Shown here piece after piece: positions 1 through 42,866 of a stretch of 42,866 nucleotides of DNA (position 1 is the first letter of the stretch; each line of letters begins with the position of its first letter). The DNA comes from Deltaproteobacteria bacterium (lineage in GTDB: Bacteria > Desulfobacterota > Dissulfuribacteria > Dissulfuribacterales > UBA3076): contig JAGYNZ010000024.1 of NCBI GenBank assembly GCA_018399745.1, positions 1 through 42,866 on the forward strand, given 5' to 3'. A program made the translations under genes and the position numbers. The notes beneath the pieces are model-generated. The model saw only the letters and a program-made list of their open reading frames with translations. It was not told where the DNA came from and did no database searches.

Positions 1-694
1 TCTGTTGAACCCCTTCTCCCTCATCATACATCAGTGCCAGATTGAATTGAGCCTTGGCAAGCCCCTGTTCTGCTGCCTTTCGATACCACTTTACCGCCTC
101 ATCATAGTTCTGTTGAACCCCTTCTCCCTCATCATACATCAGTGCCAGATTGTATTGAGCGTCGGCATACCCCTGTTCAGCTAACTTGCCAAACCATTTT
201 ACCGCCTCATCATAGTTCTGTTGAACCCCTTCGCCCTTAGCATACATCCCACCCAGATTGTATTGGGCATCGGCATACCCCTGTTCTGCAGCCTTTCGAT
301 ACCATTTTACCGCCTCATCATAGTTCTGCTCAACGCCTTCGCCATGAGCATACATCACGCCCAGATTGTATTGGGCGCCGGCATCACCCTGTTCAGCTAA
401 CTTGCCAAACCACTTTACAGCCTCGGCATAGTCCTGCTGAACGCCTTCTCCATGAGCATACATCACGCCCAGATTGAATTGGGCATTGGTATCCCCCAGT
501 TCAGCAGCCTCACTGCAATATCTAAATGCTTCGTTATATTTACCCTCTCTGTAAAGCTGCTCGCATTGACATGTCAAAAGGTCTTCTGAAGTGATTTTGG
601 AATCCATAACATCAGAAGCCAAGCTTGGATTCACCCATCCGATAAGCACCAACCAGCAAGCCAGCGTCAGTTTTAAAAGGTATTTCTCCCCCAT
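1..694 (-). CDS. Secreted Sel1-repeat (TPR-like) protein, C-terminus cut by window edge
   Basis: The minus strand reads from an ATG at 694 without a stop to the window edge. The first ~27 residues form a signal peptide (basic MGEKYLLK, hydrophobic core, cleavage near SLAS-D). After ~20 linker residues come at least five Sel1-like repeats of exactly 36 residues (108 nt period, visible at 2, 110, 218, 326 and 434), each of the form NLGVMYxxGEGVxQ..EAVKWxxKAAEQG. Sel1 repeats are alpha-helical solenoids that bind proteins. An exported one probably scaffolds envelope or secreted partners. It lies downstream of the pentapeptide-TIR gene on the same strand but has its own promoter-like sequence. 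Near-identical repeats suggest recent internal duplication. The specific partner is unknown. Confidence 0.85.
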   Translation of the reverse strand, partial: MGEKYLLKLTLACWLVLIGWVNPSLASDVMDSKITSEDLLTCQCEQLYREGKYNEAFRYCSEAAELGDTNAQFNLGVMYAHGEGVQQDYAEAVKWFGKLAEQGDAGAQYNLGVMYAHGEGVEQNYDEAVKWYRKAAEQGYADAQYNLGGMYAKGEGVQQNYDEAVKWFGKLAEQGYADAQYNLALMYDEGEGVQQNYDEAVKWYRKAAEQGLAKAQFNLALMYDEGEGVQQ

Positions 695-721
695 GATTAA
701 TCTCCCATATCTAATTCCTTT

Positions 722-751
722 TTTATATGCCTTGAAGGGATGGGTTGTCAA
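722..751 (-). promoter_or_regulatory. Putative sigma-70 promoter of the Sel1-repeat gene
   Basis: On the minus strand a perfect TTGACA (751-746) is followed after 18 nt by TATAAA (727-722), about 28 nt upstream of the Sel1 gene's ATG at 694. The rest of the 246 nt gap 695-940 shows nothing else I can support. Confidence 0.5.
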
Positions 752-940
752 ATTTAAAAGAGTGATGTCGCTTGGGGAGGGGGTGACGCCTGGATCTGGA
801 TGGAGGCAGGAAATTTCGCCCGGTTCTTTGGCAGGGCGGAATTTGAGAAGGAACTATGAATAGTTGTAATGTAAGGATTGAGATCGACTTTTCAGGCTCA
901 ACTGTATCCTTATGGTTATCAGGTGGCGAAAGACAAATGC

Positions 941-2116
941 TCAGCTCGCTGCTTTGAGATCACTAAGTAACCGCTCAAAGGCTTTTTTATATTCGCTGTG
1001 TTCCTTCCATTGAACAAAATTGCCAATATGGCGGGTTCGGCGAATATCAGCTGCCCAGGCTTCATCTGTATCCATAACGGTCGAATCAAGTCGAATCGGA
1101 AACAGTACTGTCTTCTTACGCCTGCGTTCTTCTTCAAATGCTGTCTCCACTTCCTTTTCCACCCAATCACTGGCAATGGAGTGTTCAGACAGTACCAAAA
1201 GAAGTTTGTCATAAACCCGAATCGTTTGATCAATCGTCTGCCGAATTTTATCACCTATCTTCATGTGCTCCGGTGCATACCAGCAGCGCACTCGATTGTT
1301 TTGGAGATCTGCGTAGAGTCGTTCGGCAAACTCCTTATCTCTAGTGGAATAACTGATAAAGCAGGAGTAAAACTCGATAGGTTTTATAACAAGGGCAGCC
1401 ATATATTCTATGAAGTTTTCTGGAACTCCGGCTTTACGTAGAAAGATTTTTGGGATATTGCCTTTTGATTCATAAATGGTATCAATGCCGATGCTTGAAG
1501 GACCAAAGTGTTCAATTTTATCAAGACTCTTGGCTACACTGAGATCAACGCTACCAAACGAAGTCCATCCAATAAGAGCCCCGCTGAGGTCCGCCTCTAT
1601 GAGGTGCGTCCTGATGAGCTTCGCGTTAATGAGGTTTGCCCTGCTGAGATTCGCCCTGCTAAGGTCCGCCTCTATGAGGTGCGTCCTGATGAGGTCTGTA
1701 GCGCTGAGGTTTGCCTCCGTGAGGTTTGCCCCGGTGAGATCAACCTCTATGAGTTTTGCCCTGCTGAGGTTGGCCTCCATGAGTTTTGCCCTGCTGAGGT
1801 CTGCCTTCGTGAGATTCGCCCCGCTGAGGTCTGCCTCTATGAGTTGTGCATTGCTGAGGTCTGCCTTCGTGAGATTCGCCCCACTTAGGTTTGCCCTGAC
1901 GAGTTGTGCACTGCTGAGGTCTGCCTTCGTGAGATTCGCCCCGCTGAGGTCTGCCCAGCTGAGGTTGGCAACTCTGAGATTCGCCCCACTTAGGTTTGCC
2001 CCGCTGAGGTCCGCCTTTCGGAGGTCTACCATTTTTTTTAAAAAATTATTTTTGCTCCACTCATTCCAAGTTGCTATATCTTGGCGTATGAGGTCAAGCT
2101 GTTCTTTATTTGGCAT
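941..2116 (-). CDS. Pentapeptide-repeat protein with C-terminal TIR domain
   Basis: This is a 391-residue protein. Residues ~30-205 are tandem pentapeptide repeats of the A(D/N)Lxx type ([10 protein letters not shown] and variants), predicted to form a right-handed beta-helix. Residues ~250-385 are a TIR domain: it opens with [17 protein letters not shown], has [13 protein letters not shown], and carries SDWVEKEVE, whose first glutamate sits where catalytic TIR NADases have theirs. Bacterial TIR domains cleave NAD+ or make cyclic ADP-ribose signals, commonly in antiphage defence. The gene starts 145 nt after hsdR on the same strand, so it belongs to a defence cluster. The 15-nt periodic DNA (about 1560-2035) creates long spurious frames on the other strand. 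NADase activity and a defence role are inferred. Confidence 0.85.
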
Positions 2117-2261
2117 AAGGATACCTATATTTTTGTATTCATTTTAGGTTTAAAGGCGAGGATTATTGAATCCCCTCTGGCAGACATAGTCAGGTAGCTC
2201 GAAGTTTTTAGGTCTGCTATTTACAGGCAAATCACAGTGAAAGACGAAACAGTAACTCCAG

Positions 2262-5200
2262 CTAGTCAACTGCTTCCTCTATTTTTGCATAAAGTGTCTT
2301 CTGCTTATTAAATCTTTTATATACTTCCTTCATAATGGTATTAAAGACCAGTGTGCTGAAATCACCTTCTTCCATGAGCCTGTTAAACATCTCCTGGTTC
2401 TGGTCCATGCGGTCAATGACCTTGTCTTTATAGGCGTCCTCAAAGGGATATTTGAAATTATCGTATGTATTTGCCCTGGCCTGTGTTCCAAGCTCTTCAT
2501 CCCTCACACAGTCTTCCACTATCTGTTCAAAGAACAGGCGGTCTGCCTCTGTAAAATCAGTGCCGAACCGGTCATTAATGGTTTTGATAATATCAGAGAG
2601 GGGTGACTTTTCTTCATCCTTATCTCTTCGAATTCCGGCCTCGGTTGTTGGGGATAATTCGTATTCTCCGGTGGTTTCAAGGTCGATCTTTTTTTCCTCT
2701 ATCTTCTGCAGGCGGTAATATTCCAGTGCTATCTCGTCATCCAGTCTGAGGCGTTTTTGTATGTTGTCTTTGGGCAGCTTTCTGAGAAGAAACTTTATGT
2801 ATGGAAAAAACTTTTCCAGCTCAATGTCATTAAAGGGCATGATCTGTGAGAGAAAGGAATACAGCCTGGAAAAAGAGGTGAGGGCATTCTCAAAATCATC
2901 CTTGCTCATGCTTCCCTGAAGAGTGGTTTCTTCCGGTAATTCCTTAAACCTCTCCACCGCAGGGTCAAGATAGGCATTCAGCCTGGCCTGATTAATCACC
3001 TTGAATTCAGGCTGGAAATATACACTGGCAAAGCTGTCTACCTCTGACTGCCATATTACACCGGTATTTTCAATATTTGTCTTCAGGTCATAGAGATGAT
3101 TGGGGTCGGTTGTGGTCTCAAGGATTGTCTGTTCGTAATAGGGCTGAAATGACAGTTTTATGTCTTCCGCTTCATTTACAAAATCCAGCACAAAGGTGTC
3201 TTTCTTGCCGGGGCAGGTGCGGTTCAGTCGGGATAATGTCTGGACCGCCTTGACCCCTGACAGCTTTTTATCCACATACATGGTGTGAAGCAGGGGCTGA
3301 TCAAAGCCTGTCTGGTATTTATCCGCCACAATAAGGATGTTGTATCCCTCTGTAGCAAACTTTTTCGGTAGCTCTCCTTTCCCAAAACCGTTTATGACAG
3401 TCTCCTTGTATTCAATGCCCTTGTCGTTGACTATGCCTGAAAATGCCACCAGGGTCCTGATGTCTGTATATGCATTTTCATTTATATAGCGGTCAAACTC
3501 ATTCTTATATCGAATAGCGTGTAATCTGGAGGATGTAACCAGCATGGCCTTTGCCTGCCCGCCGATCTTCTTTGATACCACCTGTCTGAAGTGTTCCACC
3601 ATCACCTCTGTCTTCTGGCTGAGGTTGTGAGGGTGTAGGGATACAAATCTGGCTATGGCCCTTCTGGCCTTTTTCTTATCCACTCGGGGATCATTCTCAA
3701 TGGCCTTGGTGAGCCTGAAAAAGGTTTTGTAGGTGGTGTAATTTTTCAGCACATCAAGGATAAACCCTTCTTCAATGGCCTGCTTCATGGAATAGAGATG
3801 AAAGGGCCTGGGTTTGCCCTCTTTATCCTTTACCCCGAACACCTCCAGTGTTTTGGCCTTAGGCGTGGCGGTAAAACCGAAAAAGCTCAGGTTTTTATGC
3901 CGCCCTCTGGAAAGCATGGATTTTCGAATTTCATCTTCAATATCATCCGCATCGGGACCTTCCGCTTCTTCTTCCATGGCCTCTTCAAGGCTTTTACCGG
4001 CCAGCACCTCTTTGAGCTTGCGAGTGGATTCACCACCCTGGGAAGAATGTGCCTCATCAACAATCACGGCATAATTTTTTATGGCCCTCTCTCCATCCTT
4101 TTTTTCCATTTCGGCAATCTTTTCTATGACAAAGGGGAATTTCTGCAGGGTGGTGATTATGATATAGGAACCTTTATAGATTGCCTCGGCCAGCTGGGTA
4201 GAGTCCTTATCTATCTTTTTTACCACTCCTCTTTTGTGCTCAAACTGATAGATTGTATCCTGAAGCTGGTGATCCAGTACGTTTCTGTCAGTAACCACGA
4301 TTACAGAGTCAAACACCCGCTGATCAAGGGAATCATGCAGGCTGTAAAGGCGATAGGCCAGCCAGGCAATGCTGTTTGATTTGCCTGATCCGGCTGAATG
4401 CTGAACCAGATAGTGTTTACCCGCACCGTTTAATTTTGCGTGTTTAGACAGTTTACGTACTACATCAAGCTGATGATACCGGGGAAAGATCATCTTCTGC
4501 TTTATGCTCTTTTTACCCCTGATCTCCACTTCCTTTTTTTCTATATGGAGGAACCGGCCTATAATGTCCATCCAGCTATCCCTGGTCCATACATATTTCC
4601 ACAGGTAGTCTGTTCGGTAGCCCTCAGGATTGGGAGGATTTCCCCTGCCGGTATGAAATCCCTTATTAAAGGGCAGGTACGCTGTCCTGGAACCGGCAAG
4701 CCTGGTGGTCATCCAGGCCTCATCCGTATCAACAGTAAAGTGAACAAGCGCCCTTTTATTGAACTGAAACAGTAATTCTTTAGAGTCCCGGTCAAACATA
4801 TACTGTTTCTGGGCATTGATGACATTCTGACCGGTCATGGGGTTCTTAAGCTCTATGGTGGCCACAGGAAGGCCGTTAAGGCCCAGTACCATATCCACAG
4901 AGTTTTCATTTTTAAGGCTGTATTTTACCTGTCTGGTGACTGTAAGGATGTTGGAATCATACAGGCGTTGCGTATCAGGGTTAAGACTGGTTTCAGGCTT
5001 GAAAAAAGCCATCTTGAAATTGACGCCGTAATCAGTAAACCCCTTTCTTATTATCTCAAGGCACCCCTGGTTATTGATTACCTTTATGATTCTGTTTATG
5101 ACACTGGTCTCGATGTTTGGGCCGTGGATGTTTTCCAGCCTCTGCCATTCCTTCGACTGTGAGTTTTTGAGAAAGGAGATAAGGGTCTTTTTATCAATGG

Positions 5201-5309
5201 CAGTCTCCCGGTCAAAGTATTCAGGAGAGCCCTTGATATAACCACCGTGGATTAACAGTTCCTGCTCAATGGCCTCTTCAAAGGTATGCTCTGTATGTAT
5301 GCCCGGCAT
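2262..5309 (-). CDS. hsdR: Type I restriction enzyme R subunit (HsdR)
   Basis: This is the 1015-residue motor and nuclease subunit of a type I restriction-modification complex. The N-terminal PD-(D/E)xK nuclease motif is intact (D139, then E153-L-K155 in ATIELKN). The superfamily 2 translocase follows with Walker A AGSGKS (~306-311), DEAH box (VDEAHSSQGG, ~408) and motif III FTATPK. The SF2 motif VI region is QTLSRLNRT. The C-terminal ~250 residues are helical and probably dock to HsdM/HsdS. The ATG overlaps the hsdS stop in a TAATG junction, so translation is coupled. Length and motifs match the family, and nothing appears broken. Confidence 0.95.
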   Translation of the reverse strand: MPGIHTEHTFEEAIEQELLIHGGYIKGSPEYFDRETAIDKKTLISFLKNSQSKEWQRLENIHGPNIETSVINRIIKVINNQGCLEIIRKGFTDYGVNFKMAFFKPETSLNPDTQRLYDSNILTVTRQVKYSLKNENSVDMVLGLNGLPVATIELKNPMTGQNVINAQKQYMFDRDSKELLFQFNKRALVHFTVDTDEAWMTTRLAGSRTAYLPFNKGFHTGRGNPPNPEGYRTDYLWKYVWTRDSWMDIIGRFLHIEKKEVEIRGKKSIKQKMIFPRYHQLDVVRKLSKHAKLNGAGKHYLVQHSAGSGKSNSIAWLAYRLYSLHDSLDQRVFDSVIVVTDRNVLDHQLQDTIYQFEHKRGVVKKIDKDSTQLAEAIYKGSYIIITTLQKFPFVIEKIAEMEKKDGERAIKNYAVIVDEAHSSQGGESTRKLKEVLAGKSLEEAMEEEAEGPDADDIEDEIRKSMLSRGRHKNLSFFGFTATPKAKTLEVFGVKDKEGKPRPFHLYSMKQAIEEGFILDVLKNYTTYKTFFRLTKAIENDPRVDKKKARRAIARFVSLHPHNLSQKTEVMVEHFRQVVSKKIGGQAKAMLVTSSRLHAIRYKNEFDRYINENAYTDIRTLVAFSGIVNDKGIEYKETVINGFGKGELPKKFATEGYNILIVADKYQTGFDQPLLHTMYVDKKLSGVKAVQTLSRLNRTCPGKKDTFVLDFVNEAEDIKLSFQPYYEQTILETTTDPNHLYDLKTNIENTGVIWQSEVDSFASVYFQPEFKVINQARLNAYLDPAVERFKELPEETTLQGSMSKDDFENALTSFSRLYSFLSQIMPFNDIELEKFFPYIKFLLRKLPKDNIQKRLRLDDEIALEYYRLQKIEEKKIDLETTGEYELSPTTEAGIRRDKDEEKSPLSDIIKTINDRFGTDFTEADRLFFEQIVEDCVRDEELGTQARANTYDNFKYPFEDAYKDKVIDRMDQNQEMFNRLMEEGDFSTLVFNTIMKEVYKRFNKQKTLYAKIEEAVD

Positions 5310-6640
5310 TATATCCTTTCCTCTCTGACATCAATCTTGCCGGTTACTACTTCACTGATAAGGGCCGTGCGGTATTCCTGTAGGAGCTCTATTTGTTTTT
5401 CTGATTTGGATATTATGGAGTCAATGCGGGAGGTTTCTTTTTCAAGGAATTTCACAATTTGTTTCTGTTCTGATACGGTTGGAATTATTAGTAGAAATTC
5501 ACGGATTTTATCCAAATGTAAATTTGTAACAGATGTTTTCTTGCTACTCTTAAATATTTGCTCATCAGCAACACCACTTTCGAAAATAAACATAAAATAT
5601 TCAGGAATAAGTTTATTAGATACAAATTTTATTAAGCATAAGCTAACAAAAATGCTAAACTCAAAATCCCAATCAATAACTTTAGTTATACCTATCGTGC
5701 CATTTTTAGATAAAAGCAGATCCCCTTTTTCAGGCTTACATCTTTTGATTAATATCTCATGCTCAGTTTCAGGTATGTATTTTATCTTATCCATGTCAAT
5801 TTTAGGAGACTGAATATCAGTAACTCTCAAAAAAGGGACTCCCTTCTCAACATAAGTAGGTGTCAAATGTGTGCCGTCAATAATCTGGTTTGTAATATGT
5901 TTCAATTTGGTTAAAATCCAATGCGCCGGTATCTCCCCCAGCCATTCAATCCCTGAATCCTTCATAGGGGCATCAGGATCAAGCCCTTTGGTGACTGCCT
6001 GATTAATAACAGCGGTGCGTTCTTCCTTGAGAAGTTCAATTAACCTTTTTTTCTTTTCAATAAGGGAATCTATCTGGGCGGTTTTGTGGTCAAGGTATTT
6101 GGCGATTTGGTTTTGTTCTGGGAGGGAAGGATTTAAAAAGCTATATTTCCCCACAGACTCCTGTGTTATCCCGAAAAAAGTAGTGCCTGTTTTTGTTAAT
6201 TCAATATGATGCTTAAATAAGATTGAATCTAACTGATAATATAAATATTTGGGAACGAATTCATTATTGAGAGGCCGTAACACTAATAGGTGACTATTTA
6301 ACGAGGCTTTACCTGGCAGATAATCTACATATAGCAATTTCCCGATTGTTCCATCTTTAGTTAAAAGCACATCGTCTTTTTGTAAATGAATTTCAGGAGC
6401 TTCCTCGTAACGCTTTTCTGGGATATGATAGACTTCATCCCAATTAATTCTACCATTTTTGAAATTCATCCCGGTAATTAAGTAAGGCCCTTCATCTGCA
6501 AATTCAGATTGTTTTAACCCTTGCCACCCTATCCGACCTTTCATATAACAAACTCGATTCAATTTAAGAAAATTCCAGCGATTCGGTATTATATCTATGG
6601 CTTCAATCCCTGAATCCTTATATTGAGGATAAGGCTTCAT
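5309..6640 (-). CDS. hsdS: Type I restriction-modification specificity subunit (HsdS)
   Basis: This 443-residue protein has the classical two-half architecture. Each half starts with KDSGIE...IP..W (residues ~8-22 and ~227-242), continues with a variable target-recognition domain, and ends with a conserved helix (LPEQNQIAKYLDHKTAQID and SEQKQIVKFLEKETSRID). The two recognition domains read the two halves of a bipartite asymmetric DNA site, and the helices set the spacing. The gene overlaps hsdM by 4 nt (ATGA) and hsdR by 1 nt. The recognition sequence cannot be inferred by eye. The variable domains are AT-richer than the neighbouring genes, as expected for a fast-evolving specificity gene. 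Confidence 0.95.
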   Translation of the reverse strand: MKPYPQYKDSGIEAIDIIPNRWNFLKLNRVCYMKGRIGWQGLKQSEFADEGPYLITGMNFKNGRINWDEVYHIPEKRYEEAPEIHLQKDDVLLTKDGTIGKLLYVDYLPGKASLNSHLLVLRPLNNEFVPKYLYYQLDSILFKHHIELTKTGTTFFGITQESVGKYSFLNPSLPEQNQIAKYLDHKTAQIDSLIEKKKRLIELLKEERTAVINQAVTKGLDPDAPMKDSGIEWLGEIPAHWILTKLKHITNQIIDGTHLTPTYVEKGVPFLRVTDIQSPKIDMDKIKYIPETEHEILIKRCKPEKGDLLLSKNGTIGITKVIDWDFEFSIFVSLCLIKFVSNKLIPEYFMFIFESGVADEQIFKSSKKTSVTNLHLDKIREFLLIIPTVSEQKQIVKFLEKETSRIDSIISKSEKQIELLQEYRTALISEVVTGKIDVREERI

Positions 6641-8373
6641 CCCAAGACCTCTTCCAGCAGGCCGTCTGTTTCCTTCTCCAGTGCCAGTATATCCGCCCTT
6701 ATCTCTACGAGTGGTCTCAATGGTTTATATTCATAGAAATATTTGGTGAAGTTGATTTCATATCCCACCCTGGTCTTTTTATGATCTACCCAGGCTTCAG
6801 GTACGTGGGGGAGCACTTCCCTTTCCATATATTCCTTAATATCTTCAGGGGATGATTCTTTTTTACCTTTTTTCAGGGGGATGTTTTCATAATCCCTTAA
6901 ACTGCTGTCCGGCTTTTGCTTGCCCTGCTTATCGGTTATTATTCTGCCGTTTTCTATAAGGGGCCGTTCAACTGTAATACGGCTGTATCCAAAGTCAGAG
7001 TTATTGAATATTTTGCAGCATTTCCCTTCCTTAAAATCTCCGTATATCCGGGTTATCTCTGCGATGTCATGATCAGATATCTCGTTCCTTTTATTTCCCA
7101 TTGAGCGGCTCATTCTATGGAAGAAACTCACTGCATTCACCAGCTGGACCTTGCCTTTTCTTCTGGGCTCCTTGCGGTTTGTACAGACCCAGAAATAGGT
7201 CAGTATACCGGTGTTGTAGAAGAGCTGGTCAGGCAGAGCCACAACCGCCTCCAGCATGTCGTTTTCTATGATCCATCTGCGTATCTCACTTTCTCCGCTT
7301 CCGGCGCTTCCGGTAAATAATGGAGATCCGTTGAATACAATGGCCAGGCGGGAACCCCCATCTGTGGGCTTCATCTTTGAGATCATATGCTGCAGAAACA
7401 GGAATGAACCATCTGATATGCGGGGAAGACCGGCTCCGAATCTTCCGCCATAACCCTTTTGCTCATGCTCCTTTTTTACTTCCTTCTGGACCTTTTTCCA
7501 CTCCACGCCAAAAGGCGGATTGGCCAGCATATAATCAAATTTATCATCAGGGAACTGGTCATTGGTAAAGCTGTTTCCAAACTTTATGTTGACCGCCTTC
7601 TGACCCTTGATCATCATATCTGATTTACATATGGCATATGACTCATCATTGAGTTCCTGGCCAAATACCTCAAGCCTTGCATCCGGGTTAAGCTCATTAA
7701 GGTATTCCTCTGCTATGGACAGCATTCCCCCTGTACCGCAGGCACAGTCATAGAGTGTCTTAACAATGCCCTTTCGGGAGAGGATGTCTCCGTCATGGAT
7801 AAACAGGAGGTTGACCATAAGCCGGATTACTTCCCTGGGTGTAAAATGCTCTCCGGCTGTCTCATTGGATATTTCAGCAAACTTGCGAATAAGCTCTTCA
7901 AAGACATAACCCATATGCATGGAAGAGACAGTCTTGGGATGAAGGTCTATCTTGGCAAATCTCTCCAGTACCAGGAAGAGGAGATCCTGTTGATCGAGGT
8001 ATGTTATCTGGCCGTTAAACTTGAATTTTTCTATTATCTCCCGGGCATCTTTTGAGAAACCGTTAATGTAATTACGGAGGTTCATGGCCAGGTTGTTGGG
8101 GTCGGCAATCAGTTTTTGGAAATCAAACCTGCTCCTGTTATGAAAGTTGTATCCTGCCACTTTGTTGAGGACAGTCTCCATGGCATCTTCATTGAGATTT
8201 TTTACGGAGTCATATTTTGCCAGGACCCTGTCTTTGGTTTTCTCCAGTACACAATCCAGCCTTCTCAATACAGTAAAAGGGAGAATCACCTTTCCATATT
8301 CAGCCTGTTTGTAGTCACCCCTCAGCAGGTCAGCTACCGACCATATAAAATTAGCAAGTTCTCTGTTGTTCAT
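6637..8373 (-). CDS. hsdM: Type I restriction-modification adenine methyltransferase (HsdM)
   Basis: This is a 578-residue N6-adenine methyltransferase subunit. The N-terminal HsdM helical domain (residues 1-~140) leads into the SAM-binding domain. Visible motifs are GEHFTPREVIRLM, the SAM motif DCACGTGGML and the catalytic NPPFG (motif IV). It is the first gene of the hsdM-hsdS-hsdR operon, and the ATGA overlap with hsdS indicates coupling. The complex protects self DNA and restricts unmethylated DNA. Start at 8373 gives the expected MNNRELANFIW N-terminus. The upstream gap holds tandem operator-like dyads. Confidence 0.95.
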   Translation of the reverse strand: MNNRELANFIWSVADLLRGDYKQAEYGKVILPFTVLRRLDCVLEKTKDRVLAKYDSVKNLNEDAMETVLNKVAGYNFHNRSRFDFQKLIADPNNLAMNLRNYINGFSKDAREIIEKFKFNGQITYLDQQDLLFLVLERFAKIDLHPKTVSSMHMGYVFEELIRKFAEISNETAGEHFTPREVIRLMVNLLFIHDGDILSRKGIVKTLYDCACGTGGMLSIAEEYLNELNPDARLEVFGQELNDESYAICKSDMMIKGQKAVNIKFGNSFTNDQFPDDKFDYMLANPPFGVEWKKVQKEVKKEHEQKGYGGRFGAGLPRISDGSFLFLQHMISKMKPTDGGSRLAIVFNGSPLFTGSAGSGESEIRRWIIENDMLEAVVALPDQLFYNTGILTYFWVCTNRKEPRRKGKVQLVNAVSFFHRMSRSMGNKRNEISDHDIAEITRIYGDFKEGKCCKIFNNSDFGYSRITVERPLIENGRIITDKQGKQKPDSSLRDYENIPLKKGKKESSPEDIKEYMEREVLPHVPEAWVDHKKTRVGYEINFTKYFYEYKPLRPLVEIRADILALEKETDGLLEEVLG

Positions 8374-8869
8374 TTCAGCACCGTAATCTTGACTTACACC
8401 TATTATTTATTGTGCAAAGTGGGACAGGGGAAAGCTTTGGTAAAAAGTTAATCTAGTATGAGTAATTCCCATATTAATTTAAACAAGCTTAAGGTTGTGA
8501 TACTCCCTTTTATTCAAGGATATCCCCTGCGCACTCCCAGAAAGTTACAAATTCTCATGATTATACAGACTCTGTATAATATATAGACTCTGTATAATAC
8601 TTTAATCTTCATGAAAAAACAGGCTTTGAGGCTTTCGGGCTTTACCGGGAAAAAGTAAGTCTTCAAAAAGGCTCATTCTCTCTGTGTTTTATCAGTTTTA
8701 TATACCTGATATTTGATCGAAAAATGCTGTTTTATTAAAATTTTCATTAGATGCGTGTAGAAAATTTGTGATTTGGAGTATTTTAAAGAAAGCAGAAGCT
8801 GGTTAAGGAATAATGTTGGGCCGACAAGACTAGGAACCATTTGTGATCCAAGGAAAAGGAGGTAATCCA
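8374..8869. other. Divergent intergenic region between hsdM and the PLD gene
   Basis: This 496 nt AT-rich stretch separates divergent genes and should hold both promoters. The only clear structure is the tandem dyad at 8560-8598. I see no convincing gene. A short minus-strand frame at 8673-8870 has no recognisable features. A strong Shine-Dalgarno sequence (AAAGGAGGT, 8855-8863) lies at its right end for the PLD gene. Confidence 0.6.
8560..8598. promoter_or_regulatory. Tandem operator-like dyads with TATAAT cores upstream of hsdM
   Basis: A perfect 9-bp inverted repeat, ATTATACAG-ACT-CTGTATAAT, occupies 8560-8580. An 18-nt shifted second copy (8581-8598) keeps AG-ACT-CTGTATAAT with a less perfect left arm. 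Each arm contains a consensus TATAAT, on both strands. It lies ~190 nt upstream of hsdM and ~270 nt upstream of the PLD gene. The geometry resembles tandem sites for a dimeric repressor overlapping a promoter. The binding protein is unknown. Confidence 0.5.
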
Positions 8870-9934
8870 ATGGACTTCCTCAATGGTCGTTTTCAGGCGT
8901 TTCTTGGTCCACCCGGAGCCGCAGGTGCTCCTGATGACCTTGAGAAAGTCATCATCGACTTCATCGACCGAAGCGAGTACACTCTAGACATCGCAGTCCA
9001 GGAAATCGACAATCCGCGTATCGCTGTCGCGATCGATCGAGCAGCAAGGCGAAATCGTCCCGGCACGGACAAGCTAATTCGGGTGCGCTTGGTCACGGAA
9101 GGTGACTACCTCAAAGAGAATAAGCCAGTCGATCCGCCCGACAGAGTGGTCAGCCTTGACGTCAACCGTAAGCACTTCGTGACCCTCCTCCGTGGGGCCG
9201 TGGATGCCAAAATCGACTTCAATCCTAAGATTTTCCATCATAAGTTCATCATCCGCGACCTGGGTGAGGCTCGTGAGGCTGTTCTGACCGGGTCGACCAA
9301 TTTCACGACTACTGGCACTCACCGGAATCTCAATCATATCGTAATCTTCCACGACATCGGTGTGGCGGCCGCATACCAAAGCGAGTTTGACCAGCTCAGG
9401 GATGGAATCTTCGGCAAGCGGTCGCCGAAGCTCACCTCGAACGACCCGCTAACGCTCGACATTGAGGGGAGAACAGTTCAAATTATGTTTTCCCCCGACA
9501 ATAACCCCGAGCTGAGGATCGTCAACGAGATCCTTAAGGCACAAACTTCCGCGTACTTCATGATGTTTACTTTTGCAAAGTCGACGACCATCGACGACGC
9601 TCTCATCACCAAACTTCAGGGCGGAAACTTCGAGGTGGTCGGAGTGCTGGATGGAGGCCAGTCCGCTCAGAGATGGTCGCCGCACAAGATGCTCCTGAAC
9701 AAAGGGGCCAAGCTCCGGCGCGAGACGCTCCCCAATAACGGCAAGCTCCACCACAAGCTGATCGTGCTGGATGATCACACCGTGATAGGGGGAAGCTTCA
9801 ACTACACGGGGCCGGCAAACAAGTACAACGACGAGAACCTCTTTCTGTTGCGCGATCCCAACGTGGCTGCGTTCTTCAAGAACGAGGTGAAGCGGGTGTT
9901 CGAGAGCAATGTGCTGTCGGCAGACTTCCAGTAG
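8870..9934 (+). CDS. Phospholipase D-superfamily (HKD) protein, probable nuclease
   Basis: This 354-residue protein has two HKD motifs: HHKFIIRD with TGSTNF (~residues 123-145), and HHKLIVLD with GGSFNYT (~294-310). The PLD superfamily includes phospholipases and nucleases that act through a histidine-phosphoenzyme intermediate formed across two HKD motifs. There is no signal peptide or membrane segment, so a cytoplasmic nuclease is more likely than a lipase. The ATG at 8870 is chosen because AAAGGAGGT stands 6 nt upstream; an in-frame GTG at 8843 lies before this site. The gene is more GC-rich than its neighbours, which suggests separate acquisition. It lies next to the type I system, so a defence role is possible but inferred. 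Confidence 0.85.
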   Translation: MDFLNGRFQAFLGPPGAAGAPDDLEKVIIDFIDRSEYTLDIAVQEIDNPRIAVAIDRAARRNRPGTDKLIRVRLVTEGDYLKENKPVDPPDRVVSLDVNRKHFVTLLRGAVDAKIDFNPKIFHHKFIIRDLGEAREAVLTGSTNFTTTGTHRNLNHIVIFHDIGVAAAYQSEFDQLRDGIFGKRSPKLTSNDPLTLDIEGRTVQIMFSPDNNPELRIVNEILKAQTSAYFMMFTFAKSTTIDDALITKLQGGNFEVVGVLDGGQSAQRWSPHKMLLNKGAKLRRETLPNNGKLHHKLIVLDDHTVIGGSFNYTGPANKYNDENLFLLRDPNVAAFFKNEVKRVFESNVLSADFQ

Positions 9935-10068
9935 GAGTGGGGCAATAACTGTGGTGGATAGAATCCCGGTAGGGTGGTTGAGGGATGTCGGAACACACGG
10001 TAAGCGGTTGGGACTACTATTTGGCTTGAAAGGAATACCGGCGAACATAATAGTACGGAGTGGAAGTT

Positions 10069-10133
10069 GTCTAACGAGGGAATGCAGGCGGGACGAATTT
10101 ACCGCCCCGCGCTTCTGATACCGGCCGTTATGC
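10069..10133 (+). other. Integron attC-like sequence (degenerate)
   Basis: A 65-nt stretch starts with GTCTAAC (10069-10075, fits R'' RYYYAAC) and ends with GTTATGC (10127-10133, close to R' GTTRRRY). Between them imperfectly complementary GC-rich arms flank AATTTA. The GIY-YIG-like gene starts inside or just after the right core, as cassette genes do. No integron integrase is in the window and the core does not match perfectly, so this is tentative. Confidence 0.35.
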
Positions 10134-10729
10134 AGAAAGAAATGAGAGCGTTACCCATCCTTAAATTGGATTTTAATGGACCCTACAGTTTCATGAAGCC
10201 GGGGAACTATCTGTTTGATGCCCCATGCGCATCATCTGCTGGAGTCTACCTGTGGACAATTCGACAGAGAAGGGATAATTCCCATCTGATTCATTATGTT
10301 GGTGAAACGGTCTCGTTCGCAAAGAGGCAGCGAGAACATCTTATTCATATTCTGGGACTAAACTACGGAATTCTCGACGCTGAAAAGGCACAGGAGGGAA
10401 TTTTTGAATTAGTTTGGCCAGGATTGTGGCGCAACAAGTCATCAAACGGTCCTTTACTCCAAATAGAGGCCTACCAGTCGTTACATAAAATGGTCCTTAA
10501 ATATGTCGCAATTCTTAACGTATTCTTCGCAGAGATTAACACGGAAACACAATTAAGAAGGCATATTGAAGGCTGTATTGGATGGAATCTCAGAAATAAT
10601 CACTCTGAAAAGAAAGTGCTGTATCCGGACGATAACCATGTAGGCATAAAACAGGAAAGGAACCATGGAGAACTCTTTATTTCCTCAAGCGAGAATATAC
10701 AGGGGTTGGACACGTATATTAAATATTGA
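10130..10729 (+). CDS. GIY-YIG nuclease-like protein
   Basis: This protein has about 199 residues. Around residues 40-70 it has GVYLWTI, then HYVGETVSFAKRQREHL, which matches the GIY and YIG beta-strands and the following helix with an arginine of GIY-YIG nucleases. The GIY motif is degenerate (GVY) and the YIG motif is YVG. A metal-binding glutamate is possible later (QIEAYQ). The family cuts DNA in repair, transposition and restriction. The start is uncertain: ATGs at 10082, 10130 and 10142 are all in frame. I take 10130, where the attC-like core ends. Neighbours are also nucleic-acid enzymes. Confidence 0.6.
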   Translation: MQKEMRALPILKLDFNGPYSFMKPGNYLFDAPCASSAGVYLWTIRQRRDNSHLIHYVGETVSFAKRQREHLIHILGLNYGILDAEKAQEGIFELVWPGLWRNKSSNGPLLQIEAYQSLHKMVLKYVAILNVFFAEINTETQLRRHIEGCIGWNLRNNHSEKKVLYPDDNHVGIKQERNHGELFISSSENIQGLDTYIKY

Positions 10730-10806
10730 AAAGGATAGCCCAATATGTTCTCTCAGCGGACTGCAAAAAGACTGCGAGCGCTGATTAATCCTAAGGGGTT
10801 ACTGAC

Positions 10807-11476
10807 GTGACTGGCACAATCGAAAATCTGGCAGAGCTGATACCTCGGCATCTGGTGTCAAAATCGGGATCAGTCTTCTACTCGGGACCAAAAGCATTCG
10901 AAGCGGCTTGTCCTCTCTATCTACTGGGCTTGAATCCGGGGGGCGACCCTGACCTCCAACATACCGAGACGATCCAATGGCACACCAGCAAGGTGCTGAA
11001 CGGACCCGACGACTGGTCAGAATACCGGGACGAGAGCTGGGCTGGACTACCTCCCGGTACCTGTGGCATGCAACCGCGCGTTCTCCATTTGATCCAAAGC
11101 TCTGGTCTTTCACCTGGTTCGGTGCCTGCTAGCAACTTAGTGTTTGTGCGATCTCAGCGGGAAGCTGGAATCAAAGACAGTTTCAACGAACTGGCTGACT
11201 CCTGTTGGCCTTTTCACCAAGCCGTTTTAAATTACATTGGACCAAAGGTGATAGTCTGCTTCGGAAAGACAGCCGGTGCTTACGTAAGACATAGGCTTAA
11301 CGCTCAAACACTGGTTGCAGAGATGGTCGAGCAAAACCTTCGCAGGTGGCAGAGCCGTCTCTTCTCAAACAGTTCAGGCATCAATATTTTTGGTCGTTAC
11401 ACATCCGAGCATTGCGGACTGGACCCGCCCTGAAACCGATCCGTCGCCACTCCTGCATAAGGTGCTTTCCGGATGA
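10807..11476 (+). pseudogene. Uracil-DNA-glycosylase-like protein, frameshifted near its C-terminus
   Basis: The frame from GTG 10807 (AAGGGG Shine-Dalgarno 9 nt upstream) reads LYLLGLNPGG near residue 40, typical of the uracil-DNA glycosylase fold, and VIVCFGKTAGAYV near residue 155. It runs off at 11433 with an implausible tail. Skipping one T in the run at 11387-11391 gives NILVVTHPSIADW and then reads to a TGA at 11476, restoring the family's C-terminal HPS motif. The gene is therefore either a recent one-base-insertion pseudogene or an assembly error in a homopolymer. If intact, the product would be ~222 residues and would excise damaged bases or act on modified DNA. Confidence 0.7.
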
Positions 11477-11959
11477 CGCCTAAACAAGGCCGATTCAGAC
11501 GGCCTGCCACAGCTACAGCCTGCTGATATCTGCTTTCATCAGGCAGACAATATTGTTATTAAATATGAAAAAGAATCTTAAGCTTTCTGAAAGATATATC
11601 GATAAATAATATAGGACTATAGGTCCAATAAATCTTCTTAACATTTAACCGTTAGCCGGTGGTCCTCCCTGTCATCGGCTAACACCTCCTAGTAGCTCTC
11701 CTTGCTGCCCCTTGCCGTTCACCCATAAATTCAAAGTAGTTTACCAAGACTTAAAGCCGATTATTCAATTTCTTTGCCATCGAGCGTGATAAAGAAGACT
11801 CTGAGGTTTTTTGATTTTGGGTATTATGTGATCCAAGAATTCTAAATTACCTCAAATCTCTATTTATCGTTTTCTTCAACTATGCGTGCAAAATCAATTA
11901 TCTTTATCCAATTTCCTTTATGTCCATCCTTAGGTTGACTATCATTAATGCAATAATTT
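11477..11959. other. Non-coding stretch after the UDG-like gene
   Basis: No gene is supported here. GCCTAAACAAGGC at about 11480 resembles the left half of an attC site but I see no matching right half. A perfect 8-bp inverted repeat GTTAGCCG/CGGCTAAC (11651-11658 and 11676-11683) encloses a 17-nt loop. The rest is AT-rich sequence leading to the IS256-type remnant. Confidence 0.4.
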
Positions 11960-12287
11960 GGTAGTGTAAAATATCTTGTATGAATTCTGAAGAGTAGAAA
12001 AAAGGCACTTTTCCTAGCAATGGTTTTGATACCCAAAAAATCAAAACTAAAGGAGAAGTGCCATGAATCTGGATATTAGCGTAACTGAGGTAGTAGAAAT
12101 TTTCAAGGAGATCCAGGAGCAGCCAGAGAAACTCTTTGAGATGATCCGTTTTGATATTCGAGAAACTGCCTGCCTGTGCGCTTCACCCAGACGGGGAGAT
12201 CAAACCCAATAGGAAAAGTGTATAACAACCTGCCATTCTTCAAAGAATTGGCCTATGATAAATTCACACAAAAAAGTTGACAGTACC
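11960..12287 (+). mobile_element. Internally deleted IS256-family element retaining both ends
   Basis: The left end GGTAGTGTAAAATATCTTG (11960 on) and the reverse complement of the right end (12261-12287, ending TTGACAGTACC on the plus strand) agree at about 20 of 27 positions, including the outer GGTA and inner TGAATT. Between them is only a short transposase start. At 328 bp the element is a MITE-like deletion derivative that could move only with a transposase in trans. I see no clear target-site duplication. Confidence 0.6.
12063..12212 (+). pseudogene. IS256-family transposase N-terminal fragment
   Basis: An ATG preceded by AAAGGAG starts a 49-codon frame whose first ~36 residues (VTEVVEIFKEIQEQPEKLF and on) match the N-terminus of IS256/Mutator transposases. 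The reading then diverges and stops. The catalytic DDE core is absent. Sequence up to 12260 in another frame may be the C-terminal scrap (ending FFKELAYDKFTQKS). Confidence 0.7.
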
Positions 12288-12610
12288 GTCGATATACAGT
12301 TGCGCTACTAGATTGCACCACTTCAACTTCCAGCACCCTGGAAGGTTTGATTTCAAGTCTGGTGATTCCAATCAGTTTCTTGCGTAGTGATGAATTCATT
12401 ACAGCAACTCAATGCTTCGTAACTTAGATTTCCGATAATAGAGAAAGGTCTCCTGGTTTTTCACAATCCTTGCCTAAAGCGTTCGGTCGTTGTCCCTTTC
12501 AAAGACAAGAATGTTCCCGGCGCAACAGCTCAGCCTGAACTGGATCTTTCGGACAGCCTTCACCGGCTCTGCTGTGATCTTCGACTTCGTGAAAAAGCCC
12601 TTATATCTCT
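12288..12610. other. Unassigned remnant sequence
   Basis: About 320 nt between the IS256-type remnant and the TetR stump. Minus-strand readings give short peptide-like runs (for example MNSSLRKKLIGITRLEIK) broken by stops. I cannot assign them to a family. It looks like eroded coding sequence. Confidence 0.3.
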
Positions 12611-12745
12611 TCATTCCAGATAAGGCATTTTACTGACTTTCACTGAGTGATATAAAGGCAGTTCTTTGTCGTAGCCATTTTTAGCAAAAAGTGCCTCAGC
12701 TTCATTAAGTATACGCTCTCTGGTTATTTGATCTTTTTTGTTCAT
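12611..12745 (-). pseudogene. TetR-family regulator, N-terminal stump
   Basis: The minus strand from ATG 12745 reads MNKKDQITRERILNEAEALF, then AKNGYD, which is the first helix of a TetR-type DNA-binding domain (pattern tReRILeaA..LFaekGyd). The frame leaves the family pattern and stops at 12611 after 44 codons, whereas intact TetR proteins have about 190-220. The recognition helix and ligand domain are lost. This matches decay in the neighbouring sequence. Confidence 0.6.
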
Positions 12746-12973
12746 GGTCTGCCCCTAATTAAATAAAAATGTTTGTATTATATAAGCGATTGACTGCAAA
12801 CGTTTTTATTCTACATATGAAATGACATTTTTTGTCACCTTCCCCTTGACATTGAGTAATTTTTCTTCAGAATAAAATAAGTAGAACATTTTTCACCAGA
12901 GCGAATGACCAAGAGCTTTAGATCCGCATCCTGATGCCTGTAGTAAGTTGTTCGATGGTCAGAGAGGTGGCCC

Positions 12974-14285
12974 ATGTGGAATCCCGCAATATTGATCGTT
13001 GAACGGGATAAAATCTTGCGTCAAGATCTGAAAGATCGTTTATGTCGCCATGGATTTGAGGTCATCGAAGCATTGAATAAAAGAGATGCACTCCGATTTT
13101 TTCAAGCCAGGAAGCCTGATTTCGTGATCATAAACTCTTCTGGGAACAGTAGCACAAATGGGCTTAAGACAGTAATGCAGATCCGTCGGCAGGACAGAGA
13201 AGTCCCGCTCTTCCTGATCACCCAAAATAGCTCTGAAGCGCTGGTTATTGCGGCCTTAAGGGCAGGGGTCACGGACTATTTCAAATGGTCCGTCTCGTAC
13301 GAGGAATTGATGGCAAGTATCAACCGAAACCTCTCGTACCACAAAGGAAGCCTTTCGGAAACAGGGATTGACAAGCCGATGATCGGTGACAGTGCGGCAA
13401 TGCGGGAAATCAAGACTTATCTCGTAAAGGTTGCTATGACAGACAGCACTGTCCTCATCACAGGCGAGACCGGCACAGGCAAAGAGCTTGCGGCCGAGCT
13501 GATCCACCGGAACAGCACGAGGCACAAAAAGCCTTTTGTCTGTGTCAACTGCGCCGCCCTTCCCGAGAGCTTGGTAGAAAGCGAGATGTTTGGTTACGAA
13601 CGAGGAGCCTTCACAGGGGCTTTTGCTTCGAAACAGGGTAAATTCGAACTGGCCGAGGGTGGAACCGTATTTCTGGACGAAATCGTTGACATGAGCCCTT
13701 ATGCACAGATGAAAATCCTGAGAACTACTGAAAAAAAAGAGGTCTGCCGTATAGGGGGCAAGAGGGCAATACCCATAAACGTCCGGATCGTAAGTGCGAT
13801 AAATCGCGATCCTGAGCAATTGATGGAAAAAGGCAATTTCAGAAAAGATCTATTACCGCCTCAATGTGGCCCGGGTCCACCTGCCCCCATTACGCTTACG
13901 GAAGGAGGACATTCCTTCCTTGCTCAAGCACTATATCAGAAAATTCAATCAGCGGTTTGGCCGCGAAGTCGAAGGCCTTACAGAAGAAGCCATGGCTTTC
14001 CTGCTCCACTATGATTGGCCTGGCAATGTGCGCGAACTGAAGAACATCCTAGAGGCTACCTTTATCAATCTCTCCTCCCGGAAGATCGCCTTAATGGACC
14101 TGCCGAAGGCGTTCCAAAGTCGACTCAAGGAAACAGAAGGTCTCCCCGAAAAGGAGAGGGACCGGCTCCTTTCCGTCCTCTTCACCACCAAGTGGAACAA
14201 GAGTAAGGCTGCACAGAAACTCCACTGGTCCCGGATGACCCTCTACCGCAAAATGGCGAAATACCATATAAGTACTTCACAATAA
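12974..14285 (+). pseudogene. NtrC-type sigma-54-dependent response regulator, frameshifted
   Basis: Two frames together make one regulator of ~437 codons. The first contains a receiver-like domain (~1-120) and an AAA+ domain with Walker A GETGTGKE, the sigma-54 contact loop GAFTGA and Walker B TVFLDEI. After FRKDL at ~13853 two bases are missing: inserting them would give the canonical DLYYRLNV, and the second frame continues from ARVHLPPLR through the sensor region DWPGNVREL to a Fis-type helix-turn-helix (NKSKAAQKL...SRMTLYRKM) ending at 14285. The usual phospho-acceptor aspartate is replaced (FVIINSSG), so the receiver was probably not phosphorylated even before the frameshift. A TTGACA at 12846-12851 may belong to its promoter. 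Confidence 0.85.
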
Positions 14286-14331
14286 TATGGATTAGCCACA
14301 TTCCCATACGGACGGACACAGACATTCTGCT

Positions 14332-14634
14332 TCAGCGTGGGAATTTGTAAAGGTCGTCGTGGTCCAAAAGACGTAGCAGAAGAACACTCGTTGTCCAATC
14401 CGGATTTCCCGAAAGAAGGAAATCTTCTGGGTCAAATGATATTCTAAATTTGCGGTCGACCCGCACAGACCAAGCAGTGGGGTCGTTGACAATCCGTTCA
14501 AGGTTAAGGCCAGGATGAAGCGGATTATTCTCAAGATGGGTCAGGGTCTTGGCGATTTTTTTCCGCATGGTCGCATTCGATCGGAATTTTTCAATATCCT
14601 TAAGAAATTTTTGGGTCGGTACCAGTTTTGGCAT
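14332..14634 (-). CDS. RelE/ParE-superfamily toxin
   Basis: This 100-residue basic protein has the RelE/ParE layout: an N-terminal helical part (KFLKDIEKFRSNATMRKKI), then a beta-sheet with WSVRVDRKFRISFD and a C-terminal LLRLLDHDDLYKFP strand. RelE relatives cleave mRNA on the ribosome, and ParE relatives inhibit gyrase. The exact type cannot be told by eye. It overlaps the upstream antitoxin by 35 nt, typical of a coupled type II toxin-antitoxin pair with the antitoxin first. Confidence 0.8.
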   Translation of the reverse strand: MPKLVPTQKFLKDIEKFRSNATMRKKIAKTLTHLENNPLHPGLNLERIVNDPTAWSVRVDRKFRISFDPEDFLLSGNPDWTTSVLLLRLLDHDDLYKFPR

Positions 14635-14875
14635 TCTTCATGTCCTTGACAAGCCAATTGGGTAGTGTGCCAGTTCCGCTTTCCCTGGCCTCCTGGAGTT
14701 TGGCAAGCCCCCTATCATTGAGTCGAAGATCGCGATAGATGGAAACAGGATGGAGCATGATAGTCCCTCCCTCCGCAACTGCCAGATCAAGATACGACCC
14801 GTTTTCCAGCCCAAGCTCTTTTCTAAGCCCGGCCGGCAAATTGATACTTCCCCGTTTGTCTATGGTAATTAGCAT
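14600..14875 (-). CDS. AbrB/MazE-type antitoxin
   Basis: This 91-residue protein begins MLITIDKRGSINLPAGLRKE, the AbrB/SpoVT swapped-hairpin DNA-binding motif, followed by LGLENGSYLDLAVAEGGTIML. The C-terminal ~40 residues are charged and probably wrap the toxin. GGAGGA stands ~6 nt before the ATG. It is expected to bind its own promoter and neutralise the overlapping RelE-like toxin. Confidence 0.8.
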   Translation of the reverse strand: MLITIDKRGSINLPAGLRKELGLENGSYLDLAVAEGGTIMLHPVSIYRDLRLNDRGLAKLQEARESGTGTLPNWLVKDMKNAKTGTDPKIS

Positions 14876-15475
14876 TGGTTCCTCCTCTTACTATTTGCCA
14901 TTATTTGCGCTGAGAGAATGAAACATTGATTAGAATATTAACGATTTTATGACAAAATGTCAATATGACATTTGGCTGACCAACAGAGGGGATCCGTCTG
15001 CCTGGGTCTGGGGCTAATTAACTTATAAGCAAAATAGTGTAACATTGTAACCCTTGGCTGTTGCATAATAATGTGACACCTCAGGCATCCGTTTCTCCGT
15101 GTCCTCCTATTCCGCTTAATCCAACGATTTCCTGCATCTTATTTGCACTTCACCCCTATCCCTTGCTCCTTCACACTCCCTATTTTCTCCTGACCTAACC
15201 TGAAATGTGTAACATTATCCTGTTACACTTCCTGCATAATGATCTCACGTAAAACTGGGGGACGTAATTGACTAGCTTGACTTAATCTTTCGTTCTCCTT
15301 GTAAATTGCTTTGGAAATGGCAGACGTGGCCATAGAAGAAATATTTACAGGAAACTTCGACAGGTATGACATAAAAAATGGGGGAATGGTGTTGTTGTCC
15401 CCTATTCCGTCTTATAAATTCAGTGAGATCAATTCATCGGGAAGACATTTGGGAACATCCTCAAGTACTCACTGT
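14876..15475. other. Intergenic region with a spaced direct repeat
   Basis: No gene is supported in this ~600 nt stretch. GTGTAACATT followed by TGCATAAT occurs twice (15037-15046 with 15062-15069, and 15207-15216 with 15233-15240), 170 nt apart in the same orientation. The second copy also forms GTGTAAC/GTTACAC (15207-15228). These may be ends of a lost insertion element. Confidence 0.4.
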
Positions 15476-15518
15476 TTGACAAAATAAAGTGTACGTTATA
15501 ATGTGTACTTAACGTACA
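15476..15518 (+). promoter_or_regulatory. Promoter with autoregulatory-type operator for the Phd-PIN pair
   Basis: TTGACA (15476-15481) and TATAAT (15497-15502) are 15 nt apart. A perfect inverted repeat TGTACGTT/AACGTACA (15490-15497 and 15511-15518, 13 nt between) overlaps the -10 box. This is the expected place for an antitoxin-toxin repressor site. Confidence 0.7.
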
Positions 15519-15544
15519 AAGAATAACAGGGAGATGATTATCAT

Positions 15545-15772
15545 ATGGAAATAAGCGCCGTTAAATTTCGGACAAATTGCTTCAAAATCCTGGATGAAGT
15601 TAATCAGACACATATGGAGGTAATTATTACAAAACGGGGGAAACCGATCGCCAAGGTGGTCAGTTATAAACAGGGAAAAGATTCTGATCCACTGATAGGG
15701 GCCATGATTCATGCAGGGGAAACTCTTGATGATCTGACTGCTCCTTTTGATGATGAATGGGAACTTGATTGA
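15545..15772 (+). CDS. Phd/YefM-type antitoxin
   Basis: This 75-residue protein starts MEISAVKFRTNCFKILDEVN and has ITKRGKPIAKVV, the Phd/YefM DNA-binding fold. Its acidic C-terminus (DDLTAPFDDEWELD) is the usual toxin-binding tail. The 15476-15518 promoter-operator is directly upstream. It should repress its own operon and inhibit the PIN toxin that starts 4 nt after its stop. Confidence 0.9.
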   Translation: MEISAVKFRTNCFKILDEVNQTHMEVIITKRGKPIAKVVSYKQGKDSDPLIGAMIHAGETLDDLTAPFDDEWELD

Positions 15773-15776
15773 TTCG

Positions 15777-16169
15777 ATGCTACTGTTTGATACACATGCA
15801 TGGTGGTGGGTCATTAATGAGCCCGAGCGTCTTTCTCAAGAGGCTTACAAATTAGTTTCCGGCACACAGGCTAATCAGAGAGCCATAGCTTCAATATCCA
15901 TATGGGAATTTGCCATGATGGTCACACGAGGACGTATACGTCTGAGAGTATCTCCTGAAGAATGGCTTGATCATGCGATTTACAAAACCGGCATAGCAGT
16001 GTTGCATCTAACTCCGAGAATAGCTTTGGAGTCTTGTAATCTCCCGGGGAGTTTTCATAAAGATCCTGCAGACAGAATTATTGTAGCCACAGCACGAATT
16101 TGCAAGACGAAATTGATCACAAAGGATAAAAACATCATTGATTATCCAAACGTTGAGACGGTGTGGTGA
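15777..16169 (+). CDS. PIN-domain toxin (VapC-like ribonuclease)
   Basis: This is a 130-residue PIN domain. Acidic active-site residues are visible: DTHAWWW at the start, E in SIWEFAMM, and D in HKDPADRIIVATA with TKDKNI. PIN toxins are Mg-dependent endoribonucleases, often cutting tRNA or rRNA. I use ATG 15777 because MLLFDTHAW is the family's usual beginning. An in-frame upstream ATG (15747) would overlap the antitoxin by 26 nt. A related pair lies at 35218-35843 in the chromosomal part. Confidence 0.9.
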   Translation: MLLFDTHAWWWVINEPERLSQEAYKLVSGTQANQRAIASISIWEFAMMVTRGRIRLRVSPEEWLDHAIYKTGIAVLHLTPRIALESCNLPGSFHKDPADRIIVATARICKTKLITKDKNIIDYPNVETVW

Positions 16170-16341
16170 ACAGGGTAAACACCTTGGGGAAACGAAAGAA
16201 AAGCTATCTTTAGGAGCAATCGGGATAGAGAGAAATTGATTGACCCAAAGAATGCAGACACACGCAACATTCCGGAAATGAGAGCCCTTGTTGACAATCC
16301 TTCATTTATAGCAAATAGAGCAAACAACAGAGTTAATAATC

Positions 16342-16488
16342 GGCAGGAAGCATCCTCTTTTCAAAAAAATTCGCATATATGCGAGTCACCAGCATGGTAT
16401 CTTTGCTCTCAAAGAAATTGGTGCCTATTATGGCATGAGAGCACCAGCCGCAAGCCAATCCAGCGGAGATTCAAACATGGATTCTTGA
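16342..16488 (+). pseudogene. Scrap resembling a REP-associated (IS200-like) transposase C-terminus
   Basis: One frame reads HPLFKKIRIYASHQHGIFAL, then KEIGAYYGM, similar to the LKEIGxYFGLHYSTVSR tail of REP-associated tyrosine transposases. It ends after 48 codons. No HUH catalytic motif is nearby. Sequence from 16170 to 16720 around it looks eroded and has no intact gene. Confidence 0.3.
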
Positions 16489-16765
16489 GGATAAGAAACC
16501 CAAGAAAATGATGGCGGAGATTGCACGGAAGGTTGATTTTGTGAACGTTGAGACCTGACCTGTGGACCCACTTAAACCCAAATAGCCTAAGGGAAAAGAT
16601 AGAAATAAGCTGGATTGTCAAGAATAAAGACCCGACCTTTTTCCCTCTTTCCCCTTTTTCAGGAATCATCAAAGTATGGCCGAGAAAAGCGAACAACTGA
16701 CTTGATGTGGTTTAATTTTAATGGACACCATGCTAAGAGCAACTATACAGAAAGCGAGGTGTTCA

Positions 16766-16930
16766 ATGAAAGAGAAAGGAAAGCGTCCCAATTACACTAA
16801 AGAATTCAGACAAGACGCAGTAAAGTTGGTCATAGAGCAGCAATATAGCTGTTCAGAGGTCGGCAGACGTCTTGGTATTCCCTCTTGTAATGTTACCCGC
16901 TGGCGGTGTGCCAGAAGAGATTCAAAATGA
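16766..16930 (+). pseudogene. IS3-family OrfA fragment
   Basis: From ATG 16766 the frame reads KRPNYTKEFRQDAVKLVIEQ and SCSEVGRRLGIPSCNVTRW, the helix-turn-helix of IS3-type OrfA. It stops at codon 55, short of the usual ~90-100 residues, and no OrfB with a DDE core follows. Sequence to 17060 has only short frames, one containing RRGKSRLRAAGRQC, possibly more transposase debris. Confidence 0.6.
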
Positions 16931-17061
16931 AGTCTTGGACAGGTTCCGCAGAGATTCATTCAAATCATGGATTTGTTTTACGAGACATATGGTGTTTCGT
17001 GAAAGAAGAGGCAAATCTCGCCTCCGGGCTGCGGGCAGACAGTGCGCCAGTATAGGGTCAT

Positions 17062-17090
17062 AAAAAAAGCGGCCTGAAAAGGCCGCTTTT
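17062..17090. terminator. Bidirectional rho-independent terminator
   Basis: GCGGCCT-GAAA-AGGCCGC forms a 7-bp stem with a tetraloop. On the minus strand it is followed by seven Ts, so it should end the module transcribed from 23.2 to 17.2 kb. On the plus strand four Ts follow. Confidence 0.85.
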
Positions 17091-17187
17091 GTGATCGTGT
17101 ATGGTTTTTGCGCTGCTCTGTTCCCTGCTGATACGTAAACAACGACACCTTGAAGCGGGGTGCATCGTCTCGGTCGGCGGGAAAGAG

Positions 17188-18909
17188 TTACATCATCTGC
17201 AAGGTCCACCCCTTCATGATGCTTATGGGCTTGGACCATATCTGTCCTGACCGCTTCTTCTGGTCATAGTGGCCGACCACTTCGTCTCCTTCGAAAACCC
17301 TTCCTTCCTGGAGCGTCAGGTCTCGACCTTCTATGTTCACCGTAGCCTTCCTGTCCGGCATGATGTTCATGTTGAAAACTCTCTGATCCTCCTGAACAGA
17401 CTTGACGGCCCTGAGAGTTTCAAGCTCCTGACTCGTGTTCTGCAGTTCATCCCGCATCAGAGCGGATTCCTGCCGGAATCTGTTTATCTCCTCTGTGAGC
17501 CTTTCGTTTTCGGTCCGGAGGACCTTGTTCTCTTCTTTCAAGTTCTTGACTCGGGCAGTGTCGCCTTTGACCACTCTCTTATGCTTGTTGGTCCTGGATC
17601 TTGTAGTTGCTTCTTTTTTTGTCCATTCCTGAACTACCGGGTCCACGGCAGAGACCGGAACCATATCAATATCCTCCGGCCAGAATACCGGGTTTTTCTG
17701 TTCGGGGTCATCCCCACCGGAAGCAGAATTGTGCGGTGAGCAGGGCATCACGAAGTGCATGAGTCCTGACCCTGAAGTCAGCATTGCCGGCATACTGTCG
17801 CTTGAAAAAGACAATACCAGGATACTGTCCATGACCCCGGCTCCCTCCATGAGATATCTGCCGTTAAAGGCAATACAGAATGGAACCCCCGTATAATGAC
17901 ACGGGATGGCAACCTTGTGACGAATCTTCTCGTCCATGACTTCAATCTGGAGTCGGCCCGACCGAGCTTCCAGGAGCACTATATCAGAACCATCAAGAGC
18001 CTTGGCCGTTTGGACTATCTCCTTTATTTCTGCAAGGAAGTCATCACGCCTTATTACGACATTCGCCCCCTGCCATTTGGGTATATTCACCGCGTTCCGG
18101 TAATCCGGATAGTTCATCGGCCAGTCCTGGATCATTTCTGTCCGGAAATGAGAGCCCTGGACTGTAAGCCTGCTTCTGTGTTCATGGATCTTGTCAAGGC
18201 TGAAACGCACTGTTTCATCCTTTTCTACCGCTGATTGCAGGACCTTCGCTATGCTGACAGGAAGCAGAAACTGAAGGGCGTTGTTCCCGGAAAGAGAGTC
18301 TTTCTTTTCTCTCTCCCATGAAGAACTCACACCGGCAACAGACAGTCGATGACCGTCGGTTCCCACCATTCTGAAGCCATCAGGAGACCACTCCCAGCAT
18401 ACCGATGAAAGGTTTGAGTGACGGGAATGATCCGACAAAGCGAAAGGAACAGTACTTGAGAGCGAGTGGGCTATTTCCTTTCCTGAAGACTTTCCTTTCA
18501 GCATCCTCAGGATCTTCCACTGATTGCCTTCAGGATCCTTTGGCTTCCTGACATCTTCTATGGTGTTGAGAGTCTCATCTATCCAGTCCGTGTCCGGATT
18601 TGTTTCGATTCGGCTTCCGGACACGTCAAGAAAATTCTCAACCGTTCGCAGCGTCAAGACACCCTTCCTGGTCCTGGTTATTTTCTGAAGGATCTTGGTG
18701 TCCACCGGGACCTTTCCATATTCCTCTGCTTCCGCCGGAATCAGGATTTCCACTGTGCCGAAGATGCACGGGAAGTCTTGAACGACCAGGGTCATGGACA
18801 GTCCATTCTCTGAAGCGGTCATCAATCCGAAGGGAATCATCGGATCTCTTGCCTTGTTTATTATTTGAAGTGCATTCAGCAGTTCTTTCTGTTCTATCTT
18901 TACTAACAT
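17188..18909 (-). CDS. Sliding-clamp (DnaN/Pol III beta)-like protein with coiled-coil C-terminal extension
   Basis: This 573-residue protein has the three-domain beta-clamp pattern over ~393 residues. Domain 1 has VDTKILQKITRTRKGVLTL; domain 2 has GFRMVGTDGHRLSVA; domain 3 has PDYRNAVNIPKWQ, FNGRYLMEGAGVMDS and the closing HFVMPCS. Ordinary clamps end there at ~370 residues. This one adds ~180 residues: a Pro-rich linker, a coiled coil (~455-505, KNLKEENKVLRTENERLTEE and on) and a small basic domain ending MKGWTLQMM. It is the last gene of the SSB-RadC-ArdC module, before the 17062 terminator. The ATG at 18909 has AAGGAGGC upstream. It probably serves replication or repair of the mobile element; this role is inferred. 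Confidence 0.85.
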   Translation of the reverse strand: MLVKIEQKELLNALQIINKARDPMIPFGLMTASENGLSMTLVVQDFPCIFGTVEILIPAEAEEYGKVPVDTKILQKITRTRKGVLTLRTVENFLDVSGSRIETNPDTDWIDETLNTIEDVRKPKDPEGNQWKILRMLKGKSSGKEIAHSLSSTVPFALSDHSRHSNLSSVCWEWSPDGFRMVGTDGHRLSVAGVSSSWEREKKDSLSGNNALQFLLPVSIAKVLQSAVEKDETVRFSLDKIHEHRSRLTVQGSHFRTEMIQDWPMNYPDYRNAVNIPKWQGANVVIRRDDFLAEIKEIVQTAKALDGSDIVLLEARSGRLQIEVMDEKIRHKVAIPCHYTGVPFCIAFNGRYLMEGAGVMDSILVLSFSSDSMPAMLTSGSGLMHFVMPCSPHNSASGGDDPEQKNPVFWPEDIDMVPVSAVDPVVQEWTKKEATTRSRTNKHKRVVKGDTARVKNLKEENKVLRTENERLTEEINRFRQESALMRDELQNTSQELETLRAVKSVQEDQRVFNMNIMPDRKATVNIEGRDLTLQEGRVFEGDEVVGHYDQKKRSGQIWSKPISIMKGWTLQMM

Positions 18910-18981
18910 TATGGTGCCTCCTTATCAGTTTCCGAATCGGAAATTGTGTTTTCTCTATCCGATATTTTCAAGTGAGAAATT

Positions 18982-19038
18982 GGGAGGCAAACCGTTATCC
19001 CATACCGGGGATCAGGTTTTGCCTCCCTGGTGCGGGAT
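18982..19038 (-). promoter_or_regulatory. Stem-in-stem leader element, copy G (before the DnaN-like gene)
   Basis: In the minus-strand transcript, CCC-GCACCA-GGG is followed by outer arms GGGAGGCAAAACC and GGTTTGCCTCCC (12 bp with one bulge) that enclose ATCCC-CGGTAT-GGGAT. The outer arm begins with the GGG of the first hairpin, so the two folds exclude each other. It ends 73 nt before the start codon at 18909. Confidence 0.7.
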
Positions 19039-19078
19039 ATGTTCATGTCTTACGAATGATCTCTATGCCTGAAATGCT

Positions 19079-19753
19079 TCAGGTTTTCGAATCACCTTTT
19101 TCTGCCATTTTGAGGATGACATCCATTTCGTTCTTCATGAATGGATGAATTGAGGGTCGGCAGCCTAGATCAATGTCCAGCAGATAAAAGCCGTCTTCAT
19201 CGCAATGAGGATGTTCCTTGAAGTAATCTACGGCCTTTCCGATGACCTCATGGTCGCAGATTGCCGAATTTTTCCTGAAGGGTCCTGAGACGATTTCCGG
19301 CTCTACGTCTCCATACACCCTGACGAAAAAGCCGGTATGCAGAGCTGACCTGTGGCCCAGCCAATGGGAAACGGGAGTGCTGTCCTCCATAACGACAGGT
19401 TCAGAATATCTGAGCGGATGAACCGCACTGCGCTCAATGGCGTATCCCCATCTGGAGTCGTCATCGCCCAGGAATTCCATTGATGTGCGACTTCCGGGTC
19501 TGATGACCTTACTGACGAACTTCGCCAGCAGATTGTCTGCATCGTGCTTCGCGTGCCGGGCGTCTCCAGGATCGAATGATGCATAGCCCTGCTCAACCCG
19601 AAAGCAATAGGTTTCGAGATAGGCGGGACCTGCAACAGGTGATTCTGACTTTTGCTCTTCCTCTTTGATGAACTGCTCAAAAGCTCTGTCCAGCTCAACC
19701 TGGCAAAGCTCGGTCTCAAAGCCGTCAAATTCTATACTGCTGTTGTATGCCAT
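19079..19753 (-). CDS. Mobile-module protein of unknown function
   Basis: This is an acidic 224-residue protein that I do not recognise. It is soluble, with no signal or membrane segment, and contains many aromatic and acidic residues (for example DDDSRWGYAIERSAV and HPHCDEDGFYLLDIDL). The ATG at 19753 follows AAAGGAGGAG, and leader copy A lies just upstream. Location between the DnaN-like gene and another unknown gene implies a role in maintenance or transfer of the element. No catalytic motif is evident. Confidence 0.75.
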   Translation of the reverse strand: MAYNSSIEFDGFETELCQVELDRAFEQFIKEEEQKSESPVAGPAYLETYCFRVEQGYASFDPGDARHAKHDADNLLAKFVSKVIRPGSRTSMEFLGDDDSRWGYAIERSAVHPLRYSEPVVMEDSTPVSHWLGHRSALHTGFFVRVYGDVEPEIVSGPFRKNSAICDHEVIGKAVDYFKEHPHCDEDGFYLLDIDLGCRPSIHPFMKNEMDVILKMAEKGDSKT

Positions 19754-19782
19754 GTAGTCTCCTCCTTTTGAATGACTCCCGG

Positions 19783-19827
19783 AAGAGACGGCTCCCCACC
19801 GGGAAAGTCGTCTCCCCCGGGCGGGGT
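19783..19827 (-). promoter_or_regulatory. Stem-in-stem leader element, copy A
   Basis: The transcript reads CCCC-GCCC-GGGG, then outer arms GGGAGACG and CGTCTCTT (8 bp, two G-U pairs) enclosing TCCC-GGTG-GGGA. It ends 30 nt before the ATG at 19753. The following leader GTCATTCAAAAGGAGG closely resembles that of copy B. Confidence 0.7.
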
Positions 19828-19873
19828 CAATTGATCAGTCCGCATTGCGGGCCGATTTTGGATATGAAGGTTA

Positions 19874-20437
19874 TCAGTGAAGGTCCAGTGGGACCAGGTA
19901 GATATCCTGATCTTCGTGAAGGCTGTTAAAGACCTCAGCCACCTCTTTATCCGTAGGGATTATGGACCTGAAGGTCGTAACAGCGTCATAGAATCCGCTG
20001 TCAAACCTGTAGTTGCCCTGAATAATTTCCAGCAGTTTACGGGCGGACCATGTGGCTTCTGATTCAATCTGAACGTGTTCGCTGTTCTCCATCAGATTGG
20101 CGATCTGTGCAAACAGTTCCGCTCCGATCCTTGCCGGGTCCAGAGGTGCATTGACAGGGATATCCATGTCCAGATCCCTTGCCAGATGATTCAGAACTGA
20201 TTTGTACAGGTTGGCCCTTGCTCTTCTGACTTGTGCAAGAATTCCCAGGAACAAGGGCATGTTCCTCCTGTAGCTTACCGGTGCAGGATAGACGTCTTTC
20301 CAGAGACCGGGACCCTCTGCATGAGAATCGTATGCGCGGCTGCGGTACGATTCAATGGCATAGTCTGCCTCACAAAAGAGAGCCTCCGCATCGGTTTCCC
20401 GGTCGCTTGCAAGATAGATGAAATGAATTGCATGCAT
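19874..20437 (-). CDS. Mobile-module protein of unknown function
   Basis: This 187-residue protein begins MHAIHFIYLASDRETDAEAL. It has no family I recognise. It is mostly helical in appearance with a basic middle (QVRRARANLYKSVLNHLARD) and an acidic end (VFNSLHEDQDIYLVPLDLH). The ATG at 20437 follows AAAAAGGAGGACACC, and this site rules out an in-frame ATG 42 nt upstream that would run into leader copy B. Its role is presumably tied to the SSB/ArdC/clamp module. Confidence 0.75.
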   Translation of the reverse strand: MHAIHFIYLASDRETDAEALFCEADYAIESYRSRAYDSHAEGPGLWKDVYPAPVSYRRNMPLFLGILAQVRRARANLYKSVLNHLARDLDMDIPVNAPLDPARIGAELFAQIANLMENSEHVQIESEATWSARKLLEIIQGNYRFDSGFYDAVTTFRSIIPTDKEVAEVFNSLHEDQDIYLVPLDLH

Positions 20438-20460
20438 GGTGTCCTCCTTTTTGAATGTCA

Positions 20461-20506
20461 GGGGACAACACGACCCCATGGGGGAGATGTCGTCCCCCGG
20501 CGGGGT
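20461..20506 (-). promoter_or_regulatory. Stem-in-stem leader element, copy B
   Basis: CCCC-GCC-GGGG overlaps outer arms GGGGACGACA and TGTTGTCCCC (10 bp with one G-U pair) enclosing the palindrome CCCCATGGGG. It ends 24 nt before the ATG at 20437, just upstream of the Shine-Dalgarno sequence. Confidence 0.75.
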
Positions 20507-20523
20507 TTGTTGTGTAGGGAGCT

Positions 20524-21414
20524 TCAGGCGGCTTCGGTAAGGGACTCGGTCTCTTCAGTAAGACCCGCCTCTTTCAGTATATATTCGCTTGCCTCCTGGG
20601 CCTTTCTGGAGGCGGTAAAAATGGCCTTATTGTCTCCCTTCAGGACTTGTATCCAGCTACCAATGTATTCCGGATGACGCAGTTCCCGAAAAGAGAGACC
20701 GGTGTGGGCCCCGAGAAACGCCGAGCCTATTTCCGCCACAAGCTCTTCAAAGGCGTAGGCCTCATCTCCGAACCTCTTGCCGAAAACCCTGGCCAGCCTG
20801 GATTCATGGCCGGTCCAGTGTACGACCTCGTGAAGGCCGGTACCGTAGTAGTGTTCAAGGGTTTCGAAGGCATGCCTGTGCGGCAGATAGACACAGTCCT
20901 TCTTAATGGCATAGAAGGCCCTGGAACCGCAATGATGAACTTCCGGGAGTGCAATGATCCGCTCCGCACGATGGTTCACTTCATCACCGAAGGTCTTTTT
21001 GTTTTCTGCCTCCTCTTCAAATGGCCTTATGCGCAGGTCTTCGCACTGCGTCACATTAAAGACGCTGTAGGTCTTTACCAGGGGAATGACTCTCTTCTCC
21101 GGCCCATTATCGTTTTCCGGATCATCCGGATCATCGATATTGATGAACTTCCAGAACACGACGCTGGTCGCGGTTTCGCCTTTCCTGACGTGGCCGCCCA
21201 GCTTCTTTGCGTCTCTGAAAGTGACCCATCTGGGGTCCGCATATCCCTTTGCCAGTGCCGTAATGTTTAACACCAGGACATTTATTCCCCTGTACGGACG
21301 GCCTGAGAGACCGTTTCTATTCATCCAGTTGTTTTTCCACGGCCTGATCCAGGGTCCTACCCCGGCTTCAAGCGCATCGATGATTTTACTGGTTACTTCT
21401 TCATAGACATTCAT
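20524..21414 (-). CDS. ArdC-like antirestriction / ssDNA-binding metallopeptidase-fold protein
   Basis: This 296-residue protein has the two-domain ArdC layout. The N-terminal ssDNA-binding domain (DUF1738-type) reads NVYEEVTSKIIDALEAGVGP, W..PW, GRPYRGINVLVLN, WVTFRDAKKLGGHVRKGE and VVFWKF. A C-terminal zincin-like domain follows, with HEVVHWTGHESRL and a later glutamate in ELVAEIGSAFLG as a possible third metal ligand. ArdC proteins of conjugative plasmids protect entering single-stranded DNA from restriction. I take ATG 21414 because CAGGAGGACAAGTC precedes it; a longer frame reading would translate leader copy C. It sits in the same accessory region as a type I restriction system. Confidence 0.85.
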   Translation of the reverse strand: MNVYEEVTSKIIDALEAGVGPWIRPWKNNWMNRNGLSGRPYRGINVLVLNITALAKGYADPRWVTFRDAKKLGGHVRKGETATSVVFWKFINIDDPDDPENDNGPEKRVIPLVKTYSVFNVTQCEDLRIRPFEEEAENKKTFGDEVNHRAERIIALPEVHHCGSRAFYAIKKDCVYLPHRHAFETLEHYYGTGLHEVVHWTGHESRLARVFGKRFGDEAYAFEELVAEIGSAFLGAHTGLSFRELRHPEYIGSWIQVLKGDNKAIFTASRKAQEASEYILKEAGLTEETESLTEAA

Positions 21415-21446
21415 GACTTGTCCTCCTGAGTATGAGAAAATGAAAA

Positions 21447-21494
21447 GGGGACAGGCCACATCCCCCCTGGGAGCGGACTCGCCCCCTGACAGGG
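21447..21494 (-). promoter_or_regulatory. Stem-in-stem leader element, copy C
   Basis: CCCT-GTC-AGGG overlaps outer arms starting GGGGGCG, paired with TGTCCCC (7 bp with G-U pairs), enclosing TCCC-AGGG-GGGA. It ends 33 nt before the ATG at 21414. Confidence 0.65.
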
Positions 21495-21532
21495 ATGGCA
21501 GTGAACTTTTGGTGTGGTCAAAAAAAGCTTTC

Positions 21533-22006
21533 TCAAAGATGGCCAAGCTCTTTAAGGGAGCTGACATCTCCACCGATCACCAAATGGTCCAGGACTTTTA
21601 CATCAATGACTTTAAGGATCTCTTTTAGCCTATGCGTAAGGCTGATGTCTTCCGGACTCGGCGAGCTGTCGCCGGAAGGGTGATTATGTGCAAATATTAC
21701 GGCTGCTGCGTTCAACTCCATGGCCTTTCTTATTATTGGCCGTGCGTACACCGTTGTATGACAAATGCTGCCTTGAAACATCTCTGCATAATGAATCAGA
21801 TGGTTTTGACCATTCAGAAACAGGCAGGAAAAGACCTCGTGGTGTCTGTCCGCCATATTTATTTGGATTGCTGTTTTTGCTTCCTGTGGCGAAGCTATTC
21901 TTACGCCGGGCTTCAGCTTGGTGCTAAGTAATCGTTTGGCTTCATGGATAACCTGTTCCATGGAAGCCACCTCGTAATTTCCATGATTATCCTTGACATA
22001 GAGCAT
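21533..22006 (-). CDS. RadC-like JAB-domain protein
   Basis: This 157-residue protein consists of the RadC/JAB metalloprotease-like domain without the N-terminal helix-hairpin-helix part of chromosomal RadC. It carries EVFSCLFLNGQNHLI, then the metal-binding pattern AHNHPSGDSSPSPED (HxH...S...D) and DHLVIGGD. Short RadC proteins of this type are standard passengers of integrative and conjugative elements and defence islands. Their biochemical role is unsettled despite the old DNA-repair name. GGAGACGAATC precedes the ATG. Confidence 0.9.
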   Translation of the reverse strand: MLYVKDNHGNYEVASMEQVIHEAKRLLSTKLKPGVRIASPQEAKTAIQINMADRHHEVFSCLFLNGQNHLIHYAEMFQGSICHTTVYARPIIRKAMELNAAAVIFAHNHPSGDSSPSPEDISLTHRLKEILKVIDVKVLDHLVIGGDVSSLKELGHL

Positions 22007-22030
22007 GATTCGTCTCCTTTTTTGCTGAAC

Positions 22031-22079
22031 GAGGACGAACCATGTCCCCGGCAGGGACTTGATCGTCCCCGCTGTGGGT
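22031..22079 (-). promoter_or_regulatory. Stem-in-stem leader element, copy D
   Basis: CCC-ACAGC-GGG overlaps outer arms GGGGACGA and TCGTCCTC (8 bp with one G-U pair) enclosing GTCCC-TGCCG-GGGAC. It ends 25 nt before the ATG at 22006. A further 6-bp hairpin ACAGGG/CCCTGT lies upstream in the transcript (22083-22099). Confidence 0.7.
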
Positions 22080-22110
22080 TAAACAGGGGTTTTCCCTGTG
22101 CATTGTTCAA

Positions 22111-22198
22111 AAAAACAGCCCGAAAAGGCCGCCTGAGCGGATGGCGTCAGGGCCAACCACGCACTGATGCATATCAGGGGGTTCCGGGCTGTTTTGAG
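22111..22198 (-). terminator. Long-loop terminator-like structure after ssb
   Basis: On the minus strand ACAGCCCG (22192-22185) pairs with CGGGCTGT (22122-22115) across ~60 nt that can itself fold (GGCC ... GGCC). A run of Ts follows directly. It lies between the ssb stop and leader copy D, so it may reduce read-through into radC. Confidence 0.5.
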
Positions 22199-22205
22199 TC
22201 TTGAA

Positions 22206-22607
22206 TCAGAATGGCATGTCTTCGTCTTCAGACGGCAGAGAGGGCACATCCTCAGCGTGATGGATCTCTTTGTCCTTATTGCCGCTGATGATCTGGATTT
22301 CCCTTGCGACCACCTCGGTCACATACTGCTTGTTGCCGTCCTCGTCCTCCCAGGAACGGGTCCGGAGCCTGCCTTCTGTATAGATTCGACTTCCTTTTGC
22401 AAGGTATTCGCCGCAGATCTCCGCAAGGCGTCCCCATGCGATTATGCGATGCCATTCGGTCTCTTCCTGCCATTCTCCATTCCGTTTTACCGGGGTATTG
22501 GTGGCGAGGTTGAGATTGACGACCGCCGTTCCGCTCTGGGTATGACGAACTTCAGGATCAATGCCGAGATTTCCCAGCAGGATAACTTTGTTGACTCCGT
22601 GTGCCAT
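22206..22607 (-). CDS. ssb: Single-stranded DNA-binding protein (SSB)
   Basis: This 133-residue SSB has the OB fold from the start (VNKVILLGNLGIDPEVRHTQ, ETEWHRIIAWGRLAEICGEY, KGSRIYTEGRLRTRSW) and the acidic tip DEDMPF that recruits replication and repair partners. ATG 22607 follows GAAAGGAGAAGACATC; the longer frame upstream would read through leader copy E. An SSB carried with ArdC and RadC is typical of conjugative or integrative elements, where it coats incoming strands. Confidence 0.95.
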   Translation of the reverse strand: MAHGVNKVILLGNLGIDPEVRHTQSGTAVVNLNLATNTPVKRNGEWQEETEWHRIIAWGRLAEICGEYLAKGSRIYTEGRLRTRSWEDEDGNKQYVTEVVAREIQIISGNKDKEIHHAEDVPSLPSEDEDMPF

Positions 22608-22631
22608 GATGTCTTCTCCTTTCAATCGACA

Positions 22632-22687
22632 GGGGAGAGACGGCACAGGTCCCCTGCGGGGCGGCAACATCTCTCCCCGCTGAGGGT
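22632..22687 (-). promoter_or_regulatory. Stem-in-stem leader element, copy E
   Basis: CCC-TCAGC-GGG overlaps perfect 9-bp outer arms GGGGAGAGA/TCTCTCCCC enclosing CCCC-GCA-GGGG. It ends 25 nt before the ssb ATG. Confidence 0.75.
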
Positions 22688-22696
22688 GATTTTGGT

Positions 22697-23176
22697 TTAC
22701 AGTGCAATTCTTTCAATGACCCTGTTAAGCAACAGGATAATGCTTCTCCATTCGTGCCTCTGAAGAGCTATGGAGGTCTTCTTGAGGCCTTCCCCGTTCT
22801 TGCGGTTCAGATATATGAACCGCGCTAACGGATCGGTTCCGGCAACGACCTTCATACTGGCTGTGTCGGTGCCCTCTTGTTTCTCATCGCCTTTGTATCT
22901 GTCATGGAAGGTGTTGAAGAGAACAATAGAGCCGTTTTCCTTATCTCCTTCCTGAGGTCTGGGCATGGAATCGGCGAGTCTGGTGATGTCGTCGAGTTCC
23001 AGGCGGATCCTGACAAAATCGACCTGCTCGTCCTTTCGTCCGGGCCATCCGAACTCTTTCCTGTCGGACACCTGATTGGCGATGGTAATGAAAACCGATT
23101 TTTTGGCAGGGTTGAAATCCAGCTCGAATGCTGAACCCTTGCCGTCATTGCGTGGATGATAGATCTGGTAAGCCAT
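22697..23176 (-). CDS. Mobile-module protein of unknown function
   Basis: This 159-residue protein starts MAYQIYHPRNDGKGSAFELD and appears to be mainly beta-sheet in its first half (FELDFNPAKKSVFITIANQV), with a helical C-terminus (EWRSIILLLNRVIERIAL). I do not recognise the family. GGAGGAGGTAC precedes the ATG at 23176. It is the first gene of the module, directly before ssb. Such small beta-rich partners of SSB may bind ssDNA, but that is a guess. Confidence 0.75.
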   Translation of the reverse strand: MAYQIYHPRNDGKGSAFELDFNPAKKSVFITIANQVSDRKEFGWPGRKDEQVDFVRIRLELDDITRLADSMPRPQEGDKENGSIVLFNTFHDRYKGDEKQEGTDTASMKVVAGTDPLARFIYLNRKNGEGLKKTSIALQRHEWRSIILLLNRVIERIAL

Positions 23177-23300
23177 GTACCTCCTCCTTTTTTTGTGATT
23201 TTTGCCCATTGTCATCCTGTAAGGTCCAGGAACCCATATTTGGCTCAGGGAAACGTAATGGGGATTGCGAGCCGTTCCCTAAAGCAAACGACCCGGCAAA

Positions 23301-23366
23301 GAAGGAGATCATAGACGCACCGGCACCCCTGGCAGGGGACGGAAAATCTCCCCCCACGCCGGGGTT
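23301..23366 (-). promoter_or_regulatory. Stem-in-stem leader element, copy F (longest, first in module)
   Basis: CCCC-GGCGT-GGGG overlaps outer arms GGGGGAGAT and ATCTCCTTC (9 bp, two G-U pairs) enclosing CCCC-TGCCA-GGGG. Unlike the other copies it lies 125 nt from its gene (23176). Confidence 0.6.
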
Positions 23367-23563
23367 GATAAGGTATTTTTGCTGTTTTTACCCTTCCTCT
23401 TGTCGCGGCAGGGAAAAACATAATCGATTGCGTATCGAGGGATCATCTCCCCCAACACACTTGATCCACGCCAACCACACGCAGGGAAAACGAACCTGCC
23501 CTCCTGAGGAACGAGGCGAGTCGGCGCAACCTCAGATACCAAAATAAACCAATTATCAAAGAA

Positions 23564-23602
23564 CGTACCTTAATTATAAAGTACGATTCTGAAGAATATC
23601 AA
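23564..23602 (-). promoter_or_regulatory. Probable module promoter with overlapping inverted repeat
   Basis: On the minus strand TTGATA (23602-23597) and TATAAT (23578-23573) are 18 nt apart. An inverted repeat CGTAC/GTACG (23564-23568 and 23581-23585) flanks the -10 box. Transcription would start near 23566 and leave a ~390-nt leader before the first gene. Nothing else clear is in 23367-23722. Confidence 0.6.
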
Positions 23603-23722
23603 CGATAGCAATCGGGAAAGACGTGTCCTTAACTCGGTTTTTTCCCGGGCACGCGGTAAAGACTTCTCGAGCCTCGTCTTGCACAGGATCACACTGTGGT
23701 TAGAAATAGGTTAGAAAAAATG

Positions 23723-23752
23723 AAAAAAGGTTACAGAATAGACTCTGTAACC
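23723..23752 (-). terminator. Terminator of the tRNA-Arg transcript
   Basis: On the minus strand GGTTACAG and CTGTAACC (8 bp, 7-nt loop) are followed by six Ts. It lies 12 nt after the tRNA's CCA end. Confidence 0.85.
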
Positions 23753-23764
23753 CCTTGATTTTAT

Positions 23765-23841
23765 TGGTACGCCAGGAGGGATTCGAACCCCCGACCTACG
23801 GATTCGTAGTCCGGCGCTCTATCCAGCTGAGCTACTGGCGC
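23765..23841 (-). tRNA. tRNA-Arg (anticodon ACG)
   Basis: The minus strand forms a full cloverleaf: acceptor arms GCGCCAG and CTGGCGT, D arm GCTC/GAGC, anticodon loop CTACGAA with ACG, T arm with GGTTCGAATCC, and an encoded CCA. The first acceptor pair is G-U and the top of the anticodon stem is weak. Accessory genes lie on its 3' side and core genes on its 5' side, the usual geometry of tRNA-targeted islands. Confidence 0.95.
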
Positions 23842-23917
23842 ATGTGTGGGCTCTTTATAATGGATAAGGTGCATGGATGCAAGTCTATGAATTGCCAATA
23901 ATTAAGTATGGAAAGCA

Positions 23918-24556
23918 CTAAATGAATTGCTTGGCCGAAGGGCAGGCATCTTGGACAGGACACTTATTACAAAGTGGTTTTCTGGCCTTACATATCTGTC
24001 TTCCGTGATTTATCAGGACATATGTTATCTTGCCCCAGTCTTTTTGGGGAACTATAGCCATGAGATCACGTTCTATCTTATTTGGATCTGTTTCTGAGGT
24101 CATGCCCAGGCGTCTGGCAAGACGCTTTACATGGGTATCTACTGCTATGCCGGCAGTAACTCCAAAGGCATTGTACAGCATAATATTTGCTGTTTTTCTA
24201 CCTACACCCGGAATGGTAATCATCTCTTCCATGGTCAGCGGAAGGTCACCGTTGAAACGTTCTATAATGATCTGTGAAGCCGCCTTTATGTTCTTAGCCT
24301 TATTACGGAAAAAACCCGTGCTTCTGATAAGTTCCTCCAGCTCTTCTATAGGGGCTTCAGACATGCTCCTCACATCTGGAAACTGCTCGAATAGGAAAGG
24401 AGTTACCTTGTTTACTCTGACATCAGTACACTGAGCTGAGAGGATTACAGATACAAGTAATTGAAAAGGGTCCTTGGACTTCAGAGCTATGTGGGCGTCC
24501 CCGTATACGGTCTTAAGTGTCTTTATTACATGCAGTATTCTGGCTTTTTCATTCAC
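23918..24556 (-). CDS. nth: Endonuclease III (DNA glycosylase/AP lyase)
   Basis: This 212-residue protein excises oxidised pyrimidines and cuts the abasic site. The helix-hairpin-helix IPGVGRKTANIML holds the catalytic lysine (~120), and AVDTHVKRLARRL holds the catalytic aspartate (~138). The C-terminal iron-sulfur cluster motif is complete (C-x6-C-x2-C-x5-C in CKARKPLCNKCPVQDAC). Length is typical of bacterial Nth. It is the first recognisable core gene next to the tRNA and is followed upstream by the lpt genes on the same strand. Confidence 0.97.
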   Translation of the reverse strand: MNEKARILHVIKTLKTVYGDAHIALKSKDPFQLLVSVILSAQCTDVRVNKVTPFLFEQFPDVRSMSEAPIEELEELIRSTGFFRNKAKNIKAASQIIIERFNGDLPLTMEEMITIPGVGRKTANIMLYNAFGVTAGIAVDTHVKRLARRLGMTSETDPNKIERDLMAIVPQKDWGKITYVLINHGRQICKARKPLCNKCPVQDACPSAKQFI

Positions 24557-24569
24557 GATTATACCTAGT

Positions 24570-24612
24570 TTGAGCCATTAGCCTTAAGCGGTTAGCTATT
24601 AGTTTAATGATT
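24570..24612. repeat. Dispersed repeat, inverted relative to the copy at 36212-36254
   Basis: The reverse complement of these 43 nt (AATCATTAAACTAATAGCTA and on) matches 36212-36254 at nearly every position, with only about four differences. It lies between nth and lptG. The low-complexity TTAGC-rich motif suggests a small mobile or REP-like family. Confidence 0.7.
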
Positions 24613-24631
24613 GTCAGTCTGCCGTCCTTTC

Positions 24632-25711
24632 TTAAAATCTTAATCGCCTCATCAGGACATAACCTGTTGTGATAAGAACAAGGTGAACCATCCACGGCGC
24701 TAAAAAAGGAGGAACAGTGCCTGTTTTACCTAAAGTAAGCGCAAGGCTCCATGCTACCCATGCAGCAAAACCAATAACTACTCCCAATCCAAGTCCCAGT
24801 GAAAGGCCTCCGCGCTCCTTGAACATTGTAATGGTCAATCCAACCAGGAGAAGACTGCATCCCAGAAACGGATACAGGATCTGTCCCCAAAATACAGTCT
24901 CTTGTTCTCTCGCTGAATATCCTGACTTTTTCAGCCTTTGGACATTTCTCCATAGAGAAATCATATCCATCTGCTCCGGGGGTGTTTCAACAGAAACAAA
25001 ATCTTCAGGGGTCTCCGCAAGATCAAGTTCCAATGACTCAAAGGCCCTGGTGGAATAACCATGCCCTTCGTCCATTCTCAGTTTGAGGAGTCCATGCCTA
25101 AAAGTCCACTTGTTTTCTGTGTATGTTGCTTCGGCAGCTGCCGCGAGCTGCGTAATTGCATAATTATCGTCAAATGAAAACCATTGAACGTTTTTAAGCC
25201 TTTTGGCGTCCGGGCTCCCCAGTTCTGTATTCCATATACTGTTGTCACCCCTAAAAAAAAGGGTGTTTCCCTTCACCATCCCTTTGGGCGGTCTCTTTTT
25301 GACCTCCACCTGAAATATCGATTCGGCCCTTTCTGTTGCCTTGGGAATGTATAAGGCCTTTAGAATAAGCAGGATAGTTGACAGGAAAAATGCCGCAAGC
25401 AGCAAGGGCAATATCATTTTCCAGGGTTTAACTCCAAGGGATCGCATAGCAAGCAGTTCCATATGTCTTGAAAGAAGCATTATGCCCAGAAGGCCTGCAA
25501 GTAAAACGGCCAAAGGTGTCAGTTCATAAAGTATTTTGGGTATTGAAAGAAAAAAGTAGGCTAGTGCCGAGGACATTGGCGCATTGGCCTCAATAAAATC
25601 GTCCAGCCTCTCAAATACCTCAATCAGCAGATAGACTCCAATCAGTCCTGGAAGGACCAATGAAAAAATAAGAAAGTAGTTACGGAGTAAGTATCGGCTT
25701 AGTACACTCAT
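24632..25711 (-). CDS. lptG: LPS export permease LptG
   Basis: This 359-residue YjgP/YjgQ-family inner-membrane protein has an N-terminal membrane block (segments near 12-32, 52-75 and 98-120), a periplasmic beta-jellyroll region (~130-265), and C-terminal segments (ending VHLVLITTGYVLMRRLRF). With LptF and the ATPase LptB it extracts lipopolysaccharide from the inner membrane. It starts 1 nt after the lptF stop, so the two are co-translated. It implies a Gram-negative envelope. Confidence 0.93.
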   Translation of the reverse strand: MSVLSRYLLRNYFLIFSLVLPGLIGVYLLIEVFERLDDFIEANAPMSSALAYFFLSIPKILYELTPLAVLLAGLLGIMLLSRHMELLAMRSLGVKPWKMILPLLLAAFFLSTILLILKALYIPKATERAESIFQVEVKKRPPKGMVKGNTLFFRGDNSIWNTELGSPDAKRLKNVQWFSFDDNYAITQLAAAAEATYTENKWTFRHGLLKLRMDEGHGYSTRAFESLELDLAETPEDFVSVETPPEQMDMISLWRNVQRLKKSGYSAREQETVFWGQILYPFLGCSLLLVGLTITMFKERGGLSLGLGLGVVIGFAAWVAWSLALTLGKTGTVPPFLAPWMVHLVLITTGYVLMRRLRF

Positions 25712-25712
25712 C

Positions 25713-26813
25713 TTAGCTTTTCAACGGACCTTTTCTGTGTAGTAGTATTATCAATCCAGCTGTTATACCTGCAGAGATAAGATTGGGTACCCATAAGGCA
25801 ATAAAAGGTGAAATGTTGCCTGTATCGGCCAAACTGGCTGCAAAGGCTATGGAAAGATAGTAGGCCAGAAATGCTGTAAGTCCTAAGGCAATTCCCCCTG
25901 AAAGTCCGGTTCTTCCAAACAGTATACCCAAAGGCGCCGCCATTATGCCCAGGATCATGGCACCTACAGGTACCGCAAGCCTTTCATGAAATTCGACAAG
26001 ATAGTGCACTTTGTGTTCGGCAGATGTATCAGGATCTGAGGCGGCCTTTAGCAAGCCACTCAGCGCCAGCTCACGTCTATTTTGTTTTCGGTCCTTTTCC
26101 GGCAGGCTCAGACGAAGGGCATATGAATTGAAGTCAAGGGTGTCGGTCTGTCTGTAGTCATCACTTACGCGATTTAACGTACCGTTACTCAATTGCAGAC
26201 CCACTTCCAATCCCTCTGGCTGAACAAACAGTTCTCCTTCTTTGGCCAGGATCTGGTAGGCAACTTGTTTTTTTCGGGCGTCCTGAATGTAAACTCCCAT
26301 GAAACGGTGACCCTGATCAAGGCTTTTGTCGACATATAGGGTCAGTTCAGACATCGGACTGAAAAAGAATTTTTCAGGAATTCCGCGCGCCAGACTACGC
26401 TCTGTTAATTCCCTGATAAAATTTTTTGCTGCCGTTTCGGCCTTTGGAATCACGCTGGCCGATAAAAAAAAACTGAATAGACAAGTTGTTATTGAAACCA
26501 TTACCACCGATGCCATAAGTTTTTTAAGACCCACGCCGCATGCAAAGAGTGCAAGCATCTCACTGTCCCTGGAAAGGCGTAAAAATCCCAGAAGTATACC
26601 TAACAGCGTGGCCATGGGCAGCACAAATGCCCAAAATGTTGGAAGCAGCAAGACGGCGAATCTGCCCAATTCAATAAATTTTATCCCTGTCCTCAGCATA
26701 GTTTCAAAAAGCGGCAACAGACTACATAACAGCAACAGGATGCTAAGTGTAAAAAAAGAAAACAGAAAAGGCAGGGTCATTTCCCTCAAGAGCATTTTAG
26801 ACAGTAAAGACAT
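25713..26813 (-). CDS. lptF: LPS export permease LptF
   Basis: This 366-residue LptF-type permease has membrane helices at ~14-36, 52-76 and 100-122, a periplasmic domain (~130-265 with LYVDKSLDQGHRFMGVYIQD), and three C-terminal helices. RLSRDSEMLALFACGVGLKK is the conserved coupling-loop region that contacts LptB. It precedes lptG. The ATPase lptB and the other lpt genes are not in the window. Confidence 0.92.
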   Translation of the reverse strand: MSLLSKMLLREMTLPFLFSFFTLSILLLLCSLLPLFETMLRTGIKFIELGRFAVLLLPTFWAFVLPMATLLGILLGFLRLSRDSEMLALFACGVGLKKLMASVVMVSITTCLFSFFLSASVIPKAETAAKNFIRELTERSLARGIPEKFFFSPMSELTLYVDKSLDQGHRFMGVYIQDARKKQVAYQILAKEGELFVQPEGLEVGLQLSNGTLNRVSDDYRQTDTLDFNSYALRLSLPEKDRKQNRRELALSGLLKAASDPDTSAEHKVHYLVEFHERLAVPVGAMILGIMAAPLGILFGRTGLSGGIALGLTAFLAYYLSIAFAASLADTGNISPFIALWVPNLISAGITAGLIILLHRKGPLKS

Positions 26814-26950
26814 AAGGCTCCATACCAGAAAATTATCTAAATCACAATCGATCTTGCCCTAAAGAAAAATATGGGATAAACAGGAAACATTAATATGCTA
26901 AACGAAGTGCAGTCCTTGTTTTGCGGCGTCGTGCATTATGCGGAGAAATT

Positions 26951-29900
26951 ATGCCTCATCGTATAGAAGTCTCATTAAAACCCCATTTTAAAGACCCGCA
27001 AGGTCTTAAGAGTGCACGGCAGTGCCGTGACGATCTAAGGCTGGATGTCTTCGATATCAGAACCATTAAGGTCTATCTTGTCGACTCTGATCTCTCAGAG
27101 GAACAACTGAAGGCAATTGCAGAAGGTCCTTTTTCCGACCCGGTGATTCAGGTATCGGCGATAAACAGCTCCCTGGCCCTGTTGTTTGCCAAAGGACCTG
27201 ATTTCTCTTGGAATTGGCTGGTTGAAATAGGTTTCAGACCAGGTGTTACGGACAATGAGGGCCGTACCGCAAAGGAGGCCCTTGAGTTGGTTATAGGGCG
27301 GAAGCTGCGACTGGATGAAGGAGTATATACCTCTACTCAATACTGTATTAAAGGAGAACTCGTTTACGACCAGGTAAAAAGATTGACAAATGAACTGTTT
27401 GCAAATGCTCTGATACAGAGGACTACTATAATTTCAAGGGATATGCTTGGTGAAGTCTGGTCTGAGAAATACAGCCCGTTTTATGCAGTTCCCAAGGTTA
27501 GAGAACAGGCCTCCTTAGAAGTAAAGGAGATAGATCTCTTAAGACTGACAGACGAAGAACTTATGGCTATGTCAAAAGACAGGGTATGGGCACTGAATCT
27601 CCAGGAAATGAAACGGATAAGGGATTATGTCCAGAGGCCAGATGTCCGGAAAGAAAGGGCAAAATTCGGGCTTACGGAACGACTTACTGATCTTGAGCTT
27701 GAGGCCCTTGCCCAAACCTGGTCAGAGCACTGTAAACACAAGATTTTTAACTCCATAATTAATTACAGCAATGAAAAAGGGGAAATCATAACAATTGACA
27801 GTCTTTTTGATACTTATATTCAAAAAGGGACCAGGGAGATACGTGAGAGACTGGGACCTGATGACTGGTGCCTTTCCGTATTTAAAGATAATGCCGGTGT
27901 GATCCGATTTAATGATCGTTATAATGTTGTTTTTAAGGTTGAGACCCACAACAGTCCCTCGGCCCTTGATCCTTACGGCGGGGCACTGACAGGGATTGTA
28001 GGGGTAAACAGGGACCCGTTCGGCACTGGAATGGGGGCAAAGCTGATATTCAACACCAATGTATTTTGCTTTGGGCCCCCGGATTACGATATGCCTCTTC
28101 CCAAAGGACTGCTTAATCCTAAACGCATATTTGAAGGTGTACGGGAAGGTGTTGAACATGGTGGTAACCAGAGTGGCATTCCCACAGTGAACGGATCTAT
28201 AGTCTTTGACGATCGTTACCTGGGAAAACCCCTTGTGTTCTGCGGTACGGGGGGCATCATGCCGAAGGAAGTTTGCACCAGGCCGGGTCAAGAAAAAAAT
28301 GCCCGCCCGGGAGACGCCATAGTCATGTGTGGCGGCCGGATAGGAAAGGACGGTATCCACGGAGCCACCTTCTCCTCTGAAGAGCTGCACGAAGGTTCTC
28401 CGGCTACGGCAGTTCAGATTGGGGATCCCATAACCCAGAAGAAAATGACAGACTTTCTCCTGATGGCACGGGATCTTTGCTTATACAATTCCATTACTGA
28501 TAATGGCGCAGGAGGACTTTCATCCTCTGTGGGTGAGATGGCACAGGAGACAAACGGGTTTGAGCTATATCTTGACAGGGCGCCATTGAAGTATTCAGGG
28601 CTCCAGCCATGGGAAATACTGCTCTCAGAAGCCCAGGAGCGGATGACTTTGGCAGTTCCTGTGGAAAGGCTGGCCGAGTTCCTTGGCCTTGCAAAAAAGA
28701 TGGATGTTGAGGCCACGGTTCTTGGAAACTTTACTCACTCAGGAAAGTTTCACTGCCTGTATCAGGGAAAGACGGTGGCATATATGGATCTTGATTTTTT
28801 ACATAATGGACTTCCCAGGCTTGAACTTACCGCAGCGTGGAATCCCCCGAGACACGAGGAGCCAGGGCTGCCTGAGCCCTCAGATCTCGGTGCAGAGCTT
28901 AAGGCCTTGCTTTCTCGCTATAACGTATGCAGCAAAGAATATGTAGTACGGCAATATGACCATGAGGTCCAGGGGGGGAGCGTTATTAAACCTCTTACAG
29001 GGGCAGGGGACGACGGTCCAAGCGATGCCGCGGTCTTGAGACCGGACCTTGAATCTTTCGAGGGTCTGGTGATAGCCCATGGTATATGCCCTCGCTACAG
29101 CGACATAGATACTTATCACATGGTGTGCTGTGCGGTTGATGAGGCGGTGAGAAATGCCATAAGTGTAGGAGGCAGTCTGCAGCTTATGGCAGGTCTTGAC
29201 AATTTCTGTTGGTGTGACCCGGTTCAATCGGAAAAGACCCCGGACGGCCGTTACAAATTGGCCCAGCTGGTAAGGGCAAACCAGGCCCTGTATGAAATTT
29301 GCACCACGTATGGTGTACCATGCATTTCAGGCAAGGATAGCATGAAAAATGATGCTACTATCGGTGGGACAAAGATATCAATTCCTCCCACATTGCTGTT
29401 CTCAGTGGTAAGCCGAATACAAGACGTGCGTCTCGCAGTAACAATGGATGCGAAACACCCTGGAGACCTGGTCTATGTGCTTGGGACAACTTATCCTGAG
29501 TTAGGTGCTTCTGAATACCATGCCATGCATCATTATATTGGGAACATCGTACCGAAAGTAATGATGAAAGAAGCTATGGCCAGGTATCGTGCTCTTTCAG
29601 ATGCCATATGTCTGGGAATTGTCTCGTCCTGTCACGACTGTTCTGATGGTGGATTGGGAATTTCACTTGCAGAAGTCGCATTCAGCGGTGACCTGGGCAT
29701 GGTGATAGACTTAGGCGCTGTAATTGTTGAAGAGGTGGAACGCCTGGACACATTGCTCTTCAGTGAGAGTCAGAGTCGCTTTATTGTTACTGTTGGCAAG
29801 GAATATCAACAGACTTTTGAGGATACAATGAGGGATACAGGCTATGCTGTTATAGGGGAAGTGATCAAAAAGCCTGTATTGACACTTGAATATTCAGGTA

Positions 29901-29965
29901 AAATAGTTGTAAATGAGGGCCTGGACTCCTTGAAAGATTCATGGAAAAGTCCCTTGACGTGGTAG
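26951..29965 (+). CDS. purL: Phosphoribosylformylglycinamidine synthase, PurS-PurL fusion
   Basis: This 1004-residue enzyme makes FGAM from FGAR, ATP and ammonia in purine synthesis. The N-terminus (MPHRIEVSLKPHFKDPQGLK to ~80) resembles PurS. The PurL part has TWSEHCKHK (~257), FKVETHNSPSALDPYGGA (~329) and the glycine-rich GGRIGKDGIHGATFSS (~460), followed by the second half with GKDSMKND and SCHDCSDGGLG. It lacks the glutaminase domain, so a separate PurQ must supply ammonia. The length lies between small PurL (~740) and full PurL (~1290). ATG 26951 has GGAGA just upstream. An in-frame start 30 nt earlier is possible. Confidence 0.93.
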   Translation: MPHRIEVSLKPHFKDPQGLKSARQCRDDLRLDVFDIRTIKVYLVDSDLSEEQLKAIAEGPFSDPVIQVSAINSSLALLFAKGPDFSWNWLVEIGFRPGVTDNEGRTAKEALELVIGRKLRLDEGVYTSTQYCIKGELVYDQVKRLTNELFANALIQRTTIISRDMLGEVWSEKYSPFYAVPKVREQASLEVKEIDLLRLTDEELMAMSKDRVWALNLQEMKRIRDYVQRPDVRKERAKFGLTERLTDLELEALAQTWSEHCKHKIFNSIINYSNEKGEIITIDSLFDTYIQKGTREIRERLGPDDWCLSVFKDNAGVIRFNDRYNVVFKVETHNSPSALDPYGGALTGIVGVNRDPFGTGMGAKLIFNTNVFCFGPPDYDMPLPKGLLNPKRIFEGVREGVEHGGNQSGIPTVNGSIVFDDRYLGKPLVFCGTGGIMPKEVCTRPGQEKNARPGDAIVMCGGRIGKDGIHGATFSSEELHEGSPATAVQIGDPITQKKMTDFLLMARDLCLYNSITDNGAGGLSSSVGEMAQETNGFELYLDRAPLKYSGLQPWEILLSEAQERMTLAVPVERLAEFLGLAKKMDVEATVLGNFTHSGKFHCLYQGKTVAYMDLDFLHNGLPRLELTAAWNPPRHEEPGLPEPSDLGAELKALLSRYNVCSKEYVVRQYDHEVQGGSVIKPLTGAGDDGPSDAAVLRPDLESFEGLVIAHGICPRYSDIDTYHMVCCAVDEAVRNAISVGGSLQLMAGLDNFCWCDPVQSEKTPDGRYKLAQLVRANQALYEICTTYGVPCISGKDSMKNDATIGGTKISIPPTLLFSVVSRIQDVRLAVTMDAKHPGDLVYVLGTTYPELGASEYHAMHHYIGNIVPKVMMKEAMARYRALSDAICLGIVSSCHDCSDGGLGISLAEVAFSGDLGMVIDLGAVIVEEVERLDTLLFSESQSRFIVTVGKEYQQTFEDTMRDTGYAVIGEVIKKPVLTLEYSGKIVVNEGLDSLKDSWKSPLTW

Positions 29966-30090
29966 TGATTCAGTGCCTGATTTAGAATGACGAATTTTTA
30001 GCTCTTTTCTTGGGTTTAAAGGCATAGTTCCTGCTTATCCCGTTTTGATTTGATTGCAATTTGACAGCGGTTAAAAATCTGCCGACTATT

Positions 30091-30116
30091 AGAGAGTATA
30101 AGTAGAGAGTATAAGT
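30091..30116 (+). repeat. Exact tandem 13-nt repeat before the 30126 gene
   Basis: AGAGAGTATAAGT occurs twice without a gap, downstream of TTGACA (30061-30066). It ends 9 nt before the GTG start. It may be a regulator site or a recent slippage. Confidence 0.5.
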
Positions 30117-30125
30117 ATTTATCGG

Positions 30126-30629
30126 GTGACTGACTTCAGGCAACATATTCTCTCGGAAGAGGCCCTACTCATAATTAAATCAGGAGAAATACCAGAGGTC
30201 GCATATTACAGTTCGATCCATTACCTTACTGAAGATCCTGAAGGGCCTCATCTCAATATTCAGCCAGGCGATCTTATAGCCCTTGAGGAAGCCGTTGTTC
30301 AGCGCTACAGGACAATTATTCTGAGGGACATCACTCTGGAAAATCGAGGCAGGAGTATTTACAGGGGGCTGAAAAGATGTGCAGCTAACTGGAAACGCCT
30401 TGTCAACTTTTCTGATAAAAGAAGTATCGACATCTCCTCCGCACGCAAAGAAGTGACTGATGCCTTGAGGGAGTTTTTGAGGCAGGAAATTATGGACGTA
30501 AGTTCGGGTAAAAGAGAGACCTGTATAAATTGTTCTTATGCCGTATTGACGGAATTTGCATGCAGCTTGGGCCTGCCAAGAGATGATCTGCCCGCAAAAG
30601 TAGAGACACTCTGTAACTGGAACGAGTAG
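30126..30629 (+). CDS. Conserved-looking protein of unknown function
   Basis: This 167-residue soluble protein is read from a GTG at 30126. Visible features are a hydrophilic start, a central basic stretch (ENRGRSIYRGLKRCAANWKR), and four cysteines, three of them late (ETCINCSY and EFACSL). I recognise no family. It lies between purL and an AI-2E-family transporter on the same strand. The upstream TTGACA and tandem repeat suggest its own promoter. Confidence 0.6.
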   Translation: MTDFRQHILSEEALLIIKSGEIPEVAYYSSIHYLTEDPEGPHLNIQPGDLIALEEAVVQRYRTIILRDITLENRGRSIYRGLKRCAANWKRLVNFSDKRSIDISSARKEVTDALREFLRQEIMDVSSGKRETCINCSYAVLTEFACSLGLPRDDLPAKVETLCNWNE

Positions 30630-30705
30630 ATATCTCATGCATGATAAGACGGTCTATAATTCAATGTATTTTAATGTAACTGCCGTAAACCACGACCCGT
30701 GATCT

Positions 30706-31791
30706 ATGACTACCAGTTGCAATAACAACAAATTAGTGACCTTCTTGGCCTTAGGCCTCGCAGGGTTGATCCTTGTTATGGGGCTGAGGCTCTTTCTGCC
30801 GTTTTTTGAACCGATAGCCTGGGCAATTATACTGGCCCTTTTTTTTTACCCGATATACAAATGGGTGAGACGAACCCTCAGGTTATCTGAAGCCCCGGCC
30901 GCTCTGGGGATGTGTATTCTTATAATCGCCTTTATCATAATTCCGGTTTTCGGTCTTTTGGGGAGTCTGACCACTGAAGTAATCAGGGTGTACACCCAGG
31001 TACAGAAAGATCTATATACAGGCAGCTTTAATATAGTGCCGGATAAAGAAAAGTCGCCCATACTTAACAAGGCAGTTACCAAAGCGCTTGATACCCTCAA
31101 GACTCACGAGGCAGGGGTCAATGAGATACTAATTGATCTCTCAAAAAAGATGGGTGAATTTTTTCTAAAGCAGGGCACGGTAATGTTCAAAAATGTAGCC
31201 GGCATTATCTTTAAGTCTGCCCTGATGCTGATAACACTTTTTTATATCTTTAAAGATGGAGAACGAATGCTCCAGACATTTAAAGAACTGTTACCACTTT
31301 CACAGCAAAATGTGGAAAATCTGGTAAAGGTCATGGATGACGTCTTGTGTGCCACCCTTTACGGGAACATTCTGAATGGATTTATTCAGGCGATCTTTGG
31401 CTTTTTTATCATGTGGATATTGGATTTTTCCGCCCCTTTACTCTGGGGAATGATAATGGGGTTTACTACCTTTATACCAATGATAGGACCGGCCCTGGTC
31501 TGGTTTCCCGCCACAATCTATCTCTTATTAACAGGATTATATCTCAAGGCTGCAATACTCTTTGTTTTCGGTATCCTTATAATCAGTCAAATAGATAATC
31601 TCCTGAGGCCACTCTTTATCAGCGGCAAGACTCAGATACATACCCTTGTCCTGCTTTTCAGTATACTGGGAGGGCTCAGTGTCTTTGGTTTTCTGGGTTT
31701 AATACTCGGACCGATACTAATGGCCCTATGTGTGTCTATTTTGGAACTCTACCGTCTGAATTCCATTGGTCGGATGCAGGAAAAAGGTTAA
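30706..31791 (+). CDS. AI-2E family (PerM/YhhT-type) membrane protein
   Basis: This 361-residue inner-membrane protein has about eight hydrophobic segments: two near 10-50, one at 65-88, then after a soluble helical stretch (~90-155) five in the second half. WAIILALFFYPIYKW near residue 40 and MGFTTFIPMIGPALVW near 255 are hallmarks of the family. Members include transporters proposed for autoinducer-2 or sodium-proton antiport. The substrate cannot be told from sequence. Confidence 0.9.
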   Translation: MTTSCNNNKLVTFLALGLAGLILVMGLRLFLPFFEPIAWAIILALFFYPIYKWVRRTLRLSEAPAALGMCILIIAFIIIPVFGLLGSLTTEVIRVYTQVQKDLYTGSFNIVPDKEKSPILNKAVTKALDTLKTHEAGVNEILIDLSKKMGEFFLKQGTVMFKNVAGIIFKSALMLITLFYIFKDGERMLQTFKELLPLSQQNVENLVKVMDDVLCATLYGNILNGFIQAIFGFFIMWILDFSAPLLWGMIMGFTTFIPMIGPALVWFPATIYLLLTGLYLKAAILFVFGILIISQIDNLLRPLFISGKTQIHTLVLLFSILGGLSVFGFLGLILGPILMALCVSILELYRLNSIGRMQEKG

Positions 31792-31888
31792 TTATTTACA
31801 ATTAGTTATGGTAATTTCAGTGCTTCGTATTTGGTATTTTCGGAGTGATATTACGTTTCAGATTTTTTTGTTGTTATCAGAAATATAA

Positions 31889-32806
31889 ATGTGCAGTTAT
31901 AAACCAGGTTATCTGGAATTATTTGAAAGCGGAGAGCTGGAGCGGCGGGTAGACAAGGCCTGGGAGTCTTTGTCCAGCTGTAAAATCTGTCCTCATCTTT
32001 GCCGGGTTAACAGACTTGAAGGCGAGCATGGATTTTGCAAAGCCACCGATCAGGCGGTGGTTGCAAGCTATGGCCCACACTTTGGGGAGGAAGGCCCCTT
32101 AGTGGGTAGAAAGGGATCAGGAGCGGTTTTCTTTTCATGGTGTAACTTGAGATGTCTATATTGTCAAAACTATGAGATAAGTCATTTGGGGGCCGGCCGG
32201 GCTGTATCCAACGAACTCCTGGCTTCTTGCTTTTTGTCTTTACAGAAAGATGGATGTCATAACATAAATTTCGTGACGCCCTCCCATATGGTACCCTTTA
32301 TATTGCAGGCCCTGCTAAAGGCTGTCAAGGGAGGGTTGTCAATACCGCTTATCTATAATACCGGAGGATATGATTCTATTTGGACTCTACGACTACTTGA
32401 CGGGGTAGTGGATATTTACATGCCGGACTTCAAGTACTGGAACAAAGAGGCTGGAGAGCATCTATCAAATATAGCCAACTATCCTCAGGTGGCCAAAAAG
32501 GCCGTCAAGGAGATGCACCGGCAGGTGGGAGAATTGATATTAGGTCCTGACGGGGTTGCCCAAAGAGGTCTTCTAATAAGGCACCTTGTCCTTCCTGGAG
32601 GACTAAGTGATACAAGATCCGTACTGAAATATATAGCGGAAGAAATTTCTCCGAATACTTATGTAAACCTAATGGATCAATACAGACCCTGCGGTATGGC
32701 ACACAAGTATCCCCCTTTGGATCGCAGGATTTCACAGGACGAGTTTGCTGAGGCCTTGAGGGCAGCAGAGGACGTTGGGCTCAACAGGCTGAATAAGCGC
32801 AAATGA
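31889..32806 (+). CDS. PflX-type radical SAM protein
   Basis: This 305-residue protein has the radical SAM cluster motif CNLRCLYC (~90), preceded by an extra cysteine-rich motif near residue 33 (CKICPHLCRVNR, then GFC). It belongs to the PflX group related to pyruvate formate-lyase activase (COG1313). It probably generates a 5'-deoxyadenosyl radical to activate a partner enzyme, but no partner gene is adjacent. It overlaps the next gene by 4 nt (ATGA). The start at 31889 has no strong Shine-Dalgarno site. Confidence 0.88.
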   Translation: MCSYKPGYLELFESGELERRVDKAWESLSSCKICPHLCRVNRLEGEHGFCKATDQAVVASYGPHFGEEGPLVGRKGSGAVFFSWCNLRCLYCQNYEISHLGAGRAVSNELLASCFLSLQKDGCHNINFVTPSHMVPFILQALLKAVKGGLSIPLIYNTGGYDSIWTLRLLDGVVDIYMPDFKYWNKEAGEHLSNIANYPQVAKKAVKEMHRQVGELILGPDGVAQRGLLIRHLVLPGGLSDTRSVLKYIAEEISPNTYVNLMDQYRPCGMAHKYPPLDRRISQDEFAEALRAAEDVGLNRLNKRK

Positions 32807-33444
32807 TAGCCCCCTCTGGAAAAATTTTTGCCGTAGGTGATGTCCACGGTTGTGTTGACAAGCTAAAGACAGTCCTTGGCATGATTAAATTAGACTGGGA
32901 CAGAGATATGATGGTCTTTCTTGGAGACTATGTGGATCGGGGACCAGATTCCAGAGGAGTAATAGAATTGTTGCTCGATCTAAAGAAAAGACATGGGGAC
33001 CGGCTAATATTTTTAAAGGGAAACCACGAATGGATGTTTATGCAGTTCCTCAAGGGCGAGGAGCAAGACTTTTTTCTCCAGAACGGTGGGATAGAGACAC
33101 TTGAGAGTTATTCGCTTGAAAAGGGCAAGACAGATATACCGCAAAGCCATCTGGATTTTCTTGACAACCTGGATTTGTATTTTGAGACCCAAAATTACAT
33201 ATTTGTACATGCAGGCTTAAGATCCAATATCCCCATTTCTGAACAAAGCCCGGAAGATCTCCTATGGATCAGGTCACCTTTTTTAAAATCTTCATATGAC
33301 TGGGGCAAAAGGGTCATTTTTGGTCATACACCCTTTTCCGTTCCGTTCATTGAGGCCAACAAAGTAGGTATTGACACGGGTGCGGTTTATGGTGGAAGGC
33401 TAACTTGTCTGATGCTCCCAGATTTTGAATTCATATTTAGCTAA
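32803..33444 (+). CDS. Calcineurin-like serine/threonine phosphatase or Ap4A hydrolase-type phosphoesterase
   Basis: This 213-residue metallophosphoesterase has all signature motifs: GDVHGC, GDYVDRGPDS, KGNHEW, FVHAGL and FGHTPF. These bind two metal ions. Relatives dephosphorylate phosphoproteins or cleave diadenosine tetraphosphate, and the family cannot be split by eye. Translation is coupled to the radical SAM gene, so the two may act in one pathway. Confidence 0.9.
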   Translation: MIAPSGKIFAVGDVHGCVDKLKTVLGMIKLDWDRDMMVFLGDYVDRGPDSRGVIELLLDLKKRHGDRLIFLKGNHEWMFMQFLKGEEQDFFLQNGGIETLESYSLEKGKTDIPQSHLDFLDNLDLYFETQNYIFVHAGLRSNIPISEQSPEDLLWIRSPFLKSSYDWGKRVIFGHTPFSVPFIEANKVGIDTGAVYGGRLTCLMLPDFEFIFS

Positions 33445-33620
33445 CGAATAAACCGGGACTAGACAGGTTTAAACATAAAAAAATTGATCATGAAAGTGTG
33501 AAGCTACCGAGGCCTGAATGTTGGTTTATTGCATGTTTTTATGGATTGTGTTCCAGAATTTTTAAAAAAAAACACAAATTTTAAAAATAAAAAGCTGAAA
33601 CGGATTTAGAGAGGAAGCCT

Positions 33621-34106
33621 ATGATTGGAGAAAGGAAAAAAAGCTGGAAAGGAATAGACAGGATGCGCGACCGGGGTCAAGGTTCAAGAAACAAGAAGGA
33701 CGAACGTAGTAATCTTGAAAAGGTCCTTGAGGATCCGAAGATGAAGGAACGCTATCTGCAGGAAGCAGAGAAGCTATTTATGGGTGCCAAGGGACGGCCA
33801 CAACATTCTAAAGACTTGATGGCCATACATAAATCCTATGGCAGGACCAACTTCTTATCTAATGTGAGACGTTATGTGAGCACTTATGGGATGCCAAGTG
33901 ATTGGGGTGTATTGCTTCTGATTTTGGACATCAAAAATGATTCAGAATTAGTATGTAAGGCTATTGAAGCCCTGTCTGAACTAGTGAAAGAAAAAGGGAC
34001 GGTTGAGCGGAGAGGTCTTCAGAGCAAGTTGAGAGTTCTAAGCCTAACCACCAGAAACGCGGAAATCCGGGAGACTGCTGAGATGCAGCTAACAGGGCTT
34101 TATTGA
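33621..34106 (+). CDS. Small HEAT-like protein coupled to xerD, function unknown
   Basis: This 161-residue protein has a very basic, probably disordered N-terminus (~1-35, GERKKSWKGIDRMRDRGQGS and on) followed by helices. The C-terminal part (~90-161, ILDIKNDSELVCKAIEALSE and on) looks like a pair of HEAT/ARM-type helical repeats. GAGAGGAAG precedes the ATG. The stop overlaps or abuts the xerD start, implying coupled expression. A DNA-binding helper of the recombinase is possible but unproven. Confidence 0.75.
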   Translation: MIGERKKSWKGIDRMRDRGQGSRNKKDERSNLEKVLEDPKMKERYLQEAEKLFMGAKGRPQHSKDLMAIHKSYGRTNFLSNVRRYVSTYGMPSDWGVLLLILDIKNDSELVCKAIEALSELVKEKGTVERRGLQSKLRVLSLTTRNAEIRETAEMQLTGLY

Positions 34107-34111
34107 AAAGT

Positions 34112-35023
34112 ATGTCGGACATAGCAGCCATTTCATGGGCTGACCTTCTTGATGAATTTATGGCCCGCCTCTCTATAGACTGCGGGGTTTCGCGCAGCAC
34201 CCTTGACGAATACAGCCGTGATCTTTTAAATTTCATTGACTTTGCAGACAGACAAAAACTCGGCAGTCCTGACAATATAGGCTCCAAGGAAATATTGTTC
34301 TGGCTTAAATTATTGAGGGAATCAGGCCTTTCTCCAAGGACCACTGCCAGAAAACTTTCAGCCCTCAGGGGTTTTTTTCGTTTCTTGGTGGAGGAATATG
34401 GTCTGGACTCTACACCTCTTTCCGCTATCAATAATCCACGAATAGGGACTCATTTGCCGGAGGTCTTGTCAATATCCGAAGTCGAGACCCTCATGGAACA
34501 ACCTGAGGTGAATAAGCCTGCTGGCTTGAGGGACAGGGCGCTCCTTGAGCTCACTTATGCCTGCGGTCTCAGGGCCTCCGAAGCCGTGGGGTTGAAATTT
34601 AATCAGATGGACATGAAGGTGGGCTATTTGAGGATATTAGGCAAAGGAAATAAAGAGCGCATAGTGCCGGTAGGGAAGGTGGCTATAGAGTGGTTGAACA
34701 ATTATCTAAAGTCAGGCAGGCCCAAGCTTCTGAGTAAAAGGGCCAGCAGATTTATATTTGTTGGCAGGGCAGGGAGGCCCCTTACAAGACAGAGATTCTG
34801 GCAGTTATTCAGTACCTATTCCATTTCAGCAGGTATTAAGAGCAAAGTCTCTCCTCACGTACTTCGTCATTCCTTTGCAACGCATCTTCTGGAAGGCGGT
34901 GCGGACCTGAGGGCCGTTCAGATGCTCCTGGGACACAGCAATATCAGCACTACCCAGATATACACACATCTTAAACTTCAGCACCTGCGCACTATCCACC
35001 AGAAGTATCACCCCAGGGGGTGA
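34112..35023 (+). CDS. xerD: XerC/XerD-type tyrosine recombinase
   Basis: This 303-residue recombinase has the N-terminal SAM-like domain (~1-95) and a complete catalytic set: R in ACGLRASE, K in GKGNKERIVP, H-x-x-R in HVLRHSFATH, H in LGHSNISTTQ and the tyrosine in QIYTH. It is expected to resolve chromosome dimers at dif. ATG 34112 is chosen; a TTG at 34103 overlapping the upstream stop is possible. Its place among core genes, far from the tRNA junction, argues for the housekeeping enzyme rather than an island integrase. XerC versus XerD is not settled. Confidence 0.88.
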   Translation: MSDIAAISWADLLDEFMARLSIDCGVSRSTLDEYSRDLLNFIDFADRQKLGSPDNIGSKEILFWLKLLRESGLSPRTTARKLSALRGFFRFLVEEYGLDSTPLSAINNPRIGTHLPEVLSISEVETLMEQPEVNKPAGLRDRALLELTYACGLRASEAVGLKFNQMDMKVGYLRILGKGNKERIVPVGKVAIEWLNNYLKSGRPKLLSKRASRFIFVGRAGRPLTRQRFWQLFSTYSISAGIKSKVSPHVLRHSFATHLLEGGADLRAVQMLLGHSNISTTQIYTHLKLQHLRTIHQKYHPRG

Positions 35024-35217
35024 GATAGTATGAAGTATTTTTTGCATTCATTATTTTGTTTTCCCTATCTATGAAAAGCCCGCTCGGGACTTCGAGTCAA
35101 TGCCTTTTTTTGTATAATGAATAAAACCCAATAAATTCCCATGGTCTATGAATCAGCGGTTCCAAAATTTCGGTAAACCCTGAACCTTTAAATCTTGAAC
35201 CAGTCAACGCTTAAGGT

Positions 35218-35613
35218 TCACCAGATAGTTTGTACCTGTGAATAGTTCATTATTTTCTCATCTTTTGTGACTATAGGGGCCCCCAATGAAATTGCAGTAG
35301 CAATTATTATGCGGTCTGCCGGATCGCTGTGAAGAGGTTGAGGCAAGTTCACTGATTTAATTGCAATAGAATTATCAACAGGTATAAATTTGAAAAACGG
35401 CAGCATTTCTGACTTTGCTATCCAATCATTTAATTCCAGCCTAAGTATTAAACGTTTTTTAGCAATCAGAAGAGCAACCTCCAAGACACTGATAGATGAA
35501 ATCATTATAGCCTTCTCTTCCACGGCAGCGTCCACATATCTTTTTGCCCTTTTGGAAAGCAATTCCGGATTACTGATGAACCATACCCAAATGTGAGTAT
35601 CAAGAATAATCAT
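35218..35613 (-). CDS. PIN-domain toxin (VapC-like ribonuclease)
   Basis: This 131-residue PIN protein has DTHIWVWF at the start, E in SVLEVALL, and D in HSDPADRIIIATA plus TKDEKI. The ATG at 35613 overlaps the antitoxin stop in ATGA. It shares the same pattern as the toxin at 15777-16169 but is clearly divergent. An ORF reading 5 codons longer is possible. Confidence 0.9.
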   Translation of the reverse strand: MIILDTHIWVWFISNPELLSKRAKRYVDAAVEEKAIMISSISVLEVALLIAKKRLILRLELNDWIAKSEMLPFFKFIPVDNSIAIKSVNLPQPLHSDPADRIIIATAISLGAPIVTKDEKIMNYSQVQTIW

Positions 35614-35843
35614 TTTAAAGACTCCCAATCATCTAACCCTACAGGAGAAGTTGGATCTTCGTACTTGATCACAGAGTTGCGAAGTGCCTTTAGGCTCTCG
35701 GAAGGATCTGCCGCAAATGGCACGATCCTTAATACCGGTTTGCCCCGATCACTAATGATTAATGCCCTTCCTGTTTGTTCCACTTCGCGAAAATAGTGCA
35801 AGGCACGCGGTTTGAATTTTGATTTAGAGATTACTTTTTCCAT
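35610..35843 (-). CDS. Phd/YefM-type antitoxin
   Basis: This 77-residue protein has ALIISDRGKPVLRIVPF, typical of Phd/YefM antitoxins, and an acidic C-terminal tail (EDPTSPVGLDDWESL) for toxin binding. It is first in the pair, with an operator-like repeat at 35884-35905 upstream. Confidence 0.88.
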   Translation of the reverse strand: MEKVISKSKFKPRALHYFREVEQTGRALIISDRGKPVLRIVPFAADPSESLKALRNSVIKYEDPTSPVGLDDWESLK

Positions 35844-36081
35844 ATCAAAAGTTCCTTTTTTGAATTTGCAAAAACCGAAATGACATGGTCATAATACCAT
35901 GGTCACTTTAAAAATTCAAGCTGAAATATTATCGAGGCTTCGCCTCACCCCATGATATTGACCGTCTTTAACAGCCAACTCCCCGAAAGTTATCATCTCG
36001 AAAAATAGGGCAAGGTGGAAAGAGGATTTAACTGCTTCATTCACAAAAACAGTGTATAATACGAGTTCGCTTTTACCTAAG
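35844..36081. other. Upstream region of the PIN pair
   Basis: Apart from the repeated CATGGTCA motif listed separately, I see no gene in the gap 35844-36469. Its right part is occupied by the inverted repeat element 36082-36254 and the palindromic unit 36342-36417. Confidence 0.5.
35884..35905 (-). promoter_or_regulatory. Operator-like repeat of the PIN toxin-antitoxin pair
   Basis: CATGGTCA occurs at 35884-35891 and 35898-35905 (14 nt period). The minus-strand TATTAT (35898-35893) between them could be the -10 box. It lies ~40 nt upstream of the antitoxin start. Confidence 0.5.
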
Positions 36082-36254
36082 TTGAGCGATTAGCTGTTAG
36101 CCATTAGCGTTTAGCTTTGAAAAATCAAGGCATTACGTTAATTAAAAATAACACCCGTCGGTCTGCTGCCCTGACAAGACAGGTGAAAGTTTGTAATAGC
36201 AAAAATCCTGTAATCATTAAACTAATAGCTAACCGCTAAAGGCTAATCGCTTAA
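36082..36254. repeat. Inverted-repeat element, TTAGC-rich family
   Basis: The left arm (36082-36118, TTGAGCGATTAGCTGTTAGC and on) and the reverse complement of the right arm (36212-36254) are similar over ~40 nt and enclose ~93 nt. The right arm is nearly identical to 24570-24612 in inverted orientation. It may be a MITE or REP-like unit; no ORF is inside. Confidence 0.65.
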
Positions 36255-36341
36255 TTTAAGTTTTAACCGAAATTCATCAAACTAATATTTTGATTACACT
36301 GCAAAAACCCTGAAACATGATTGCGCTTAAAAAGCCGGGAT

Positions 36342-36417
36342 GCAAGGCGCAAAATTTTCCGGGAATGAGCCGTACTTCTCTTACGTCTCAGTGATTGGAA
36401 AATTGAAGCAATGCCGC
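36342..36417. repeat. Imperfect palindromic intergenic unit
   Basis: GCAAGGCGCAAAATTTTCC (36342-36360) pairs with GGAAAATTGAAGCAATGCCGC (36397-36417), with an inner CGTA/TACG. It lies upstream of the SNF2 gene and looks like a REP/BIME-type unit. Confidence 0.5.
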
Positions 36418-36469
36418 AGATTGGGTTTTTTCACCGGAATCATATTGTCACAGAAACTACAACGCAGGT

Positions 36470-39400
36470 ATGGATCGCAAGTCTTTTATTAACGAAAACA
36501 GCAAAGATAAACCAGTTTCTTGGAGATATCGGTTAAAATGCTCATTTCGGCCGGTTATACGCCAACGCGGCGAGTATTACGCCAAACAGAGAAGGGTAAT
36601 ACTGAAAGAGGTCTCGTATGTTAAAATCATAGGTACCGTGAAGGGTTCGTGTCTCTATACAGTATCATTGGATGATATGAATTCCAGAGACGGTGAAATT
36701 CTCATGTTCTGCACGTGTCCCTTTTTTAAACAGGGCTTTCTGTGCAAGCACTTGTGGGCAGCTATTGTTGAAGCAGACAAGATCTTGTCTGCAGAAGGAC
36801 TGCCGGCGGTTTCCTGTGACAGCAAATACAAAAAGGATCGGCCTAAGAAAAAGACCAATTGGCAGTCACTATTTGTAGATGCCCTATGGCAAGGTAAACA
36901 GCCTGATCCTCCTTGGCTGGATGGTTCTAGTAAATTTGTTCTGTGTTACGAGCTGAACGTCACTTCTATTGCAGTTGAGATATCCGCCGTTGAAAGATAT
37001 CTTAGAAAAGACAGTACTCTGGGTAGAGAACGGAAACTTCAGGCAGCTACTATAGAGCACAGGGGTCTACCCAGAGTTGATCGTGCCATAATTGCGATAC
37101 TGGATAATGTGTCAGAGAGAGTTCTGAAAAATGACTTTTTTCGATATTACCAAAGGATCCAGAAAAATTTTATCGACCTGGCCGTAGAACCCAGAGACCT
37201 TGAACTTCTCCTGCCTCTTTTGGCCGAGACAAAGCGTTGCAGAGTGTTTAACTCGGGGGAAAAACAACTGGCAGACCCCCTCTATAAGGCAGCTCCAATT
37301 ACTACATCGCTGGAAATGAAGGCTGAACCGAAGACCCAAAAAGGGGAAAAGGGGTTTAAGCTCGTGCCGTCAGTAAGGCTGAAAAAAAACGACAGAGTCG
37401 TGCTGCTTTTCAATATCCCCGTTTTTTTTCATACTTCACCCGTGCTATTCATATATGACGGGTATCTTTTCGAGTTGCCGGGTCCCAGCCTTTCGTGGAT
37501 AAACGCTGCTTTGAAATCAGGGGAGATAGAAATTTCCCATAAAGACATTCGGGATCTTGTAATCCAGACAGAATTCCTTTCAGACGGACCTAAATTTCTC
37601 TTACCGGAGGGAATAGAACCAAAAACCGTACAGGATTTATTACCAGAACCTTTATTGATAGTGGAACTTGAAAAAGGATTTTTGAAAGCCGAGGTCTTTA
37701 TGAAATATGAAGACCTGAAAATAGACTGGTGTGATCCAAGTCTCTCTGTACTGGATACTGAAAGATGGCAACGGTTAAAAAGAGATAAAGATCGTGAGTC
37801 TGAAATCCTGATGGAATTATGTGACAAGGGATTTCAAGAAAATGACGGACTATTTCAAAGAGATATTAAGGGTGCGGCCGAAGCACTATCAGAATTGGCA
37901 GAACAGGGTTGGAGGATTCAGGGCCAAAATAGACGGCCTTTCAGAGGAGGCCGTATAACTGAACTAAACATCTCATCCGGCATAGACTGGTTTGATTTGG
38001 AAGGTGGAATATCCTTTGGAGAACATTTAGTTCCATTGCCAACCGCCATCAGGGCATTTTTAAGGGGAGAACAGACGGTTAAACTCGGTGATGGAAGCAC
38101 AGGGCTTCTTCCTGAAAAGTGGCTTTCCCGCAACCTGCCCATGCTTGAATTGGGTACTGCGTCGGCACATAAAAATCGTAGTAAAACTCTCAGATTTTCA
38201 TCGACCCATGCCTTGATTCTGGATGCTTTACTGGAAGAGAATGAGGTCGAACCTGTTGATCGGCGTTTTATTGAAATAAGAAATGCCATGAAGGACTTTT
38301 CGGGGATTGAGAGTTTCCCTGTACCTGCTTGTTTTAAAGGAGTCCTTCGGCCTTACCAGAAGGATACTCTGGGCTGGTTCGCCTTTTTAAAAAAGTTAGG
38401 CTTTGGAGGCATACTTGCCGATGATATGGGGCTTGGAAAGACAGTACAGGTCCTTGCATGGTTAGCAGGCGAGGAAAATAGAAAAGAGGGGCCGTCTCTA
38501 ATAGTGAGTCCAACTTCTGTACTGTTCAACTGGCAGTCTGAAGCAAAACATTTTGTCCCTGATTTAAAAATACTGGCCTATTCAGGGAATAATCGTTTTG
38601 ACCTGGTTAAAGAATTGGATCGAGTTGATCTTATCATTACTACATATGGATTGGTGAGGCTCGATATAGATACACTCAGAAATTTAAGTTTTAATTATAT
38701 CATTCTGGATGAAAGCCAGGCGATCAAAAATTCCAACTCTCAGATTGCCAAAGCAGTGAGGCTTCTCAAGGCCAGGAACAGGTTATGTCTCACGGGTACA
38801 CCGCTTGAGAATAACGTGAGAGAACTCTGGTCCCAGATGGAGTTTTTAAATCCCAAATTCCTGGGTTCAATGGCGGTCTTTAATAGAAGGTTTGCAAAAC
38901 CGATAGCTCAGGGAGACAAGGCAGCCCTGAGTCTCCTTCAGAAAACGGTAAAGGTCTTTCTCCTCAGGCGCAATAAAGAGACCGTTGCCAAAGAAATTAT
39001 GGGAAAAATGGAGCACGTGATACTCTGCCCCATGACAGATAGGCAGGCCAGGATTTATTCCCGGGTGCTGGACCATTACCGCACCTCGATATTGACAGCC
39101 ATAGAACGGCGAGGTCTCAACAGGAGCCGTATAAAGATACTTGAGGGCCTTCTCAGACTTCGTCAAGCGGCCAACCACCCTGCCATTATCGGTGAGGATG
39201 GCGCTGGATCGGGCAAGCTGGACAAACTTATGAAATTGATAGAAGAGACCGTCTCTTGTGGACACAAGGCCTTAGTCTTTTCTCAATTTACCAAGATGCT
39301 GGGTCTAATTCGTTGTTCTCTGGATAGTGCCGGAATAATTTATGAGTACCTGGACGGCAGGACACCTCAGGCAAGACGCAAAGACAGGGTACGTCGTTTT

Positions 39401-39721
39401 CAAAATATTGAAGACATAAAACTTTTCCTTATCAGCCTTAAGGCCGGAGGTCTGGGGCTTAATCTTACGGCAGCGGATTATGTATTCATTGTAGATCCTT
39501 GGTGGAACCCGGCAGTGGAGCTTCAGGCAGTCGATCGAACCCACCGTATCGGTCAGGATAAAAAAGTGTTTACCTATCGCCTTATTACAGCCGAAACAGT
39601 AGAAGAGAAGGTTCTTGCTTTGCAGGAGAAAAAGCGTGAACTGGTCAGCGCTATCCTTAATAGTGGCCAGGATATGCTGCGGCAGCTGTCTAGGGAGGAT
39701 CTGGATCTCCTGTTTTCATAA
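36470..39721 (+). CDS. SWIM zinc-finger SNF2/RapA-type helicase
   Basis: This 1083-residue protein has a SWIM zinc finger at ~80-95 (CTCPFFKQGFLCKHLW), a long middle region (~120-610) and a SNF2 helicase core. The core has Walker A ADDMGLGKTVQ (~645), DESQ box (ILDESQAIKN), TGTPLENN, and the second lobe with AGGLGLNL and the terminal QAVDRTHRIGQ. SNF2 proteins translocate on double-stranded DNA to move bound proteins. Bacterial SWIM-SNF2 proteins are broadly conserved but little studied. The gene's palindromic upstream unit and lack of a strong ribosome site are noted. Confidence 0.95.
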   Translation: MDRKSFINENSKDKPVSWRYRLKCSFRPVIRQRGEYYAKQRRVILKEVSYVKIIGTVKGSCLYTVSLDDMNSRDGEILMFCTCPFFKQGFLCKHLWAAIVEADKILSAEGLPAVSCDSKYKKDRPKKKTNWQSLFVDALWQGKQPDPPWLDGSSKFVLCYELNVTSIAVEISAVERYLRKDSTLGRERKLQAATIEHRGLPRVDRAIIAILDNVSERVLKNDFFRYYQRIQKNFIDLAVEPRDLELLLPLLAETKRCRVFNSGEKQLADPLYKAAPITTSLEMKAEPKTQKGEKGFKLVPSVRLKKNDRVVLLFNIPVFFHTSPVLFIYDGYLFELPGPSLSWINAALKSGEIEISHKDIRDLVIQTEFLSDGPKFLLPEGIEPKTVQDLLPEPLLIVELEKGFLKAEVFMKYEDLKIDWCDPSLSVLDTERWQRLKRDKDRESEILMELCDKGFQENDGLFQRDIKGAAEALSELAEQGWRIQGQNRRPFRGGRITELNISSGIDWFDLEGGISFGEHLVPLPTAIRAFLRGEQTVKLGDGSTGLLPEKWLSRNLPMLELGTASAHKNRSKTLRFSSTHALILDALLEENEVEPVDRRFIEIRNAMKDFSGIESFPVPACFKGVLRPYQKDTLGWFAFLKKLGFGGILADDMGLGKTVQVLAWLAGEENRKEGPSLIVSPTSVLFNWQSEAKHFVPDLKILAYSGNNRFDLVKELDRVDLIITTYGLVRLDIDTLRNLSFNYIILDESQAIKNSNSQIAKAVRLLKARNRLCLTGTPLENNVRELWSQMEFLNPKFLGSMAVFNRRFAKPIAQGDKAALSLLQKTVKVFLLRRNKETVAKEIMGKMEHVILCPMTDRQARIYSRVLDHYRTSILTAIERRGLNRSRIKILEGLLRLRQAANHPAIIGEDGAGSGKLDKLMKLIEETVSCGHKALVFSQFTKMLGLIRCSLDSAGIIYEYLDGRTPQARRKDRVRRFQNIEDIKLFLISLKAGGLGLNLTAADYVFIVDPWWNPAVELQAVDRTHRIGQDKKVFTYRLITAETVEEKVLALQEKKRELVSAILNSGQDMLRQLSREDLDLLFS

Positions 39722-39740
39722 TTAAGAATTGAAAAAGGAG

Positions 39741-40850
39741 ATGCCTGCCGACTCAGGCCCAATAAACATAAATATGTCTCTGAATAATAGCGATGGATAT
39801 TGTCCTTTCAGTAGAGAAATGTGTCCTGGGATCTGTATTTATGCCAATATTCTGGAAAATATCAGTCTAGGCCTGATTGCATTTGACACCAAAGAAAAGA
39901 CCGTTGTTTTTCAGAATAAAACTGCAATTAATCTGTTTAAAACAATTACTCCCAAAGATTACAAAGCACTCAGTGCCATCCTTTTTCCTGAAAAGATAGA
40001 AAATATTCAATTAGAGGATATCCCATCTCCAAAGACATTGAAATATGATGGCAGGCTCTTAGGTTATTCAATTTATAGTGTGTCCAATGGATATCTTTGG
40101 TTATTGATAAGTGATATTACCGATAAAGCAAGGCTTGAATCAATTGCTGAGGCTTCAAATATGATGAATAATGCAGGATATATCTTTTTAGGGATAAGAC
40201 ACGAAATCGGTAATCCTCTTAATTCCCTGAAAATGGCCTTGAGTGTCCTGCAAAAAAATATTAACCGGTATTCTTCAAAAGATATATTGAAATTTCTGGA
40301 CCGTGCTATGTGTGAGATATCCCGAATGGAGTATCTTCTTAAATCTTTAAAAAATTTTAATATGTTTGAAAAATTGCATATTCGTAATGTAGACCTGCCA
40401 TCATTCATGGGGAATTTTTTTCCTTTAGTTAAAAACGACTTTGAGAAAAGGAATATCAAGATCAAAACTATATTCTCCCCGAATGCTAAATGCGCTCGTA
40501 TCGATCCCAGGACACTTCAGCAGGTAATGCTGAACATAATGATTAATGCCTGTGATGCCCTAAACGATTCTGAAAGACCGGAAATTGTTGTAACGATAAA
40601 TAAAAAGGAATCGCTTATATGGATTAACATTACGGATAACGGATGTGGTATGACCTCGGAACAACAAAAAAATCTTTTTAGACCTTTTTATACTTCCAAG
40701 CCGCAAGGCACAGGCCTCGGCTTATCACTTACGAAAAAAAAATTGGCTCAAATGAACGGGAATATATCGATCAGCAGCGTAAAAAACAAAGGTACCACAG
40801 TAACGATATCCGTGCCGGAAGGTCAGAATAATAATATCGTAACCGCCTGA
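39741..40850 (+). CDS. Soluble sensor histidine kinase with Cys-rich N-terminus
   Basis: This ~369-residue kinase has no membrane segment. A short N-terminal Cys cluster (CPFSREMCPGIC, ~21-32) precedes a PAS-like domain (~40-130), then a HisKA-type H box (GIRHEIGNPLNSL) and an ATPase domain with N box (NIMINACDAL), G1 (DNGCGMT) and GTGLGLSL. It should autophosphorylate the histidine and pass phosphate to the response regulator 175 nt downstream. The start is uncertain: TTG 39729, ATG 39741 and ATG 39774 are possible, because GGAG directly abuts 39741. The cysteines may bind a cluster or sense redox state. Confidence 0.88.
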   Translation: MPADSGPININMSLNNSDGYCPFSREMCPGICIYANILENISLGLIAFDTKEKTVVFQNKTAINLFKTITPKDYKALSAILFPEKIENIQLEDIPSPKTLKYDGRLLGYSIYSVSNGYLWLLISDITDKARLESIAEASNMMNNAGYIFLGIRHEIGNPLNSLKMALSVLQKNINRYSSKDILKFLDRAMCEISRMEYLLKSLKNFNMFEKLHIRNVDLPSFMGNFFPLVKNDFEKRNIKIKTIFSPNAKCARIDPRTLQQVMLNIMINACDALNDSERPEIVVTINKKESLIWINITDNGCGMTSEQQKNLFRPFYTSKPQGTGLGLSLTKKKLAQMNGNISISSVKNKGTTVTISVPEGQNNNIVTA

Positions 40851-40876
40851 TTATTTAAAATTAGCAGCATCAGGGC

Positions 40877-41008
40877 GCCTTTTGTAAAACTTATGGATTT
40901 TTGTTCGCAGGGCGTAAAGGATAAGGACTCTTAGCTTGCTTGAGTAGCAGGCATTTTTGACGACGATCAAAATAGTAATCAGACAAAAGACTGGATTTTG
41001 CAAAAGGC
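40877..41008. repeat. Inverted repeat in the kinase-regulator gap
   Basis: GCCTTTTGTAAAACT (40877-40891) and the reverse complement of GATTTTGCAAAAGGC (40994-41008) agree at 13 of 15 positions. They enclose ~100 nt in the gap between kinase and regulator. Its role is unclear; an attenuator or repeat unit is possible. Confidence 0.45.
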
Positions 41009-41024
41009 TTAAGGAAAACTAAGC

Positions 41025-42272
41025 ATGAAAAATATCCTGATAGTAGACGATGAAAAAGGTCTCTTGCTCAGTCTTTCAGATGGTCTTAAGTCATATTCTG
41101 ATATATTTAACGTATTGATAGCTTTCAATGGAAAGGAAGCTGTCACAATCTTGAATTCCACCAAAATTGACCTGGTTGTTACAGATCTGAAGATGCCTGA
41201 AATGGACGGATTTCAGCTACTAGCATATTTGACCAGACATTTTCCTGATATACCGACGATCGTGATTACGGCATTCGGCACACCGGATATGGAAACAAAA
41301 CTACTTACTATGGGTGCTACTCAATATCTGGAAAAACCACTTGACTTTGATGTTTTGGCAGACAACATCCTTCGACACATAGACAGGGGAGATTCTCAGG
41401 GGCATATAGAAGGTATTACGCTGGGCATGTTTCTGCAATTTCTGGAACTGGAAGGGAAAACCTGCACTCTTACGGTAACGTCAGGGGAAAATGTCGGGAA
41501 ATTGTATTTCCTGGAAGGGGATCTGATTAATGCCAAAACCGAGACATTGGAAGGTGAAGAGGCGGCCTATGAAATTATCGGATGGAATGAAACGGAGATA
41601 GAAATTAATTACTCATGTGCAAATAAAACGAAAGCCATCACTTCCCCGCTTTCCTTTATCCTGATGGAGTCTTGCAAAATTAAAGATGAAGTCTTGGAGC
41701 AATTTGAGGAACAAGAGACAGAAGATATTGCAGAAAAGGATATTGATAATATTCAAGAGATCGATTTTCTGATAGAAAAAAAGGAGGATGAAACAAAACA
41801 GAATTATATAGAAGAAGGATACGAAGAACAATTGGTATCTCAATTTAAAGGTGATTATGAATCAAATGCTATAGGCATTGTTACCGCACAAGAAAAGTTA
41901 GAGTCGTTTAAATCAATTATAGGTTTTGCAGGTGTGGGTATTCTAACACCAACCGGTGAACCAATTATGATGTTGCCCGCCGGAGAGTCGAATTTAATGG
42001 AAATCGCTATATTGGCAAACAATGTACTGGTTAATGCCCAGAAGGCATCTAAGGAGATGGATATTGGTAGCTGTAAAATGATTCATATAGAGACGGATCG
42101 TGTTCATTTATTAGCTCGATGCTTAAATGAAGGCGAGGATTCATTCAGGGCCTGTTCAGGCAAAGTCCACATACACATGATGCTGATGCTGTCTTGTGAG
42201 GCGGGTATTGGATTAGCCAAGCTTAAAATGGCGTCTGTAATCAAATTATTGGCAGATGATTTTAGAGTTTAG
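41025..42272 (+). CDS. Response regulator: receiver, DUF4388 and roadblock-like domains
   Basis: This 415-residue protein has an intact receiver (phospho-acceptor D54 in VVTDLKMP, acidic pair DD8-9, K near 105 in EKPLD). A DUF4388 domain follows (~130-215, GMFLQFLELEGKTCTLTV and LYFLEGDLINAKTE). An acidic spacer (~230-285) leads to a C-terminal roadblock/LC7-like domain (~290-395, GVGILTPTGEPIM). There is no DNA-binding domain, so output is probably protein-protein, for example with small GTPases of the MglA type. It follows the soluble kinase on the same strand, likely its partner. Confidence 0.9.
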   Translation: MKNILIVDDEKGLLLSLSDGLKSYSDIFNVLIAFNGKEAVTILNSTKIDLVVTDLKMPEMDGFQLLAYLTRHFPDIPTIVITAFGTPDMETKLLTMGATQYLEKPLDFDVLADNILRHIDRGDSQGHIEGITLGMFLQFLELEGKTCTLTVTSGENVGKLYFLEGDLINAKTETLEGEEAAYEIIGWNETEIEINYSCANKTKAITSPLSFILMESCKIKDEVLEQFEEQETEDIAEKDIDNIQEIDFLIEKKEDETKQNYIEEGYEEQLVSQFKGDYESNAIGIVTAQEKLESFKSIIGFAGVGILTPTGEPIMMLPAGESNLMEIAILANNVLVNAQKASKEMDIGSCKMIHIETDRVHLLARCLNEGEDSFRACSGKVHIHMMLMLSCEAGIGLAKLKMASVIKLLADDFRV

Positions 42273-42287
42273 AATATTTTTTTTGGA

Positions 42288-42866
42288 CTATGGCCGAACA
42301 GCGTGCACCCCTCTCTCATAGGAAAATTTCTTGTCATTTTTAATTATGCTGCCGTCGATAAAGAGAAATACTTTTGCCCGGCTTTGATCTTGCTCCTCTG
42401 ACGACCAGTTCCAGAATGTCCCGCCACTGGAGAAAATTGGATCAATATGTATGATGTCGCCATCTTTGTCTGTATTCGATTTTTTGATTTCATATATTTC
42501 ATTTAGCTCTTTTGTCCCGGGAAGTCTCCAGTCACTATATCCGCCCGTGGTTAGATTATTAACATATGATCTTGACTGTTCCCAATTCAAATATCTGTTA
42601 AGATGAATATAACTATCCTCTCTGGTCCACATGAGACCGGTCTTTGTGTCTGAAATCGTGCCGTTTCTATGATCTATAAATCTGCCATCAGAAGAGACTA
42701 TTGGTTGTCTGAGTTCCACAGAGAATTCGAATTTCTTTGATGGTTCAATTGTAATTATTTTGCTTTCTGTCTCAAATCCTTTTTTAATTAATTTAATAAC
42801 TCGATTACCCTCTTTTATATTATCAATATATAAGGGAGTGACACCTTTTTCTTTTTCGTCAAGAAA
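42288..42866 (-). CDS. PEGA plus DUF1566 (Lcl-like) domain protein, N-terminus cut by window edge
   Basis: The minus-strand frame is open from 42866 to a stop at 42288, so the gene continues beyond the window. At the right edge it reads GVTPLYIDNIKEGNRVIKLI, a PEGA domain, then ends that domain at FEFSVEL. The remaining ~140 residues are DUF1566: TGLMWTRED, GGYSDWRLPGTKELNEI, FWNWSSEE and the final RGVHAVRP. DUF1566 is common in surface and envelope proteins. It converges on the response regulator gene with 15 nt between stops. Confidence 0.85.
   Translation of the reverse strand, partial: FLDEKEKGVTPLYIDNIKEGNRVIKLIKKGFETESKIITIEPSKKFEFSVELRQPIVSSDGRFIDHRNGTISDTKTGLMWTREDSYIHLNRYLNWEQSRSYVNNLTTGGYSDWRLPGTKELNEIYEIKKSNTDKDGDIIHIDPIFSSGGTFWNWSSEEQDQSRAKVFLFIDGSIIKNDKKFSYERGVHAVRP

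Follow-up and report, generated by a model that had tools for sequence, protein, structure and literature searches.

The window, i.e., the whole analysed stretch of 42,866 nucleotides, encodes a sliding clamp extended by a long C-terminal tail, and we consider it rather likely that this protein is an element-borne second beta clamp of the DnaN family within an establishment/recombination module. The initial annotation gave the gene its correct coordinates; the strand is corrected here to minus, with a product of 573 amino acids, and inspection of the plus-strand frames across 17188–18909 shows many stops. The gene and its parts are:

17188–18909, minus strand: tailed beta-clamp gene (573 amino acids, ATG start, stop codon at 17188–17190)
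17737–18909, minus strand: clamp body, three clamp domains, residues 1–391 (hhalign, Foldseek)
17545–17736, minus strand: acidic spacer, residues 392–430 (net charge −7), then basic linker, residues 431–455 (net charge +8), by residue charge count, at low pLDDT
17389–17559, minus strand: coiled coil, residues 451–507 (modelled helix; heptad heuristic)
17191–17364, minus strand: C-terminal beta-strand domain, residues 516–573 (profile matches), common to SNF2-like helicases of other elements

Residues 1–391 are a complete, divergent three-domain beta clamp. In hhalign, a query profile of three tailed clamps is collinear over 1–391, without rearrangement, with a target of 15 canonical DnaN (probability 99.95%, E 2e-38), which settles positively the profile comparison with DnaN suggested in the initial annotation. 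Pfam detects the central (E 2e-6) and C-terminal (E 1e-5) clamp domains in the 573-residue protein; the N-terminal domain is not detected by Pfam at its proper place in the window copy, because it is too diverged, and is above the Pfam cutoff in a full-length relative (E 4e-8). The presence of all three beta-clamp domains, claimed earlier from the sequence, is thus borne out by hhalign, Foldseek, and Pfam, the latter for domains 2 and 3 in the window copy and for domain 1 in the relative. TIGR00663 (dnaN) is matched with E 8e-17 and 61.3 bits, under the cutoff of 137.65 (73 and 48 bits for two relatives); therefore, the protein is homologous to clamps without qualifying as a DnaN equivalog. 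The AlphaFold2 monomer model, built on an input alignment of 65 clamps, has a mean pLDDT of 78, and all top 50 of 50 Foldseek matches in PDB are sliding clamps (best E 7.5e-26; TM up to 0.82 over the target). The model hence has the expected clamp fold, although the match is not fully independent, since the AlphaFold2 input alignment itself consists of clamps.

Aligned with canonical DnaN, the window clamp is very divergent (about 17–25% identity). It retains 25 of the 42 positions conserved at at least 75% in 65 canonical clamps, including T184, D185, R188, L189, P268, Y270, M388, and P389, which correspond to the partner-peptide cleft region; the remaining 17 well-conserved positions are altered, the LIDG motif (here MIQD) among them. 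The partner-cleft residues are mostly retained in the window protein and partly altered in one of its relatives, from genome G026 (T to S, D to E, R to T).

The reading of the initial annotation depended on this not being the only DnaN of the host, and that possibility is ruled out. The window's own genome, G000 (2.65 Mb, 97.5% complete), encodes one other DnaN of 382 amino acids, at G000:C5, adjoining gyrB; its nearest match among named contigs is a Thermodesulfobacteriales DnaN (43%). The window clamp is, therefore, a second clamp. Separately, genome G005 has two ordinary-length DnaN (L033, G005:C81), one of which lies immediately downstream of a DnaA-like gene.

Beyond the clamp body, the protein has about 180 extra residues; to our knowledge, extra domains on sliding clamps are rare. 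The coiled coil, earlier placed at about 455–505, is recovered as a modelled helix of residues 451–507 at pLDDT about 92. The terminal domain, described as basic in the same annotation, is neutral (9 Lys/Arg vs. 8 Asp/Glu in the last 58 residues), and the basic part is the linker 431–455 (10 Lys/Arg, 2 Asp/Glu), with a basic stretch visible also in both tailed-clamp relatives. Taken alone, the C-terminal domain yields a weak single-sequence model (mean pLDDT 66.7) with no PDB match at E ≤ 0.001.

Two further genomes of the order (G013 and G026) have full-length tailed clamps, 23–24% identical to that of the window, so that the tailed clamp is seen in 3 of 46 genomes of the order, across three families, and in 1 of 8 within the genus; these counts rest on three clamps from draft genomes. 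A scan of the genome contigs added only clamps without the tail, which none of the loci had. The location of both relatives' tailed clamps in conjugation-type elements is supported: in the G013 element, a tyrosine integrase gene lies right next to tRNA-Arg(acg), and TraC- and TraD-type proteins, SSB, a Cas4-like nuclease, the clamp, and DUF932 are also encoded; the G026 clamp locus has a TraD-type protein, an HD-domain protein, SSB, Rad52, Cas4-like, RadC, orf242, and ArdC. Homologues of the window SSB, RadC, ArdC, and orf224 occur in G026, and of the window SSB in G013; the co-occurrence that the initial annotation proposed to look for is hence seen with SSB in G013 and with SSB, RadC, and ArdC in G026. 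TraI_2 matches in G000, G013, and G026 cover a short stretch only and were not taken as relaxases. A phage or prophage origin was considered and rejected, as searches of phages, plasmids, and IMG/VR gave no close match.

Searched against 395 genomes of the phylum, the profile of the three clamp tails finds the tail domain at the C-terminal end of SNF2-like helicases (E 2e-7 to 7e-5 for one genome); in G152 it lies in a separate 117-residue frame (E 3e-11) adjoining and overlapping an SNF2-like helicase. These helicase-type carriers (L148–L153) belong to G316, G388, G245, and G152, and a profile rebuilt with the helicase tails recovers the same carriers and no further ones in the 395-genome sample. 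Outside clamps, the domain occurs in this sample only with SNF2-like helicases of similar modules, whose neighbourhoods in G316 and G388 contain Rad52-like, Cas4-like, SSB, RadC, DUF932, or ArdC genes. Plasmid homologues listed for the SNF2-like helicase match its body only (up to about residue 681), without the C-terminal domain. A single DnaN is present in each genome with the tailed helicase, and among the tailed-clamp genomes G000 and G013 give no match to the helicase, and G026 a weak match only (29%); no genome with both carriers is seen among those checked (three vs. four, draft genomes).

The sharing of the domain bears on an explanation that we regard as possible, though not likely, namely that the protein is a DNA-bound scaffold without polymerase processivity, a topological tether that keeps RadC, an annealing protein, or a remodeller, as the partner of the tail, on the transferred DNA. 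SNF2-like translocases would be another means of moving a passenger along DNA, and no polymerase gene turned up in the module, both consistent with a scaffold; however, the polymerase-peptide cleft residues are largely retained in the window protein, which argues for a clamp that still engages partners through the cleft.

In the window, the clamp gene is followed, in the direction of a tRNA gene, by:

19079–19753, minus strand: orf224 (homologue beside the tailed clamp in G026, 38.5% identity, E 8e-18)
19874–20479, minus strand: orf201 (likely start 20437; no family match)
20524–21573, minus strand: ArdC, with ArdcN and a zincin-like peptidase (likely start 21414; Pfam E 6e-38 and 1e-41)
21533–22006, minus strand: RadC (JAB domain; Pfam E 1e-39)
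22206–22670, minus strand: SSB (likely start 22607; Pfam E 2e-37; 52% identical to the SSB of the G013 element)
22697–23215, minus strand: orf172, the first gene on the tRNA side (DNA of 22759–22907 lies beside the same tRNA in G005, next to 23696)
23765–23841, minus strand: tRNA-Arg(acg), candidate attachment site, with the module 3′ of the tRNA; also beside the integrase in the G013 element

Pfam confirms SSB, RadC, and ArdC as the neighbours among which the clamp had been placed, and the assignment of the clamp to a mobile-element module at tRNA-Arg is supported. G005 shares with the window the tRNA side and part of orf172 but lacks 22908–23695; similarity of G002 and G008 to the window ends at 23754 and 23722, respectively, just past the tRNA 3′ end. 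The tRNA-Arg(acg) site is common to two elements, those of the window and of G013. The G+C content of the module (0.49–0.53) is higher than that of most of the flanks. No second copy of the tRNA end (flanking direct repeat) is seen in the window, whose left part ends with the contig. There is no integrase or T4SS gene among the window ORFs scanned, and no match to a VirB4-type ATPase in assembly G000; hence, the element of the window may be a remnant or non-autonomous.

Apart from a processivity factor of the element, the initial annotation suggested a decoy. The element-borne clamp stands, the decoy gained no specific evidence, and the choice between the two remains inferential. A decoy or inhibitor would occupy the host clamp loader or partners, or form mixed rings with host DnaN, slowing replication or blunting repair of the incoming DNA; a peptide cleft partly retained while much of the body diverged, and the anti-restriction-type ArdC among the neighbours, are compatible with it. 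We nevertheless consider it unlikely, as three very diverged relatives keep all three clamp domains, needless for a simple binder, and the neighbours are DNA-processing genes; clamp genes elsewhere on plasmids adjoin Rad52 or ssb.

Several other features of the window were recorded. A type I restriction-modification operon (HsdM, HsdS, HsdR) at 2262–8373 looks complete; a Sigma-54-type response regulator at 12974–14285 is split across two frames, apparently a frameshifted gene; a small gene pair at 14332–14875 resembles a toxin–antitoxin system (weak ParE-like match, MazE-like antitoxin). Tandem arrays consist of several copies of 108-nt units (1–540) and of 15-nt units over about 460 nt (1563–2027), and short stretches of 36071–36251, present also beside nth in related genomes, suggest a dispersed repeat.

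Most genes of the modules are preceded by about 100 nt comprising a 5′ arm and an anti-SD arm along with the SD, with gene-specific but covarying sequences. The clamp gene has:

18910–19040, minus strand: leader with alternative hairpins, the SD (GGAGG) predicted to be paired in the MFE state (folding prediction)

Folding of this leader has z −3.9, reached by 0 of 200 shuffles, with a predicted probability of 0.99 for the SD being paired and an SD-free alternative predicted to be 5.2 kcal/mol less stable. RNAalifold on the raw leader alignment gives four pairs only; therefore, permutation and a comparison with background genes were used to test the complementarity of the arms. SD regions fit their own leaders above those of other genes (sum 719 vs. 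592 ± 19; 0 of 20000 permutations), and anti-SD arms fit their own 5′ arms (599 vs. 413 ± 22; 0 of 20000), although the leaders of one element are possibly related copies, and the permutation counts are thus not independent events. Strict leader criteria are passed by 11 of 22 genes in two relatives (L040 and L041) vs. 0 of 543 background genes. Among the upstream regions within 18910–22705 of the window, only that of orf224 passes and the clamp leader falls below, so the leaders of the window, that of the clamp included, are weaker; taken by itself, SD-to-anti-SD complementarity is weak in several genes of the window. Predicted folds hide the SD in most leaders examined, and in silico an alternative hairpin frees it. 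As modelled, these structured leaders can either conceal the ribosome site or leave it open, a feature that is strong in both relatives and weaker in the window. The Rfam covariance-model search of the leaders gives no match at the gathering score; the radC RNA motif (RF01754), tried as a candidate, has no match at E up to 5 in the window module or up to 1 in two relatives.

With no integrase or transfer genes in view and leaders weaker than those of the relatives, the element may be decaying. That the protein itself is a relic, i.e., a formerly functional element clamp without a present role in a decaying island, would agree with the integrase and T4SS not seen in the window, the assembly without a VirB4-type match, the weak leaders, and the nearby regulator gene split between frames; it is very improbable in our estimation, given the intact 573-codon frame with a good ribosome site and the compact, intact neighbours on the same strand.

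The most likely role, we infer, is that of an element-specific clamp during establishment or recombination-coupled DNA synthesis. A tether or recruitment function is favoured because the tail domain is common to a translocase, and binding of partners through the clamp because the cleft residues are retained; the probable task of the tail would be to recruit a helper protein to the DNA of the element. The protein would form a ring on this DNA, loaded by the host loader; the two tails of a dimer may pair as a coiled coil on one face, with the basic linker near DNA. The C-terminal domain would dock a partner that other elements may reach via the SNF2-like translocase. The clamp could then tether the partner and a polymerase when, after entry or excision, the complementary strand is synthesised or synthesis depends on annealing, acting with the SSB of the element and, in relatives, with Rad52-type and Cas4-like nuclease proteins, while the structured leader would probably keep translation low until activation of the element.

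More tentatively, with somewhat less than even confidence, we propose that related elements put one docking domain either on a sliding clamp (via the coiled coil) or on an SNF2-like translocase, as two ways of carrying a passenger, and that each gene of the module, the clamp gene included, is under its own two-state leader hiding or exposing the SD, with covarying arms and no Rfam match. A tailed clamp with a domain shared by a translocase would be a direct handle on what conjugative elements bring to DNA during establishment, and suggests a natural means of linking a passenger topologically to DNA. Should the leaders be confirmed, they would represent undescribed gene-by-gene translational control in mobile elements.

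Compared with bacterial DnaN (the Pol III beta clamp; TIGR00663, PF00712/PF02767/PF02768), the window protein has a three-domain body collinear over the canonical length, a matching fold, and a partly retained cleft, but differs in adding the spacer, basic linker, coiled coil, and beta domain, in scoring below the TIGR00663 cutoff, and in its gene belonging to a mobile module, in addition to a separate dnaN of the host. Plasmid and phage DnaN (e.g., Cytobacillus p1, Thermoanaerobacterium pMU3262, Azospira pAZI09; phrog_947) are likewise second clamps on mobile replicons, frequently with Rad52, ssb, or PRTRC/JAB genes as neighbours; however, the 10 plasmid dnaN inspected are all of ordinary length (360–398 amino acids), without the tail and with no close sequence relation to the window clamp. 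The SNF2-like helicases (Helicase_C/ResIII; G388, G316, G245) of conjugation-type modules have the C-terminal domain in common with the tailed clamp, and their neighbours include SSB, Rad52-like, Cas4-like, RadC, ArdC, or DUF932, like those of the clamp modules, whereas the remainder of the protein is an ATPase rather than a clamp. The leading-region establishment genes of conjugative plasmids combine SSB and anti-restriction-type genes in one module (PMC11541004), as in the window, and ArdC-N and RadC are discussed for polyvalent-protein systems (PMC5512222); the main text of neither mentions DnaN or a sliding clamp, and no paper on a tailed clamp or on a clamp among establishment genes was found in the open-access literature. 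Plasmid- and phage-borne DnaN are, then, already known; what looks new is the tail and the fact that a helicase shares it.
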